In this document: positions 1 to 64,000 of the stretch, one piece after another | Layout: each line of letters starts with the position of its first letter | How positions within the stretch are numbered: the stretch's first letter is position 1 | Assembly (NCBI GenBank): GCA_021772775.1 | Contig: JAJFLH010000029.1 | Location: 36,633-100,632, forward strand | Length of the DNA stretch: 64,000 nt | Origin: Mariprofundus sp. | Lineage (GTDB): Bacteria > Pseudomonadota > Zetaproteobacteria > Mariprofundales > Mariprofundaceae | Reading direction: 5' to 3' | Notes under the pieces: model-generated | Database searches by the model: none | Seen by the model: only the letters and a program-made list of their open reading frames with translations | Told to the model about the DNA's origin: nothing | Made by a program: the position numbers and the translations under genes

Positions 1-262
1 GAAAGACCGGGTCGCTGGCAATATGGTTTTTATTGTAAAGTGTTAACCATTTAGCATCGAAACCATAAGACGAAAACAGACTGGGCTGATGAGCCTCATG
101 ATCCTGATACAATAACAGCACTGACTTTGAAGCCGTTAAACATGCAATATTTTCTAATACCGTATCCCAGACATGACTATCCAATATAGCATCATAAATA
201 CGGCTAATGATTTCGCCTATATATTGTTCCTGATTAGAGAGGGTCTCGTTATCTCCATCCAT
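1..262 (-). CDS. LuxR-type transcriptional regulator, N-terminal part (runs off the window)
   Basis: This frame is absent from the ORF track because it leaves the window at base 1. It starts at ATG 262 behind a GGGGG run nine bases upstream; an in-frame ATG at 271 is the alternative, and the frame stays open back to an ATG at 346. The visible 87 codons read MDGDNETLSNQEQYIGEIIS..., then a stretch ending IASDPVF. The layout (helix, W-D-x-x-L-E-x-I, then a GAF/PAS-like strand with LLLYQD and an Y-x-K-N-H-x-x-x-D-P turn) resembles the N-terminal sensory half of HTH LuxR regulators that lack an autoinducer-lactone pocket. The DNA-binding half lies outside the window. It diverges from cqsA, so a role in regulating the quorum system is possible but unproven. 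Confidence 0.55.
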   Translation of the reverse strand, partial: MDGDNETLSNQEQYIGEIISRIYDAILDSHVWDTVLENIACLTASKSVLLLYQDHEAHQPSLFSSYGFDAKWLTLYNKNHIASDPVF

Positions 263-599
263 TGATTGCATCCCCCGAACAGGCAAAACATATAGCACCT
301 GAACAACTTTTTCTTCATCTATATTGATGATGCATCGAAAAAACATCTGAATATTTTATCCATCATCATCCAAAAAAGTCATTTTTTATCAAAATAGGGA
401 AAAATAAATGCGTTTTATCATCAACATTGATGATGAGGAGCTTATTTTTTGATGTCAGCCTAAGCCGTTCAGATTTAATCCATTGAATGCTTTGCAGCAT
501 ACAAGTTTGAAAAAACTGCAACAACATGAACAAAGCTGTTTCAAAATCATCATTGAGCAGTTCATGGCTTTCTGATTGTAACTGCCATAAAAACATCGA

Positions 600-702
600 A
601 GAGAGAACCTAGCTTTCATCATCAGAGATATCCGCTCTCTCACTCCTTGGTGCCTGAACAGGCACACCGAAAAGGCCACCACAGGCCTCGGTTTAATAAG
701 GA
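600..702 (+). promoter_or_regulatory. Structured 5' leader of cqsA (three hairpins ending at the Shine-Dalgarno)
   Basis: Three inverted repeats follow one another directly upstream of the cqsA start. Bases 600-640 pair AGAGAG with CTCTCT around a long loop. Bases 650-665 form GTGCCT-GAAC-AGGCAC. Bases 666-692 form ACCGA plus GGCC pairing with GGCC plus TCGGT. The last helix ends only a few bases before the AAGGAG ribosome-binding site at 697-702. This is the layout of a translational control element, but I cannot match it to a named riboswitch. Sequence observation; function inferred. Confidence 0.45.
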
Positions 703-709
703 GAACACT

Positions 710-1954
710 ATGCAACCACAAAAAAAACAACAACACGACGAACTATTTTATCCTGAATTTGTGACCAAACGGGTGGAGCACTACTACAGTGAACGCGTAG
801 AAAAAACATGGGGGGGAGGTCATATCCTTCGTGGCAGAACACCTGATAAAAATTCCATTGTGCTGATGAGCAATGATTATCTCTCTTTGGCGAATCATCC
901 AGATGTTATTCAAGCACAAGCTGAAAGCTTACTGCAACAAGGTAACGGTATGATGATGTCCGGCGTCTTTCTTGATAATAGCAGCCCTCAAAAACAGTTT
1001 GAAGAGGAGATGGCCAGCTTCATGCAAGCGGAATCTGCTATTGTCAGCCAATCCGGTTGGTGCGCCAATATAGGTCTGATTCAATCTTTGGCCGATAAAA
1101 CTACCCCCGTCTACATTGATATGTTTGCTCATATGTCACTTTGGGAAGGTATACAGAGTGCCGGAGCGACAGCTAGAGCCTTTCGCCACAATGATCCCAT
1201 TTCACTGGAGAAAATGATCTGCCAACATGGTGCCGGCGTTATTCTGGTCGACTCTATCTACTCCACCAGTGGACGGATATGCCCATTGGCCGAAATCGCT
1301 GATATTGCGCATCGATATGGTTGCATTTTCATCGTTGATGAATCGCATTCTTTAGGCACACATGGTGACAACGGTGAAGGTTTAGTCGCAGCACTTGGTT
1401 TAACCGATCAGGTACACTTCCGCACAGCCAGTTTAGCCAAAGCCTTTTGCGGGAGGGCCGGTATTATCACATGCCCCTCCTGGTTTAGTGATTATTTCAT
1501 GCAAGAAGCAAGACCTGCTATTTTCAGTTCAACACTACTGCCTCATGAAGTAGCCTCACTATCAGCCTCTTTAAATGTCATTCGAAGTGAACAGTGGCGT
1601 CGTGATCGCTTACAAGAGAATGCAGATTATCTCCGCACTCAATTGGACCAATTGGGTTACAATGTCTCAGCAAGCCAATCACAAATCATCTCTTTAGAAT
1701 CAGGTGACGAGAAACAGACCATGATTCTAAGGGATGCATTGGAGTCCAGAGGTCTATTTGGAGCTGTATTTATGGCTCCTGCCACACCGAAGAAACGTTC
1801 TATTATTCGTTTTTCAGTTCAAGCATCCATGTCGAAACAAGATATGCAGCATATGATTAACGTCTGTAGAGATGTCCGGGAGGAGGTCGGTATGACAAAT
1901 TGGTCTTCGACACGCCGTAAAAACAGACCTTTACATATAGCAAAAGGAATTTAA
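710..1954 (+). CDS. cqsA: CqsA/LqsA-type alpha-hydroxyketone autoinducer synthase
   Basis: A PLP-dependent alpha-oxoamine synthase-like enzyme. In Vibrio and Legionella the CqsA/LqsA family condenses an acyl-CoA with an amino-acid-type substrate (S-adenosylmethionine in Vibrio CqsA) to make CAI-1/LAI-1-type signals. The sequence shows the family start (MSNDYLSLANHP), a glycine-rich stretch, the cofactor aspartate motif IVDESHSLGTHG and the PLP-lysine region TASLAKAFCGRAG. I set the start at ATG 710 rather than the ORF-track GTG 647, because AAGGAG lies seven bases upstream of 710 and the upstream 21 codons overlap leader hairpins. The product is 414 aa, slightly longer than Vibrio CqsA. It is convergent with the lqsR/lqsS-like pair, which completes a signal-plus-receptor module. 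Generic alpha-oxoamine synthases (KBL, BioF) are the alternative; the neighbours argue against that. Confidence 0.88.
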   Translation: MQPQKKQQHDELFYPEFVTKRVEHYYSERVEKTWGGGHILRGRTPDKNSIVLMSNDYLSLANHPDVIQAQAESLLQQGNGMMMSGVFLDNSSPQKQFEEEMASFMQAESAIVSQSGWCANIGLIQSLADKTTPVYIDMFAHMSLWEGIQSAGATARAFRHNDPISLEKMICQHGAGVILVDSIYSTSGRICPLAEIADIAHRYGCIFIVDESHSLGTHGDNGEGLVAALGLTDQVHFRTASLAKAFCGRAGIITCPSWFSDYFMQEARPAIFSSTLLPHEVASLSASLNVIRSEQWRRDRLQENADYLRTQLDQLGYNVSASQSQIISLESGDEKQTMILRDALESRGLFGAVFMAPATPKKRSIIRFSVQASMSKQDMQHMINVCRDVREEVGMTNWSSTRRKNRPLHIAKGI

Positions 1955-1975
1955 TCACTGGTTGATGAATATAAT

Positions 1976-2016
1976 GAAACGTGGCAAGCACGGTTTAACC
2001 ATCTTGCCACGTTTTC
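1976..2016. terminator. Hairpin terminator between cqsA and the lqsR-like gene
   Basis: GAAACGTGGCAAG pairs with CTTGCCACGTTTTC around a 14-base loop, followed by a T-rich stretch on the plus strand. It sits between two convergent genes and probably ends transcription from both sides. Confidence 0.75.
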
Positions 2017-2065
2017 TTTAAGCCTATTGAAATAAAGAAACCACTTTATGGAATGAATAAAAGTT

Positions 2066-3019
2066 CTATTCGTCTAGAAAATCATTAAAACTTAACAGAT
2101 CACCAGAGCTTTGGGCAGGAGACAAACCTTGAACCAAGGCATAGCGGTAGTTCTGTTTTTCTCCTTTAAAGTTCGATGCCTTATGCAAAGCGGATTGCCA
2201 GTTTATACAATCGGGCAAGTAATAACCGCCATCAGGGAAACAAGCGATAACATCCTTTTTATCCAACGCTTCGAGCAACTCTGTTGGGGCTTCTCGATCA
2301 TGGGCAACGACAAGCTGGTCTGCGCACAAGGCCTCACTTTGAATAGCTAAAAAATCACTATCACCATTAGCTTTTTGTAACCAGATCCCCCCCGGACTAC
2401 TATCAACATAATACTCAACATAATCGCCTTGAATAAAGATCTCATCAAACAAGCTACTAAAACCAGTTTCCTCCATAAATGGAAAATAATTGTGAATGAT
2501 ATGATTTTTCTGCAAGTAAAGCGTCTTATTTTTGAAATAGTCTTGCTGCAACACATCAATGCTTTCTATGATTTTCCCTAAAACATGCGCATCCTGTTTA
2601 ACAATAAATCGATCAATAATATCGTCATTAAACGCCTGAATTGCAATATTTTCACCAGCCACACCAGTCAACATAATCTTTTTAATTTCTGATTTCTTAA
2701 GCCCCTTACAGAATTCCAGACCGCTCATTTCTGGCATATCATAATCGACAACAACAAGAGTAACTTCATCAAAGCGTGAGACATCAAACATACGATTCTT
2801 AAACGATGGAAGTGCCCCCTCATCACTATCTAAACCCTCGAATATAGTAGTATATAATTTACTATCATTAATCCACTTAAGCGCTTCTTTAGCTGACCCG
2901 AACAGTTTAAAGTTCACATCTAATGCATGAAGTCCAAAACTTAAACTTTCCATAAATCGAACATTGTCATCAACCAACACAACGGTAGTAGGATGAAAAT
3001 AAGGTGTAGAATTAATCAT
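2066..3019 (-). CDS. LqsR-like response regulator
   Basis: The N-terminal receiver (about residues 10-160) has the acidic start VVLVDDN, the phospho-acceptor aspartate in VVVDYDMPEMSG, a threonine in MLTG and a lysine in IVKQD. An insertion lies between its second and third strands. The remaining ~150 residues are not a known DNA-binding domain: there is no helix-turn-helix and no GGDEF/EAL signature. A receiver plus a unique C-terminal domain is the layout of Legionella LqsR, and placement beside a synthase and a CqsS/LqsS-like kinase supports that. The start codon overlaps the kinase stop (ATGA), implying translational coupling. Assignment to the LqsR family rests on architecture and context, not on alignment. 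Confidence 0.7.
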   Translation of the reverse strand: MINSTPYFHPTTVVLVDDNVRFMESLSFGLHALDVNFKLFGSAKEALKWINDSKLYTTIFEGLDSDEGALPSFKNRMFDVSRFDEVTLVVVDYDMPEMSGLEFCKGLKKSEIKKIMLTGVAGENIAIQAFNDDIIDRFIVKQDAHVLGKIIESIDVLQQDYFKNKTLYLQKNHIIHNYFPFMEETGFSSLFDEIFIQGDYVEYYVDSSPGGIWLQKANGDSDFLAIQSEALCADQLVVAHDREAPTELLEALDKKDVIACFPDGGYYLPDCINWQSALHKASNFKGEKQNYRYALVQGLSPAQSSGDLLSFNDFLDE

Positions 3020-4311
3020 AATCTCTCCTTGGGAAAGTTTAACTGAAACTCAGTATATTCATGTTCAACTGAAAAGCATTCCATACTTCCCTGAAAGCTC
3101 TGCATCACCATTGAGCAATAAGAGAGTCCCACACCATGACCATATTTCGATGTTGAATAAAACCGTTTAAAAACATGCGCTAACTCTTCAGCCCCGATCC
3201 CCGGCCCTGTATCTCGAAAATGCAGATGATTGTAGGGCTCAGAGCTACTTATGGATATCCTAATTTCCCCTTTGCCAGCTTTAGCAATGGCATATAAAGA
3301 GTTTTTCAATAAATTAAACAATATATGCACAGTTAAAATATCCGAACCTTTAAATATAAAATCATCTTCACCAACACAAGTAATGCGTTGGCGGTCCTCT
3401 TCACTATTAAAAGGATAACGCTCCAAAGTCGTTTGAATACACTTTCTGATACTTTGTTGACTAAAGTCGGCTGTTTGAATAACTCCCTTATCTGAACTCA
3501 CCAATAGCATATCAATCACCGTATTCGCATAGTCCACCTCTTTACTGATACGACTGGGTAGGTTCACCAGTTGTATTCTATGTTCTTTACGCACTAAAGG
3601 AACCTTTAAGCCATGCTCTTTGGCTAATTGATAAGTCTCCAGTAGAGCTGGCATATATGCATCTAAGCCAGCACAATTACTTTTAATACTAAGCAGAGGT
3701 GTGCGTAGTTCATGAGCAATATTGCCGCTAGCGGCAACCAATGTTTCTAGTTTCTCAAATCTTATTCGAGCCATATAAGAGCGATAATTAAAAACACTTC
3801 CCACGCAGACTGCAAAAAAAGCAATGACCAGATATTGAAGAAACCCATCAGGAAAAATAAATCTCTCTTGATCCACAACAAAAGCCGACCAACCAAGTAG
3901 AGAACCAATCGAAAACAGAGCAATCAGGTTTTTCCAGCTCGTGACCAACATCATCATAACAAAAATTGCTACAAATGCCGACATACTCCAAGCCTCATTC
4001 AGATCATTTTTCAATAACATAAATGTAAAAAAGAAAGGCAAACAATAAAGAATAGTAATATGCCAATAGGCAAAAAAGAACTGCTGTAGCCTTATTGGCC
4101 AGTGCGTATAAAAAAACAACACAAGACAGAGCAGGGAGCCAATTAAACGCAAAGTAAGATTTTCATAAGGTTGAGGAAAAAAATCATGCCAAATAAAATA
4201 ATAGAGTGGAAAGCAGGTGACTCCTACTATGGATATAGCGGTAATATTCGTTGAGGTATAATCACTATCCGTCAACATTTCAGCCTGCGGACTAACCACG
4301 CGTTTATTCAT
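3016..4311 (-). CDS. CqsS/LqsS-like membrane sensor histidine kinase
   Basis: About six hydrophobic segments fill residues 20-185 with no large periplasmic domain, as in CqsS/LqsS autoinducer receptors. The histidine box is NIAHELRTPLLSIKSN, with the phospho-acceptor His near residue 200. The ATPase region has NLLKNSLYAI (N box), FRDTGPGIG (G1) and KYGHGVGLSYC (G2). There is no attached receiver; the next gene supplies one, overlapping by four bases. I infer that it senses the ketone made by the CqsA homologue and phosphorylates the LqsR-like protein. Other membrane kinases could look similar, so the ligand is an inference from context. Confidence 0.75.
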   Translation of the reverse strand: MNKRVVSPQAEMLTDSDYTSTNITAISIVGVTCFPLYYFIWHDFFPQPYENLTLRLIGSLLCLVLFFYTHWPIRLQQFFFAYWHITILYCLPFFFTFMLLKNDLNEAWSMSAFVAIFVMMMLVTSWKNLIALFSIGSLLGWSAFVVDQERFIFPDGFLQYLVIAFFAVCVGSVFNYRSYMARIRFEKLETLVAASGNIAHELRTPLLSIKSNCAGLDAYMPALLETYQLAKEHGLKVPLVRKEHRIQLVNLPSRISKEVDYANTVIDMLLVSSDKGVIQTADFSQQSIRKCIQTTLERYPFNSEEDRQRITCVGEDDFIFKGSDILTVHILFNLLKNSLYAIAKAGKGEIRISISSSEPYNHLHFRDTGPGIGAEELAHVFKRFYSTSKYGHGVGLSYCSMVMQSFQGSMECFSVEHEYTEFQLNFPKERL

Positions 4312-4380
4312 GTAAAAAAACTCTGTCTAATCCTGAAGAAGGTCAAGGAATTATATCAACACTGAAATCATCAAACTCTC

Positions 4381-4710
4381 TTACTTTTTGCCTTGCCAAT
4401 CACCCGTAACAATATTACCAGATTCATCAACATGGGCCGGCACATATTTATGTATTTCGGTGTCACCCGTGTCCAAACTCATAAACACCGACACTGCACA
4501 AGTCAGGCTAATCGCGACAACAAGAGCATAAAACCAGTTTGGGGCACGCTCTTTTTCCACTGGTGTAATATCTATGATCTCCACTTGTTGCGCTTGATCT
4601 TCTCGCCGTTTCGCTTTTAAGAGCAATAACAGGGTGATATTTCGCAACATGAATAACAGCAGTGCCGGCCCAAAGAAAAAGAACAGCGATACAAACAGAC
4701 TTCGAATCAT
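4381..4710 (-). CDS. Small membrane protein of unknown function
   Basis: 109 aa with two hydrophobic segments (about 3-31 and 60-80) joined by a charged linker KAKRREDQAQQ and followed by an acidic C-terminal tail. No known domain recognised. Its start overlaps the stop of the DUF1841 gene (ATGA), so the two form a small operon that points toward the kinase gene. Confidence 0.6.
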   Translation of the reverse strand: MIRSLFVSLFFFFGPALLLFMLRNITLLLLLKAKRREDQAQQVEIIDITPVEKERAPNWFYALVVAISLTCAVSVFMSLDTGDTEIHKYVPAHVDESGNIVTGDWQGKK

Positions 4711-5192
4711 AATTTAACCAACCCTTTTAATTGTTCTGCATAAACGAGCACATCGGGTTCAACCCCTCCGCGCTGCGACTCATAAACCCGTTCTGCCAAT
4801 ATTTCGAGAATTTGATGCAAGGCATCATGGCGTTCCATCTGATCAGCTGTGATCAGATGATGCAGTGCTCGTGCCATCTCAGGCGGATGTTTGGTTGCTG
4901 CCTGCTCTTCCAGAGCCAAATGGAGAGAGAGGTGCAGATACGGGTTCATGCCATCATCAAGCTGAAAGTCACGTTCCAGGAAGTCATCCATATCATCAAA
5001 ATAATGATGATATTCCGGATGCATTTGAATCACACGAGCAATTCGTACTTCCAAAGCATTCAATGGCAGATCTGCCTGAGCTTTATGCCAGGCATCCCAA
5101 AATATCTGCCGATGCGCCCGTAACTGTTCCCTGCTTGGCCCGTTTCCCAAATCAATCACCTTCCATTTTTTCAATAATCGAAATGGTAACAT
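4707..5192 (-). CDS. DUF1841 family protein
   Basis: 161 aa, soluble, helical and acidic. The central NPYLHLSLHLALEEQ and the following H-x-L-I-x-x-D-x-x-E-R-H-D-A region match my memory of DUF1841, a conserved proteobacterial family of unknown function. The family is usually about 140 aa, so this copy has a slightly longer N-terminus. It is the first gene of a two-gene operon with a small membrane protein. Confidence 0.7.
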   Translation of the reverse strand: MLPFRLLKKWKVIDLGNGPSREQLRAHRQIFWDAWHKAQADLPLNALEVRIARVIQMHPEYHHYFDDMDDFLERDFQLDDGMNPYLHLSLHLALEEQAATKHPPEMARALHHLITADQMERHDALHQILEILAERVYESQRGGVEPDVLVYAEQLKGLVKL

Positions 5193-5353
5193 GATCCGAC
5201 GAATGAAAGAAAAAAAATTGCGTCGGTAAACACATTTAACTCGTCAATTGCATACAGCAGCACACTGTCAAATAGCTATCCTGCATTCTGGCATCAACCA
5301 TGCTAGCTGTATAAATATTACACAATCAAAATATACGAAGAGGTAACCACTTT

Positions 5354-5773
5354 ATGGATGCTAAAATTAATCGAACCCATATTGGTCAAGAGATATTAAC
5401 TACTATTGGAAACAATCACCTTGAAACCCGAGTTGATGATGGTTTTTATATCGAAGGGCCACATGCCCTAAAGTTTGGGGCAATACTTCAAGAGACAACT
5501 GAAGATTATCGTCTCTACTACAGCTTTGATGGCGTTGGTGTAGATATCATTTCACAACATATCCACATTATTTTGACTACCAGCAATTTTGGTACTCCCT
5601 TTCATCAATATAGCTGGATGTTTATTGGCCAGGAAGCAGTCCGCCTCACTTTCGAAAAAGAGACCGTTTTAGAAGAGAATCGCATCAGAATTTCTAGTCG
5701 AATGATGAAAGAGAACAGTGAATCTATTGCTACATTTCGTCGTCATATCGGTAAAATCATTAATGCAGGCTAA
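5354..5773 (+). CDS. Hypothetical protein (139 aa)
   Basis: A well-formed reading frame with AGAGGT upstream of ATG 5354. The protein has alternating strands (YRLYYSFDGVGVDI, HIHIILTTSNF), no signal peptide and no membrane segment. I do not recognise a family. It stands alone on the plus strand; the stop is followed at once by a GCAGG/CCTGC hairpin that may terminate it. Confidence 0.6.
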   Translation: MDAKINRTHIGQEILTTIGNNHLETRVDDGFYIEGPHALKFGAILQETTEDYRLYYSFDGVGVDIISQHIHIILTTSNFGTPFHQYSWMFIGQEAVRLTFEKETVLEENRIRISSRMMKENSESIATFRRHIGKIINAG

Positions 5774-5780
5774 TCCTGCA
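5764..5780 (+). terminator. Short hairpin over the stop codon region of the 139-aa gene
   Basis: TGCAGG-CTAAT-CCTGCA, a perfect 6-bp stem with a 5-base loop, overlaps the end of the gene. No T-run follows, so its terminator activity is uncertain. Confidence 0.4.
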
Positions 5781-5816
5781 CTAATCGTTGGCATGATGTA
5801 TGCTTAGATAAAGTGT

Positions 5817-5992
5817 AGTTGTTGCACTGGCATTATGGCTTATAAGTCTGGGCCTATGTGTACTGAAAGGGAGCTTGTCTATCCTCGCTGTTGTGCGTCC
5901 CTGAACTGGGATACCTGATGCTAAGGACGCGGCACCCACCTTAACAAAGGGTTTTAGTTCATTATAGGCCATAATGCCAGTACAACAACGTA
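5817..5992 (+). ncRNA. ssrS: 6S RNA candidate
   Basis: No coding frame explains this stretch, yet it folds into one long rod. GTTGTTG (5818-5824) and ACTGGCATTATGGC (5826-5839) pair with GCCATAATGCCAGT (5968-5981) and CAACAAC (5983-5989), about 21 bp with one mismatch. A terminal stem pairs GCGTCC (5895-5900) with GGACGC (5925-5930). Between them is a large unpaired central bubble whose 3' side holds the small CCTT-AACA-AAGG hairpin typical of 6S RNA. About 176 nt fits the family (usually ~180). A TAGATA -10-like box lies at 5805-5810, and a strong terminator follows at 6005-6047. 6S RNA mimics an open promoter and binds sigma-70 RNA polymerase. The usual zapA neighbour is absent. Confidence 0.8.
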
Positions 5993-6001
5993 TAAGCCCC
6001 C

Positions 6002-6048
6002 AAAAAAAGGCCTGCCATCCCCCCACTCTCGGCAGGCCTTTTCTTTTG
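6002..6048. terminator. Strong bidirectional rho-independent terminator
   Basis: AAAAAAAGGCCTGCC pairs with GGCAGGCCTTTTCTTTT around a 14-base C-rich loop. It is flanked by an A-run and a T-run, so it can stop the 6S transcript on the plus strand and the MotB-like gene on the minus strand. Confidence 0.88.
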
Positions 6049-6079
6049 TCTTAAAAAACAGCGCCTAATGAACAGACCG

Positions 6080-7078
6080 CTACTCTTGATAATAGTAGTC
6101 GTACATGCGCAGTAAGGACTCCGTTAAATTCCATGCTTCTGTATAGGAAAGACCACTCTCATCAGGAAAAATAATGCGTACATACAGTTTTTCACCATGC
6201 TTCTCTTGCAAAACAGACAGGCGTTTATGTAACTCAGTACCGTTAACCATCCCATAATTCGCATCGGTTGGCGATTTAAGCTCGATACTTAGCTTGCCAT
6301 CGAGTTTTTGATAACGCACCAGCGTCACCACCTTACCCAGCTGAGAGCGAGCCGGTCGAATCAATCGATTATATTTTATTTCAAGATTGGCATACTCCAA
6401 CTCCAGCTTCTTCAAACGATCAATATCGATATCCCTGCTGTTTTTCAGTTTACCGATCTCTTCCATTCTGAGCAGATATAAATGCTGCTGTTCAGCCAAC
6501 TCCTGCAAACGTTGTTGCAATTGTTCAGTCAGTTCGGCCTGATGCTGTTTTAGTGCTGACTGGCTATTTTCCAGCGCCAGTTTACTCGCCTCTAATGTTA
6601 GCTGACGTTTTTCCAACACAAGCTTAGCAGTTGTCAGTTCGACATTATCTTGCTCCAAAACACTTTTTTCACGTAAAGTAATCTCCTGCGCTTGGGTGAT
6701 TGCAGAGATATCACTCTTCAATTGCAGACTCTCCTGCTCACTGGCACTAAGCTGCGACAGACTACGGCCATGCTCTTCACCCAAATCCATCAAACGCATG
6801 CGCAACATCGAGGACTCTTGTTCCAATTGTTTGAGGCGAATGCTGAGATCTGAATTCATATCCGAGGTCGATTGCACTTGTGCGGTAGCTGTTCGCTCTG
6901 ATTCCAAAGAGGCACGCAACTGATCCACTAAATCCATATTTCTCACCAACAGCGTTAACATCACCGATAAAAATATAATCACAATGACTGTCATAATATC
7001 GGTAAAAGCGGGCCAAAACCCAGCCTCTCCAGAGGTTTCATCTTTCATGCGAAGATCAACAAACGGGCCTTTTTTCAT
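6080..7078 (-). CDS. MotB/ZorB-like membrane protein with a long coiled coil
   Basis: 332 aa. The N-terminus carries one transmembrane helix in a MotB-like setting: GFWPAFTDIMTVIVIIFLSV, including the aspartate that in MotB/TolR/ExbD proteins handles protons. Residues ~50-240 are an uninterrupted heptad-rich coiled coil (many L, E and Q). The last ~90 residues form a small domain (YGMVNGTELHKRLSV, KLYVRIIFPDES) that does not resemble an OmpA peptidoglycan-binding domain. MotB-type proteins work with a MotA/TolQ-like partner; upstream there is only decayed sequence, with a short frame overlapping this start (ATATGA). A proton-driven complex is inferred; the partner may be elsewhere or lost. 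Confidence 0.6.
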   Translation of the reverse strand: MKKGPFVDLRMKDETSGEAGFWPAFTDIMTVIVIIFLSVMLTLLVRNMDLVDQLRASLESERTATAQVQSTSDMNSDLSIRLKQLEQESSMLRMRLMDLGEEHGRSLSQLSASEQESLQLKSDISAITQAQEITLREKSVLEQDNVELTTAKLVLEKRQLTLEASKLALENSQSALKQHQAELTEQLQQRLQELAEQQHLYLLRMEEIGKLKNSRDIDIDRLKKLELEYANLEIKYNRLIRPARSQLGKVVTLVRYQKLDGKLSIELKSPTDANYGMVNGTELHKRLSVLQEKHGEKLYVRIIFPDESGLSYTEAWNLTESLLRMYDYYYQE

Positions 7079-7335
7079 ATATTATACTCAAACAAACCAG
7101 CAACACTTTTCAGTTTCATAGATAGCGCTGCCTCTCCCAAAGGCGTTAAATGAGCACGACAGATTGTCATTTTTATCATTTGAATCGTAACAGCTCGACT
7201 TTGTTCAGCTTTTGCATTGCCACCCTCCATTGATGATGAAACAACAGTACGCTGGCCTGACTAAAGCCCTCCTTCAAGTAATATGATTGATGCAAAAGCC
7301 TTAGCTAACTCTAAACCACCATCCAATTCGCCTCA
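7075..7335 (-). pseudogene. Decayed gene upstream of the MotB-like gene
   Basis: The minus strand holds protein-like fragments interrupted by stops and frame changes. GELDGGLELAKAFASIILLEGG is closed by a TAG at 7261-7263; a frame-shifted continuation reads EGFSQASVLLFHHQWRVAM. A 51-codon frame from ATG 7230 (MEGGNAKAEQSRAV...) ends in a TGA overlapping the ATG of the MotB-like gene. The overlap suggests the two were once coupled. I cannot name the family; a MotA/TolQ-type partner would be expected here. Confidence 0.35.
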
Positions 7336-7406
7336 GCCTGTCAAACACTGATGTGCAAAGTCCCCACCAATGTTTAGCATTGGCAGATAGACCAAAAGGG
7401 GTAAAT

Positions 7407-8246
7407 ATGGCTGAAATTGGACGCATGAATTCACTACGCATCATCAAAAAACTGGATTTTGGTATTTATCTTGATGGTGGGGATTTAGGCGAGATATTAA
7501 TGCCTATTCGTTATGTGCCAGAATCATGCGCGATTGATGATGAACTGGAAGTGTTTGTTTATCGTGATTCTGAAGATCGCCTCATTGCCACAACGGAAGA
7601 ACCCTTTGCCATGGTCGGTGAATTTGCTCTGCTGCAAGCTGTTGCAGTCAATCGTGTTGGCGCCTTTCTTAAATGGGGGCTGATGAAAGATCTGCTGGTA
7701 CCTTTCTCTGAGCAGAAGCCGCGCATGGAAGAGGGTCGACTTTATGTCGTACGGATCTTTCTGGATGACGATGGTCGTATTCTTGCTTCAGCCCGTCTCG
7801 ATGGATTCCTGCACCGTGAATCAGATGATGAGTTTGAAGCCGGAGAAGCCGTGAATCTGTTCATCGCCAATCGTACTGATCTGGGTTATCAGGTTATCGT
7901 CGAAAACAGTCACTGGGGTATGCTGCATAATAATGAAGTGCCAAAAGGTCTGAAGCGCGGAGAAATAGTTGCAGGTTTCATCAAGAACATTCGTGAAGAA
8001 GACGGGCGCATTGACCTCTGCCTACACCTCAAACCCAGCGAAAAAACGGATGAGATCTCTAGTATTGTCATCGAAAAACTCAAACTCAATGCAGGATTTC
8101 TGGCCCTGAATGATAAAAGTTCGCCCGATGATATCCGTGCAACACTCGGCATCAGCAAAGGTATGTACAAAAAAGCAGTTGGAGCACTGTATAAGAAGAA
8201 GTTAATCAGCCTCGAAAAAGATGGCGTCCGTTTGCTTAAAGCTTGA
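7407..8246 (+). CDS. CvfB-like S1 RNA-binding protein
   Basis: 279 aa. Three S1-like OB folds in tandem precede a C-terminal winged helix (DDIRATLGISKGMYKKAVGALYKK), the layout of the CvfB/YitL family. Diagnostic stretches are GIYLDGGDLGEILMP, FLKWGLMKDLLVPFSEQ and RILASARLDGFL. The family binds RNA and influences virulence factors in Staphylococcus; its general role is unclear. I moved the start from the ORF-track 7353 to ATG 7407: AAAGGGG lies six bases upstream, and the family begins with MAEIG-type sequence. Confidence 0.8.
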   Translation: MAEIGRMNSLRIIKKLDFGIYLDGGDLGEILMPIRYVPESCAIDDELEVFVYRDSEDRLIATTEEPFAMVGEFALLQAVAVNRVGAFLKWGLMKDLLVPFSEQKPRMEEGRLYVVRIFLDDDGRILASARLDGFLHRESDDEFEAGEAVNLFIANRTDLGYQVIVENSHWGMLHNNEVPKGLKRGEIVAGFIKNIREEDGRIDLCLHLKPSEKTDEISSIVIEKLKLNAGFLALNDKSSPDDIRATLGISKGMYKKAVGALYKKKLISLEKDGVRLLKA

Positions 8247-8253
8247 TGAGTTC

Positions 8254-8335
8254 GTAAAAATCATCCATGGCCCATTCATGGGCGCGAAAATCACACTTCG
8301 CTTTCCGCAAGCAAAAAAGCCACGGATGGATTTTT
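8254..8335 (+). repeat. Nested inverted repeat after the cvfB-like gene
   Basis: AAAAATCATCCATGGC pairs with GCCACGGATGGATTTTT (one bulge and one mismatch). Inside lies CCCATTCATGGG. It separates two convergent genes. It could be a terminator or a dispersed REP-type element; only a genome search would decide. Confidence 0.55.
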
Positions 8336-8349
8336 TGCGAGGCGTTTAA

Positions 8350-8991
8350 TTAACGCGTATGACTCTCTTTCTTTTCAGTCAGCAGCTGTGTGCGCGATGA
8401 TACCCCACATGACCTTAGAATAATCGTCACATGAGCCTTCACTGTTGCCTCAGATATCGATAACTCTCTAGCAATCATTTTATTGGAGAGACCTGCCCGC
8501 AACAGAGTCAAAACCTCAATCTGTCGCTCGGTTAAACGCCCTTTTTTCCCCCCTCGCCGCTTCGTTTTGGAAAGGCTTTCCGGCAAGCATGATAATAAAT
8601 TTGGTGGTATGTAGAGCCCACCAGCAAGAATCAATTGAATAGCGCTTACAAGAACAGGCATAGGCGTATTTTTCGGAATATAACCCAAAGCTCCCAATTG
8701 CAGGGCATGCTGCATCAGTTCTGAATCTTCCCAAGCCGATAAAATAGCAATCGTGAGATGTGGATACTCATTCCGAAACTCGGCCAACAGTTCCACACCC
8801 AAGCCATCAGGCAATTCATGATCAAGAAGTACAAGATCAAAGCTCTGATGGTATTGTTGAGTAATCGCGTTGGCAGATGCAACTGAATCAGCTTCAGAAA
8901 TGGTTACGCCGTGAAAGCATTCTTGTAATATTTTCACAAGCCCATCTCTGAATAGATCATAGTCATCCACAATTAGAATGTGCATTGCCAT
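8350..8991 (-). CDS. NarL/LuxR-family response regulator
   Basis: 213 aa. The receiver (residues 1-120) has ILIVDDYD, phospho-acceptor D in VLLDHELPDG, S in ILSAWED and K in IPKN. The C-terminal LuxR helix-turn-helix reads LTERQIEVLTLLRAGLSNKM...SEATVKAHV. I choose ATG 8991 (MAMHILIVDD), 12 codons inside the ORF-track frame, because response regulators start directly with the first strand. No histidine kinase gene is adjacent, so it is an orphan; the partner could be one of the hybrid kinases elsewhere. Confidence 0.85.
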   Translation of the reverse strand: MAMHILIVDDYDLFRDGLVKILQECFHGVTISEADSVASANAITQQYHQSFDLVLLDHELPDGLGVELLAEFRNEYPHLTIAILSAWEDSELMQHALQLGALGYIPKNTPMPVLVSAIQLILAGGLYIPPNLLSCLPESLSKTKRRGGKKGRLTERQIEVLTLLRAGLSNKMIARELSISEATVKAHVTIILRSCGVSSRTQLLTEKKESHTR

Positions 8992-9103
8992 ATTCTTTAC
9001 TATTACCCTTTTGATGCAACGCCACAAAGGTCGTACGACTTCTCTTTTGATATAAATATTCGAACATTAGCTATCATATGGATGTGTTAGGGGCGAATAA
9101 TCG

Positions 9104-9517
9104 ATGTCTATTCATATTGATGATGATGTAGTAATCACTGAGGTTTTATCCTCCATCCTTAGCACCAAAGCTGAAATCATTATCTGTTTTGAAAGTGCCA
9201 AAGCCTACATCACACATATGAATTCAAACCACTTTCATGAGCCAAAACTTATCCTTACTGATGTACTTATGGATGGCATCAGTGGATTTGAATTGGTCAA
9301 ATTCATTCGCAAAAAGAGCTCTGATGTTAAAATCATCGTGATGTCCGGTTATTACGGTCATACCTCCGGTACACCTGACGGATTACATATTGATGCTACG
9401 CAATGCAAACCTTTTGACATTGAAGATCTACTATCGCTAGTTTCACGTTTACTGCAAAAAACTAACTCATTTCATAAGAACAAAGCGATCTTTAGTGCTT
9501 TGAAAGCGCCCCATTGA
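9104..9517 (+). CDS. Single-domain response regulator
   Basis: 137 aa, one receiver domain only. The start is short (MSIHIDDDVVITEVL), so the first beta strand is abbreviated, but the acidic cluster is kept. The phospho-acceptor is D in LILTDVLMDGISG, the signalling serine is in VMSGYYG, and the lysine is in QCKPFDIEDL. It has no output domain, so it likely acts by protein contact. It diverges from the NarL-type regulator and is convergent with the chemotaxis/channel operon. Confidence 0.75.
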   Translation: MSIHIDDDVVITEVLSSILSTKAEIIICFESAKAYITHMNSNHFHEPKLILTDVLMDGISGFELVKFIRKKSSDVKIIVMSGYYGHTSGTPDGLHIDATQCKPFDIEDLLSLVSRLLQKTNSFHKNKAIFSALKAPH

Positions 9518-9624
9518 TGATCTCTATTGCGCCAACATCAAGGATAAAATGATCTCATCCCTGCTCTTTATCGTGACAGGCTCAGCACTTTTCAAACATG
9601 CGAAACTTCATCATCCATTGAGGC

Positions 9625-10755
9625 TTAATCATCATCTGTAAACAGATCGATTTCATCCGTCTGATTTTGGCCACAATGGGGGCAGTATTTATGTTCTGAA
9701 GATACCGGTTTGTCGCAGCCAAAACAGACTTTGGTCATATTCACCATACGCCCGACGCGCACTGCAATCACCGCTGTCATCATAGCCACCACACAGATAC
9801 CAATGAGAATCAATGCACCACCCAAAATCATGCCTCCAGCAGTATGCGGTACCAGATCACCATAACCAACTGTACTCATGGTAACCAGACTCCACCATGA
9901 GCCTACAAATGCATTTTGAAAGGTCTCAGGCTCAAGCATATAAGCCAGATTGCCGGCAAATATTGATACTGCTGTAATGGTCGCTAAAACGGCAAGAATC
10001 ATATGTACAGCATCGGATACAGAGCGTAAAAGCGTGCTTAAGACTGGGAAATACTGCGCCAGTTTCATAATGCGCAACAGGCGGAACAGGCGCATAATCG
10101 CTGAGCCTGGGCTACCAAAGAAAAGTGGAACAATCGTCAAAAAGTCAATAATTCCGTAAAAACCAAACACATATTTCCCGCGCTCTTTGGCTGCATAAAT
10201 CCGCAACAGGTACTCGATCAAAAAGACATACAACACGCCCATTTGAAAGTTGAAGATGATATCGCCCCACTGTGAGTGAATCTCCGGCACAGTATTCAGC
10301 ATAGAGATTACTACAGTAGCGAGAATCAGAGCGAGGATGCCGTAATTCACGACCTTGCCAGCCGTTGAACTCATATCAAACAGATAGCGGTTTAGCTCTT
10401 CTTTAAACTGTTTGGATTGCTTATGAGATTGATCAGAAGCTGATTGTTCAGCCACAGCGGCTTGTTGCATGGCCTCCATAGACAGCGGAGCTGTGTTTCC
10501 TGCATCTGCTGCAGACTGCTCCTCCAGCGCCTCTCTCTGCATACGCTGCATCGGTGTCTCATCCGGATCGGTGCTAGCTCCAGCCTGAATAGCATCAGCT
10601 TTTGCCTGTTCTTCTAAAGCTTCACGCTGCATTTTCTGCATAGGCGTTTCAACTTCTTCAGCTGATTCAGTTACCAGCGAGCCATCGGCTGCTGCTTGCT
10701 CAGCTTCAGCCTCTTTCTGCATCTCTGCGAGAGCTTTTCTTGTCGCTTCATCCAT
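9625..10755 (-). CDS. Voltage-gated K+ channel with N-terminal repeats and C-terminal zinc ribbon
   Basis: 376 aa, last gene of the chemotaxis operon. Residues ~1-110 hold four copies of a Met/Gln/Ala-rich repeat of the type PMQKMQREALEEQAKAD. Residues ~125-340 are a six-helix ion-transport domain with an arginine-rich S4-like helix (RLFRLLRIMKL), a pore helix and the K+ filter TMSTVGYGD. The tail has two Cys pairs, CFGC and CPHC, forming a zinc ribbon. Voltage-gated K+ channels of this family set membrane potential. The repeats and zinc ribbon are unusual additions. Position after a cheZ-like gene suggests co-expression with chemotaxis; a functional link is inference. Confidence 0.85.
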   Translation of the reverse strand: MDEATRKALAEMQKEAEAEQAAADGSLVTESAEEVETPMQKMQREALEEQAKADAIQAGASTDPDETPMQRMQREALEEQSAADAGNTAPLSMEAMQQAAVAEQSASDQSHKQSKQFKEELNRYLFDMSSTAGKVVNYGILALILATVVISMLNTVPEIHSQWGDIIFNFQMGVLYVFLIEYLLRIYAAKERGKYVFGFYGIIDFLTIVPLFFGSPGSAIMRLFRLLRIMKLAQYFPVLSTLLRSVSDAVHMILAVLATITAVSIFAGNLAYMLEPETFQNAFVGSWWSLVTMSTVGYGDLVPHTAGGMILGGALILIGICVVAMMTAVIAVRVGRMVNMTKVCFGCDKPVSSEHKYCPHCGQNQTDEIDLFTDDD

Positions 10756-10802
10756 ACAGCAGAGCTGTACCCTTCATCCGAATTAGCCAGCCATCATGTA
10801 GA

Positions 10803-11780
10803 TTAAAATAGGTCAACATCACCTTCATCCATACTTTCCTGTGAAACAGGATTCGTATCTTCCAACTTCAGCGCCTGATGATATTCCATCATCGTAATAT
10901 GAATGACTGAGACACGGCTGGTATACTCTTCCATGGTGATATCAGATTGCTCCAACCCTTTCAGTCCATCGGTCAGAATCGACAACATACCTTCCATACG
11001 TTCCAGATGCCTATCGGTATAACCTAAGCTCTGTCTGGAAATATCTTCAAATTGAAGCGCTCGAATCGCTGATCCCAAATGCTGGCGAATGCCTGCATTA
11101 ACCTGTGTAACAGTAGATCGGCTATTCGACACAAAGGTATTGATATCGAAAAAGTGCTGTACGATCTGCTCCACTTTGGCTTTGGACGCAAACACTTCGT
11201 CCATATCCTTAGAGGCAATTTTATCAATTAAAGCGTGCGTTTTTTTAAACACAAACATTGTTTCTCGACTAAAATCAGCCTGCTGTTGCTGTTGCTCACG
11301 CAGCTGTATGGCAAATTGCTGCATGGTTCCTGCATCCATAGAGTCCGATTCAACGCAGAGCAGAAGCTTCTCCATCGTTGCATTTTTCTGTTTATCCATC
11401 TCTTCCATCTGTTCCAAACGGATACGCAGCACATCCATTGCTGTCAGTGCACGCAGATTATTTTTACTGCTAAGCAATAAAGTATCAACCAGATCCGTTA
11501 AAATCTGACTGGCACTTTCTGCCTGCTGAAAAATATTCTTATCGTTCTCAGCACCAACCACCTGCATCATCAGAGCAGTCATGGTATTCATCTGATCATT
11601 CGTGGCGGAATGAATAGAGCCAAAGGCATCATGCAAAGAAGCAATAGCATCTTCCAATAGCGACTTGATCTGATCGGTTTGAGAACGGATTGCGCCAACT
11701 TCAGATAATACGCTCTCTTGCATATCATGAAATACAGCAGACATCGATTGTGATAATTGAGAGTCAATTTTATTTTGCAT
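10803..11780 (-). CDS. CheZ-like chemotaxis phosphatase candidate
   Basis: 325 aa, almost all helical. The segment IRALQFEDISRQSLGYTDRH contains D-I-S-R-Q, matching the D-x-x-x-Q catalytic pair of CheZ (DLTGQ in E. coli), which dephosphorylates CheY-P. The C-terminus ends in MDEGDVDLF, comparable to the acidic C-terminal CheY-docking peptide of CheZ. It is longer than E. coli CheZ (214 aa) because of extra N-terminal helices. It lies ten bases after cheB. The alternative is another helical chemotaxis accessory protein; the two motifs plus context favour CheZ. Confidence 0.65.
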   Translation of the reverse strand: MQNKIDSQLSQSMSAVFHDMQESVLSEVGAIRSQTDQIKSLLEDAIASLHDAFGSIHSATNDQMNTMTALMMQVVGAENDKNIFQQAESASQILTDLVDTLLLSSKNNLRALTAMDVLRIRLEQMEEMDKQKNATMEKLLLCVESDSMDAGTMQQFAIQLREQQQQQADFSRETMFVFKKTHALIDKIASKDMDEVFASKAKVEQIVQHFFDINTFVSNSRSTVTQVNAGIRQHLGSAIRALQFEDISRQSLGYTDRHLERMEGMLSILTDGLKGLEQSDITMEEYTSRVSVIHITMMEYHQALKLEDTNPVSQESMDEGDVDLF

Positions 11781-11790
11781 AGCTATATCC

Positions 11791-12858
11791 TCAGCAATTC
11801 AAATTTTTCATCAGCGCCTGTGCAATTTTCCCAAGCGGTTTTACATCTTTTGCTGCTCCCAACTTATAAGCAGCTCCCGGCATACCCCAAACTACACTGG
11901 AGGCTTCATCCTGAACCACGGTATAAGCACCGGCATCCAACATCTCTTTCATCCCTTCAGCACCATCTGCCCCCATACCTGTAAGCATCACACCAAGGGC
12001 ATTAGGACCAGCATTCTGAGCTACCGAACGAAACATCACATCGACGGATGGACGGAAACGATTCACTGGCGGGCCATCATTAAGACTACAGACATAACGG
12101 GCACCATCACGTTTCACCAACAGATGCCGGTCACCGGGAGCCAGATAGACATGACCTGGAATAATCTGCTCCCCATGCTCGGCCACTTTCACTTTCATCT
12201 GACAACAGGCATCCATACGTTGTGCATATGAATCACTGAATGCGCCTGGTAGATGCTGACTGATCACAATCGCAGGAAAACTGGAAGGCAACGACCTCAA
12301 TACTTCAGGTGTGGCCTGTGTTCCTCCAGTTGATGCACCCAACGCAACAATCTTCTCGGTTGTCGTAAAGTGGCGTTTACCCGTTTTTCTTGCCAGTACC
12401 GAATCAGTTGTATTACGTTCTGACACTTCAAGTAATTTTACCGGTGCGCGTGATTTTGCCCGCACATGTACTCCTGCAGCCATGCGTACCTTGGCAACAA
12501 TCTCATCGGCATAATCTTCCAGGCCACCACCAAGGGCCGCTGGTTTACTAACAAAATCAACAGCACCCAATTCCAGCGCATCCAGAGTGACATCTGCACC
12601 CTTCTGGGTTAATGATGAGACCATGACCACAGGCATAGGCCTTAAGCGCATGAGGTTCCCCAAAAAGGTTAGCCCATCCATACGTGGCATCTCTACATCC
12701 AGAGTTAATACATCAGGATTAAGCTGCTTAATCTTTTCTCGGGCTATTAATGGATCTTGAGCCGTTCCAACAACTTTAATACCTGCCGCACCATCGAGCA
12801 TTTTTGTCAGCAATTGACGCACCAGCGCTGAATCATCGATAATTAATACTTTGATCAA
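11791..12858 (-). CDS. cheB: CheB protein-glutamate methylesterase/glutamine deamidase
   Basis: 355 aa. Receiver (1-120): [18 protein letters not shown] with phospho-acceptor D in [12 protein letters not shown]. Catalytic domain (165-350): serine in [11 protein letters not shown], histidine in [10 protein letters not shown], aspartate in [13 protein letters not shown]. It removes methyl groups from chemoreceptors and resets adaptation. The start overlaps the stop of cheD by four bases. Complete and normal in length. Confidence 0.96.
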
Positions 12859-13481
12859 AACAGGTCGACCTCCCCACCAACAGGTGCATCTTCAATATTA
12901 CGAAAGTATTTCTTCTCTCGTTCAAGCACTGTGTCATTGTGCAAACTTTGTAATCTTTTCATCATTACACGTCCAGTTTTGGGGAAATAATAGATCTTGC
13001 GTGGATAATTACCGTTTAGGTCCTGTGAAACGACGGGTAAGCCCTCTTCACGCAGGTAATCGAGTACAAATTTAACATTACAATCACCAATATCTGACAT
13101 CCCGCGTACAATACGCCCGCCACCAAATAGCTTTACCTCAAGATTCTGGCGCATACCACCATGTGATAAAATATCATTAATCAGATGCTCCATGGCATAG
13201 TTACCAAAACGGGTAATATTATCCACCACACCACTTTTCCATTGTTTACGTTCACCTTCATGGATCGGTAACATGAAATGATTCATGCCACCTATACCAA
13301 ATACTCTATCCCTGATACAGGCCGACACACATGAGCCCAGTACAGTTACCACAGCCTCTGGTCGTGTGGTGACATAATATTCACCAGGCAACAGTTTGGC
13401 TGTAGGAATATCATGCACGTTATCGAAATAGGTATTGATGTGATCAAAACCAGGCAGACGCATTGAAACAGGAATGACCAT
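12855..13481 (-). CDS. cheD: CheD receptor glutamine deamidase
   Basis: 208 aa. The catalytic Cys and His lie in [26 protein letters not shown], the CheD signature, and KLFGGGRIV follows. It deamidates receptor glutamines. The C-terminus extends past the usual domain and ends GGEVDLF, a tail resembling those of the CheZ-like protein and the large channel encoded in the same operon. It starts immediately after the cheR stop codon and overlaps cheB. Confidence 0.93.
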
Positions 13482-14327
13482 CTAGCTATCCTTTTTAATA
13501 TAAACAGATTTACCACATAAGGAATAACGCTCGCTCATATTGTGCATCGCCTCAGAGTGACCAAGAAAAAGATGCCCGCCGGGAATCAACAGATCAGCAT
13601 ATCGATTCATCAACATCTGCTTGGTAGGCATATCGAAATAGATAATCACATTACGACAGAAGATAATATCCAGAGGGCCACTCATCGGCCAATCCTGCAG
13701 CAGGTTAAGCTGCTTGAAATGGATCATATTCTGTAGCTCAGGACGCACTTTTACATGTGTCGGATGCTTATTGCTATTTTTCATAAACCAGCGTTTCACT
13801 ACGCGTTTATCTAAACTTTCAACTCGGGAAATATCATAGACACCCTTCTCGCCATGACTCAATACATCGGTATCCAGATCCGTCGCCAATATTTTAACAT
13901 CCCAGTCGGAAGGCACTGTACCTGCCACTGTCATAGCAATCGAATAAGGCTCCTCACCGGTCGAACAGCCAGCCGACCAGATACGAATGCGTCGACTAAC
14001 CCGATTGCGTTTCATTAATTCAGGCAATAGCGACTCTTTCAGATAATCAAAATGATGATTCTCACGGAAGAAGGAGGTCAGGTTTGTCGTGACGGCATTG
14101 ATAAATTCGCCAAACTCTTCGCTCTTATCACCCTTCTCAATCAGCTTAATGTACTCTCCGAATGAGCCCATATTGAGCTTGCGCAAACGACGCGACAAAC
14201 GCCCATAAAGCATGTCCTCTTTTCCTGCCGCCAGCTGAATGCCCGTATGTTTATCCACAATTTTACACAATTGTTCATAGTCTTTACGTGTAAATGTAAA
14301 TTCACGTTTGTTTTCAGGCACTGTCAA
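13482..14327 (-). CDS. cheR: CheR chemoreceptor methyltransferase
   Basis: 281 aa. N-terminal helical domain, then the SAM-dependent methyltransferase with IRIWSAGCSTGEEPYSIAM (motif I), ILATDLDTDVL and the CheR signature DIIFCRNVIIYFD. It methylates chemoreceptor glutamates. The two receptors in this operon end in xWxxF peptides of the kind that bind the CheR beta-subdomain. Its start lies inside the end of the STAS gene. Confidence 0.96.
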   Translation of the reverse strand: MTVPENKREFTFTRKDYEQLCKIVDKHTGIQLAAGKEDMLYGRLSRRLRKLNMGSFGEYIKLIEKGDKSEEFGEFINAVTTNLTSFFRENHHFDYLKESLLPELMKRNRVSRRIRIWSAGCSTGEEPYSIAMTVAGTVPSDWDVKILATDLDTDVLSHGEKGVYDISRVESLDKRVVKRWFMKNSNKHPTHVKVRPELQNMIHFKQLNLLQDWPMSGPLDIIFCRNVIIYFDMPTKQMLMNRYADLLIPGGHLFLGHSEAMHNMSERYSLCGKSVYIKKDS

Positions 14328-14676
14328 ACCTCATACCTTCGGACAAGCCCAGTCTTACAGCTGACTCCCGTAATTCGTCAGACACAGACACCCACTTGAT
14401 AGAGATCGCAAGTTGCCCAGCTTCTCTTACAAAAGCATAGAGTAGCTGCGTTCCAGCACTATCTACCCGGCTCAATGCTTCTGATTGAATAGTTACATCA
14501 ATATTGGCTTGTAAGATAGCAGATAACTTATGATGCATCGTTTCTGCTTCTACCATGCCAAGACTACCTTCAAGTACAATATCACCTGAAACTGGTTCCT
14601 TCTCAACGACATCTTCGCTTTCAGATGTACTCGCAACAATCCAATCCAGTGCTTCACCTTCAGTTGCATTCGTCAT
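14314..14676 (-). CDS. STAS-domain protein
   Basis: 120 aa. An N-terminal acidic linker is followed by a STAS fold: GDIVLEGSLGMVEAE, VTIQSEALSRVDSAGTQLL (the conserved D-S phosphorylation-type loop) and IKWVSVSDELRESAVRLGL. I use ATG 14676 because AGAGG sits five bases upstream; the ORF track starts two codons earlier at a GTG. STAS proteins appear in many proteobacterial chemotaxis operons, where their role is poorly defined. It overlaps cheR. Confidence 0.8.
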   Translation of the reverse strand: MTNATEGEALDWIVASTSESEDVVEKEPVSGDIVLEGSLGMVEAETMHHKLSAILQANIDVTIQSEALSRVDSAGTQLLYAFVREAGQLAISIKWVSVSDELRESAVRLGLSEGMRFDSA

Positions 14677-14711
14677 ATTCACCTCTTAGAAAACTATTCA
14701 CATTGAACCGC

Positions 14712-17519
14712 CTAAAACTCTTCCCACACATCATCGTCAGTACTCTGTTTCTTTTGTGGGCGTGGTAGGGGAGCCGCCGCCTGCTTGCGTGACTCTTTTG
14801 CTTTGGATCTCTGAGGTTGAGCTTTCGCTGCAGTCGCAACCGGAGATGTGGAACCTTCACCTAAATCAAACACACCAACCTGCTGGCGTAGTTCATTGGC
14901 CTGCTCGCTGAGGTTTTGACTCGCCGCTGCCGACTCCTCTACCAGTGCAGTATTTTGCTGCGTACCGGCATCGAGTTGGGCAATAGCTTTATTGATTTGA
15001 TCAATGCCCGATGTTTGTTCGGTGCTGGCTGCAGCAATTTCAGCAATAATGTTACCAACCTTAGCAACTGCACCGACAATCTCAGTCAATGCAGAACCCG
15101 ATTCATCCACCAGTCGACTACCTGCATCAACACTCACTACACTCTGATTGATCAATACCTTGATCTCTTTTGCAGCTTCTGCACTACGCTGAGCCAAAGA
15201 CCGGACTTCTGCTGCAACCACTGCAAAACCACGCCCCTGTTCTCCTGCACGTGCTGCTTCCACCGCAGCATTGAGTGCTAACAGATTCGTCTGGAATGCA
15301 ATCTCATCAATGACTCCGATAATGTCAGATATTTTTCGGCTACTGGCACTGATATTACTCATCGCTTCAACGGCCTGATTAGCAACCGATCCACCCTTCT
15401 CAGCCTGCTCCTTGGCATCAACAGCCAATTGATTCGCCTGACGTGAATTATCTGCCGTCTGTTGCACTGTACCGGCAATTTCTTCGATACTGGCTGCCGT
15501 CTCTTCCAAAGCTGCCGCTTGCTCCTGAGTACGTGTATTAAGCGTATTATTGCCTTCTGAAATTTCATCAGACCCAGTATCCACCTCTTTGGCAGTTCGG
15601 ATCACATTACCAATCACTTCAGACAGTTTTTCTGAGGTATCGTTGGTTGACTGCTTAATATCATCAAATGTGCCTTCGTAATCGTTGCCAATACGATGTG
15701 TTAAATCACCGCGATTGAGTGCATCTACAGCTTTGCCAATATCATCAAATGCCTGCTCCAGAGTACCGTTAAGCGTATTCACCATTTCAGACAGTTGGGC
15801 AAAGAAACCTGATTTATCATCCAGTCCTATGCGCTCTGAGAAGCTACCCTGTTGTGCTGCAGAGAAGACTTTAGCAATCTCTTTCTCCACTTTAATTTCA
15901 ACTGTACGGTCATCCCACTCCACAATTGTAGCAATACGCTCACCGGCTTCGTTCTGCACTGGAGTCGCCGCGACCTTCACTACAAAATCATCGTCAAACG
16001 CAATATCATCAGAAACATATTGCCCTTGAAGACTATCAAGTAGACGACGTTGATGAGATGGATCTTTATGGAACATATCAACATTAGTTCCCATCACCTT
16101 ATCTGCATCAAAGTCACTGATCTGCTTGCGAATAAATTCCTGATTGGATTTAAACAGGCGATCTGCTGCAAGATTGGTATAGAAGATATTGTAATCATTA
16201 TCAGCGATCTGCACTGGTGATGCGACCTGATCCAGAGCATTTTTAATTTTCAGCGCTTCATTGGCCTGTTCAGTCACCCGCAGAATGGAGTAGCCCTGAC
16301 ATGTCTGCATCGACTTCATGCTATCGAGCATATCGCCAATTTCATCGGTATCACCAATATCTACCCAATCAAAATAATTACCTTCCTGAATAGAGTCTAG
16401 CTTGTCAGATGTGTATTTCAGGCGTCGGATCAAACCACGCAGCAATATCCATGAAAACACCAGAGCCAATATAAGAGACATCACAGCCGATATGGTCGAA
16501 TGATTACGAATTTCCACAAAAGCCTCTTCAGCTCCTGATGCCTCTTCTTCGCTCACCCGTGTTTGAATGGTGCCAAACAGATGGTCAGTTTTTTGCATTT
16601 TTTCGTAATCTTCATTGTTGAGGTGAATAACGATTTCGTTAAACCTACCTTCCTCTTCTTCCTGCATCGCAACCTTCACAGGTTTTAGCGTGTTGCCAAT
16701 ATATGCCTCTACGGATTTGACGAATTCACTGGCTGCTGCTCTCTCCTCTTCGCCCAAATCAGCAGCTTCAATCAAGCCAATATCTTGTTTCACCTCAACT
16801 AACATCTCATCCATAAATTTGATGCTATGTTGATAGGCTTCCGGCTCCAAAATAGTCTGAGTCCTTTTCAAATCGATCATCACAGCTAATACCGACATAT
16901 TGATATTGGCTGCAGCCAATGCCACCCGGCGGTCATTGCCGGCCATCTTCAGATCATCATGCATCTCTCCCAAGCCAGCCAGAGTAAGCAACCATGAACC
17001 GGTTAATAGCACAGCAGTAAGCAGAATGGTTGCAGCAATTTTCTGCCATATTTTCATTCTTTTAATAAAATTAATTTTTTCTAACAGTGACTTTTTACCC
17101 AGAATAACCTTGCCGCTATTGATATCTGCATAGAGAGCTGCAGCTGCGTCGATTTGCTGACGTGTGGGTTTAGTGCGCACGGATAGATAACCGGTGATGC
17201 GACCATTTTCTACAATGCCCGTCACATGCGCATGAACCCAGTAAAAATCACCATTTTTAGCACGGTTTTTAACAAAACCTGTCCAGGGTTTACCGGCTTG
17301 AATGGTATCCCAGAGCCATTGGAATGCAGCTTCCGGCATATCTGGATGGCGAACAAGATTATGACTCTTACCAATCAGTTCTTCATTCGAATAACCACTG
17401 ACATTCATAAAACACTGATTAACTCCAGTGATCCGCCCTTTCAGATCTGTCTCCGAAATAATGACCTGCCCTTCAGCCATCACTATTTCGTTGTCTGTTA
17501 CCGGTAGATTTCTTTTCAT
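14712..17519 (-). CDS. Methyl-accepting chemotaxis protein with Aer-type PAS domain
   Basis: 935 aa. An N-terminal cytoplasmic PAS (15-115) resembles Aer: [52 protein letters not shown]. Two membrane helices (about 165-190 and 345-365) bracket a periplasmic helical domain, followed by HAMP, a second PAS-like region and the signalling domain with [20 protein letters not shown]. The C-terminus ends DDDVWEEF, an xWxxF-type CheR/CheB tether. Aer PAS domains bind FAD and sense redox state, so energy taxis is likely. The signalling domain is highly similar to that of the next receptor. Confidence 0.92.
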
Positions 17520-17568
17520 GTGTACTCCTGCATCTGACTATATTGATTCTGGATCTACGACGTTGTAA

Positions 17569-19941
17569 CTAAAATTCTTCCCACACATCATCATCTTCAA
17601 CCGTACCAGGCTTAGGATATGATGGTTTAGGCGCCTTCTTAACTACTGAGCTTTTCACATTACGGGGTGGTTTAGATGCCGATGAGAGCTTTTTTTTCGC
17701 TGGCCGAGTTCTGTCAACCTTGCTCTTAGGGTTTTGGTCCAGATTAAATATTGCCACTTGCTGACGTAGATTATTAGCCTGATCACTCAAGCGTTGACTA
17801 GCCGCAGCCGACTCTTCCACCAAAGCGGTGTTCTGCTGGGTACCTGAATCGAGTTGAGCAATGGCTTTATTGATTTGCTCAATGCCTGAAGACTGCTCAG
17901 TGCTGGCCGCTGCTATCTCAGCAATAATGTCTCCAACTTTGACAACAGCGCCAACAATCGTTGTCAAAGTGGCACCCGACTCATCAACCAAACGACTGCC
18001 AGCATCAACACTTTCCACGCTTTGATTGATCAACAGCTTAATCTCTTTAGCAGCTTCTGCACTGCGCTGAGCCAAAGAACGGACTTCAGCTGCAACCACA
18101 GCAAACCCACGTCCTTGCTCACCTGCCCTTGCCGCTTCCACTGCCGCATTCAAAGCCAACAGATTGGTTTGGAATGCAATCTCATCAATGACACCAATAA
18201 TATCGGCAATTTTACGACTACTGGCACTGATATCAGCCATCGCAGCAACGGCCTGTTCAGCAACTTTGCCGCCATTCTCAGCCTGCTCTCTGGCATCAAC
18301 CGCCAATTGATTGGCTTGGCGGGAGTTATCTGCCGTTTGCTGCACAGTGCCGGTGATCTCTTCAATACTGGCGGCGGTCTCTTCCAAAGCTGCAGCCTGC
18401 TCTTGTGTACGATTATTAAGAGTATTATTGCCTTCAGCAATTTCGTTGGAGCCAGCATCCACCTCTTCGGAAGAATCAATCACACTACCGATCACTACAG
18501 ATAGTTTTTCAGCCGTATTGTTGTTGGCCAGTTTAGCTGTCTCGAAAGAACCGCTATAACTATTGCTAATGCGATAGGTCAAATCACCGTCTTCCAAAGC
18601 CATCAAACCTTTAATAAGATCATTCACACCATTTTCAGTAATATCGAGCAAATCATTCAAAGAGTGACTCAAATCACACATCTGACCTTCAAGCGCGCTG
18701 GTGTCGATGCGTTTGGACAGTTCACCGCGTTTAGCTGCCTCAACCATACCTTTCACATCATGCTCAATCAGACTTTCAATACCCTTTTCTATGGTAACAT
18801 CTTGCCACTCGGTAACGATTGCAATGCGCTTACCGTTAGCATCGACAACTGGATTAGCAATAATTCTCACCCAACTACCACCAAGATTCATATCCTGCGA
18901 TGTATACGTTGATGATAGTTTATCCAACAAAGTACGCTGATGTGACGGGCTCTTATGGAACACATCAATGCATTTACCCATAAGTTTTTGTGCATCAAAG
19001 TTAGGCAACACCTTTTTAAAGTTGGCTTGATTAGCCTCCAACATGGCCTGCATAGATCTGTTGATATAGGTAATCTTATAATCATTATCAGCCATCATGA
19101 CATTGGCGGTGACACTATCGAGTGCCGTATTGATGCGCATAGCCTCTGCTTTGTCTGCATTAAGTTTGGCAAGCAGTTCACTCTGCATGCGCTCCATCGA
19201 ATGAAACAGACCACCGATTTCGTCAGAGCGATCTGTATGCAGGGTATCGACAAACTGCCCTGATGCAATTCGACTGGCCCCATTAGCAGCAAGCTGCAAC
19301 GGCTTGGATACTATGCGTTTGAGTAACAAATTGATCAGTATCAGCCCCACCATTAAAAGCAGCGCGTTGGTAATAATGCTTTTCCAAAATGCATTCTCAA
19401 TGGCTTTGTAAGTAGGCTCCAATGTCATACTGATGCGAACACCACCCAATGTCTCGCCTATTGAGCCATTATGGCATGACGTACAATCGACACCCCGGGT
19501 GTTTTCACTCGTCTTAAATGGTAAAGCAACGGTAATGGACCGCTGCCCATTGATCTCAGACTCTTCATTAACAATATTACCTGCCAGCACCTGCGTATCG
19601 ATACTATCAACCGCAGTTTCATTGGCTAAACCTTCACCATACTCCTCTGTGACACTATCACCACGCAGAAAGCGTACATCCAGCACATTATTCCCGGCTT
19701 TTAGCTTCTCCCTCAATGTTTCCCGCTCATCCATGCTGCCGCCCAACATCAGCATATTCAGACTATCAAAAACCATGGTGTTTTGATCAGAGACCTGTTG
19801 CTTGAACATCTCCAACACACGCTCCTTCTCATCGAGATGAGCCATGAACGTAGAAAACAGCATGATAGCAATAACAACAGCACATACGGCTGAAATAATT
19901 TTTGCAGAGAGTGATTGATGAAGCGCTTTGAGAACGAACAT
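17569..19941 (-). CDS. Methyl-accepting chemotaxis protein with periplasmic c-type heme site
   Basis: 790 aa. Membrane helices near 14-34 and 190-212 bracket a periplasmic domain containing [17 protein letters not shown], with the CxxCH heme attachment motif at 153-157. HAMP, a PAS-like region ([17 protein letters not shown]) and an MCP signalling domain with [20 protein letters not shown] follow. It ends EDDDVWEEF, a CheR/CheB tether. Covalent heme in a receptor sensor domain is known from energy- or oxygen-sensing MCPs such as DcrA; here it suggests redox or gas sensing in the periplasm. Heme attachment needs Ccm machinery outside this window. Confidence 0.92.
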
Positions 19942-19951
19942 ATTACTACCC

Positions 19952-20464
19952 CTAATCTGAAACTACATCAGCAGTGGGAGATGTTCTGGATTTATTGGAC
20001 AACACCCCTTCTGTCACTAATTTATTGATATCAAGCAGGATGACCATTTTCTCATTCATCGTAGCCAACCCGGTCACAAAATCGATGGAGATTGCCCCAT
20101 CCATCTCTGGTGGTGGTTGCATATCTTTTTGTGCAATGTCGTACACCTCGGAAACCGCATCAACAACAATACCCAACACACGCTCTTTACCGTCTGCCAG
20201 CACTTTAACGATAATAACCACAGTGGTCGGCCCATATTCGATCTTCTCCAAGCCAAAACGATCACGTAAATCCACAATAGGAATCACCACACCGCGCAAG
20301 TTAATCACCCCCAGTACAAAAGTGGGGGTATTAGGAATCGGCGTCGTATCTTCCCAGCCACGCAGCTCCTGCACAGTCAGGATATCTACGCCATATTCCT
20401 CTTGAGCCAACATAAACGTCAGATATTGTTGTATTTCCGCATCAGAGTTTGCTACTGCTACCAT
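19952..20464 (-). CDS. cheW: CheW coupling protein
   Basis: 170 aa. Two SH3-like subdomains: [66 protein letters not shown]. CheW bridges receptors to the CheA kinase. It lies between cheA and the heme receptor with short gaps, so it belongs to the same transcript. Confidence 0.95.
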
Positions 20465-20515
20465 GTTACTCTCCCACTAATTACCAAGCTTTCACTAGGA
20501 CGGTTTTCACACCAC

Positions 20516-21961
20516 TTACCTGCCATTTTCTGCTGCACGATTGGGTATCTTTTTCTGCTCACTTGAGAGCTCGATCAAACTGGAAATATCGAGAATGAGA
20601 GATACTGTGCCATCACCCAGAATAGTGGCGCCGGACAAACCTGGCACACGTTCATAGTTGGTCTCCAGGCTTTTAATAACCACCTGTTGCTGACCCAATA
20701 GGTCATCGACTAACAGCCCCACACATTTATCTGCCCACTCGACAATAACCAGTAAAGAACCGGCTTTATCATGAACACTTACCTCGGAGCCGGAGCTACT
20801 CGTAGCAAACAGATTAGAGAGACTGACTATTGGAATATATTCATCACGCAATCGATAAACTTCGGCATCACCAGCCAATGTGCTGACAGCTTCTGCTTTC
20901 ATTTGTAATGATTCAACGATGACACTCAGTGGTAACACATAGGTTTGATCATCAACAGTAAGCAATTGACCATCGAGCACAGCCAATGTTAGAGGCAATC
21001 GAATAGTGAATACTGTTCCCTCACCAAGCGTTGAGCGAACCCCAACATTGCCACCAAGACTCTCGATATTTCGACGCACCACATCGAGACCAACACCACG
21101 GCCTGAAATATCACTCAAAGCCTCAGCGGTAGAAAAACCAGCTGCAAACAATAACAGATAAACCTGTTCATCACTGAGCACATCTGTCTCTTTGATCAGT
21201 CCCTTTTCAACACCTTTATTAAATAACTTATCACGATCGAGTCCACGCCCATCATCAGAGACTTCGACTACAATGCTACCACCCTGGTGAAAAGCCTTGA
21301 GCCGAACGCAGCCCTCTTCTTCCTTACATGCATTCAAACGCTCTTCTGGTCCTTCAAGACCATGGTCGAGCGAATTACGAACCAGATGCACCAATGGATC
21401 ATTAATTTTTTCCATCACAGTCTTGTCCATTTCGGTATCTTCACCGACCAGCTCAAGACGTATTTTCTTATCCAGCTTCTGGCTCAGATCGTGCACCATG
21501 CGCGGAAAGCGGTTGAATGCAAATGAAATAGGCTGCATACGTACTTTCATCACCGCTTCTTGAATTTCGCGTGAATTGCGCTCCAACTCTTCCAAGCCTT
21601 CACGTAAACGAACCAGTTTAGTCATATCAAAGTCTTCGCCCAATTGGCCAAGCATCGACTGGGTAATCACCAGCTCTCCAACCATCGCAATCAATTCATC
21701 AATGCGATTGGTGTCGACTCGAATATTGGTGGATTGAGCTGCTGGGGCTTTATCAGTCGGACGGCGTGGGCCGGAGCGTCGATCATTCTGACGACGGTCT
21801 TCGGTCTCAACTTCAACCCTACGATCACCCGCACGGCGATCAGACTCTTTGCGTTCAGGAAAAATGCCTTTGAGCACCAAATCACATTCATCTTCGACCC
21901 ACTCAAAGATTTCAGTAATCTGAGCTTCTTCGACATCTTCACCGAGCAATTCAAATAACAT
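20516..21961 (-). CDS. cheA: CheA histidine kinase, C-terminal part (after a frameshift)
   Basis: 481 codons in the -1 frame relative to the upstream part. P3 dimerisation helices (NRIDELIAMVGELVITQSML), P4 ATPase (LVHLVRNSLDHGLEG N box, VSDDGRGLD G1, SDISGRGVGLDVVRRN G2) and P5 CheW-like domain follow in order. The frame begins with ATG 21961 in the middle of a conserved domain, so this is not a natural protein start. In other CheA proteins the sequence leading to EIFEWVEDECDL is continuous with the upstream frame. An internal start (weak CCGGA five bases upstream) could still give a separate protein. Confidence 0.85.
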   Translation of the reverse strand: MLFELLGEDVEEAQITEIFEWVEDECDLVLKGIFPERKESDRRAGDRRVEVETEDRRQNDRRSGPRRPTDKAPAAQSTNIRVDTNRIDELIAMVGELVITQSMLGQLGEDFDMTKLVRLREGLEELERNSREIQEAVMKVRMQPISFAFNRFPRMVHDLSQKLDKKIRLELVGEDTEMDKTVMEKINDPLVHLVRNSLDHGLEGPEERLNACKEEEGCVRLKAFHQGGSIVVEVSDDGRGLDRDKLFNKGVEKGLIKETDVLSDEQVYLLLFAAGFSTAEALSDISGRGVGLDVVRRNIESLGGNVGVRSTLGEGTVFTIRLPLTLAVLDGQLLTVDDQTYVLPLSVIVESLQMKAEAVSTLAGDAEVYRLRDEYIPIVSLSNLFATSSSGSEVSVHDKAGSLLVIVEWADKCVGLLVDDLLGQQQVVIKSLETNYERVPGLSGATILGDGTVSLILDISSLIELSSEQKKIPNRAAENGR

Positions 21962-22569
21962 TGTTCCGGATTCATGCTGGCAAATGATGGTAGGCTGGAA
22001 TCATCCATACTTAGCGTCATCTCACCGAGTTCATCTAACTCTGTAATAAGTAAAGCAGGATCATTGCCTGTAGTCAGAAGATCATCATGCGGCGTAAACT
22101 CAATATGCCAGCCCTGTCGTCTATCGCTGGCTGCATCGCTGCTACTTTCATCATCAGGAGTGTCAGATTTTACACTTGATTCCATGCCACAAACTTTTTC
22201 CAGCTTCTGCTGCAGCTCCTGCATATGCTCAACATCGGGCTCTTCGTTGTTTTGATAGGCACTCATCAATGCACGCATCTCATCGACAGACTCCAGCAGT
22301 ATATTGACTACAGCCTGATCCGCATCACGTTTACCTTCACGCATCTCATCCAGAAGCCCTTCCATAATATGGGTGAATGAAGCCAAAGCAGAAAATCCGA
22401 AGGTAGCACTGCCACCTTTGATTGAATGAGCAGCCCGAAAAATATCATTTACAACATCCAGATCCGTGCCGCCATCGCTCATACCGAGCAGGCCGGACTC
22501 CATTGTATCCAACCCTTCAAAGCTCTCCTCATAAAATATCTGTTTAAATTGGTCGAGGTCGATACTCAT
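21691..22569 (-). CDS. cheA: CheA histidine kinase, N-terminal part (before the frameshift)
   Basis: The P1 phosphotransfer domain has the phospho-acceptor His in FRAAHSIKGGSATFGF (near residue 48), followed by a linker and a domain starting WHIEFTPHDDLLTTGNDP. Homology-like reading ends at NPEQCYL; beyond that (NCSVKMSKKLR...) the frame is an out-of-frame reading of the downstream part. Recoding one base near 21950-21960 restores a normal ~670-residue CheA. It follows cheY by five bases. Confidence 0.85.
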   Translation of the reverse strand: MSIDLDQFKQIFYEESFEGLDTMESGLLGMSDGGTDLDVVNDIFRAAHSIKGGSATFGFSALASFTHIMEGLLDEMREGKRDADQAVVNILLESVDEMRALMSAYQNNEEPDVEHMQELQQKLEKVCGMESSVKSDTPDDESSSDAASDRRQGWHIEFTPHDDLLTTGNDPALLITELDELGEMTLSMDDSSLPSFASMNPEQCYLNCSVKMSKKLRLLKSLSGSKMNVIWCSKAFFLNAKSLIAVRVIVGLKLRPKTVVRMIDAPAHAVRLIKPQQLNPPIFESTPIALMN

Positions 22570-22574
22570 TGGAT

Positions 22575-22940
22575 CTACCTAAGAACTTTTTTGATCGTCA
22601 TCAGTAATTTATCAGGATCAAACGGCTTCACCAGCCAACCTGTAGCACCAGCAGCTTTACCTTCCATTTTCTTGTCTTTGCCTGCTTCCGTCGTAAGCAA
22701 AAGAATTGGAGTAAATTTTAATGACGGTATTCCACGCAATTCACGCGTCAAAGTAATGCCATCCATATTCGGCATATTGACATCGGTAATGACCAGCGCG
22801 AATCCAGTCTGTTGTTTTGCTATTGCAAGTGCAGCATCACCATCATCAGCCTGAACAACTTCATGTCCTGAGCTCTCCAAAGTGAAGGCAACCATTTTTC
22901 GCATACTGGCCATATCATCCACAATTAAAATTTTTGCCAT
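22575..22940 (-). CDS. cheY: CheY chemotaxis response regulator
   Basis: 121 aa, a single receiver: ILIVDDMASMRKMV, phospho-acceptor in VITDVNMPNMDG, T in LLLTTEAG, K in WLVKPFDP. It carries the signal from CheA to the flagellar or pilus motor. AGGAGG-type ribosome binding site just upstream. First of the classical chemotaxis genes, after the large channel gene. Confidence 0.93.
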   Translation of the reverse strand: MAKILIVDDMASMRKMVAFTLESSGHEVVQADDGDAALAIAKQQTGFALVITDVNMPNMDGITLTRELRGIPSLKFTPILLLTTEAGKDKKMEGKAAGATGWLVKPFDPDKLLMTIKKVLR

Positions 22941-23046
22941 TGCATCCTCCTGTTCTCTATTTCATATTATTTTTTAATAACTCAGCAACTATCAGGCCAA
23001 CTCAGCATTCAAAGCTTGAGTTCCCTCTTTAGCGCACTAAATTCAA

Positions 23047-25920
23047 TCAAAACAACTCAACATCATCATCACCACCAAGTGTGATCAGCTCGACAATCTC
23101 ATTCCGACTCTCTTCCCATGTGGCTTGCGAATATGGTGTACCATTCGGATTGATCACAATTTGATTCTGACGGTGGCAGGTAAACGTGGTCTGACGTGGA
23201 AACAAGGCGTTAATTGTATAACCGACAGGATCTTTCTTTTTATAGCGTTTATTCATCGTGTAACCGATCCAGATATAACCAGCCTCCCTCAAGCTATAAA
23301 ACAGCGCCATGGGATCTTCAGGCAGAGGAGTTGATACCGTCAAAATCTTCAAGCCCATATCGGCATCTTCGCCGGAATCAGACATCATTTTATCCAGCAT
23401 ATGACGGAAAGCGCGTTTACTCTTACAGTCATCATCTTTTTCAACCGCATACATATGAAAAGAGGTATGAGCGACAAACACACCATAAAACTCATTTGGT
23501 ACTGTCACATGCACTTCTGTAGGCAGATCGTACTTACTTAACTCTTTCTGAAGCAAGCTGGCCTGCTCCTGATTATCCAACAGAGGAAATATCTGCGGCT
23601 GCACATCTTCATCTCTACAGATTGTAACAATATGCGATAAAACAGTTGTAATCATCGCATAGGCCGACTCATTCATACACATCGGACGCGATAGAATAAC
23701 ATGGTTGGAATTGGCGATATGACTACGCAGGCGCTCCATATCATGAAAATTCCATGCTTCGATATGAATAGTTACAAGATCTTCCAGACCAGGCTCTTCA
23801 GACAGACGTTTTTCAAGGTACTCCTGCTCACTTTTACTCTGTTCGGGGGTCAAGTCATCAAAAATAACCAGATCCAGCTCATGATAAAAGCGCAATAGCC
23901 GCTTCAACAACAGCGGCAAACTTCCCACCCAGCCCATCACCAACAATTGCATTTTTTCTTCCGGTTCCTGCAGCACCAGACCAAGTGTATCTAAATCATC
24001 AGGGCAAACCGCCCCCTCTTCCGAGGCAATAGCAGGCTCGCGAATACAAAAGACAGTTTCATCGTAAAGTGCAGAGTCACTAATGGCGATACCAATCAAC
24101 GCTCGCACCTGCAACGACTCCACATATTGATCATCCAGACTATAGAGCGGTATGGTCTCCCAATCTTCAGATACAATACCGAAAAGTATCACACCACGTT
24201 CAAAAAGCTGAGACTGAACCCCCAAAATACCAGCACTGTATTTTTCATCGGGTGAAAACAGCTGCCATGCATTGGTCTCATTGCGTTCCAGTTTAGAATT
24301 CCAATTCACCAGATGAGTGGATGATTCATCCAACAACTCCGGAATCATCAGGCGCTGTAGCACTTGATCAAAATCACTATAGCGCAACACATTACACAGC
24401 GCTGTTGCCCTAAAATCGGCTTCGGACATAACAACAGTGGGTTCATTATAATGCCCCACATTATCCCATCCCACCTGTAACATATGCTGATGCGTGTTTA
24501 AACGCGGGTAATCCATGCCCGGAATCGCAAGGCTGAGTTTAATACGCCTGTTCTCAGTACGTACTGCCAACATGCTATAAAAGGCATGTGACAAAGAGAC
24601 CGATTCACTCTCTTTTTCAGGTAAAACAATCAAAGCCTGTTTTGCCTCTGCAATATTGATGCGCTTAAGATCCACGGAGGAGTCAATCTGACCCTGGCGA
24701 TAAGTAATCCACTTCTCATTGATCAATTCAGCCGGTGGATGGTCTGCATGATGCAACAGCACCACTTTCAAACGGGTAAATGTGCGATCAGAGATAATGC
24801 GCAATTGATCCAGAATATAGGGCAATGCAGGCGACCAACCGAGAATCGTCATATGATTTTTTATCAACAGATCTTCATTACGCAGACGACGCATCAAACC
24901 GGATACAATATTGGCTCCAATACCAATGAAAAATGCAAAAATAAATACACCCAGGATTACAGCCATAATAGAGAACACTGCAACCGTCATATTATCTGGA
25001 TAAATCACAGAGTTACCGGGATCTGTCAGCAGTCGGAAAGCAAACCAGATTGATGATAAAATTTCATTTTCAATAGGCTTGTGATACAAGCCCATGGTGT
25101 AATCAAAATCCTCAAACAGGAAGTGAGCCAGTACACCGCCACCAATGGACAAAATAGCCAAAAACAGAACAATCAAATTGATCTCCTGCATGAACTGCCC
25201 TTCTCTTAATACATCTCTCAAGTTGCGAATGATAATTTGCCAAGGCCTTAACAAACGAACCAACCTGAGCATACGCAACGCACCGCTATACGCGAAACCG
25301 GTAATAAATGGCAGCATGAAAATGGTCGCTATAAAGTCCAGCCACCAGAAACCCCATTCTGAATACCTATCCAGCTTGGTTTCAAATTTCATTCCACGCA
25401 TCACAATAAGACGCAGCGCCAACTCCACAAAAAAGAAAATAATAATAGCAATCAAAAAAGCCCCATCCGCAAAAAATGAGACCAGAATGATCAGTGAAAT
25501 TAACATACCATAGGTCGGTGAAAACATCGCGCTATGCAGATCAAAATAGCGCACAAACCGCAGCGAACGTAACAGATAGACACCGCGTAGAAGACGGGCC
25601 ATAGCAATGTTTTCAGCCGCAATTTGGAGATCAAAAACAGTCACCAATAGTGATGACACCGCAATGATATCAATCACCAACAGTAGCAGGTCAATTTTTT
25701 GATTGGTTGAAGAGCGATATGGGTTGATCTTAATTTTACGCTGAAACAGCATAATCCGAGCAACAATCTCCATTGAAAAGAGTGCAAACAGAACGGTCGC
25801 AAGCATTTGATTATGGGTAAACGACAAGGCTATCAAGCCCATCATAAAGAACCCAAAGCGCGGATGGCCTAAGACCCTTTCCAAGTGATGATATTTTAAT
25901 GCCCGATCAATGGAACTCAA
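23047..25920 (-). CDS. CASTOR/POLLUX-like ion channel with two voltage-sensor-like modules
   Basis: 957 aa, starting at a TTG (25920-25918) behind a perfect AGGAGG six bases upstream. Two successive four-helix modules each end in an arginine-rich S4-like helix (RLLRGVYLLRSLRFVRYF near 110-130; RMLRLVRLLRPWQIIIRNLR near 220-240). One pore follows, with filter-like LLTDPGNSVIYPD, comparable to AD[SA]GNH of CASTOR/POLLUX/DMI1. RCK-like regulatory domains begin ILGWSPALPYILDQL. The C-terminus ends GGDDDVELF, close to the receptor and CheD/CheZ tails of this operon. It is probably the first operon gene. The family passes K+ or other cations; ion selectivity here is unknown. Confidence 0.75.
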   Translation of the reverse strand: MSSIDRALKYHHLERVLGHPRFGFFMMGLIALSFTHNQMLATVLFALFSMEIVARIMLFQRKIKINPYRSSTNQKIDLLLLVIDIIAVSSLLVTVFDLQIAAENIAMARLLRGVYLLRSLRFVRYFDLHSAMFSPTYGMLISLIILVSFFADGAFLIAIIIFFFVELALRLIVMRGMKFETKLDRYSEWGFWWLDFIATIFMLPFITGFAYSGALRMLRLVRLLRPWQIIIRNLRDVLREGQFMQEINLIVLFLAILSIGGGVLAHFLFEDFDYTMGLYHKPIENEILSSIWFAFRLLTDPGNSVIYPDNMTVAVFSIMAVILGVFIFAFFIGIGANIVSGLMRRLRNEDLLIKNHMTILGWSPALPYILDQLRIISDRTFTRLKVVLLHHADHPPAELINEKWITYRQGQIDSSVDLKRINIAEAKQALIVLPEKESESVSLSHAFYSMLAVRTENRRIKLSLAIPGMDYPRLNTHQHMLQVGWDNVGHYNEPTVVMSEADFRATALCNVLRYSDFDQVLQRLMIPELLDESSTHLVNWNSKLERNETNAWQLFSPDEKYSAGILGVQSQLFERGVILFGIVSEDWETIPLYSLDDQYVESLQVRALIGIAISDSALYDETVFCIREPAIASEEGAVCPDDLDTLGLVLQEPEEKMQLLVMGWVGSLPLLLKRLLRFYHELDLVIFDDLTPEQSKSEQEYLEKRLSEEPGLEDLVTIHIEAWNFHDMERLRSHIANSNHVILSRPMCMNESAYAMITTVLSHIVTICRDEDVQPQIFPLLDNQEQASLLQKELSKYDLPTEVHVTVPNEFYGVFVAHTSFHMYAVEKDDDCKSKRAFRHMLDKMMSDSGEDADMGLKILTVSTPLPEDPMALFYSLREAGYIWIGYTMNKRYKKKDPVGYTINALFPRQTTFTCHRQNQIVINPNGTPYSQATWEESRNEIVELITLGGDDDVELF

Positions 25921-26104
25921 AGCTGCCTCCTACTTCATTCCCCACCTATCCCCTAGTGAGTAGACGGTAAGTCAATGCTTCTTCATTTTTCATGAAACTC
26001 GGGATAGTATCACCGCGTATTTCAATTAACCTGAATGTGCTTAACTCAACACATATTCAGCAAGATGCTTGCCAAAACCATTTTTTTTATTGCAGAGGTA
26101 TAAG

Positions 26105-26494
26105 ATGTTAAAAGCCATGATCGTGGAAGATTCACCGACTGTATTAATGACTATCAAATTAATGATGACATCCATTGGTTTTGAAGTAAGCACGGCAGAA
26201 AGTGCTGAGGACGCACTTCTCCTGCTCGCACCAAACAGTGACTACCAGCCCGATCTGATCATCACAGACTTACAAATGCCTGGTGATGACGGTATCACGC
26301 TGATCACTAAAATTAAGGCACATGATGTATTCAAAAACACACCAATTCTCATTCTCACCTCAGATACAGAAAAAACTGAGCGCCAAAAAGCTAAAGACGC
26401 AGGTGCTGTTGGCTGGCTAGTCAAACCTATTGCTCAGGCACGCCTGTTAGACATTATCAAAAAAGTTTTGCCTAATTTCACTGCCCGGAAATAG
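26105..26494 (+). CDS. CheY-like response regulator
   Basis: 129 aa from ATG 26105, chosen over the ORF-track 26069 because AGAGG lies just upstream and the receiver begins MLKAMIVEDSPTV. The phospho-acceptor is in LIITDLQMPGDDG, the threonine in ILTSDTEKTER, the lysine in WLVKPIAQ. Single domain with no output. It diverges from the chemotaxis operon and closely resembles its CheY, so it may compete for CheA phosphate or act as a phosphate sink. Confidence 0.85.
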   Translation: MLKAMIVEDSPTVLMTIKLMMTSIGFEVSTAESAEDALLLLAPNSDYQPDLIITDLQMPGDDGITLITKIKAHDVFKNTPILILTSDTEKTERQKAKDAGAVGWLVKPIAQARLLDIIKKVLPNFTARK

Positions 26495-26539
26495 CCACTC
26501 AAACCACAAACATAATGTGAATTCAGCATAGCATTGAGA

Positions 26540-26573
26540 CATAACATCACGTGTTATGGAACGTTTCTTGCTT
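26540..26573 (+). promoter_or_regulatory. Sigma-54-type promoter with overlapping palindrome
   Basis: TGGAACG (26557-26563) and TTGCTT (26568-26573) place GG and GC exactly ten bases apart, the -24/-12 spacing of sigma-54. CATAACA-TCACG-TGTTATG (26540-26558) is a perfect palindrome that overlaps the -24 element. Transcription would begin near 26583 and lead into the hybrid kinase gene at 26683. Confidence 0.6.
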
Positions 26574-26682
26574 AAGCCCTTGGCTCCTATACACCCGATA
26601 GTTTAAAGGATCACGATGGCATGAGTACACTGACGCAGCACATAACACTCCTACCCACACAGCATGGCTTAAGCGACTCATC

Positions 26683-28653
26683 ATGAAAGAGACGAAAATA
26701 AAGTATGATCGTCTTCTCAACGCCATTCACGAGGTTTATTACTATACCGATGTAAATGGAAATATTGAGGAAATCAGCCCTTCAGTTGAAACCGTCGCAG
26801 GTTATGCTCGTCAGGATGTTATTGGTAAACAGGTCACTTTCTTCTATAAAAACCCTGAAGATCGAAACCGGTTTATTGAACTGTTAAAAACTCAGGGTTT
26901 TATCACAGACTATGAGTTGGAACTGCTGCATAGGGATGGATATAGCATCCATGTATCCGCCAATGCGCATATGATTTTTGACGATCAAAATAACTACATC
27001 GGTGTAGAAGGATTGCTGCGCGATATATCTGAACGTGTAAAACTGGAAAAAAAGCTACACAGCTTAAATCAACAACTTGGCATCCTGAACAATGAACTTG
27101 AGTCTCGCGTAATCCAACGCACTGCTGAACTAGAAGAGCAAAACCTTCGTCTTCAGACCCTTTCACAAGCCATCGAACAGTCTGCCGAAGGTTTTATTAT
27201 TACCGACCATTCCGGACGCGTAACATATGTAAACAAAGCATTTGAAACGATTAATGGCTATAGCCCTGATGAAGTATATGGGAAAAGTTTATCTATACTT
27301 GATAGCGGCAAACATAACGCCGATTTCTTTCACGATATATGGCAAACCATTCGCTCCGGCAAAGTATGGGAAGGCAGCATCATCAATCGACGTAAAGATG
27401 GCAGTGAGTACCCTGCACTGATGACTATTGTGCCCATTAGCCTCAAAGGTAAAATTGAATTTTATAGTGCCATTCAACAGGACATGACCGAACACGAAAC
27501 ATTAGAAGCCAAGTTTAGACAAGCCCAAAAAATGGATGCATTAGGCACACTGGTTGGCGGCATCGCACACGATTTTAACAATATGTTGGCTGGTCTTCTC
27601 ATGCATCTTTTCCTAGCCAAACGAAATATCAACACCCCTGAGAAAGCTATTGAGACACTCAACAAAGCTGAACAACTCGGTTATCAGGCATCAGAGATTA
27701 TCAAAGGTTTATTGATCTTCTCCCGAAATGATGAAAGCGAAATGAAATCGTTGGTATTCAATGAGATGCTTCGCGACAGCATCGATTTATTAAAAATATC
27801 CATCCCCGAACATATCCAGCTTAGCCTCAACATCTGTACTGAAAACATCTCTATTTCAGGTGACATCACACAACTGCAACAGGTGCTAATGAATCTGTTG
27901 AACAATGCTCGTGATGCACTTCAAACATGTCAGCAAGGACGTATAGAAGTTCATCTGGAATATTTTGTAATTGACCAGGAGTTTGCCAATCAACATCCGG
28001 ACATTCATGAGGATGCCATGCTCCGACTATGCATCCGAGATAATGGTTGCGGCATCGACGATGAAACAATTCATAAAGTTTTTGACCCTTTCTTTACCAC
28101 CAAGGAAGCTGGGCATGGTACCGGACTCGGTCTATCTATGGTCTATGGCTGCATCAAAAAACATCATGGTATCGTGGAGGTAGAGTCTCAGCCCGGTGTA
28201 GGTACAACATTTCACATCTATCTGCCCATCATTAAAGATCAATTTGCCACCGAAGATCAACACCGCAGCAATCATAGTATTCAAGGTAATGGCGAATTAA
28301 TACTGATAGCAGACGACAATAAAATCATTCGAAAACTCATTGTGGAAGCGCTTCAAACGCTAAATTATCAAACTATACAAGCGGCCGATGGCAACGAAGC
28401 CCTACGCCTGTTTCATAAACATCAACACGAAATAAGCTTGGCTATTCTTGACATGGTCATGCCCTGCATGTCTGGCCAGGAAGCCGCCCGCCGCATGCGC
28501 TTGAGCGCTCCTGAGCTACCATTTATTTTTTCCACCGGTCATGACCCGCAAGACGCCAAACATGAAATCATCGCTTTCGACCACTGCTCCCTGTTTCAAA
28601 AGCCGTTCAAAATAACGCTTCTGGCCCAGGAAATTCACAAGCTGTTAGCTTAA
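26683..28653 (+). CDS. Hybrid sensor histidine kinase, PAS-PAS-HisKA-HATPase-REC
   Basis: 656 aa, soluble. PAS1 (about 8-115), coiled coil, PAS2 (about 160-275, ending FYSAIQQDMTEHETLEAKF), HisKA box MDALGTLVGGIAHDFNNML, N box NLLNNARDAL, G boxes RDNGCGIDD and GTGLGLSMVYG, and a C-terminal receiver with LAILDMVMPCMSG. It lacks membrane helices, so it senses cytoplasmic signals. A sigma-54-type promoter lies 110 bases upstream. Same NtrB-like kinase family as the next gene. No DNA-binding output is fused. Confidence 0.9.
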   Translation: MKETKIKYDRLLNAIHEVYYYTDVNGNIEEISPSVETVAGYARQDVIGKQVTFFYKNPEDRNRFIELLKTQGFITDYELELLHRDGYSIHVSANAHMIFDDQNNYIGVEGLLRDISERVKLEKKLHSLNQQLGILNNELESRVIQRTAELEEQNLRLQTLSQAIEQSAEGFIITDHSGRVTYVNKAFETINGYSPDEVYGKSLSILDSGKHNADFFHDIWQTIRSGKVWEGSIINRRKDGSEYPALMTIVPISLKGKIEFYSAIQQDMTEHETLEAKFRQAQKMDALGTLVGGIAHDFNNMLAGLLMHLFLAKRNINTPEKAIETLNKAEQLGYQASEIIKGLLIFSRNDESEMKSLVFNEMLRDSIDLLKISIPEHIQLSLNICTENISISGDITQLQQVLMNLLNNARDALQTCQQGRIEVHLEYFVIDQEFANQHPDIHEDAMLRLCIRDNGCGIDDETIHKVFDPFFTTKEAGHGTGLGLSMVYGCIKKHHGIVEVESQPGVGTTFHIYLPIIKDQFATEDQHRSNHSIQGNGELILIADDNKIIRKLIVEALQTLNYQTIQAADGNEALRLFHKHQHEISLAILDMVMPCMSGQEAARRMRLSAPELPFIFSTGHDPQDAKHEIIAFDHCSLFQKPFKITLLAQEIHKLLA

Positions 28654-28911
28654 TCGCTTAAGTTCCACCCATAGCGCTGTTATGACACCCCACCAGCTTA
28701 TCGACCGTTTCACTGGATATAACCCTATAAACATTGCATGATAAGGCCTACTTACCCAACCTTAGTTTGGAACAGAACTCATATCCCTGTTTCATCTGTC
28801 GAAACAGCCTTCACGCTGAGTAATAGAGGCAAGGGGTTTCAACAATCAGTAAGCCGAATATGTGAGGTATCATGCGCCAAACAATCTTGGGACAACATAA
28901 GTAGCTCATAT

Positions 28912-31074
28912 ATGCAGCAAGGCTCTTCAAACCGACTCTTTTCCATTCAACCGGAATTGTTGCGGCTGCTTTTTGCTCAGGCACCACCGTCATTTGTGGC
29001 ATCAATCATAGGTACTGTTGTTCTGGCTTTTGTGCTTTGGGACGTTGTAAACCATACTTCATTAGCCATCTGGCTGTTACTCATGATTGCTATCAATAGT
29101 ATGCGATTTCTGCTGGTCTACCGCTTCAAACAGAGTGAGTCTTTTCAGACACAAAAGCCACATTGGCATCTATATTTTATATTGCTCACACTGGGGATTG
29201 GTGCTGTTTGGGGAGTTGGGGCGGTGCTATTTATGCAGCAGGTTGAACTTCCCTATCAAGTTTTCATAGCGTTGATGATTGTAGGTATGACCGCCGGTGC
29301 AATTGCCAGCTATACACCATCAATTCTTGCTTACACTGCTTTTATCCTGCCGGTCATGCTTCCATCCGGTTTTTGGCTACTGTTCCAAGATAGCAAAATT
29401 GATCTGGCTATGGGCATCATGGGCTTGCTGTTTGCGCTGGTAATGTGGCTCATTGCACGTCAACAACATCACACACTGATCGAAAACATGGGTTTACGCT
29501 CCGAAAAAGAGAATCTGTTCAAACAGTTACAAGAGAGCAAAGAACGCCATGAAAAAGCCCAATTGCTTGCCCATATGGGCCACTGGGAGCTGAATCTATC
29601 AACCGGCAACATGTTATGGTCTGATGAGGTCTACCACATATTCGAAATTGACCCAAACCAAAAAAACGCCACATATGAACTGTTTCTCAAGTCCATTCAT
29701 CCGGATGAACGTGAGCAGGTCAATGCTACTTATCAAATGTCGCTGAAGAATCAGCAGCCTTATGAGATTGAGTACCGTCTTCTGTTTTCAGATGGACGCA
29801 TCAAATGGGTGCATGAGCAGAGTGAATCTGAATTAGACGCTGATGGTGCCACCCTGCGCTCCGTTGGCACCGTACAGGACATCTCAGAGCGCATTGCTAT
29901 TGAACAGGAGCGCATAAGCCTGCAAGCTCAAATGGAGCATAGCCAACGTCTCGATAGTCTGGGCATATTGGCTGGTGGCATCGCCCATGACTTTAATAAT
30001 ATTCTGACCACGATTCTGGGTAATGCAGCCATGGCAGAGCGCAAAGCACTGACCCAGCCTGAGGATCTGCCAAAACATCTGCATAATATTGTCGCCTCCA
30101 GTGAAAAAGCCGCCGAATTATGCAAACAGATGCTAGCTTATTCGGGCAAGGGTGAGTTTATCATCCAGTCGATCAACCTCTCTGATCTGGTTAAAAGTGT
30201 GAGTAAGTTACTTGAGATCTCTATAGGTAAAGGTGTTGCGCTGAAATACCATATGATGGAAGAGCTGCCGGCCGTCGATGTTGATCTGGCACAGATGCAG
30301 CAGGTCATCATGAACCTGGTCATCAATGCCTCCGATGCTATTGAAGAAAAGAATGGCATCATCACCATAGGTACCGGCCTTATAGAGCTTGATCACGCTT
30401 ATCTGCTCTCTATCAATCTCAATGATGAGCTTCCCGAAGGGCCTTATGTGTTTCTTGAGGTTTCCGATACCGGTTGCGGCATGGACAAAGAGACGCAACA
30501 GCGTATTTTTGAACCTTTCTTCAGCACAAAGGTTTCCGGACACGGGCTCGGCATGAGCGCTGTAGCAGGTATTGTGCGTGGACATCGCGGTGCGATCAAA
30601 CTCTATAGCGAAGCAGGTAAAGGCAGTACCTTCAAACTGCTGTTACCTGTTTCTGATGCCAAAGCCGAATTAATTGAGCACAAAGCAACTGCTTTATCTC
30701 CGTGGCAGGGATCAGGCACAATCTTAATTATCGATGATGAAGAGAGCATTCGTGAAACAGTCGCTATGATGCTCGAAGATTTGGGCTTTGCGAGCCTTGC
30801 GGCTGTAGATGGCGAAGATGGTGTGGAACTGTACCGCCAGCATCAACAGGAAATCGTTGCGGTGCTACTGGATATGACCATGCCAAAACTCGATGGCAAA
30901 GGCTGCTTCAGGGAACTGCGTCGGATCAACAAGAATGTGCAAGTTATTCTCTCCTCCGGTTATAATGAAAAAGAAGCAACCAGTCGTTTTACAGGCAAAG
31001 GACTAGCCGGTTTTGTACAGAAGCCTTACAGGCCTGAGATATTGGAAACAGCCATACGCAATATCCTTGAATAA
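28912..31074 (+). CDS. Membrane hybrid sensor histidine kinase, 7TM-PAS-HisKA-HATPase-REC
   Basis: 720 aa from ATG 28912. The ORF track opens at 28738, but the first 58 codons look non-coding and the protein-like start is MQQGSSNRLFSIQPELLRLL; no strong ribosome site is visible, so the start is uncertain. Six or seven membrane helices (MASE-like) are followed by PAS (LAHMGHWELNLSTGNMLWSD), HisKA box LDSLGILAGGIAHDFNNIL, N box MNLVINASDAIE, G boxes SDTGCGMDK and GHGLGMSAVAG, and a receiver with VAVLLDMTMPKLDG. It probably senses a membrane-associated signal. Confidence 0.88.
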   Translation: MQQGSSNRLFSIQPELLRLLFAQAPPSFVASIIGTVVLAFVLWDVVNHTSLAIWLLLMIAINSMRFLLVYRFKQSESFQTQKPHWHLYFILLTLGIGAVWGVGAVLFMQQVELPYQVFIALMIVGMTAGAIASYTPSILAYTAFILPVMLPSGFWLLFQDSKIDLAMGIMGLLFALVMWLIARQQHHTLIENMGLRSEKENLFKQLQESKERHEKAQLLAHMGHWELNLSTGNMLWSDEVYHIFEIDPNQKNATYELFLKSIHPDEREQVNATYQMSLKNQQPYEIEYRLLFSDGRIKWVHEQSESELDADGATLRSVGTVQDISERIAIEQERISLQAQMEHSQRLDSLGILAGGIAHDFNNILTTILGNAAMAERKALTQPEDLPKHLHNIVASSEKAAELCKQMLAYSGKGEFIIQSINLSDLVKSVSKLLEISIGKGVALKYHMMEELPAVDVDLAQMQQVIMNLVINASDAIEEKNGIITIGTGLIELDHAYLLSINLNDELPEGPYVFLEVSDTGCGMDKETQQRIFEPFFSTKVSGHGLGMSAVAGIVRGHRGAIKLYSEAGKGSTFKLLLPVSDAKAELIEHKATALSPWQGSGTILIIDDEESIRETVAMMLEDLGFASLAAVDGEDGVELYRQHQQEIVAVLLDMTMPKLDGKGCFRELRRINKNVQVILSSGYNEKEATSRFTGKGLAGFVQKPYRPEILETAIRNILE

Positions 31075-31120
31075 CCGTTAATTCCAAACGAAGAAAGAGA
31101 TCAATCAGCCATGGAAATCA

Positions 31121-31885
31121 TCAAAAACGAAATGATAAACCTGTTTTATAGCTCACATCGCTGCTTTTAACACCTGCAGGTGGACGCGAATCCTGTGACA
31201 GTTCCATGGCAACTTTCAAATCAAGATTATCGCTTAATGCAACATGTAGGGCGGCATCATCAAGCAGGCGATAATCGGCACCATCTTTCCATGCTGGCTG
31301 ATAATAAACGGTATTTTGTAAACGTACACGACCATTAAACGCATAGCGTAATGCCAGATAAGAGTTTCCACGCCACAGGCGGGTCACCGGAATAGCAATT
31401 ACGCCTGCGCGTAGAGCCTCCCGCTCATAAAAACTTCCCAACCCCACATTACAGCTCAACGCCTGCAACTGATACGACCAGCGCACACCACCACCGAGCA
31501 GGGTACGTAATTTAAGTCGTGCAAACTCATTTTTCTGAGCCTGAGAAAACCCCTCGACAGCCCAGTTCTCACTCAAACTATACCGATGTCGAAAATGCAT
31601 AAATGATTTGTTGGTATCCCTCACACCACGGCTTTTTCCATAGCTGAAACTACCAACCAGAATATTGGTATGTTGCCCATGCTGCCAGATCAGCCGCCCA
31701 CTACTCTCGGCAGTCAATTTAACACTGTTGCCTGAGCTACCACTGAATGAAAGATCCAGTTTTCCAACCAGCCCATCTCCATCGGCAATCAGATCCATAT
31801 CCTCAGCATTGATAATAGCCAAAGCCTGCATAGGCATGGTTTGAATAGTAAGAATAGAGAGGAATAACAGAATAATGATTCGCAT
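31121..31885 (-). CDS. DUF481-like outer-membrane beta-barrel protein
   Basis: 254 aa. Signal peptide (MRIIILLFLSILTIQTMPMQALA), then alternating strands rich in Gly, Ser and aromatic residues, ending in Phe (TGLSFRF), as outer-membrane barrels do. The strand pattern (RLIWQHGQHTNILVGSFSYGKSRG) fits DUF481-type barrels of unknown function. It is convergent with the hybrid kinase. Family name held with moderate confidence. Confidence 0.6.
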   Translation of the reverse strand: MRIIILLFLSILTIQTMPMQALAIINAEDMDLIADGDGLVGKLDLSFSGSSGNSVKLTAESSGRLIWQHGQHTNILVGSFSYGKSRGVRDTNKSFMHFRHRYSLSENWAVEGFSQAQKNEFARLKLRTLLGGGVRWSYQLQALSCNVGLGSFYEREALRAGVIAIPVTRLWRGNSYLALRYAFNGRVRLQNTVYYQPAWKDGADYRLLDDAALHVALSDNLDLKVAMELSQDSRPPAGVKSSDVSYKTGLSFRF

Positions 31886-31967
31886 GTGCCAATGTTAACC
31901 CGCATTTTTCAGATGTCTTGCGCTTACGATGGTTGGCAATCAGAGCACATCTATTCAGCATGCCTGC

Positions 31968-32813
31968 ATGCTTAGTTACCAACACACTTACCATGCAGGC
32001 AATCACGCCGATCTGTTAAAACAGATCATCCTTGGCGATGTCGTTTCCGCCATGCAAAAGAAAGAGACACCCCTGTTTCTATTCGACGCTTTTGCCAGCC
32101 GTGGCATCTACGATCTCACATCTGTCGAAGCATTGAAAAACTGTGAGTTCAATACAGGTATCGGAAAAGTATGGTCTTTAAAAGATCACCCCAGCCCTGC
32201 AGGCATCACTCGCTGGTTCAGGCTGATTAAACGTGAAAACATGGATAACACATTCAACAGATTCCCTGGCTCCACTGCTGTTCTCGCATCAATGTTACGC
32301 GAATCTGACCGCCTTGCGGCCTGCGACCTCCATCCACAGGAGTTCGAAGGACTGCGCCACAGCATCCAAAGCAGTCGTAAGCTTGCCCTGCATAAACGCG
32401 ATGCGTTTGAAGCAATGGGAGCACTCTTACCGCCTAAAGAGAAACGCGGTGTGGTATTTATTGATCCATCCTATGAAGACAAATCCGAATACCAGAAAGT
32501 AGCCCAGACCATTAGCGACACCTACCCCCACTTTCGTGCAGGTGTTTATGTCATCTGGTATCCGCTACTGCCCGCTGAACGTCATCACGAACTATTTAAG
32601 GAGCTTAAACGCTCTGGCATCCGCAAAATTTTACGCATTGAGTTGGATTGCGGCGATAGCTTCCCGGATATGCAGATGCACGGCTCCGGCATGCTGATTG
32701 TGAATCCTCCATGGCATGCAAAAGAGGCCATGCAAGCATCACTGAACTGGATCAATGAAAACCTAACTGGTGGCAAAGGCGAAACCCACTCCAGCTGGCT
32801 AGTTCCCGAATAG
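31968..32813 (+). CDS. rlmJ: 23S rRNA (adenine2030-N6)-methyltransferase RlmJ
   Basis: 281 aa from ATG 31968, not the ORF-track 31929, because RlmJ proteins start MLSY[RQ]HxxHAGNHAD, as here. Methyltransferase motifs: FDAFASRGIYDL and, at motif IV, FIDPSYEDKSEY. The E. coli enzyme has DPPY at this point; the Pro-to-Ser change here is unusual but leaves D, P and Y. RlmJ methylates A2030 of 23S rRNA. Confidence 0.92.
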   Translation: MLSYQHTYHAGNHADLLKQIILGDVVSAMQKKETPLFLFDAFASRGIYDLTSVEALKNCEFNTGIGKVWSLKDHPSPAGITRWFRLIKRENMDNTFNRFPGSTAVLASMLRESDRLAACDLHPQEFEGLRHSIQSSRKLALHKRDAFEAMGALLPPKEKRGVVFIDPSYEDKSEYQKVAQTISDTYPHFRAGVYVIWYPLLPAERHHELFKELKRSGIRKILRIELDCGDSFPDMQMHGSGMLIVNPPWHAKEAMQASLNWINENLTGGKGETHSSWLVPE

Positions 32814-32937
32814 GTTTAAAAAAACAGTGCCATAAAGTATCCGCACCATCAATATTGATGAAAAACAGCATTTATTTTAATTTTACTCACAGCCATACTA
32901 CGACGGTTTGTGATGTGCTGAAGCGTTAGTGGTATAG

Positions 32938-33275
32938 GCGAGTTCGTTCATTTCTTTTACAAAAAAGAAACGAACCAAAGAAAGTTGCCTGCAAATCTGC
33001 TTCTCCCTGCGTATTGATCGTGAAATAGGGCGAAAAGACTTTCCGCCTTTCCCCATTTAACAATCAATACTCAGGCGCATCTCGCAGCAGGGGTAAAAAG
33101 ACTTATCTCCCCCCGCTAGCAGGCTGCCGAGACAAGTATTCAGAATCGGATGAGAACGGCAGATGCCGTGACCGATTATGGATACGCAGGATCGGGTACC
33201 CGAAGGGCTGGCTGATTTGGGGCGGCTTCCTTTCGTTCTCTCTTTGCCGTTAAAGAAAGGACAAGAGCCCTAGCT
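32938..33275. repeat. Structured intergenic repeat-like element
   Basis: The 495-base gap between rlmJ and pepA contains no intact gene. The left part has TTCGTTCATTTCTTTT against AAAGAAACGAA. GTATTGATCGTGAAATAGGG (about 33014) is nearly the inverse of CCCCATTTAACAATCAATAC (about 33053). Two further hairpins carry the same AAAAGACTT loop (GGGCG...CGCC and GGGG...CCCC). A broken frame reads FLLQKRNEPKKVAC, and near the end GWLIWGGFLSFSL. This looks like a class of non-coding repeats common between proteobacterial genes whose function I do not know. Confidence 0.5.
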
Positions 33276-33308
33276 CTTCATTGCAGGAAAAATAACGAGT
33301 AGCGGTGA

Positions 33309-34811
33309 TTAACTCGCCTTTCTGCTTAGGTAATCAACAATCAAACGTACGCCGGCGCCTGTTCCGCCTTTGGCAGAAATGTCATTGCCCTTCATATTCC
33401 AGGCTGTGCCTGCGATATCGAGATGAGCCCATGGCACATCTCCCACAAAACGAGATAGAAAGCAGGCAGCAGTGATTGTGCCACCATCACGACCACCGAT
33501 ATTACGAATATCAGCAATATCAGACTTGATCTGCTCCTGATATTCCTCATGCATCGGCAGCTCCCACACACGGTCATAAGTATGGTCACCGGAAACTTTC
33601 AGATCGCTTTTAATCTTTTCACCCGTCCCCAACATACCCGTAGCATGTGAACCTAAAGCGACTACGCAGGCACCTGTCAGCGTAGCAAAATCGATAATCT
33701 CAGCCGGTTTCTGCTCAGCAGCATAAGCCAGTGCATCTGAGAGGATAATGCGCCCTTCTGCATCTGTATTCTGAATCTCAATAGAGATATCTTTTTTATA
33801 ACCAACCAGAACATCACCCGGTTTGTAAGCGGCTGATCCCAACAGGTTTTCAGTCGATGGAATAAGCCCCAGCACATTGATCGGCAGATTCATTTCAGTA
33901 ATAGTTTTAAATATACCCAGTACGACAGCTGAGCCACACATATCAAACTTCATCTCATCCATCTGAGCACCGGGTTTAATAGAGATACCACCGGCATCAA
34001 AGGTCAAACCTTTACCCACCAGTGCAACCGGCGCATCACCTTCGTTTCCACCCTTATAATCCAGAATGATAAAACGTGGTTCTTTAGCAGAGCCCTGATT
34101 CACTGCCAAAAGGTTATAAAAGCCAATCTCTTCAATAGCAGCCTTACCCATCACGGTTACATTGAGCTTTTCATGGCTAAGTGCGGCGGCCTGATCACCA
34201 AGAAATTCCGGTGTACAAACGTTACCCGGCTCATTGGAGAGATCACGTGCAAAGTTCGTTCCGGCAGAAACGGCACGCGCTCGTGCTACGGCCAACTCGG
34301 CATCATTCAGTTCTTCTTGTGACGAGATCATGATTGTGATCGAACGCAGACCACGATGTTTATCATCTTTCTTATGTTTATATTTATCAAAACGGTACAG
34401 GCCCAGCTCTACGCCTTCCGCTATAGCCTGAACTTTTTCAGCCAACGAAGCCTCGCCTACAGCTAGCTCAGACAGATACAGAGATACATCTTGCGCGCCG
34501 CTTTTTTCTAACTTACGTGCCGCTTTTGCAGCCAGCACACGCAGTTTATGCAGCGTCAACTTCTTCTCATCACCAACACCTAGCAACATCACACGCTGTG
34601 TCAGCGTACCTTCCACATCATACAGTGTTCTAGTCCCACCAAATGAGCCGGTAGAGTCAAATTTATTCAAAAAATTAGGCAATACTTTACCTGTTGCAAG
34701 CTGCAAAGCCTTGCCTGAATCTGTCAATTCACGCCCTTCCAGCAGAGCAATGACCACCGCATCATCACGCTGTTGATCAGCAGGCCCTGCCTTAACATTC
34801 AATTCGATCAT
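33309..34811 (-). CDS. pepA: Leucyl aminopeptidase PepA
   Basis: 500 aa. M17 family signature NTDAEGRIILSDAL, with upstream metal and active-site residues in VGKGLTFDAGGISIKPG and FDMCGSAVVLGIF. It removes N-terminal residues from peptides; some homologues also bind DNA in plasmid recombination. ATG 34811 is preceded by GAGGTG; the ORF-track start three codons earlier is a GTG within that ribosome site. Last gene of a run that continues from ntrY through trkH. Confidence 0.95.
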   Translation of the reverse strand: MIELNVKAGPADQQRDDAVVIALLEGRELTDSGKALQLATGKVLPNFLNKFDSTGSFGGTRTLYDVEGTLTQRVMLLGVGDEKKLTLHKLRVLAAKAARKLEKSGAQDVSLYLSELAVGEASLAEKVQAIAEGVELGLYRFDKYKHKKDDKHRGLRSITIMISSQEELNDAELAVARARAVSAGTNFARDLSNEPGNVCTPEFLGDQAAALSHEKLNVTVMGKAAIEEIGFYNLLAVNQGSAKEPRFIILDYKGGNEGDAPVALVGKGLTFDAGGISIKPGAQMDEMKFDMCGSAVVLGIFKTITEMNLPINVLGLIPSTENLLGSAAYKPGDVLVGYKKDISIEIQNTDAEGRIILSDALAYAAEQKPAEIIDFATLTGACVVALGSHATGMLGTGEKIKSDLKVSGDHTYDRVWELPMHEEYQEQIKSDIADIRNIGGRDGGTITAACFLSRFVGDVPWAHLDIAGTAWNMKGNDISAKGGTGAGVRLIVDYLSRKAS

Positions 34812-34845
34812 AAAAAACACCTCAACAAATAAATAAGTCAGTTAC

Positions 34846-36285
34846 TCAGTTCCGCCAAAACTCTGGGATCAACAATACAAAAAATGTATAGATCTCTAAA
34901 CGGCCAAGCACCATTCCAAAAATCAAAACTGATTTTGCCATATCCGGTAAAGATTGATAATTATCAGCCGGGCCCACCTGACCAAAACCTGGTCCCGTGT
35001 TGGTAATACAGGCTGCAGCTGCAGTAAATGATGTCACCATATCCACGCCGGAAATTGCCACCAACACTGCAATAATAAGATAACAGACAATAAATAGAAC
35101 AGCGAAACCCCACAAAGCTTCCGTCACATTCGATGTAATACGATGACTACCCATTTTCACATGAATCACACCATGCGGGTGCACCAGACGACGGATTTCA
35201 CGTACGCCCTGACGAAAGAGCAGCAGAATACGCACCACTTTCATACCACCACCGGTTGAGCCCGCGCATGCACCGACAAACATCGTCAATAACAATAAGA
35301 GCGTTGCACCAGCTGGCCACTGGCCATAGTCACTAACAGCAAAACCTGTTGTTGTAGCAACGGCCACCACATTAAACAACACATCAATGGCTTTATCATT
35401 CTCACTTGAAGCTAGGATAAGACTGATCAATATCACCAGCACAGAGATCCAGATGATGTATGTGCGGAACTCTTCATCTCTAAAATAGGCACGCAGAGAA
35501 AAGCCCTGCAAAGCAGCTGCAAAATGGAGTGTAAAATTGATACCGGCCAGCACCATAAAAAACACACCCATCAATTTCAGCGTAGGACTATCAAAATAAC
35601 CAAAGCTGGCATCATGAGTAGAAAAACCACCAATGGCGACCGTACACATCGCATGATTAATCGCATCAAATGTATTCATGCCACCAAAGCTATAAGCCAC
35701 CGCACAAACAATCGTCATACCGAGATAGAGATACCACAGTAGTTTAGCCGTTTCCGTCACCCGCGCAGTCAATTTATCTTTCACCGGCCCCGGTGTTTCA
35801 GCCTTAAACAGCTGCATGCCACCCACACCCAATAACGGCATCACCGCAACGGCCAATACAATGATCCCCATGCCACCCAACCACTCCTGCATAGAACGCC
35901 AAAACAGAATCGAACGGGGTAGATCATCCAGACCAGAGAGCACTGTCGCACCTGTCGTAGTCAAACCGGATGCCGACTCAAACATGGCATCTACCATGGA
36001 TGGCAATGTACCCGTTGTCCAAAACGGTACTGCGCCAATCAAGGCCAGAACCAACCAGGCCAATGCAACAATCAAAAAGCCATCACGATGGGTTAATCGC
36101 TTCGGTGCACCACCGCCAAAACGCATCATTGCCGCCCCCAATAGAATCACGATACCACCGGCTTCTAAAAACTCGGCAACATGCCCTGCATCATAATACA
36201 GCGCCACCAGTGCAGGCACCATCATGCTGGCGCCATACAGCATTACCAGCACCCCAATCGTCCAAATTACGCCCTTAGGATGCAT
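34846..36285 (-). CDS. trkH: Trk potassium uptake protein TrkH
   Basis: 479 aa integral membrane protein with four pore-loop repeats; one reads GACAGSTGGGMKVVRILLLF and another ASGLTTTGATVLSGL. It forms the K+-translocating subunit and works with TrkA, encoded just upstream in the same direction. I use ATG 36285, two codons inside the ORF-track GTG. Confidence 0.94.
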   Translation of the reverse strand: MHPKGVIWTIGVLVMLYGASMMVPALVALYYDAGHVAEFLEAGGIVILLGAAMMRFGGGAPKRLTHRDGFLIVALAWLVLALIGAVPFWTTGTLPSMVDAMFESASGLTTTGATVLSGLDDLPRSILFWRSMQEWLGGMGIIVLAVAVMPLLGVGGMQLFKAETPGPVKDKLTARVTETAKLLWYLYLGMTIVCAVAYSFGGMNTFDAINHAMCTVAIGGFSTHDASFGYFDSPTLKLMGVFFMVLAGINFTLHFAAALQGFSLRAYFRDEEFRTYIIWISVLVILISLILASSENDKAIDVLFNVVAVATTTGFAVSDYGQWPAGATLLLLLTMFVGACAGSTGGGMKVVRILLLFRQGVREIRRLVHPHGVIHVKMGSHRITSNVTEALWGFAVLFIVCYLIIAVLVAISGVDMVTSFTAAAACITNTGPGFGQVGPADNYQSLPDMAKSVLIFGMVLGRLEIYTFFVLLIPEFWRN

Positions 36286-36315
36286 CAGCACTACCCATCA
36301 TTTTATAGTTATCCA

Positions 36316-37689
36316 TCAGAAAAATTCCAAATGTACTTCGAATAGCGCTTCAACAGCAGCAACCGATGCACTTGTTGTGACAATCAGCACATGATCTTGA
36401 CTTTCAACCTGCACATCACCATTGGGCACAATCACTTTCCCTTTACGCAAAATAGCCCCCACCACAGTATCTTCCGGTAAAACCAGCTGACGCAGTGGCG
36501 TACTCAAGATTGCACTGGTTTCCAACGCCTCAGCTTCCAGCACTTCCAGATTACCATCAGCCAGCGATGCCATGCCGTGAATTCTACCCTTACGCACAAA
36601 ACTCAATATAGATGCTACAGTCGACAAACGCGGTGATACCGTAACATCCAGGCCAATCTGACGTACCAACTGTCCATAAATAGAACGATTCACCAATGTC
36701 ACCACATGCGGTACACCATAACGTTTAGCGATTAAACTACTGAGGATATTGGTCTCATCATCATTGGTCATGGCCAGAAAATCATCCATTTTATCAATGT
36801 TCTCTTCTTCCAATAACTTCTGATCCAAAGCATCACCTTGAATCACTACAACATCATCAAACTGGTCAGAGAGCCACTCCGCTCTCTCCCTGTTGAATTC
36901 AATCACCTTCACATAAGAGCCTGCTTTTTCCAGCTCTTTGGCCACAATAAAGCCGATGTGACCACCACCAACCATCAACACATTACGCCCCTGTGGCGAA
37001 TGACAGGTGAAATTAAGCACCCGCATCAATGGATCCAACTGCTCTTTGGCCACAGCCACATAAATACTGTCGCCCGCCAAGAGTACAGTGTTCCCCTTGG
37101 GCACACTCCAACGACCATTATGTTCGTGAGCCACAACATAGATACGCAGTTCACCCATCACTTCCGGCAGTTCCATCAGCGAGAGACCAGCTAAATTACT
37201 TTTGGGGCGTACAGTAAATTCAACCAACTGGATGGCTCCACCAAAAAACTCTCTCGCATCCAGTGCACTCGATACATTCAAGCGCCCCATCACCACCTTA
37301 GCCGCTTCCCCTTCCGGTGAAATAATCACATCAATAGGCAAATCATCCCGGCCAATCAGACCTGGATAATTGGCATAATCCGGCTCACGCACACGGGCCA
37401 GTTTAGTCGGCACTTTAAACAGCGAATGTGCCACCTGACAGGCCAGCATATTCACTTCGTCATTGGTCGTTACGGCAATCAGAAGATCCGCATTCTCCGC
37501 CCCGGCCTGCTCCAGCACAGATGGGTGAGATGCCATGCCAGATACCGTTTTCACATCCATCGAGTCTGCAATCACTTGCAAGCGATCCGTATCCAGATCA
37601 ACCACAGAGACATTATTACCCTCTGCAGATAAGCGGCTAGCAATATGATAACCCACCTCTCCAGCTCCTAGAACGACGACATTTTTCAT
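36316..37689 (-). CDS. trkA: Trk system regulatory protein TrkA
   Basis: 457 aa with two RCK (TrkA-N/TrkA-C) units. Nucleotide-binding loops are VVVLGAGEVGYHIASRL and VLMVGGGHIGFIVAKEL. It binds NAD(H)/ATP and gates TrkH at the inner membrane face. It overlaps ntrX by four bases (ATGA), so K+ uptake and NtrYX are transcribed together. Confidence 0.95.
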   Translation of the reverse strand: MKNVVVLGAGEVGYHIASRLSAEGNNVSVVDLDTDRLQVIADSMDVKTVSGMASHPSVLEQAGAENADLLIAVTTNDEVNMLACQVAHSLFKVPTKLARVREPDYANYPGLIGRDDLPIDVIISPEGEAAKVVMGRLNVSSALDAREFFGGAIQLVEFTVRPKSNLAGLSLMELPEVMGELRIYVVAHEHNGRWSVPKGNTVLLAGDSIYVAVAKEQLDPLMRVLNFTCHSPQGRNVLMVGGGHIGFIVAKELEKAGSYVKVIEFNRERAEWLSDQFDDVVVIQGDALDQKLLEEENIDKMDDFLAMTNDDETNILSSLIAKRYGVPHVVTLVNRSIYGQLVRQIGLDVTVSPRLSTVASILSFVRKGRIHGMASLADGNLEVLEAEALETSAILSTPLRQLVLPEDTVVGAILRKGKVIVPNGDVQVESQDHVLIVTTSASVAAVEALFEVHLEFF

Positions 37690-39107
37690 GGGACTTCCTT
37701 CTCAGGGGGCTGTAACCCGAATGATTTAATTTTGCGATGCAACTGGCTGCGCTCCATACCGATATCGGCAGATGTACGACTGATATTCCAATCATGTTTA
37801 TTCAGATGCTGCAGCAGATAGACGCGTTCAAAGGCCTCGCGTGCGTCATGAAAGCTATCCGCTTCCACATTCGAAACATCATCTCTTCCAGGCATATCCG
37901 CTATAGATGTTGCATGCGCTGCTGTTGCTTGAGTAGAAGATTGATCCGGTGGCAACATCGTTGCCATGGTCATCTGTTCTCCAGGCATCAGAATATGGCA
38001 CCGTTCGATATAGTTGCGCAGTTCACGCACATTACCTGGCCAGCCATATAATTTAAGCGCTTCGATAACATCAGCCTCAAAACGCACCGCTTCTCCACCT
38101 AGAATTTTAGCTTGCTCATCAGCCAGCGTTTCAAGCAGTAGTGGTAAATCTTCCAAACGCTCCCGCAATGCAGGCATACGAATAGAGACCACATTCAGGC
38201 GATAATAAAAATCTTCCCTGAGCTTCTCTTCACGCAACACCTGATCAAGATCACGTGTACTGGCTGCAATCAAACGTACATTACTGGCCATCGAGGTAGG
38301 ATTACCCAAACGCTGAATCACACGCTCCTGCAACACGCGTAACACCTTCGCCTGTGCTGCCATGCTCAACTCTGTCACCTCATCGAAAAAAAGCGAACCT
38401 TGATGAGCTGTTTCAAAACTCCCACGCTGCGCATGCAAAGCACCTGTAAAAGCGCCTTTTTCGTGACCAAACAGCTCAGAGTCCATACGTCCGGCTGCTA
38501 TACTGGCAGTATTCACCTCAACAAAGGGAGCCTCTTTTCGTCTTGAAGCAAGATGCAACATTCTCGCAGCCACAGCTTTGCCGGTACCATGCTCACCGAG
38601 CAGTAACACCGGCGCATCAGATAGGGCAATACGCTTTATCAACGCTCTTACCTCAGCAATTACAGCACTATTACCGATTAACTCCTGACGGCTATGATGC
38701 ATCACATCCTGCCGTTTCAAATCTCTATTTTCCTGCTCCATTCTACGTTTTTGCACTGCATTACGGACAATAATCATCAAACGATCAAATGAGAGTGGTT
38801 TTTCAACAAAATCAAATGCGCCTAGTCGGGTTGCGCGAACAGCCGTATCAATGGTGGCATGGCCAGACATCATAATGACAGGCAGGTGAGCATCCATCTG
38901 CTGAATCCGGCTTAAAGTTTCTAGGCCGTCGATTCCGGGCATCCAAATATCGAGCAACACACAATCTACCGGCTGCTTACGCAAACGGGCCACGGCCTCT
39001 TCGCCAGAGGCCGCACTCACCACCAGATACTCTTCATCCTCAAACAAACCCTGCAGGGAGTCACGAATCGGTTCTTCATCATCAACAATCATGATACGTG
39101 CAGTCAT
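37686..39107 (-). CDS. ntrX: NtrX-type sigma-54-dependent response regulator
   Basis: 473 aa from ATG 39107 (AGGAGG upstream), overlapping ntrY. Receiver: IMIVDDEEPIRDSL with phospho-acceptor in VLLDIWMPGIDG. AAA+ domain: GEHGTGKAVAARM (Walker A), GAFTGA loop that contacts sigma-54, LFFDEVTEL (Walker B). C-terminal Fis-type helix-turn-helix ISRTSADIGMERSQLHRKI. NtrX regulates nitrogen and respiratory or redox genes. It is a candidate activator for the sigma-54-type promoters in this window, but that is unproven. Confidence 0.92.
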   Translation of the reverse strand: MTARIMIVDDEEPIRDSLQGLFEDEEYLVVSAASGEEAVARLRKQPVDCVLLDIWMPGIDGLETLSRIQQMDAHLPVIMMSGHATIDTAVRATRLGAFDFVEKPLSFDRLMIIVRNAVQKRRMEQENRDLKRQDVMHHSRQELIGNSAVIAEVRALIKRIALSDAPVLLLGEHGTGKAVAARMLHLASRRKEAPFVEVNTASIAAGRMDSELFGHEKGAFTGALHAQRGSFETAHQGSLFFDEVTELSMAAQAKVLRVLQERVIQRLGNPTSMASNVRLIAASTRDLDQVLREEKLREDFYYRLNVVSIRMPALRERLEDLPLLLETLADEQAKILGGEAVRFEADVIEALKLYGWPGNVRELRNYIERCHILMPGEQMTMATMLPPDQSSTQATAAHATSIADMPGRDDVSNVEADSFHDAREAFERVYLLQHLNKHDWNISRTSADIGMERSQLHRKIKSFGLQPPEKEVP

Positions 39108-41242
39108 GTCGCCTCCTTCTCTTGCACTTGGCGTGGCAATCTCAAACAAAAATGTGTGGGCTTGGATGGTGAGAGTAGCCTTAAATCACCGCCATGATCT
39201 TCGGCGATACGTTTGGCGATAGCCAAACCTAAACCTGAACCATCCGACTTGGTTGAATAATAGGCTTCAAATAACTTGCCAGCCCCATTTTCATCAATGC
39301 CTTCTCCATCGTCCTCAACATGCCATTCGGCAAACTCATCGCTCACCACTGCATAGAGACGAATTGCACATGTCTCAGCCGTTGCCGATACCGCATTATC
39401 CATCAAATTAATCAACACCTGGCGCACCTGATCAGGATCACACTGACAATACGACGCATCATGTTCAACAATCTCAACGTGGATCCTTCCATAACCGTGG
39501 AATAGTTCATTCATATCAGTGAGTAGTGTATTGACCAACACAGAACGCAGTTTTGGTTGCGGCATACGTGCCAATGTCGAAAAATCTGAAATCAGCCGTT
39601 GTAAACGCTCCGTCTGATCAATGATCGCTTTGGTACAAACATCAAAAACCTGCTCATTATCAACCTGCGAACGAAACCGCCGCTGTAGGCGTTCTGCCGA
39701 TAGTTTAATAGGTGTTAATGGATTCTTGATCTCATGCGCCAAACGCCGTGCCACTTCAGCCCACGCCTTACTTTTCTGCGCTTCAGCCAGTGCCGAGATA
39801 TCATCTATCACCAAAAGATAACCTGAAAATGCCGCTCCGTTCGCACTCAAACGAGCCCCTCGAGCCAGCAGGTGTAAGGTCTTACCTTCTGACATCTCCA
39901 CATCGAATTCGCGTTGCAAATAGTCTTCCGACTGATGCAATAGTTCATCATAGAAACCACCAATATCGCGCATATTGCCTCGACTCAGCTCTGAGAAGTC
40001 GGCACTTGGCACCCAATCTTCAGAGAGTTGAAGAATATCACGCACAGCTTGATTGAGCAGTCGCACTCGTCCATCTGCATCCACCAGCACTACGCCGGAG
40101 TGCAAATTGGCCAACAGTGATTCAAGCACATATTGACGACGCCTACTGCTATCGAGCGCTCGGGTTAAATCGCCCTGAGCCTGCTCAATGGCTTCAACAT
40201 TTTGTTTCAAGCGGGTCGCCATAGTATTGAATGAACGCCCCAACGAACCGAGTTCATCACGTGGCGAAGCTGATATTTCCACATCCAGATCACCTTCTGT
40301 GACCCGGTGCAGTGCCTCGGCCAAATCACCAACAGGTGCGGTTAATCGGCGCGCAAATAATAACGCAACTACACCAGCCAACAAGACAACAATCAGCGTC
40401 ACAAATAGCATTACATGGGTAAAAGTGGCCCGAATGGTCTGACGATTGCGCTCCAATTGGCGATAATTACTATAGTCCGCTTCAACAGAACGGGCATTTT
40501 GAATCACACCGGCAGGCAACGCCACCTCCACCCTTAACAGGCCGATTACTGAGACTGGACCTACCAACGGCGCATATCCCACTGCCACTTCACCATTATT
40601 GCGGGTCACCATCTCGGTCACCACCCGCCCCAAACGCATCGATAAACGCGCTGTATCACTCAATGGACTGGCTTGCAGGGCCGTCAATTCACCAGCCTGA
40701 ATACCTCCAACCTGTCTTTCATTGATATCGAACAACTCCACTTTTTGCCAACCTTCTGATTTACTCATTTCGGTTAGATAAGCACTGCTCGTACGGTAAT
40801 CCATATTGCCGCTAACCGCCGCCAATAGAGCCCCATCAGATATATAATCGAGCAGATTGCGTTTCATATCTTTTTCGACACGTTCATAAAAACCCTGTGC
40901 CAGATTCAGAGCACGATCAAGCAACGTATCCACACGAACATCAAACCAGACGTCCATACCCTTATCGACCATCTGACTAGCGGCCATTTGAATCACCATG
41001 GCAGGCACCAGCAGCATTGCCACCATGGCAATCACCAACTTGGCACGCAATCTGGAACCAGGGGCTGGCTCAATCGTCTCACGCAGTAGACGTATACCAT
41101 ATTGAATAAGCACCAGAGTCATCACCAGCATCAAACCAACATTTACCCATGCCAAAAATCCACCACCATCATCGGCAGATGGCCATAACATGACAGTAAC
41201 GGTTATCAATACCAATGCCATCAACAAGGGCACCAACCGCAT
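39104..41242 (-). CDS. ntrY: NtrY-type membrane sensor histidine kinase
   Basis: 712 aa from ATG 41242; the ORF-track start at 41317 lies inside the DUF4390 gene. Several N-terminal helices, a large extracytoplasmic region (about 90-280), HAMP, PAS (LLANLHSGVVLVDADGRVRLL), HisKA box EVARRLAHEIKNPLTPIKL, and ATPase motifs NLMDNAVSA, VEDDGEGID and GSGLGLAIAKR. It phosphorylates NtrX. Coupled to ntrX by a four-base overlap. Confidence 0.92.
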   Translation of the reverse strand: MRLVPLLMALVLITVTVMLWPSADDGGGFLAWVNVGLMLVMTLVLIQYGIRLLRETIEPAPGSRLRAKLVIAMVAMLLVPAMVIQMAASQMVDKGMDVWFDVRVDTLLDRALNLAQGFYERVEKDMKRNLLDYISDGALLAAVSGNMDYRTSSAYLTEMSKSEGWQKVELFDINERQVGGIQAGELTALQASPLSDTARLSMRLGRVVTEMVTRNNGEVAVGYAPLVGPVSVIGLLRVEVALPAGVIQNARSVEADYSNYRQLERNRQTIRATFTHVMLFVTLIVVLLAGVVALLFARRLTAPVGDLAEALHRVTEGDLDVEISASPRDELGSLGRSFNTMATRLKQNVEAIEQAQGDLTRALDSSRRRQYVLESLLANLHSGVVLVDADGRVRLLNQAVRDILQLSEDWVPSADFSELSRGNMRDIGGFYDELLHQSEDYLQREFDVEMSEGKTLHLLARGARLSANGAAFSGYLLVIDDISALAEAQKSKAWAEVARRLAHEIKNPLTPIKLSAERLQRRFRSQVDNEQVFDVCTKAIIDQTERLQRLISDFSTLARMPQPKLRSVLVNTLLTDMNELFHGYGRIHVEIVEHDASYCQCDPDQVRQVLINLMDNAVSATAETCAIRLYAVVSDEFAEWHVEDDGEGIDENGAGKLFEAYYSTKSDGSGLGLAIAKRIAEDHGGDLRLLSPSKPTHFCLRLPRQVQEKEAT

Positions 41243-41256
41243 TACATTCAGCCTTG

Positions 41257-41820
41257 TCACTGCAGCGTGAACTCCTTTTGCATCTTGGCTGCCGTGGATG
41301 GCCACAAACCAGACCACCAGGCATCATTAGCATCACCAATATGAATATTTACATTCACACCTACGCGGTACGGTGTTTTCACCAACAATAGACTTCGATC
41401 CAGTACTGGAAAATGATTCAGACTGGTGAGAAACGCGATCGCACTATCAATACTGTATACACGATGGGAAATACCACTGGAGTGATCAATCAACAACCAG
41501 CTCCGGGTCAATAGATCCGGCTCAACACGCCGAATAACTGTAATATCGCCTATATTGTCATTCAACCAATATTCACGAACCTTGCCCACTTTCACTCGCC
41601 ATTCTGTCGCCACGGCAATCCCATCTTGCAACGGCTGCTGAAACATTTCACCTTCGACAGCCAACTGAGCAGTGCAATAAATCACCTTCGCATCGGTTTG
41701 AACCTGCAAACTCTCAGAAGCATCAGCAGCAAAACTCACCGGCACAAACAGCACTGCAGCCATCATGACTGCAATCCAAGTCGAAAGAAATTTATAACAT
41801 TTATAAAACAAATTAGACAT
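41257..41820 (-). CDS. DUF4390 family exported protein
   Basis: 187 aa from ATG 41820; the ORF-track frame opens 35 codons earlier without a ribosome site. A signal peptide-like start (STWIAVMMAAVLFVPVSFAADA) is followed by a beta-rich domain (QTDAKVIYCTAQLAVEG, EWRVKVGKVREYW). This matches DUF4390, a family that sits upstream of ntrY in many proteobacteria. Function unknown; likely periplasmic. Confidence 0.75.
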   Translation of the reverse strand: MSNLFYKCYKFLSTWIAVMMAAVLFVPVSFAADASESLQVQTDAKVIYCTAQLAVEGEMFQQPLQDGIAVATEWRVKVGKVREYWLNDNIGDITVIRRVEPDLLTRSWLLIDHSSGISHRVYSIDSAIAFLTSLNHFPVLDRSLLLVKTPYRVGVNVNIHIGDANDAWWSGLWPSTAAKMQKEFTLQ

Positions 41821-41984
41821 CCGCCCGGAGTGTACCCCCAAGTTCTGACATTGACACGCAGCATATATTACAGACCTATGGTCAGCCATGGCATTTTCAA
41901 ATTGAGAACTCTGCGGATAGAGCAAAAAATAAATGAAGCTCTATTTCATCTTGTTTTACCCGCATAGCAACGCTAGAAAGGGCT

Positions 41985-43253
41985 ATGCGTTATTTATTCT
42001 GCTCACTCTTACCTCTACTCTTATCGACTCAGCTTTTTGCCGCTGATTTCGACATCTACCAGTCCGACTATCGCCCTCTACAACTGGCTTTAGTCATCGA
42101 TGCCAAAGCCGAAGCCGGTGGTGATCAGCGTTCCATATATCAAATTATTAAAAACGACCTTACCTCCAGCCAATCCTTTAATCTCATTGATCCCATGGCC
42201 TTTATAGCCAGCCCCGACAAGGCCATGCAACAGCTCGACTATGGTGACTGGCGCTTGATTGGCACAGACATTCTCGCCTTGTGCCGCATCCAGCTTTCCG
42301 GTTCAGATACCATCACGGTACATATTCAGGTGCACGATCCATTCCGCCACAAACAGTTGATTGCACTGAGCGTGGAAGGCAGTCGCAGCAATATGCGTGT
42401 CGTAGCGCATCGTGTAGCAGATCAGCTCTATAAAGCTGCTCTTGGCATTCCCGGTTATTTCACCAGCCACCTGCTCTATGTCACTAAACGCGGTGACCTC
42501 TCAGATCTGATTTATATGGATCAGGATGGTGCCAACAGACAAACCGTAGGTAAAAACTTCACACTGCTGTTATCACCCGACTGGTCACCAGATGGCCGTC
42601 AGGTCGCACTCAACACCTATGTCGGCAACCATCCCAGACTCGAGTTCTTTGATCTACACAGCGGCAAACGAACCGCCTTCGGCAACTTTAAAGGACTCAA
42701 CAGCACACCTGAATTCTCACCTGACGGAAAGTATGTCGCTGCCACACTCTCCTACACAGGCAATACCGATATCCACATTTACGACATCAAGAAACGCACA
42801 TGGCGCGCTTTCACCCATAGTAAAGGCATCGACACCACACCAACATGGTCACCGGATAGCAAGTGGATTGCCTTTGTCAGCAACCGATCAGGTAACCCAC
42901 AGGTCTATAGAAAACCTATCTCCGGCGGAAAGGCTCAACTGGTCAGCACCAAAGGCAGCTACAACACCTCCCCAGCCTGGTCACCAGCCGGTGATAGAAT
43001 CGCTATGATCTCAAAAAAGAACTGGGCTTTCGCAGTTGCAACAGTGCGTCCCGATGGCTCTGACATTCGTTATCTGGCCGAAGAAAAACGCATTGAATCA
43101 CCATCCTGGTCACCCAATGGCCAAATGCTGCTGTTTTCAGTCGAAAAACATAATGTCCGTCGTATCTATCGTGTGCCAAGCTGGGGAGGCCGGGCTGAAC
43201 CGATCACATCCAGCAGCATTGACGCATCGGACCCGGCTTGGTCACGGCATTAA
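41985..43253 (+). CDS. tolB: Tol-Pal system protein TolB
   Basis: 422 aa. Signal peptide MRYLFCSLLPLLLSTQLFAA, an N-terminal domain, then a six-bladed propeller with TolB repeats such as LSPDWSPDGRQVALNTY, PEFSPDGKYVAATLSY and PTWSPDSKWIAFVSN. TolB works in the periplasm with Pal and TolA to keep the outer membrane intact and constrict it at division. tolQRA are not in the window. Followed by pal and cpoB. Confidence 0.96.
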   Translation: MRYLFCSLLPLLLSTQLFAADFDIYQSDYRPLQLALVIDAKAEAGGDQRSIYQIIKNDLTSSQSFNLIDPMAFIASPDKAMQQLDYGDWRLIGTDILALCRIQLSGSDTITVHIQVHDPFRHKQLIALSVEGSRSNMRVVAHRVADQLYKAALGIPGYFTSHLLYVTKRGDLSDLIYMDQDGANRQTVGKNFTLLLSPDWSPDGRQVALNTYVGNHPRLEFFDLHSGKRTAFGNFKGLNSTPEFSPDGKYVAATLSYTGNTDIHIYDIKKRTWRAFTHSKGIDTTPTWSPDSKWIAFVSNRSGNPQVYRKPISGGKAQLVSTKGSYNTSPAWSPAGDRIAMISKKNWAFAVATVRPDGSDIRYLAEEKRIESPSWSPNGQMLLFSVEKHNVRRIYRVPSWGGRAEPITSSSIDASDPAWSRH

Positions 43254-43336
43254 AGACAAAGTATTAGCCTTTTAAGTTGACTGAATTTGCTCCAATGTCA
43301 CTATACGTCATCATAATGCACTTAGGGAGAAAATAA

Positions 43337-43861
43337 ATGTTAGTAAACCGTTCAAAAACACAAATCCTCATGGTTTCTATTGCCGCTGCGGCTATGCTGT
43401 TCGCTGGCTGCTCCAAAAAAGTAGAAGTCAGCTCTGATGCCGGCGCAAAATCTTCCGCCAGCCATTCAAGCACAGGCACAACAAGCCCTTCAACTCATGG
43501 CATCAACAATGGCGCTTCTGTAGCCGGCAAGCCTTCGACCAGCTCTGTGCACTTTGCTTTTGACAGTGCAAATCTTGATGCTGCTGCAAGCGCTACTCTC
43601 GATGCTTATGCAGCATGGTTGAATGCAAACAACTCCAGTAAAATCACTATCGAAGGCAACTGCGATCAACGCGGTAGCCGTGAATATAACCTCGCCCTAG
43701 GTCAGCAACGTGCCGACAGCATTCGTGATTATCTCACTACAGGCGGCGTAAGTGCCGGTCGTATTGATACCGTTTCATTCGGTGAAGAGCGTCCAGCTTG
43801 TTCTGGCAGTGGCGAAGCCTGCTGGGCACAAAATCGTCGTGGTGATATTGTCACCCGTTAA
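43337..43861 (+). CDS. pal: Peptidoglycan-associated lipoprotein Pal
   Basis: 174 aa. Lipoprotein signal peptide with lipobox LFAGC, a Ser/Thr/Gly-rich linker, then an OmpA-like peptidoglycan-binding domain: VHFAFDSANLDA, EGNCDQRGSREYNLALGQQRADS and SFGEERPACSGSGEACWAQNRR. It anchors the outer membrane to peptidoglycan. Canonical order after tolB. Confidence 0.96.
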   Translation: MLVNRSKTQILMVSIAAAAMLFAGCSKKVEVSSDAGAKSSASHSSTGTTSPSTHGINNGASVAGKPSTSSVHFAFDSANLDAAASATLDAYAAWLNANNSSKITIEGNCDQRGSREYNLALGQQRADSIRDYLTTGGVSAGRIDTVSFGEERPACSGSGEACWAQNRRGDIVTR

Positions 43862-43869
43862 TTCACACC

Positions 43870-44748
43870 ATGCATTATGATTACGTACATGTTCAACAAC
43901 GGTCAGCGGTTCGCCCGCTGGCCGTTGTTTGCTTGTGTGCAATCGTTTTAAGCGCATGTGCCAGCGATGAAAAAACGATCAGCTGGGAACAGGATAAACC
44001 GCAATTTCAACACGGCATAGAAACAGTTCAGCATGAACAACAGGTCACTGCCGATAAACTACGCAAACAGACGGCCACCATTGAAGAGCTACAGCAAAAA
44101 GTTGAATCCCTGCAGCAAATAAATCTACAGCAGGTAGAGAGTATTGCATTACTAGCCAACCACGTTGAAGAGTTGCACCGTGTGAAAAAGGTTAAAGCTA
44201 GAAAAAAAGCTCCCATCATTGCAGTCACCCCTCCTAAAGCAAAGGTAACAATCAAACATCCCACCCCCATCATCAAGCCAGTCGTAAAAGCAGCTGCCCC
44301 GGCACCTGCCGTGCCCAAAGTTGATCTGGCAGCTCAAGCAGAAGCTGAGAAAAATGCCTATACAGCAGCTTATCTGGCGCTGAAAAGTGGCCGTTTCGAT
44401 GAAGCATCCACCGCGTTCAATAAGCAGCTGGACCTCTACCCGAATGGTGAATACGCCGATCAGGCGTGGTACTGGCTTGGGGAGACCCGTTTTGCTCAAG
44501 GTAATAACACCAAAGCACACAATGCTTTTAAATATGTAGCCGACCACTATGCCAACAGCGTCAAGCATGCTGCCGCACTACTCAAACTCGGGCAGCTTGC
44601 GCAGAATCAAAAAAATTATTCAGAAGCAAGAACGTACTATCAACGTCTGATTCAAAGCCACGCTGATTCCAGCCTGACTGAACAAGCTCGTGCCGCTTTA
44701 TCAAACTTGCCAACTAAACCGCAAACCAGCATGGAGAGTCAGCAATAA
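43870..44748 (+). CDS. cpoB: CpoB/YbgF Tol-Pal system protein
   Basis: 292 aa. N-terminal hydrophobic segment with lipobox-like VLSAC, suggesting a lipoprotein form; a coiled coil (about 50-100); a Lys/Pro/Ala-rich linker; C-terminal TPR repeats (YLALKSGRFDEASTAFNKQL, AWYWLGETRFAQGNN, LLKLGQLAQNQKNY). CpoB coordinates cell-wall synthesis with outer-membrane constriction. E. coli CpoB is soluble with a cleaved signal peptide, so the lipobox is a difference. It overlaps the presumed start of queE. Confidence 0.9.
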   Translation: MHYDYVHVQQRSAVRPLAVVCLCAIVLSACASDEKTISWEQDKPQFQHGIETVQHEQQVTADKLRKQTATIEELQQKVESLQQINLQQVESIALLANHVEELHRVKKVKARKKAPIIAVTPPKAKVTIKHPTPIIKPVVKAAAPAPAVPKVDLAAQAEAEKNAYTAAYLALKSGRFDEASTAFNKQLDLYPNGEYADQAWYWLGETRFAQGNNTKAHNAFKYVADHYANSVKHAAALLKLGQLAQNQKNYSEARTYYQRLIQSHADSSLTEQARAALSNLPTKPQTSMESQQ

Positions 44749-45410
44749 CTGCTTCTTCGCACCGCCTTCGAATTTATGAAACGTATGACAGCATCCAGGG
44801 TGAAAGCACTCTGGCTGGTATGCCCTGCACCTTCATCCGGCTGGCAGGCTGCCCACTAAGATGCACATACTGTGATACCCTCAAAGCTATCCCGACCGAT
44901 AGTGGCAGTCTCATCGCCATTGATGATTTAGTACAACATGTGAGCAATCAGAATCGCCCCCTCGTGCTGGTTACCGGTGGTGAACCACTAGCGCAACGGC
45001 ACTGTATCGAACTGCTAACACGCCTATCTCAGCTCGATTGTTCCGTGCAACTGGAAACATCTGGAGCGTATTCTGTACAAAATGTACCAGCTGGCATTCG
45101 TCGCATTATCGACATCAAAACACCGGGTAGCGGAGAAGTAGAGCGCAATCATCTGCAAAACCTGCAATATCTGGCAGCTGGTGATGAGATCAAATTCATT
45201 CTGACTGGACGTGACGATTACGAATGGGCTCGCGACTTTATTCTTGAACATAAGCTAGGCCTGGGTGATGTTCCCGTACTACTCTCCCCTGCATGGGGTG
45301 ATGTAGCGACTAGCGCCCTATGTGAATGGCTACTGGAAGATGCTTTGCCTGCTCGCTTGCAGATTCAAATGCATAAAGTAATTTGGGGATCAGAGTCAGA
45401 AGGCGTTTAA
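44745..45410 (+). CDS. queE: 7-carboxy-7-deazaguanine synthase QueE (non-standard start)
   Basis: Radical SAM enzyme of queuosine synthesis, cluster motif CPLRCTYCDT (C-x3-C-x2-C). The ORF track starts at ATG 44820, but the conserved N-terminus RLRIYETYDSIQGESTLAG lies upstream in the same frame. No ATG, GTG or TTG precedes it in frame after the cpoB end; an ATA overlapping the cpoB stop, with GGAGAG six bases before it, is the best-placed candidate. I annotate from there; the exact start is uncertain. It is followed by queC, the next pathway step. Confidence 0.8.
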   Translation: MTASSHRLRIYETYDSIQGESTLAGMPCTFIRLAGCPLRCTYCDTLKAIPTDSGSLIAIDDLVQHVSNQNRPLVLVTGGEPLAQRHCIELLTRLSQLDCSVQLETSGAYSVQNVPAGIRRIIDIKTPGSGEVERNHLQNLQYLAAGDEIKFILTGRDDYEWARDFILEHKLGLGDVPVLLSPAWGDVATSALCEWLLEDALPARLQIQMHKVIWGSESEGV

Positions 45411-45449
45411 GCAGAATGAAATGGATTCAAAAGGCATGAGAACAAGAAC

Positions 45450-46169
45450 ATGAATACAGACAATCATAACACAGAAAAAACCAAAGCCGTCGTACTTCTT
45501 TCCGGCGGACTGGACTCCAGCACTGCACTGGCCTGGGCAGTCAAACAACAGGGTTGGGAGTGCCATACTGTCGCTTTTGATTATGGTCAGCGCCACCATA
45601 TTGAGCTGCAGGCCTCTGAACAGGTAGCAGATGCTTTTGGCGTTATTAACCACCGTGTAATCAAGGTAGATCTTCGCAGTATCGGTCATTCTGCTCTTAC
45701 CTCAGATATGCCCGTCCCCAAAGATCATGCTGATACAAGTGAAATTCCAAGTACTTATGTGCCAGCCCGCAATCTCATTTTTTTATCCCTGGCGGCAGGG
45801 CTGGCTGAAGCCGTGCAAGCAACCCGTTTAGTAATTGGTGCCAATGTAGTTGATTACTCTGGTTATCCTGATTGCCGTCCTGAATTTATGGACGCCTTTG
45901 TGCGTACCGCCCTGCTCGGTACAAAAGCTGGCAGTGAAGGTGGAGAGCTGGAAATTGCAGCACCATTGATCACACTGAAGAAATCCGAGATCATCGATTT
46001 AGGACTACAGCTGGGGCTAGATTATGGTTTAACACGCTCCTGCTACGATCCACTACCAAGTGGCTCCCCCTGCGGTCACTGTGACTCCTGTTTCTTCAGA
46101 CAACAAGGTTTCGCTGAACTCGGAAAATCTGATCCACTAGACTACCCGAAAGAAACAACTATCGATTAA
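45450..46169 (+). CDS. queC: 7-cyano-7-deazaguanine synthase QueC
   Basis: 239 aa. ATP-binding loop VVLLSGGLDSSTALAWA and C-terminal zinc site CYDPLPSGSPCGHCDSCFFR. It converts the QueE product to preQ0 using ATP and ammonia. Queuosine is a tRNA wobble modification. Directly downstream of queE, so the pair is one operon. Confidence 0.96.
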   Translation: MNTDNHNTEKTKAVVLLSGGLDSSTALAWAVKQQGWECHTVAFDYGQRHHIELQASEQVADAFGVINHRVIKVDLRSIGHSALTSDMPVPKDHADTSEIPSTYVPARNLIFLSLAAGLAEAVQATRLVIGANVVDYSGYPDCRPEFMDAFVRTALLGTKAGSEGGELEIAAPLITLKKSEIIDLGLQLGLDYGLTRSCYDPLPSGSPCGHCDSCFFRQQGFAELGKSDPLDYPKETTID

Positions 46170-46463
46170 CGATCCTCTAACCTTTAAACTTTTTTTACCA
46201 CATAGTAGACAAAGCCACGCAGAGGAAAACAGAGAGTTAGGGCTGAAAAGATCACGACTAAATCATGCGATGAGAGCACTACGCGCTGCTGTCGACCACC
46301 TGACACCTGATCTGGTCGTCGGTTCTCAAAATCTTTCTTCTTCCTTCAACCAGTAGTCAGTCGACTCAAACCTCTTTTTTTGGCACAAGAATATGAATAA
46401 AGGAACGTTTTTTGACATGGTCACCCTAGATACCTATAGAGGCTTTGCGTTACCACTCAGTTG

Positions 46464-46829
46464 TTATTTAAGGAAATCAACAAATGGAGATAGACTCACA
46501 TAGAGCACAAACAACGACATCATCACCAGTAGCACAGACTGCACGGGATTCTGCTTAACCTTATCGAACACTGTCGGCTGTAAGCCCTGCTCTTTTTCCA
46601 ATTGGTACTGGGCTCTGGCCTGCTCACCACGTTGTTGCTGATAGACCTCAATCAAGGCCTTAGCCCGATCCAGATCAGTTTCATCATGAAGCCATATCGC
46701 AGGTACTGAAATCCCCCAGCCTCCGGCTTCGGTCTCATAAAATGTTATCTCATGCTCTAATAACAGCTGCCTGATATCTTCAGCCTCATCATCTGGAACA
46801 TGTCTCAATTTAAATAATTTAGCTGCCAT
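46464..46829 (-). CDS. DUF6164-like small protein with C-terminal membrane helix
   Basis: 121 aa. The N-terminal ferredoxin-like domain (LFKLRHVPDDEAEDIRQLL, YETEAGGWGISVPAIWLHDE) resembles DUF2007/DUF6164 proteins. One C-terminal transmembrane helix, VQSVLLVMMSLFVLYVSLSPF, is preceded by a charged helix. Function unknown. It stands alone between queC and the pilin cluster. The 294-base gap before it holds only a degraded CCACGCAGAGGAAAAC repeat. Confidence 0.6.
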   Translation of the reverse strand: MAAKLFKLRHVPDDEAEDIRQLLLEHEITFYETEAGGWGISVPAIWLHDETDLDRAKALIEVYQQQRGEQARAQYQLEKEQGLQPTVFDKVKQNPVQSVLLVMMSLFVLYVSLSPFVDFLK

Positions 46830-46992
46830 GACTCACCTTTTAATGTTTCCGACACGCTAATCGTCATGATATGATGTTGTCAGCAGAAACATCTAAACCC
46901 CAAACAACTCAGAACCTGACCAAGCTCGACACCCTCCAATGACAACATTTGTCACTCCCGTAAAAACACCCGTTTACGCTACCCACCACGAC

Positions 46993-47008
46993 TGGCACAA
47001 ACATTGCT
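46993..47008 (+). promoter_or_regulatory. Sigma-54-type promoter of the pilin gene
   Basis: TGGCACAAACATTGCT: GG and GC are ten bases apart, and both elements match the TGGCAC/TTGC consensus. Transcription would begin near 47019, about 40 bases before the pilin ATG. PilA genes are classically sigma-54 dependent (PilS/PilR), which fits. Confidence 0.75.
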
Positions 47009-47059
47009 TCTGTAGAGCATCACTCTTAGTGACAGACACCACCCCAAGGAGAAATACCC

Positions 47060-47581
47060 ATGACAAACATCGCAAAGAAAGAACAGGGCTTCACACTGAT
47101 CGAGTTGATGATCGTAGTAGCCATCATCGGCATTCTAGCAGCCATCGCTATTCCACAGTTCTCTAATTACCGTACCAAAGCATTCAATGCAGCCGCTATA
47201 TCTGATCTGCATACTGCACGACTTGCTGAAGAAGCTGTTTTCGCTGACTACCAGAAGTACGGCGCAACCGTTGCAACTGATGTAGGGGCAGTCGTTGGAG
47301 GCGCAGCACTCACTGCTAACGGCTGGATTGCAACCACCACCTCAGGCCAGTCTGCACCAATATCAATCAGCAAAAATGTAACCCTTCATGCTAAGGTTTT
47401 GACAGCAACACTCGCCACCGCCACTGTCACATCTCAACATGCGAGTGGTGATAAATCTTATGCTGCAGAGACTGATCAGTCAGGCACTTTCCAGAAAGCT
47501 GCTACCGTAGGTACAATTTCTGCCGCAGTCGCAGCAACCGCTGCTGCTGATGCAACTACAGCTAGCTACGCAGCAATGTAA
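47060..47581 (+). CDS. Type IV pilin (major pilin candidate)
   Basis: 173 aa. Short leader ending EQG, prepilin peptidase site before F, then the class III signal helix [20 protein letters not shown] with Glu5. The globular part is Ala/Thr-rich with few aromatics and no obvious disulfide pair. AAGGAGA precedes the ATG. It has its own sigma-54-type promoter and a strong terminator, so it is probably expressed more than the ABC genes behind it. Confidence 0.92.
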
Positions 47582-47603
47582 TACGATTGCTTTTTTGTTT
47601 AAT

Positions 47604-47642
47604 CAGCACGAAGGGAATGCTATCAAGCATTCCCTTCGTGCT
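47604..47642. terminator. Hairpin after the pilin gene
   Basis: AGCACGAAGGGAATGCT pairs perfectly with AGCATTCCCTTCGTGCT around ATCA. A 17-bp stem, but little T-run on the plus strand. It probably attenuates transcription into the ABC transporter genes and may stabilise the pilin message. Confidence 0.8.
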
Positions 47643-47671
47643 ATTACCGACATGAGTGAATGACTTTTATT

Positions 47672-48427
47672 ATGATCCAGTTTATCGAAGTCCATAAAAC
47701 ATACCCAAAACAAATCAATCGCAGCCCTGCCCACCGTGCTCTAAAGGGCATTTCATTTTCTCTGAATCAAGGGCAAACACTTGGTCTGATTGGTCAGAAT
47801 GGGGCTGGGAAGAGTACCAGCATTCGTCTGATCATGGGTTATATGCGAGCAGACAAGGGTAAACTTATATTACTACAGGATGAAAACCCATCCCCTCTCA
47901 CCCGAAGACATATCGGCTACCTGCCTGAAACATCCAGCTTCCCAGCCAACCTGACCTGCATGGAGTTACTACACTTTGCTGGCCGCTGTTGTGATATGCC
48001 CAAACAATTGATTATGGACAGATCAGAGTCTCTGTTAAAACGCTTAGGCATATGGAACGATCGCAACCGTAGGCTCAGCCAATACTCCAAAGGCATGCAA
48101 CAACGCGCCAGCTTTGCTGCAGCACTCATTCATGATCCAGAGCTACTTATTCTCGATGAACCCATGTCAGGTCTTGATCCTATTGGCAGAGCGGAAATCA
48201 TCAGCCTCATCCACGATCTGCGCAAACAGGGAAAAAGTATTCTATTCTGTTCGCATCTACTTGATGATGTGGAACGCATTACCGATCATGTTGCTATCCT
48301 CCATCATGGAAAAATGCTCTATAATGGTGCAATCGCCGATTTATGCGCACAACAAAGCACGCAAGAAAAAGATCACATTAGCCTGCAAGATGCGTTTGTC
48401 AGTGTAGTACAGGGTAAACAAGCATGA
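47672..48427 (+). CDS. ABC transporter ATP-binding protein, pilin cluster
   Basis: 251 aa from ATG 47672 (the ORF track opens four codons earlier). Walker A GQNGAGKST, signature region SQYSKGMQQR, Walker B LLILDEPMSGLDP, then a switch His in CSHLLDDVERI. NatA/CcmA-like. It overlaps the permease gene by four bases. Together they form an ABC-2 exporter of unknown substrate lying between two pilin genes. Confidence 0.9.
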   Translation: MIQFIEVHKTYPKQINRSPAHRALKGISFSLNQGQTLGLIGQNGAGKSTSIRLIMGYMRADKGKLILLQDENPSPLTRRHIGYLPETSSFPANLTCMELLHFAGRCCDMPKQLIMDRSESLLKRLGIWNDRNRRLSQYSKGMQQRASFAAALIHDPELLILDEPMSGLDPIGRAEIISLIHDLRKQGKSILFCSHLLDDVERITDHVAILHHGKMLYNGAIADLCAQQSTQEKDHISLQDAFVSVVQGKQA

Positions 48428-49242
48428 ATCGGATTATAGCTTTAGCGCATATCACCTTTCTTAACGGCCTACGCCGCAATGCAGTCTGGGGCCTATGCCT
48501 GTTTGCACTGGCTTTTGAAGTCTGTGGTATATTTTTTATGGACTTTTTTGGCCACAATCTGGGTCGTGTCATATGCGACTTTCAATTTTCCATCATGTGG
48601 GCTGCTGGTATGATCTTTATCCTTTTTTATGCAGTACAAGCCATTGCATGGGATGATGAGCACAAAGCCATAGACAGCATCTTGGCGCGCCCTATCTCAC
48701 GCACAGAATTCGTTTTGGGAAGCATGTTGGGTTTATCCCTGCTGCTATTATGCTTCGAGTTACTATTAGCAGCCCTCGCCTTAGGTGAAATCATCTGGGT
48801 CAAACCTATCATTGGGGAAACCTATTTTCCTGTCTTTTCCATACCTCATTTCTTTATCACATGGATCGCACTTCAACTTATATTACTTATCCATCTAGCC
48901 ATTGTAATGCTTGTCTCTTCAGCTATTCGAGGGGCTTTCCCGGTCATGTTACTCACCCTGGCTTATTCTCTGATTTGCTCTGGCTTGCCAGTCGTCAGGC
49001 AGTCAATCTTTCAAAATCAGCCAGCAGAAACTAGCTCAGGATTAGAAAGCACCCTACAGGGCATGAGCATGCTATTCCCTGACTTTAGTAAACTCGACTT
49101 TAAAGACACAATATTAAGTTATCAAAGCATCGAAAGCATAATCGGCATTTCAGCATGGCTCCCTCTAACGTTATCAAGCCTATACTTGGCAATCATATTG
49201 CTTCTTTCCTGTATGATTTATCAACGCAGAGATATTATATGA
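48424..49242 (+). CDS. ABC-2 type permease, pilin cluster
   Basis: 272 aa with about six transmembrane helices, a NosY/ABC-2 permease pattern: IICDFQFSIMWAAGMIFILF, AIDSILARPISRTEFVLGS (the cytoplasmic R-P-[IV]-S-R segment typical of the family). It pairs with the preceding ATPase. The stop overlaps the start of the next gene (ATGA). Confidence 0.85.
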   Translation: MNRIIALAHITFLNGLRRNAVWGLCLFALAFEVCGIFFMDFFGHNLGRVICDFQFSIMWAAGMIFILFYAVQAIAWDDEHKAIDSILARPISRTEFVLGSMLGLSLLLLCFELLLAALALGEIIWVKPIIGETYFPVFSIPHFFITWIALQLILLIHLAIVMLVSSAIRGAFPVMLLTLAYSLICSGLPVVRQSIFQNQPAETSSGLESTLQGMSMLFPDFSKLDFKDTILSYQSIESIIGISAWLPLTLSSLYLAIILLLSCMIYQRRDII

Positions 49243-50078
49243 CATGTAAAACACCCTCTCATTTTATATCTATGATGGTGTTACCCGGACTGCTACTTAG
49301 TTATTTTTTTCTATTTATGATGCATGAACAACGCACTTCACATACAACAACAGATATATCACCCTCCCTGCCCACTAGTGTATTGAACCTAGTCGGTCAT
49401 AATTATCTCAATCAGTTCATCGCTGAAGCCTTATTCATTAAAACTGCCGTATATTATGGCGGACTGAATCAACGCATGAATAAAAGTAACCTTGATCTAA
49501 TAGCTCAACACCTCATAACCATGAGCAAACTCCACCCCAGGTTGTTAGATATCTACTATCGCAGTGAGTCCGTTTTAGCGCACCGAGGAAAAATATACGC
49601 CGAAACAGCCAATCAAATACTAGAAACTGGAAGAGTCCATCTTCCCAATCAACTTGCTCTACCCTTTTTTGAAGGCTTTAACCATTTCCACCACCTGAAC
49701 GACCCAATCAAAGCTGGAGAGGTCTTGCGAATTGCTAGTAACATCCCCAATTCACCACAATGGATAGGTCATCTGGCCAGCATGTTGATGGCCAGTGGTG
49801 GCAATATTCGCACCGGATTGATCTGGTTAAAAGGTATGCTTGCAGCATCTAACGATGAAGATGAGAAAAAACGTTACAACAAAGAGATATTAGCTTTTGA
49901 AAAAGCCATGATTATCCAGTTAGCACTGGATGAGTACGCTAGTAAACATGGCTTTTACCCTGAAAATTTAAGCGACCTTTCACCAAATTTCTTGCATACT
50001 CTTCCACTAACGGATGATCATTTTCAACTCGTTTATCAAACGCCTAAGCTATTCCTGAACAGGAGTCCGCATGAATGA
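49239..50078 (+). CDS. Membrane-anchored helical protein of the pilin/ABC cluster
   Basis: 279 aa from ATG 49239, coupled to the permease stop; the ORF track opens earlier inside that gene. One N-terminal membrane helix (ISMMVLPGLLLSYFFLFMM), then helix pairs reminiscent of TPRs (HRGKIYAETANQILETGR, PFFEGFNHFHHLNDPIKAGEV). I do not recognise a family name. It overlaps the second pilin, suggesting a role in pilin export or assembly; this is inference. Confidence 0.65.
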   Translation: MTCKTPSHFISMMVLPGLLLSYFFLFMMHEQRTSHTTTDISPSLPTSVLNLVGHNYLNQFIAEALFIKTAVYYGGLNQRMNKSNLDLIAQHLITMSKLHPRLLDIYYRSESVLAHRGKIYAETANQILETGRVHLPNQLALPFFEGFNHFHHLNDPIKAGEVLRIASNIPNSPQWIGHLASMLMASGGNIRTGLIWLKGMLAASNDEDEKKRYNKEILAFEKAMIIQLALDEYASKHGFYPENLSDLSPNFLHTLPLTDDHFQLVYQTPKLFLNRSPHE

Positions 50079-50589
50079 TAAAGTTCCTAACACAACTAAA
50101 CAGCATGGATTCTCATTGATTGAACTTATGGTAGTCGTTGCGATTATCGGTATTCTGGCGGCTATCGCCGTACCTGCATTCTCTGAATATCGATCCAGAG
50201 CTTATAATTCTGCTGCCATATCTCACATTTCTTTTATCGCCAATGCACAGGCGAACTATTGGGTGGATGGACACACATATATTTCTGTACCAGCCGGTGA
50301 TGGCCCGAGTGCGACGGGTATCATACCCAACACAACCGTACCCTCAGGAGTCGGTTATATTATTGGTGTTTTTCCAGCAACAGGAACTGATGCAACCTTA
50401 GGATATGCCACTGGTACGGATTATGTTGCCTATACCGGACATATCAATGGAACTCAGGTTTATGCTCTGGACTCAAACAGTAAACCACAACGGCGTAATA
50501 AAAAAGCAGCCGCTACAAGCCCTGCTAGTGATGCTAAAACAGAAACCATAACAGGATTCCTACCTTCCGGTTGGGGAAGTCCACTTTAA
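50071..50589 (+). CDS. Second type IV pilin-like protein
   Basis: 172 aa. Leader ends KQHG, then [20 protein letters not shown] with Glu5, as in type IV pilins. The globular domain is more aromatic (YNSAAISHISFIANAQANYW, GYATGTDYVAYTGH) than that of the first pilin and ends in a basic linker plus GFLPSGWGSPL. It is the last gene of the cluster, overlapping the preceding gene by eight bases. Confidence 0.88.
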   Translation: MNDKVPNTTKQHGFSLIELMVVVAIIGILAAIAVPAFSEYRSRAYNSAAISHISFIANAQANYWVDGHTYISVPAGDGPSATGIIPNTTVPSGVGYIIGVFPATGTDATLGYATGTDYVAYTGHINGTQVYALDSNSKPQRRNKKAAATSPASDAKTETITGFLPSGWGSPL

Positions 50590-50593
50590 GCTC

Positions 50594-50851
50594 AGGCAAT
50601 CGCATTAAAAAGTGGGGTATGATTTGGTAATGTACTCAAAGCTTCGTCATACCCCAGGGCAGCTTCTCTGCCGCAAGCGGCATTCACCTTCTTTTTGAAA
50701 GTTTCATTGGGCAAGGTGAATGGCTCAGCCAGAGAGCCCCCTGGGTGAAATCCATATGTTATAAGTGGATCACCGACACCAACATTCGTGGGTGACGCAC
50801 AGCAATATCTGGAAATATAATAAAACTCAGGATATTTTAATGCGATTGCCT
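50594..50851. ncRNA. Highly structured intergenic element (novel RNA or MITE candidate)
   Basis: Located between two convergent genes (a pilin and tsaD), so it is no leader. Its ends are a perfect 17-bp inverted repeat: AGGCAATCGCATTAAAA (50594-50610) and TTTTAATGCGATTGCCT (50835-50851). Inside are GGGGTATGA/TCATACCCC, GGCAG/CTGCC, GCCG/CGGC, ATTCACCTT/AAGGTGAAT, GGCTC/GAGCC and TCACC/GGTGA. I see no open frame or transposase remnant and cannot match it to 4.5S, tmRNA or RNase P RNA. It could be a small RNA or a non-autonomous mobile element. Confidence 0.5.
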
Positions 50852-50856
50852 TGGCT

Positions 50857-51891
50857 TTAAGCTAGTTCAGACAGGCTCCACCTTGGTCTGGCATCCCACT
50901 CATCAGTTACTGGCTTAGCGCTACGTAAGTTTTGGAATCCGGCATAGGCAATCATGGCGGCGTTATCCGTACAGTGTTTGGGATGCGGTAGAAACACATC
51001 CACGCCTTTCTCTTTGGCTAGTTTATCTAGCAATGAACGCAGCTTTTTATTGGCTGCTACGCCACCTGCAATCACCAATCTCGGCGCATCCACCTTTAAA
51101 CAGGCACGAATCGATTTTTTCACCAACACTTCACAGATGGCAGATTCAATGCCTGCTGCCATATCCTGTTTGTCGGTGTCACTCATGCTTTCCTGACCGC
51201 CAATGCCTTTGACAGCGTACATCACAGCTGTTTTCAGACCTGAAAAACTGAAGTTCAGATTATCGCGATTGAGCATCGGGCGCGGCAGCTTGAAACGTTT
51301 GGCATCACCATGCTCTGCCATCATGGCGATTTCAGGGCCTCCTGGATAAGGTAAACCCAACAATCGCGCTGACTTATCGAAACACTCACCTGCGGCATCA
51401 TCGAGTGTCTGACCAATCACTTCATATTGACCAATGCCTTTCACATGCACCAATAGCGTATGACCACCGGAAACCAATAGCGTGATAAATGGGAAAGCTG
51501 GCAGATCACCGGATAACCCCGGAGCCAGCAGATGCCCTTCCATATGGTGAACAGGCAATACCGGCACACTGTTTACCATGCCCGCAGCGCGTGCATAAGA
51601 CGTTCCCACCAACAATGCCCCCATCAGGCCGGGGCCAGAAGTCACCGCGATCTGATCAACATCAGACCAGCTCAACGATGCCTCTTCCAACACACTCTCC
51701 ACCATCGGTGGCAGGGCCATGAGATGTTCACGCGATGCCACTTCGGGTACTACGCCTCCAAATTTAGCATGCGTTTCGATCTGGGATGCAATCTGCTCGG
51801 CTAGAATCGTACCCTTGCCACTGCTGAGATCTCCATCATAGAGAGCCACAGCTGTCTCATCACACGATGTTTCAATACCTAAAATAATCAT
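50857..51891 (-). CDS. tsaD: tRNA N6-adenosine threonylcarbamoyltransferase TsaD
   Basis: 344 aa. N-terminal ILGIETSCDETAVALYD and metal-binding VHHMEGHLLAP, plus FSGLKTAVMYAVKG and VAANKKLRSLL. With TsaB and TsaE it installs threonylcarbamoyl on tRNA A37, an essential step in translation. Full length. The stop lies just past the structured element at 50594-50851. Confidence 0.96.
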   Translation of the reverse strand: MIILGIETSCDETAVALYDGDLSSGKGTILAEQIASQIETHAKFGGVVPEVASREHLMALPPMVESVLEEASLSWSDVDQIAVTSGPGLMGALLVGTSYARAAGMVNSVPVLPVHHMEGHLLAPGLSGDLPAFPFITLLVSGGHTLLVHVKGIGQYEVIGQTLDDAAGECFDKSARLLGLPYPGGPEIAMMAEHGDAKRFKLPRPMLNRDNLNFSFSGLKTAVMYAVKGIGGQESMSDTDKQDMAAGIESAICEVLVKKSIRACLKVDAPRLVIAGGVAANKKLRSLLDKLAKEKGVDVFLPHPKHCTDNAAMIAYAGFQNLRSAKPVTDEWDARPRWSLSELA

Positions 51892-51917
51892 ATCTCACCT
51901 TGAAGATCATAAAGATC

Positions 51918-52081
51918 TTTCACCGCAGAGTGCGCAACTAACGCAGAGTAAAATCAAAAAACTTATCATTGAAACAACGTTCCTGCCGTACAATTGCCTA
52001 CTACTGAGATGAAGATAATATTCACATTCATTTCTTTTTTATAAGCCTTTACTCTGCGTACTTTGCGCCCTCTGCGGTAAA
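51918..52081. repeat. Inverted pair of accgcagag-type intergenic repeats
   Basis: TTTCACCGCAGAGTGCGC... (51918-51953) reappears inverted as ...GCGCCCTCTGCGGTAAAT (52047-52081), about 85% alike, with a 93-base spacer. This class of short repeat is common between genes of many bacteria. A degraded third copy lies near 46,215. No gene lies between them. Confidence 0.6.
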
Positions 52082-52087
52082 TGCTTC

Positions 52088-53665
52088 TTAATAACTTTTT
52101 TCTTTCTTCTCCGCGCCGAATCCACCACCACCAGGGGTTTCAATGCGAATGATATCGCCTGCTTTAAGTTGCCACGAACCTTTCGCTGCCAACTGCTGCC
52201 ACTCACCATCTCTGTGAAAACGGTTGATGCCCATAGCTCCTGCATCACCACCCTGTAATCCGTAAGGCGAAGTTCTACGCCTTTCGCTTAGAAGTGACAC
52301 CGAGCAATCACGTCGAATCAACCACTCCCGTATCAAGCCATTACCGCCCTGATACTGCCCAGCACCACCAGAACCACCGCGCATGGCATACTCCTGCACC
52401 TGCAAGGGGTAGTGCATCTCCAACACTTCAATGGATGAATTCTTGGTATTGGTCATATGGCACTGCACGGCAGATAGACCGCCTCCACTAGCATGCGCTC
52501 CCATGCCACCAGCCAGCGTCTCATAATAGAGCCAATCCTCACCGGCTGCTTGATCACCAATACCCTCTTCACCACCAAAGATAACATTATTCATCGTGCC
52601 CTGTGCAGCAGCAGGGATGCGTTCAGGAATCGCTTTGGCCAGTGCACCCAGCACCACATCAACAATGCGCTGACTGGTCTCCACATTACCGGCGGCCACT
52701 GCTGCACCATCTTGTGCATGCAGCAGAGAGGCTGCAGGGGCAATGATCTGAATCGGATGAAATACGGCTGCAGTTTGCGGCGTATGTTTGGGCATCAGAC
52801 AACGAAAGACATATAACACGCTGGCTGCAGTCACCGCCAACGGACAGTTCACTGGGCCACGCGTTTGATCGGCTGTACCGCTGAAATCAACAATGGCCGA
52901 ATCGCCTTCAATCGTGATGCTAACACGCACAGCTAACGCCTCTGAACCACAACCGTCATCTTCAATCACATCTTCAAAGCAGTATCTACCGTCGGGAATA
53001 TCGGCAATTGTACTGCGTCCATAGGCTTCTGACACATGCATAAGTGCTGAGACTTTGTCATTGAGAGTGGCTATTGGAAATTCAGCCAGACGCTGAGCGC
53101 CAACACCACAGGCAGCCTTCTGGGCAGCGAGATCACCCAGTCGCTCCTCAGACGCTCTTACCCGTTCACGAAATTGTGTTGGTAGATCAATATGCTCTTG
53201 CCCCGCTTCAAACCAGTAGCTGGGAGAGATAATCAAACCCTCATCCTCCAACCGTGTCTCTACACCCATCGAGCCGGGTGACTTGCCACCGATATCTGCA
53301 TGATGGGCCCGCGTAGCCGAGAAGCCGAACAACTCTCCCTCAATAAAGACCGGAATAACCACTGTGATGTCAGGAAGATGTGTACCGCCCAGAGCCGGAT
53401 CGTTGAACACCACCACATCACCAGTGTGCCAATCGAACCTGCCAACCACATCAGCCATCGCAAAAGCCATCGAACCAAGATGAACAGGAATATGTGCAGC
53501 TTGTGCAATCAGAGCCCCGTGCTTATCAAACAGCGCACAGGAAAAGTCTTCACGATCCCGGATATTGGGGGAGATAGCACTGCGCTTGAGTACCGCCCCC
53601 ATCTCCTCACAAATAGCCGATAGACGATGGGCAAACAAACTTATGCTGACCGCATCATTTCTCAT
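52088..53665 (-). CDS. Hydantoinase/oxoprolinase family protein, B subunit
   Basis: 525 aa from ATG 53665, which overlaps the end of the A-subunit gene; the ORF-track start at 53719 lies inside that gene. The HyuB signature is present: SPNIRDREDFSCALFDKHG, GDVVVFNDPALGGTHLPD, and C-terminally MRGGSGGAGQYQGGNG and ETPGGGGFG. The family opens hydantoins or 5-oxoproline with ATP together with the A subunit; the substrate here cannot be told. Confidence 0.88.
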   Translation of the reverse strand: MRNDAVSISLFAHRLSAICEEMGAVLKRSAISPNIRDREDFSCALFDKHGALIAQAAHIPVHLGSMAFAMADVVGRFDWHTGDVVVFNDPALGGTHLPDITVVIPVFIEGELFGFSATRAHHADIGGKSPGSMGVETRLEDEGLIISPSYWFEAGQEHIDLPTQFRERVRASEERLGDLAAQKAACGVGAQRLAEFPIATLNDKVSALMHVSEAYGRSTIADIPDGRYCFEDVIEDDGCGSEALAVRVSITIEGDSAIVDFSGTADQTRGPVNCPLAVTAASVLYVFRCLMPKHTPQTAAVFHPIQIIAPAASLLHAQDGAAVAAGNVETSQRIVDVVLGALAKAIPERIPAAAQGTMNNVIFGGEEGIGDQAAGEDWLYYETLAGGMGAHASGGGLSAVQCHMTNTKNSSIEVLEMHYPLQVQEYAMRGGSGGAGQYQGGNGLIREWLIRRDCSVSLLSERRRTSPYGLQGGDAGAMGINRFHRDGEWQQLAAKGSWQLKAGDIIRIETPGGGGFGAEKKEKSY

Positions 53666-55646
53666 TTTGGCCCCCACTACTCTCTTGCGAAGAGTCTTTC
53701 TCCAACAACAGATGGCCATCTCTGGAGACTCTCATCTGCCACCCTTTGGCTAACCACAACGTCGCAATATCTTCCACGATTAACGCAGGCCCTTCATATA
53801 TTGGGCCAGGTTTTAAATCTACCCGCCTGTAATGCACAACCCGCCCTACCCCATAGACTTCGGACTCATCAGACACAGCAGCTTTTTCAGTAGCAGTTTC
53901 TAGCTCCGGCAACTGCGGCATAGGCCGATCAACAAAAGCGCTTAAACGAGCCGTCATAATCTCAATCGGGCGATGCAGGCAATGGCCATAAGCCTGCTGA
54001 TGCGCATCTGCAAAATGCTGTGCCAATGTTTTCAGATCATCATAAACAATAGTCAGATGAAAGCCCTGCCCGACATAACGCACATCGACTGAGCGCTCAA
54101 AACTAAGTTCTAGACCCTGCATCTGCTCTGCGGCTTCTGTTTCCATCTCAGCGAACAGCTGCTGCAGATGCATTGCGGTAGAGTCATCCTGCAGTGCAAA
54201 ACGTCGACTGCGCGAGAATTCACTCTGCTGTCGACCCAACAACATCCCCAAAGCTGAAAATGCTCCACTGGCAATCGGTACAATAACTTTTGTCATCGCC
54301 AGTTTTTCAGCCAGAGCACAGGCGTGCAGACCACCTGCCCCACCAAAACAGAAGAGGGAAAAATCAGCCGGATCATATCCCCGCTGCACCGATACCACGC
54401 GCAACGCACCTGCCATATGCTCTTCAGCAATATCAATAGCCGCAGAAGCCGCATCCTCGGCGCTTAAATTCAGTTTTTTTCCATAGGCTGAAAATGCCTT
54501 ATAAGCGGCATCTCTATCCAATGGCATGGAACCCGCCAAACTGGCATCCGCTGGGATGCGTCCCAACAGCAGGTTCGCATCGGTCACACAGGGTTTCTCG
54601 CCACCTAAGCCGTAACAGACAGGCCCAGGCTTAGCTCCTGCCGATTCAGGCCCAAGCTGCGGCAAACCAGCCTCATCTAGCCAGGCCACAGAGCCACCAC
54701 CGGCACCAATGGTATGAATATCCAGCATGGGAAGAGAAACAGGCATACCGGCAATCTCGCCCTCTGTCGTTTTAGCTGCCTGGCCCTGAATCAGAGCGAC
54801 ATCGGTACTGGTACCGCCCATATCAAAGGTGAGCATATTTTGTTCACCCAACTGATGACCAATCGCCTCGGCAGCCACTAAACCACCGGCAGGGCCAGAT
54901 AGCACCAGACGCACAGCCTGTTGACCCGCCAGTTCAGCCTGCATCACACCACCGGCGGAATGCATCACAAACAGATGTTTGGCAGCCAGTCTGGTTTGCA
55001 GTCGTTTCAGATAGCGTTGCACCAGTGGGCCTACATAGGCATTGAGAAAGGTTGTCGCACCACGTTCATATTCACGATATTCCGCCAGCACCTGGTGAGA
55101 AAGCGATAGAAACAGATCTTTTGGCAAAGCCTGGGACAACATGCCCTCCAGCTCACGCTCATGCTTTGGATTCATAAATGAGAACAGCAGACAGACCGCT
55201 ACAGCCTCATATCCACCATTTGAGATCCGTTCAATCAAGGCGTTCACCTCATTGGCATGCAGTGCTGATTGCTCTTCACCTTCGGCATTGATTCGGCCAC
55301 TGAGACCAATGCAATCTTCTCTAAGAACAGCAGGTATGATGGGGTCAGGGCAGAGCTGATATAGTTCAGGACGCGTCTGACGACCAATAATAAGCAGATC
55401 TTCCAGCCCCTGATGGGTAACAAACAGTGTCGGCACACCCTTGCGCTCCAATATCGCATTGGTCGCTACCGTTGATCCATGCACCACATGCAGTGCAGTG
55501 GCATCCAGCCCCAGCTCACCAATGCCCTGCTCAATGGCCCGAGATGGATCATCCGGACTTGAAAGTACCTTATGAAAACGCAGCTCCTGCGCATCGAAGC
55601 AGACAAAGTCTGTAAAAGTTCCACCTGTATCCACACCTAAAAACAT
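53655..55646 (-). CDS. Hydantoinase/oxoprolinase family protein, A subunit
   Basis: 663 aa from ATG 55646 (MFLGVDTGGTFTDFVCFD), the usual N-terminus; the ORF track opens 12 codons earlier. ASKHA-type ATPase motifs include VHGSTVATNAILERKG, LSGPAGGLVAAEA and TFDMGGTSTDVALIQG. It uses ATP to activate the cyclic amide opened by the B subunit. It overlaps the B-subunit gene by 11 bases; the two form one operon. Confidence 0.9.
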   Translation of the reverse strand: MFLGVDTGGTFTDFVCFDAQELRFHKVLSSPDDPSRAIEQGIGELGLDATALHVVHGSTVATNAILERKGVPTLFVTHQGLEDLLIIGRQTRPELYQLCPDPIIPAVLREDCIGLSGRINAEGEEQSALHANEVNALIERISNGGYEAVAVCLLFSFMNPKHERELEGMLSQALPKDLFLSLSHQVLAEYREYERGATTFLNAYVGPLVQRYLKRLQTRLAAKHLFVMHSAGGVMQAELAGQQAVRLVLSGPAGGLVAAEAIGHQLGEQNMLTFDMGGTSTDVALIQGQAAKTTEGEIAGMPVSLPMLDIHTIGAGGGSVAWLDEAGLPQLGPESAGAKPGPVCYGLGGEKPCVTDANLLLGRIPADASLAGSMPLDRDAAYKAFSAYGKKLNLSAEDAASAAIDIAEEHMAGALRVVSVQRGYDPADFSLFCFGGAGGLHACALAEKLAMTKVIVPIASGAFSALGMLLGRQQSEFSRSRRFALQDDSTAMHLQQLFAEMETEAAEQMQGLELSFERSVDVRYVGQGFHLTIVYDDLKTLAQHFADAHQQAYGHCLHRPIEIMTARLSAFVDRPMPQLPELETATEKAAVSDESEVYGVGRVVHYRRVDLKPGPIYEGPALIVEDIATLWLAKGWQMRVSRDGHLLLEKDSSQESSGGQNEK

Positions 55647-55788
55647 GACGGCATTGTAGCTTCTGTCAGCCTTGCTTAACACTGATTACTGTCATCCTTA
55701 AAAATATAGTGTGATAATAATCACTGCATTGAAAACCTAAGCTAGTAGTGTGCCTGCTCATAAAATATCGATATTGTGGAGTTCTTTG

Positions 55789-56544
55789 ATGAGATTAAAA
55801 ATACTCGCGCCAATGTTTACCGCACTGCTGGCCTTTTCAGCCTCAGCCCATGCCGACGAAACCGTGGCTATTAAAGCTGGCGTCATGCTCTTATCAGCCA
55901 CCGGTCAATTTGGTGCAACGGTAAACAATCTAGGCACCAATATTAATACGGAAAGCGATCTGAACCTTGGCAACAGCATTCAACCGACGGGTGAAATCAC
56001 CATCAGCCTGGGGGACTCGCTGCTCTCCTTTGGCTTTATCCCATTCAGCTTTAGCGGTTCCAACACACTGACACGTAACATCAACTACAATGGTCAAACG
56101 TTCGTTACCGGACAAACTGTACAAAGTGAGCTTAAAGCAGACATTTTTGATATGTCTTACGCCTATTATCTGGTCAATATGGATGACTTACCATCCCGCT
56201 TGCAGATCGCTTTTGAAACATCGGTCAAAACCATTAACTTCAAAACCAGCTTAACCAGTGCAGGTGTAACCACCAGCAAGAGTTCCACTATCCCGATCCC
56301 TACCGTTGGTCTCCGTGGCCGGGTGGCATTGGCAGATTTTATTGGTCTGACCGGCCGTGTCGGTTATTTGGGTTATTCCGGCAACAGCTTCACCGATTTT
56401 GATACTCAGGTTGAGTTCTCACCGTTGCCTACATTGGGCATCTACGCCGGTTATCGTTTCCTCAAGGTAAAACTGGACAACAATGCCCTCACAGCGAACA
56501 CCACACTCAAAGGCCCATATATCGGCGGTTTCTTCCGCTTTTAA
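55789..56544 (+). CDS. Outer-membrane beta-barrel protein
   Basis: 251 aa from ATG 55789 (GGAG upstream); the ORF-track start is 13 codons earlier. Signal peptide MRLKILAPMFTALLAFSASAHA, then amphipathic strands with repeated Gly/aromatic turns (GLRGRVALADFIGLTGRVGYLGYSG) and a terminal GGFFRF. Terminal Phe and strand pattern mark an outer-membrane barrel. Family not identified. It diverges from hyuA. Confidence 0.7.
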   Translation: MRLKILAPMFTALLAFSASAHADETVAIKAGVMLLSATGQFGATVNNLGTNINTESDLNLGNSIQPTGEITISLGDSLLSFGFIPFSFSGSNTLTRNINYNGQTFVTGQTVQSELKADIFDMSYAYYLVNMDDLPSRLQIAFETSVKTINFKTSLTSAGVTTSKSSTIPIPTVGLRGRVALADFIGLTGRVGYLGYSGNSFTDFDTQVEFSPLPTLGIYAGYRFLKVKLDNNALTANTTLKGPYIGGFFRF

Positions 56545-56820
56545 CTTAATCCCATCTGGATCCGTTCAGCTGTTTATTGATCTCCCCAAACATTGGCTTC
56601 AGGTATCTGCCTGGAGCCTTTTTGTTTTCTATCTCATGACTACTCAGCCCCGATGTATTCTCCGGCTAAAGGAATGCCGGAATGACGCTGATGTGTAGCT
56701 ATTAAAGCCTTGCACAAACAACATTATATAGTTCGTAAACTGTGACCAATAAAGTGGCATTGCTATTGCTGGACAATAGCAGCTATTCAGCAGAGGCCAT
56801 CATTTAGCCGGGAGATAAAC

Positions 56821-57462
56821 ATGAGTCAGCCATTTTCAATTTTATCCGCTCAGAAGTTTCTACCTGAAGAGACGATAGAGCTGCTTAAACAATATGGTTC
56901 AAACTTCCCACATGATCTCGCTCTGGAGCAAGACATGAGCATCCTCTTCAGCGATATGCGTGGCTTTACTGAACTGGCAGAGAATTATCAACCGCGTGAA
57001 GTATATGCCACCATCAATGCCAGTCTGGCCGTTCAGGTACAATGCATTCATGCCCATGGAGGCAGCGTAAACAAGTTTTTAGGTGATGGACTACTGGCCT
57101 GTTTCTCCGGAGAAGGGAAAAGTGAACGGGCACTCGCCTCTCTGCTCGAGATGCTCAAAAAATTACCTGAGAATGAGGGTCAACTACTACCATGCCGAGT
57201 TGGCTTTGGACTTCACTGCGGCAAGGTACTGCTTGGTGTACTGGGCAATGAAGAGCGCTGGGAATATACCGTCATCGGCGATGTCGCCAATACAGCTGCG
57301 CGTCTATGCGGTATTGCGCAACCATTTCAGGCGCTCTTAACCGAGAGTGTGATTGCAGATATTCCAAGCTCACAACGCAAGAGCTATTGCAGTTATCTGC
57401 ATCCGCAAATGTTCAAAGGCAAAAAACATGCTATTGATATTTATCAGGTGAAGAGTGGGTAG
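56821..57462 (+). CDS. Class III adenylate/guanylate cyclase domain protein
   Basis: 213 aa, catalytic domain only. Metal-binding aspartates in ILFSDMRGFTEL and NKFLGDGLLACF; transition-state Asn/Arg in VIGDVANTAARL. Lys before FLGD is the residue that favours ATP in this family, so cAMP is the likelier product. No sensor domain is fused and no partner gene adjoins. GGGAG precedes the ATG. Confidence 0.85.
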   Translation: MSQPFSILSAQKFLPEETIELLKQYGSNFPHDLALEQDMSILFSDMRGFTELAENYQPREVYATINASLAVQVQCIHAHGGSVNKFLGDGLLACFSGEGKSERALASLLEMLKKLPENEGQLLPCRVGFGLHCGKVLLGVLGNEERWEYTVIGDVANTAARLCGIAQPFQALLTESVIADIPSSQRKSYCSYLHPQMFKGKKHAIDIYQVKSG

Positions 57463-57528
57463 TCATCTCATATCCAACAAATTAAAAGTCCGGATTATCG
57501 ACCCTGCCTATTAATAATGTTCAAAATC

Positions 57529-57560
57529 TAACCCGGATTATTTATAAATAGTCCGGGCTA
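57529..57560. terminator. Hairpin between the cyclase and isocitrate dehydrogenase genes
   Basis: TAACCCGGATTATT pairs with AATAGTCCGGGCTA around TATA, with few mismatches, between two convergent genes. No clear T-run follows. Confidence 0.55.
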
Positions 57561-57568
57561 AAGCTTAA

Positions 57569-59317
57569 TTAGTAACTCTTGCGGAACTCCGTTGCATGAC
57601 ATCTCGGACAAGGCGGGACACGCCCAGTCTTTTTGAAATGCATTTCACAATCACATGAAACACAAGTCAGCGTGCCCGCACTGGTAATTTCTCCAGAGCG
57701 ACATGAGATAGCTTTCTGCGTTTTTTCTGCAATCGACGATATCGCACTACCAGCCATATTCAACAGCGATGAGAGAGAAGACATTGCACCAGCACTAACA
57801 CGGGAAGGGTTGAGTTTTTCCTTGGCCTCATCGCGCATGGTATCTGCCATTTGGGATAGGTCACGTTCAAGAAATCCTTTCAGATTCTTGCCCTGCTCTT
57901 CTGAAAATGCACCCGCAGCAGTAAGCTGTTTACGCGCTTTTTCCATCGCGACAGCAGCAAAGTCAGCACTCTTTTCTGCACCTGATTCAAACAACTCTTT
58001 AAAACGTTCAGCCAACTCATCATATTGATCAGCTACGGTATCGCCCTGATCGACATCAATCACATCCATTGCTGCAATGACCGCATCACCATATGCAGAG
58101 GTCGATAGCTTCGTTGCATCATCCATCAAACGGTGGAAATCATAGGTCACAGTCTTGGCTGCAATGGTGCCATTGATACCTTTGATGATCAGATCAGCGG
58201 CTTCTACCCACCCCATGTAACGCAACATCATCTCACCGGAAAGCAGTACAGATGATGGGTTCACCATATCTCTATCCGCATATTTTGGGGCCGTACCATG
58301 CGTCGCTTCAAAAATCGCGTGACCCGACAGATAATTGATATTCGCACCCGGTGCGATTCCGATGCCACCTACCTGAGCAGCCAGTGCATCTGACAAATAA
58401 TCACCATTCAAATTCAGTGTCGCAATGACATCAAATTCGGTCGCACGTGTGAGCACCTGTTGCAGCGCGATATCAGCAATCGCATCCTTAATCACAATAC
58501 CATTCGGCAACTTGCACCATGGGCCACCATCAATCTCTTCAGCACCGAACTCTTCTTTGGCCAAGGCATAACCCCAGTTGCGAAAAGCGCCCTCGGTGAA
58601 CTTCATGATGTTGCCCTTATGTACCAGGGTAACTGATGAACGCTTATTATCAATCGCATACTGAATCGCCGCACGCACCAAACGCTCTGTACCTTGACGC
58701 GAAACAGGTTTCACACCAATGCCGGAGCTTTCAGGGAAGCGGATGTTGCTCACACCCATCTCATCCTGCAAAAAGGTAATCACTCTGTTTACTTCATCCG
58801 AGCCTGCTGCCCACTCAATACCGGCATAAATATCTTCGGCATTTTCGCGAAAAATCACCATATCGACATCTTCAGGCCGTTTAACCGGTGACGGCACACC
58901 CTCAAAATATTTCACCGGACGCAAGCAGGTATAGAGGTCCAGCTTCTGACGTAGGGCAACATTTAACGAACTTATGCCACCACCAATCGGCGTAGTCAGC
59001 GGCCCCTTAATACCAATCAGATACGTTTTGAATGCCTCTAGCGTTTCATCTGGCAGCCATGCATCATCACTCTGCCCATACATATTCCAAGACTTTTCAC
59101 CGGCAAACACTTCCATCCAGGCAATCTTACGCTCTCCGCCATAGGCTTTTTCAACCGCCGCATCCAACACACGCTGTGCAGCTCGCCAGATATCACGGCC
59201 AGTACCATCGCCCTCGATAAATGTAACAATCGGCTGATCAGGGACTTGTAACAGTCCATCATCACCCATGGTAATTTTTTCACCTGTATCTGGGATAGCT
59301 ATATGATCAAAGGCCAT
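57569..59317 (-). CDS. icd: NADP isocitrate dehydrogenase fused to a YbeL-like zinc-ribbon domain
   Basis: 582 aa. Residues 1-~418 are a complete isocitrate dehydrogenase: [30 protein letters not shown] (phosphorylatable Ser in E. coli Icd), [27 protein letters not shown]. coli Icd stops at 416. Here ~160 more residues follow: helices ([32 protein letters not shown]) and a zinc ribbon [20 protein letters not shown]...CPRCHATEF. Order and spacing match YbeL (DUF1451 zinc-ribbon family). The fusion is in one uninterrupted frame. The core should decarboxylate isocitrate in the TCA cycle; the added domain's role is unknown. Confidence 0.9.
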
Positions 59318-59360
59318 GATTAATCCTCACTGGTTGTTCTAGTTGAAAGGGCAGGTACTC

Positions 59361-59642
59361 TTAATGATGTTTTGATTGCTTTAGACGTGCCGCCTGCTGT
59401 GCATTACGCTTGGCTTCCAAGGCTTTGTGACGGGCACGCTCATAGCGCTCGTGCTGAATGGCATCTGCGGCCTCTTCCAGAGCCTGCTCAGCACTCTTGA
59501 GATAGGAGTCGGCTTTCTTCTGCTGACCGGGAAGCTCTTGTGCCATCTTGATAGCAATACGCGCATCAGACATCTCCTGTGCTGGTGGTTTCGTCACACA
59601 GGAAGCTAAAAACAGCAATGGTATCAGTAACAAACGACTCAT
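59361..59642 (-). CDS. DUF4398-like small lipoprotein
   Basis: 93 aa. Lipoprotein signal with lipobox FLASC, then a charged helical hairpin (ARIAIKMAQELPGQQKKADSYLKSAEQAL, ARHKALEAKRNAQQA) matching DUF4398-type envelope lipoproteins. Function unknown. It lies 43 bases upstream of icd in the same direction. Confidence 0.65.
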   Translation of the reverse strand: MSRLLLIPLLFLASCVTKPPAQEMSDARIAIKMAQELPGQQKKADSYLKSAEQALEEAADAIQHERYERARHKALEAKRNAQQAARLKQSKHH

Positions 59643-60179
59643 CGTTGCATGATCGTATCATTTTCAAGCGATGTCAACGCGCTCAAATAGAATATTCTCC
59701 ATGAATAACAAGTATCTAGACCTGTTAACAGGTATTTGATCCTAGCACTGCTGCCTAAACAATATTTAGTGTCCACTATTTTAGTACTCATCCCCCCTCC
59801 ATTGATTCGAAATACTCTGATTTCAATAGACCTTAAAAAGGTGACAGTATACTTTTTAAAGTGCCTTTTCCCGGCAATTTGATAAGTAGGTATAAGCAGG
59901 GGCGGGGTGGGGTCTTGATTCACGCCCTTTTGATCTTTTTACTTATTGTCGAGTGGTGCAGTCCTGCATAAGTAGCAATATCCTACATGGTATATCCATG
60001 CTCCGTATAAGCTTCATACATCTACTCTTGCTGCTCTTTTCCTCGTTCAATTTCAGATAACGGTAAATGCCTGAGTATTCTTTTTCGCTAGGCACTTCAT
60101 GGCTTTCAACATCAACTTTTGCCTGCAAGTCACACCGAAACTCATCATCACCTAAAATGTCCGGGCCATTAAATTGATC
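59643..60179. other. Gene-poor stretch before the deleted transposase
   Basis: Two short frames in the track here lack protein character and ribosome sites. The only clear structure is the left member of the inverted pair flanking the transposase (GGTCTTGATTCACG at 59911). Confidence 0.5.
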
Positions 60180-60634
60180 CTAGGGAGAGGCTAAATCATC
60201 TCTTTCAACAAAGTTGATATATGCTCTCTCCGCCTGTTTCTTAGCCGAACTAAACTGTGAAAGCAGCCATTGCGTTTCAAGCCAAGCAGGAGATCTACCT
60301 TGAAAGAGGTGCCCAACATGTCCATGACTTCGATTAAATCGCTGAGTATAAACGCCATTAAGCTGCCGCATTCCACGACTTAAATTTGCATGAGGTGTTT
60401 CAATCATTAGATGATAATGGTTACTCATCAAACAATATGCATGGCATTTCCATCTGAATCTATCCACCACAAAGACAAGTACATCCAGAAGCATTTCTCT
60501 ATCTTCATCATTGAAAAAGATGTTATCACGGACATTTCCGCGTGAAGTTACATGGTAAACAGCACCATCAAATTCGATTCGTAAAGGCCTAGCCATGCAG
60601 TGATAAGATCAGCCCAATACCGCGAATCAAGACC
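59911..60634. mobile_element. REP-associated transposase element with flanking inverted repeats
   Basis: GGTCTTGATTCACG (59911-59924) and CGCGAATCAAGACC (60621-60634) are inverse of each other with one mismatch in 14. They flank the Y1-type transposase gene at 60180-60596. This is a plausible RAYT unit, but the true ends are not certain. Confidence 0.45.
60180..60596 (-). pseudogene. REP-associated Y1 transposase (RAYT) with internal deletion
   Basis: 138 codons. N-terminal family signature MARPLRIEFDGAVYHVTSRG, the HUH metal motif in YCLMSNHYHLMIE, and GRSPAWLE where a full-length protein continues GRYKAILVEKDSY with the catalytic Tyr. The C-terminal reading (WLLSQFSSAKKQAERAYINFVE) resumes a later part of the family. 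The middle, including the usual catalytic Tyr region, is missing, so it is probably inactive. Intact relatives are usually well over 200 aa. Confidence 0.7.
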
Positions 60635-60712
60635 TGAACCCCTCTCACTCTTATTTCCTTCAGATTGAGGCCTGCATAATAAAGCTCAGAGTTCGCAGCG
60701 GGCTGGAGAAAC

Positions 60713-60749
60713 AAAAAAGGCTCGCTTACGTTTGTAAGCGAGCCTTTTT
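60713..60749. terminator. Strong bidirectional terminator after aspS
   Basis: AAAAAAGGCTCGCTTAC pairs perfectly with GTAAGCGAGCCTTTTT around GTTT. It has A- and T-runs on both sides and follows the aspS stop on the minus strand. Confidence 0.9.
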
Positions 60750-60778
60750 AAACAGCACATTTAAAGCTAAGTTAAGCT

Positions 60779-62575
60779 TTACTCTGAATCTTTTTCTATA
60801 AGAGCCCTGCTCTTACGCAGCCCCAGCTCTTTCCACTGTGCATCAGCCACTTCAGACGGGGACTCAGACATCGGATCAGCAGCACGCTGGGTTTTAGGGA
60901 ATGCGATGACATCACGAATCGATTCAGCACCCACCATCAAACTCAACACACGATCCAGACCAAATGCCAGTCCACCATGCGGTGGTGCACCATATTTAAG
61001 CGCATTAAGCAGGAACCCGAATTTATCGTTGGCTTCTTCATCAGAAATATTCAGTGCTTTCAATACACGGGCCTGTACTTCGGTATCGTGAATACGAATC
61101 GAACCACCACCAATTTCCGTACCATTCCAGACCAGATCATAAGCCTGCGAACGCATCTCAAGCGGTGCAGTCTCCAGTTTATCCAGATCTTCAGGATAAG
61201 GTGCTGTAAACGGATGATGCAGGGCCTGAGGACGTTTGTTCTCGGCATCCCATTCAAACATCGGGAAATCTACTACCCAGACAAACTGATTGGATTTAGG
61301 ATCAAACAGACTCAGGTCTTTGCCCAACTCAACACGCAGATAACCCAGGGCATTATTCACAACTTCTTTGGTATCAGCACCAAAGAACAACAGGTCGCCA
61401 TTTTCTGCACCTGAACGTTCAAGCAGTGCTTTCAATACATCGTCAGAAAGATTTTTAACGATCGGTGACTGCAAACCACCCGGAATATCGTCTTTATCGT
61501 TCACCTTGATATACGCCAAACCACGCGCGCCATAGATGGAGACAAATTTGGTGTAGTTATCGATCTTCTTACGGCTTAACTGACTGCAACCATTCGGTAC
61601 GCGAATCACTTTAACCAGACCACCATTGTTGGCAGGGCCACTGAATACTTTGAAATCCACTTCCTTCATCAGGTCGGTGACATCAATATGCTCCAGACCA
61701 AAACGCACATCTGGACGATCCAGACCATATTTATCCATTGCTTCGGCATAGGTGATACGAGGGAACACTTCTTCAATCTTCTCATTCATGCCGGCTGCGA
61801 ACATCGAACGAATCAGACCTTCGGCCACGGCCATCACGTCGTCCTGATCAACAAATGACATCTCCAAATCGACCTGAGTAAATTCAGGCTGGCGATCTGC
61901 TCGCAGATCTTCATCACGGAAACAGCGGGCAATTTGATAATAACGATCTACTCCAGCCACCATCAACAGCTGTTTAAAAAGCTGTGGGCTCTGCGGCAGA
62001 GCATAAAAAGAACCCGGATAAATGCGCGATGGTACCAGGTAATCACGCGCGCCTTCCGGTGTGGATTTATTCAAAATTGGCGTTTCAACATCGAGAAAGT
62101 TTTGTGTATCCAGATAGTTGCGCGCGGCATGAGTCACTTTATGACGCAACATCAGATTCTTCTGCATACAAGGGCGACGCAGATCCAGGTAACGATATTC
62201 TAGGCGATGCTGTTCACCGGTATTGCAATCATCTTCAATCGCAAATGGTGGCGTTTCGGCACGATTCAACAGCGTCAAGGTGTGTATTTTTACTTCAATC
62301 TCACCTGTCGCCAGTTTGGGGTTCATAGCATCAGCATCACGCGGAACCACTTCACCGATCACTTCAATCACATTTTGCTGGCGCATGGAGTGAGCCAGAG
62401 CATGCATTTCAGGCGTATCCGGATGTGCTACAACCTGCACAACACCAGTGCGATCACGCACGTCCAGGAAGATGACGCCACCATGGTCACGATTGGTCTC
62501 AACCCAACCATTCAAGCGAACCTCTTTTCTCAGATCTGTTTTGCGAAAATCACCACAATATGTACGCGCTAGCAT
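60779..62575 (-). CDS. aspS: Aspartyl-tRNA synthetase
   Basis: 598 aa, normal for the bacterial type. N-terminal anticodon-binding OB fold ([22 protein letters not shown]), class II motif 2 region ([22 protein letters not shown]), a GAD insertion ([20 protein letters not shown]) and motif 3 ([14 protein letters not shown]). It charges tRNA-Asp, or both tRNA-Asp and tRNA-Asn if gatCAB is present elsewhere. It stands alone with its own terminator. Confidence 0.97.
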
Positions 62576-62689
62576 TGCTTTACCTCTGAACTATCTCTAT
62601 TTTTTAACGGTCGCGCAGACTAGCGCCGGCAATGAATGCAAGCAAAGGCGCATTCATTGATTATAGGATTAAAATTTTAAAGCAGTAAC

Positions 62690-63112
62690 TGCATTAGCGC
62701 GTTGAAGTAAGCAGTAACATCTCCCGCACACACTTGGCTGCCAGTACTGATCAACAACCACTGGCATCAAGTTGTGGTGCCAACTCAGCTGCATCGAGAC
62801 CGACGAAGTCGATGTGCTGATTTTGGACATCTCAGCTACCAGCCACATGCCAGACGTACTGGACCGCCCTGCCATGACCAGCTCGACGGCACATTGTGTC
62901 CTGCCGGTGTATGATTCATTCGATACACCTCTGTAACCGAGCAATCGTCTGGTATTTGAAGAGATAATTCACTATCGCGTAGTTAAAGCCACCATGTTCA
63001 ACGGTGTCCGTTATCCCGACATCAGCATCTGGCATACGGAGAACGCTTTTAAACTAGGCATAGCTTTACCGGCTCAGGATTTCGCGACCGGCTTGCGTAA
63101 CGAATAGGTTTT
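62690..63112 (+). pseudogene. Probable decayed coding sequence
   Basis: Plus-strand readings give protein-like pieces broken by stops: DEVDVLILDISATSHMPDVL, then a TAA at 62934-62936, then SNRLVFEEIIHYRVVKATMF and GVRYPDISIWHTENAFKLGI ending at a TAG. The frame is preserved across one stop, which suggests a dead gene. I cannot name its family. The ORF-track frame on the minus strand (62669-62944) has no support. Confidence 0.3.
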
Positions 63113-63144
63113 CATGTAGATAAGAGTCAAACTCAAGCTAACTC

Positions 63145-63465
63145 TTAGCGCCCCTGAATTGAACGAAATGAGTAGATTCGGACAGGACTGACTATAGCTG
63201 CACTGCTAGTTATTGCCTCTTCACCGTCATCCTCGCTGACTTCGGTGTCTCCCCAGCAGTAACTGAGTGAATCACCATGCTCGAGATGAGCTTCGACAGC
63301 AGGTTCTCCCACTTCGATGCTGTGCATGTTATCGGGATTGCCCGGAGGGATATGACAAATCACCACCTTCTCTTTTGGCGTTGCGTAAGCACTACTCCCT
63401 GTGATTGCGGTCAAGACCGAAAACACTGAAATAAGTATTATTAACTTAAAGGCGGATTTTTTCAT
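63145..63465 (-). CDS. Small exported protein with a CHIPPGNP motif
   Basis: 106 aa from ATG 63465 (AGGAGAGAGAG upstream); the ORF-track start is 17 codons earlier. Signal peptide MKKSAFKLIILISVFSVLTA..., then VVICHIPPGNPDNMHSIEVG and AHLEHGDSLSYC. The C-H-I-P-P-G-N-P...H-x-x-H-G-D pattern recurs in many exported bacterial proteins of unknown role, often next to acidic tails like the SEDDGEEA here. Confidence 0.65.
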   Translation of the reverse strand: MKKSAFKLIILISVFSVLTAITGSSAYATPKEKVVICHIPPGNPDNMHSIEVGEPAVEAHLEHGDSLSYCWGDTEVSEDDGEEAITSSAAIVSPVRIYSFRSIQGR

Positions 63466-63668
63466 CTCTCTCTCCTTGGAATATGGGCACACACCCATTT
63501 GCTGCAAGGAGTACACTAACCGGAAATCAATGCAATGATGTGTTCCACATCACACCAGACTATCGATGTTCAGCAGCGATTTAGCTGTGCATAAAGAAAG
63601 CGCCACCAGATAGAAAACAGAGTAAGGCAGCATGGTGTTGTAAATGACAATCATTAACGATTGGCTGA

Positions 63669-63700
63669 AGGAGTCGTTTTGACAGTATAAAACGACTCCT
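63669..63700. terminator. Hairpin upstream of the IS30 remnant
   Basis: AGGAGTCGTTTT pairs perfectly with AAAACGACTCCT around GACAGTAT. A 12-bp stem with T-rich and A-rich sides. The surrounding 63560-63868 gap has no gene. Confidence 0.6.
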
Positions 63701-63868
63701 GCCCTTTAACAAGATGGATTGATCAGGTATCTATTCGACTCATTAACCATCTAATCTCCCACTGAAAACACCTGCGAAAATCATTTCAGACCTCCTCATA
63801 AACTATATATGCATAAAACCACATTTTGGCACTTTTTATGCTTCAAAAAACCTACTTATAACGCGGAT

Positions 63869-64000
63869 TCAATTCCCAAGTGCAACTCCAGTAAGTTGAG
63901 TTTTGGTATTGAAGAACACTTCGTGGGGTGTTCTGTAGCCCAGCGTCTTTCTTGGTCGATGATTTAGCCTGTGCATGATGAAGTCAACCTCCTCATCAGT
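63869..64000 (-). mobile_element. IS30-family transposase, C-terminal end (runs off the window)
   Basis: Absent from the ORF track because it is cut by the window edge. The minus strand reads TDEEVDFIMHRLNHRPRKTL, then GYRTPHEVFFNTKTQ and GVALGN before a TGA at 63869-63871. The LNxRPRKxLGYRTPxEVF block is the C-terminal signature of IS30-family transposases, next to their catalytic Glu. The insertion sequence end should lie within about 60 bases of the stop, but I cannot place its terminal repeat without the other end. Confidence 0.85.

Follow-up and report, generated by a model that had tools for sequence, protein, structure and literature searches.

Does a member of the Zetaproteobacteria carry a complete alpha-hydroxyketone (AHK) quorum-sensing module and, if so, how did the genes come to lie where they do, and how might they be controlled? 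These questions are raised by a 64,000-nucleotide stretch of Mariprofundus sp. DNA (the whole of the stretch analysed, referred to below as the window), for which a preliminary description had proposed such a module near one end. The following features are relevant (coordinates are positions in the window).

1–346, minus strand: start portion of a gene for a GerE/LuxR-type regulator, continuing past the window edge and divergent from the synthase gene
643–703, plus strand: predicted leader RNA, pairing the Shine-Dalgarno sequence (698–703) with 643–649, with inner hairpins at 650–665 and 666–692
710–1954, plus strand: AHK autoinducer synthase, CqsA/LqsA-type (414 aa; PLP lysine K244 within SLAK)
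1978–2013, no strand assigned: stem-loop, probable shared terminator (perfect 11-bp stem; folds on both strands)
2066–3019, minus strand: LqsR-type response regulator (317 aa; receiver and LqsR output domain)
3016–4311, minus strand: LqsS/CqsS-type sensor histidine kinase (431 aa; no fused receiver)
4312–4383, no strand assigned: right edge of an inserted unit, adjoining a small membrane-protein gene and a DUF1841 gene; the site is empty in six congeners

The proposal of a complete module agrees with what we found, namely three intact open reading frames, each with similarity to its expected family far beyond chance. On sequence comparison, we consider it very probable (roughly 0.9) that the cluster represents, in a new lineage, the LqsA/LqsS/LqsR quorum-sensing module, which is related to CqsA/CqsS.

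The synthase

The preferred start of the synthase gene is the ATG at 710, which is preceded by an AAGGAG Shine-Dalgarno sequence at 698–703; a TTG at 647 is an upstream alternative that we judged unlikely. The encoded protein passes as a full-length member of NF005526, the NCBIfam equivalog model for AHK synthases (612 bits, cutoff 428), and lies below the respective cutoffs of the BioF, KBL, SPT and ALAS models. Its best PDB matches are the V. cholerae CqsA structures 3hqt and 2wk8 (E about 5e-108), with the next-best families at E 5e-45. In a tree that included V. cholerae CqsA, but not LqsA, the synthase and CqsA fell together and were split 100/100 from SPT, from KBL/BioF and from the genome's own BioF-like paralogue. 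Model scores and tree rule out that the protein is a BioF or KBL enzyme, and family membership, as judged from its sequence, makes it the CqsA/LqsA-type AHK synthase that had been suggested.

The PLP lysine K244 is invariant among homologues, and six of nine acyl-pocket residues (list for CqsA taken from PMC3285556) are the same as in CqsA. The remaining three are changed (V32 in CqsA to L40, F257 to Q265 and C346 to M355), and a Met at the C346 site was seen in this synthase alone among the twelve homologues compared. Because of these three changes, the unique Met included, the product may differ from CAI-1 and LAI-1, possibly in chain length.

The sensor kinase and the response regulator

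The kinase has six hydrophobic segments within residues 23–174, a phospho-acceptor histidine (H200) and HATPase motifs; with Pfam, HATPase_c scores over its cutoff and HisKA under it. We compared its sensor with those of Vibrio CqsS-type and LqsR-associated kinases, rather than with L. pneumophila LqsS itself. The membrane domain alone (residues 1–190) matches the Vibrio CqsS-type hybrid kinase that adjoins cqsA on locus L008 with E 1.6e-21, and is at most 47% identical to LqsR-linked kinases. By this sequence criterion, the six-TM sensor is homologous to the CqsS-type sensor, and the CqsS/LqsS-like membrane kinase of the preliminary description is upheld. LqsS has been reported to lack a fused receiver (PMC3376566), as does the kinase here.

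The regulator had been described as LqsR-like, but with a C-terminal half that matched no familiar DNA-binding domain; we confirm the former and correct the latter. Residues 75–317 match the solved L. pneumophila LqsR (6sy9) to the last residue (phmmer, E 3e-33), and the receiver residues D17, D18, D92, T118 and K141 (acidic pair, phospho-Asp, Thr and Lys) are invariant among 42 homologues. An AlphaFold2 model of the full-length regulator, built with these 42 homologues, has a mean pLDDT of 90.5, and its best PDB match in Foldseek is again 6sy9 (TM 0.78/0.80, both domains, 328 alignment columns), while further matches are similar mostly via the receiver. The isolated C-terminal half, modelled without relatives, reached a pLDDT of 32. 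Since the 6sy9 match extends over the C-terminal half, and the full-length model agrees with it in both domains, this half is identified as the LqsR output domain; in sequence and in predicted structure, the regulator is LqsR over its whole length. To our knowledge, the action of this output domain has yet to be explained in any organism.

By homology, the PLP enzyme would join a fatty acyl-CoA and an amino-acid-derived substrate into an alpha-hydroxyketone or the corresponding amino precursor. The kinase would detect the resulting signal through its six-helix membrane domain and thereby alter the flow of phosphate, probably in the direction from its H200 to D92 of the regulator. The regulator, in turn, may act via its LqsR output domain and not via a DNA-binding domain of a standard type. 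One overlapping operon, which converges on the synthase gene across the shared terminator, would give rise to both kinase and regulator.

Gene layout and the LuxR-type neighbour

The stop codon of the kinase gene overlaps the start codon of the regulator gene by 4 bases, so that the two form one operon. This operon (minus strand) and the synthase gene (plus strand) are convergent, just as the preliminary description had read the open reading frames. Between them, the stem-loop at 1978–2013, with stem AACGTGGCAAG...CTTGCCACGTT, a loop of 14 nt and a T-rich plus strand thereafter, is probably the single shared terminator that had been postulated. On the other side of the synthase, also as described, a LuxR-type regulator gene enters the window at 346 on the minus strand. 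Its full-length product, completed from the same contig, has 415 aa and ends in a C-terminal GerE helix-turn-helix (Pfam E 4e-6); a receiver and an autoinducer-binding domain are both absent according to Pfam. The gene is kept at the same position in the second genome that carries the module (G009), is not conserved beside the module outside the genus, and has a homologue (45% identity) in a genome without the module (G028).

An inserted unit with a patchy distribution

Together, the LuxR-type gene, the synthase, the regulator and the kinase make up one unit of about 5.5 kb between two housekeeping genes. In six congeners the corresponding site is empty, in that addB lies about 45–80 nt from the pair of small membrane-protein and DUF1841 genes, with nothing in between. 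Within the class, just 2 of 78 genomes have the synthase, and these two belong to the same genus. In the second carrier, pieces of the module are split between the ends of two contigs at the corresponding genomic site, so that its regulator falls in the gap, and its synthase is 77% identical over the first 210 residues. Given the rarity of the synthase in the class and the empty sites, we infer that horizontal transfer brought in the unit as a single block of about 5.5 kb, the divergent LuxR-type gene included. In a tree of flanking genes, the second carrier groups with two module-free genomes (G006 and G011), so that the distribution requires either a single gain with a subsequent loss, or two separate events.

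Alternative explanations

The enzyme could instead be a general alpha-oxoamine synthase (BioF-, KBL- or SPT-like) with a metabolic role, next to a two-component pair that senses something else. These enzymes have a fold family in common with AHK synthases, our synthase gets 276 bits on the BioF model, and three residues of its acyl-chain pocket are altered. However, all other oxoamine-synthase models remained below their cutoffs while that of the AHK model was exceeded by far, the tree separation is complete (100/100), a separate BioF-like gene (L002) is present in the genome, and the synthase gene is linked to LqsS and LqsR as in known AHK clusters, all of which makes this explanation extremely improbable. 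Only slightly less improbable, in our estimation, is a module that is genuine by descent but has decayed or been repurposed, for example for eavesdropping on foreign ketones, with no working signal of its own. The patchy spread (2 of 78 genomes), and a history that requires a gain and a loss or two gains, are what such a fate might leave behind, and some genomes do have LqsS/LqsR pairs without a cutoff-passing synthase (G336). On the other hand, none of the three reading frames is disrupted, their catalytic residues are invariant, and a second species has retained the synthase, with the similarity given above, at the corresponding site.

We give somewhat more weight to the idea that the module acts on DNA mainly through the LuxR-type regulator and not through LqsR, although we still find it unlikely. 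The gene lies within the inserted unit, divergent from the synthase, and does so likewise in the second carrier; moreover, of 45 AHK loci inspected, 11 have GerE-type genes, some of which also encode an autoinducer-binding domain. However, since Pfam detects neither a receiver nor an autoinducer-binding domain in this protein, a link to the kinase is not visible, and elsewhere the gene is not conserved alongside the module.

Comparison with known AHK systems

We scanned 85,462 species genomes for relatives of LqsR, which yielded 411 stretches, of which the best 80 were fetched. Among these 80, dozens of other proteobacteria have a kinase-regulator operon beside the synthase, and the convergent arrangement is the commonest layout where a synthase is nearby; it is found in most Paraburkholderia, Paludibacterium, Rhodocyclales and Alcanivorax clusters, and in others too. 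The layout of the window is different from that of Legionella, as had been pointed out, but is not unusual in general. Similarly, the module does occur here outside Vibrio and Legionella, but this context is not exceptional. The jqsA/S/R genes of Janthinobacterium are an earlier AHK module beyond these two genera; there, deleting jqsA alters the production of violacein, and either cqsA or lqsA complements the deletion (PMC3566124). AHK clusters are also on record in Ralstonia, Burkholderia, Nitrococcus and Polaromonas (PMC3376566). In view of these precedents and the common convergent layout, the system belongs to a known kind. What is new is its rare distribution in the class, the inserted unit and the leader predictions described below; our library search turned up no paper on AHK synthases in Zetaproteobacteria.

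With the lqsA-lqsR-hdeD-lqsS cluster of Legionella pneumophila (LAI-1), the window shares the synthase, a separate kinase without a receiver and the full-length LqsR fold. It differs in having no hdeD, in the overlap of kinase and regulator within one operon, in the position of this operon wholly convergent to the synthase, and in the adjoining LuxR-type gene. All three genes are in common with jqsA-jqsS-jqsR of Janthinobacterium sp. HH01, an environmental, non-pathogenic host (PMC3566124); in Janthinobacterium-related Oxalobacteraceae loci (L082, L101 and L111), however, the synthase and kinase genes diverge, whereas in the window the synthase gene converges with that of the regulator. Clusters of Paraburkholderia, Paludibacterium, Sulfuritalea and Alcanivorax (L037–L107) have the same layout, with synthases 54–60% identical to that of the window, but a LuxR neighbour of this type is not conserved in them and their synthase leader sequences differ. 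The Vibrio cqsA/cqsS system (CAI-1) has a homologous synthase and six-TM sensor, and its genes are convergent at L008 and L032–L034 (the latter three assigned by family tree group). However, Vibrio CqsS, being a hybrid kinase, carries its own fused receiver and signals via LuxU/LuxO, and the cluster is without LqsR.

Predicted structured leaders upstream of AHK synthase genes

In the window, positions 643–649 are predicted to pair with 697–703, the Shine-Dalgarno sequence included, which gives a leader of three helices; the pairing probability of the Shine-Dalgarno sequence is 0.94–1.0, or about 0.99 overall. The fold over 600–740 has an energy z-score of -4.2, and none of 200 shuffled sequences was equally stable. 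In the second carrier, both inner hairpins are kept, and the ribosome-binding site has a different upstream segment as its predicted pairing partner. From these predictions, we infer that translation of the synthase may be controlled by its leader. Rfam covariance models identified no riboswitch in the window leader, the nearby CrcZ hit being sub-threshold (21 versus 95 bits). We rejected a known riboswitch (e.g., SAM/SAH) as the leader, with no above-threshold Rfam match at the window leader or at the five Burkholderiaceae leaders that were searched (Rfam 15), and our literature search found no paper that ties cqsA or lqsA to a structured leader.

Synthases of the Paraburkholderia type have a single-arm leader of about 55 nt, GGCUC...GGAGCC, immediately before the start codon, which is predicted to bury the Shine-Dalgarno sequence. 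A covariance model of this Burkholderiaceae leader (R1) gave nine matches in 300 Burkholderiaceae genomes, all nine directly preceding an AHK synthase. Among 18 sequences read individually, the apical helix occurs in 15 distinct versions, most of which are better than shuffles, while two (L090 and L153) are not above shuffles by a simple ungapped measure. Automated counting on the model-fitted alignment gives only a modest covariation signal, partly as a result of misregistration of the apical helix in that alignment. The window leader is not matched by R1, and so we do not claim homology between the two leaders.

Upstream pairing of the Shine-Dalgarno sequence averages 0.44 over 48 distinct synthase leaders, versus 0.24 over 36 control genes from the same loci (p = 0.003, uncorrected for relatedness); many Rhodocyclales and Massilia synthase leaders have no buried Shine-Dalgarno sequence. 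As a tentative hypothesis, which we regard as possible though rather doubtful on these predictions, translation of AHK synthase genes might be gated by leaders whose structure buries the Shine-Dalgarno sequence, perhaps as switches controlled by a ligand, temperature or an sRNA.

Implications

The cluster extends LqsR-type AHK signalling to a class in which 76 of 78 genomes lack the synthase, with a second species carrying it at the same site. With empty sites as clean as these, it becomes possible to test gain and loss of the module and what the LuxR-type passenger does, and the recognition of the regulator's output half as an LqsR output domain corrects the view that it was unmatched. The leader RNAs of the synthase genes suggest, in concrete and testable form, that AHK production might be controlled post-transcriptionally; if this hypothesis is true, leader switches would tie signal production to the state of the cell.

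Leader and neighbours of related synthase genes

Immediately 5′ of the alpha-hydroxyketone (AHK) synthase genes of Burkholderiaceae lies a structured element of about 55 nt, different from the window's synthase leader, whose outer helix is predicted to cover the Shine-Dalgarno sequence. A covariance-model search of 300 Burkholderiaceae genomes gave nine matches, all with an AHK synthase directly downstream, and comparison of five loci with Rfam 15 found no match. In loci fetched from other genomes (L-handles), the element lies at:

L088:8334-8397, minus strand
L042:8362-8433, minus strand
L068:8333-8395, minus strand
L090:8320-8388, minus strand
loci L151-L159

In the window, 5821-5987 (plus strand) is a possible 6S RNA (31 bits, under the Rfam gathering score of 46; E 0.0014).

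LqsR homologues are also encoded in Cupriavidus (L058-L062, L069-L079 and others), where LqsR appears to be an orphan regulator, since the fetched flanks contain neither kinase nor synthase and genome G327 carries regulator and synthase on separate contigs. The small genome G336 (1.3 Mb) has two separate kinase-LqsR pairs (L020 and L022) and no synthase reaching the E 1e-85 cutoff; these pairs may serve for listening in by a cell that makes no such signal itself.

In Rhodocyclales, a Minwuiaceae MAG and Burkholderia sp. SRS-46, AHK clusters are flanked by LuxR proteins with an autoinducer-binding domain, hinting at cross-talk between both signal types:

L049:3745-4500, minus strand
L040:3746-4462, minus strand
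L077:3753-4604, plus strand
L068:8666-9382, plus strand
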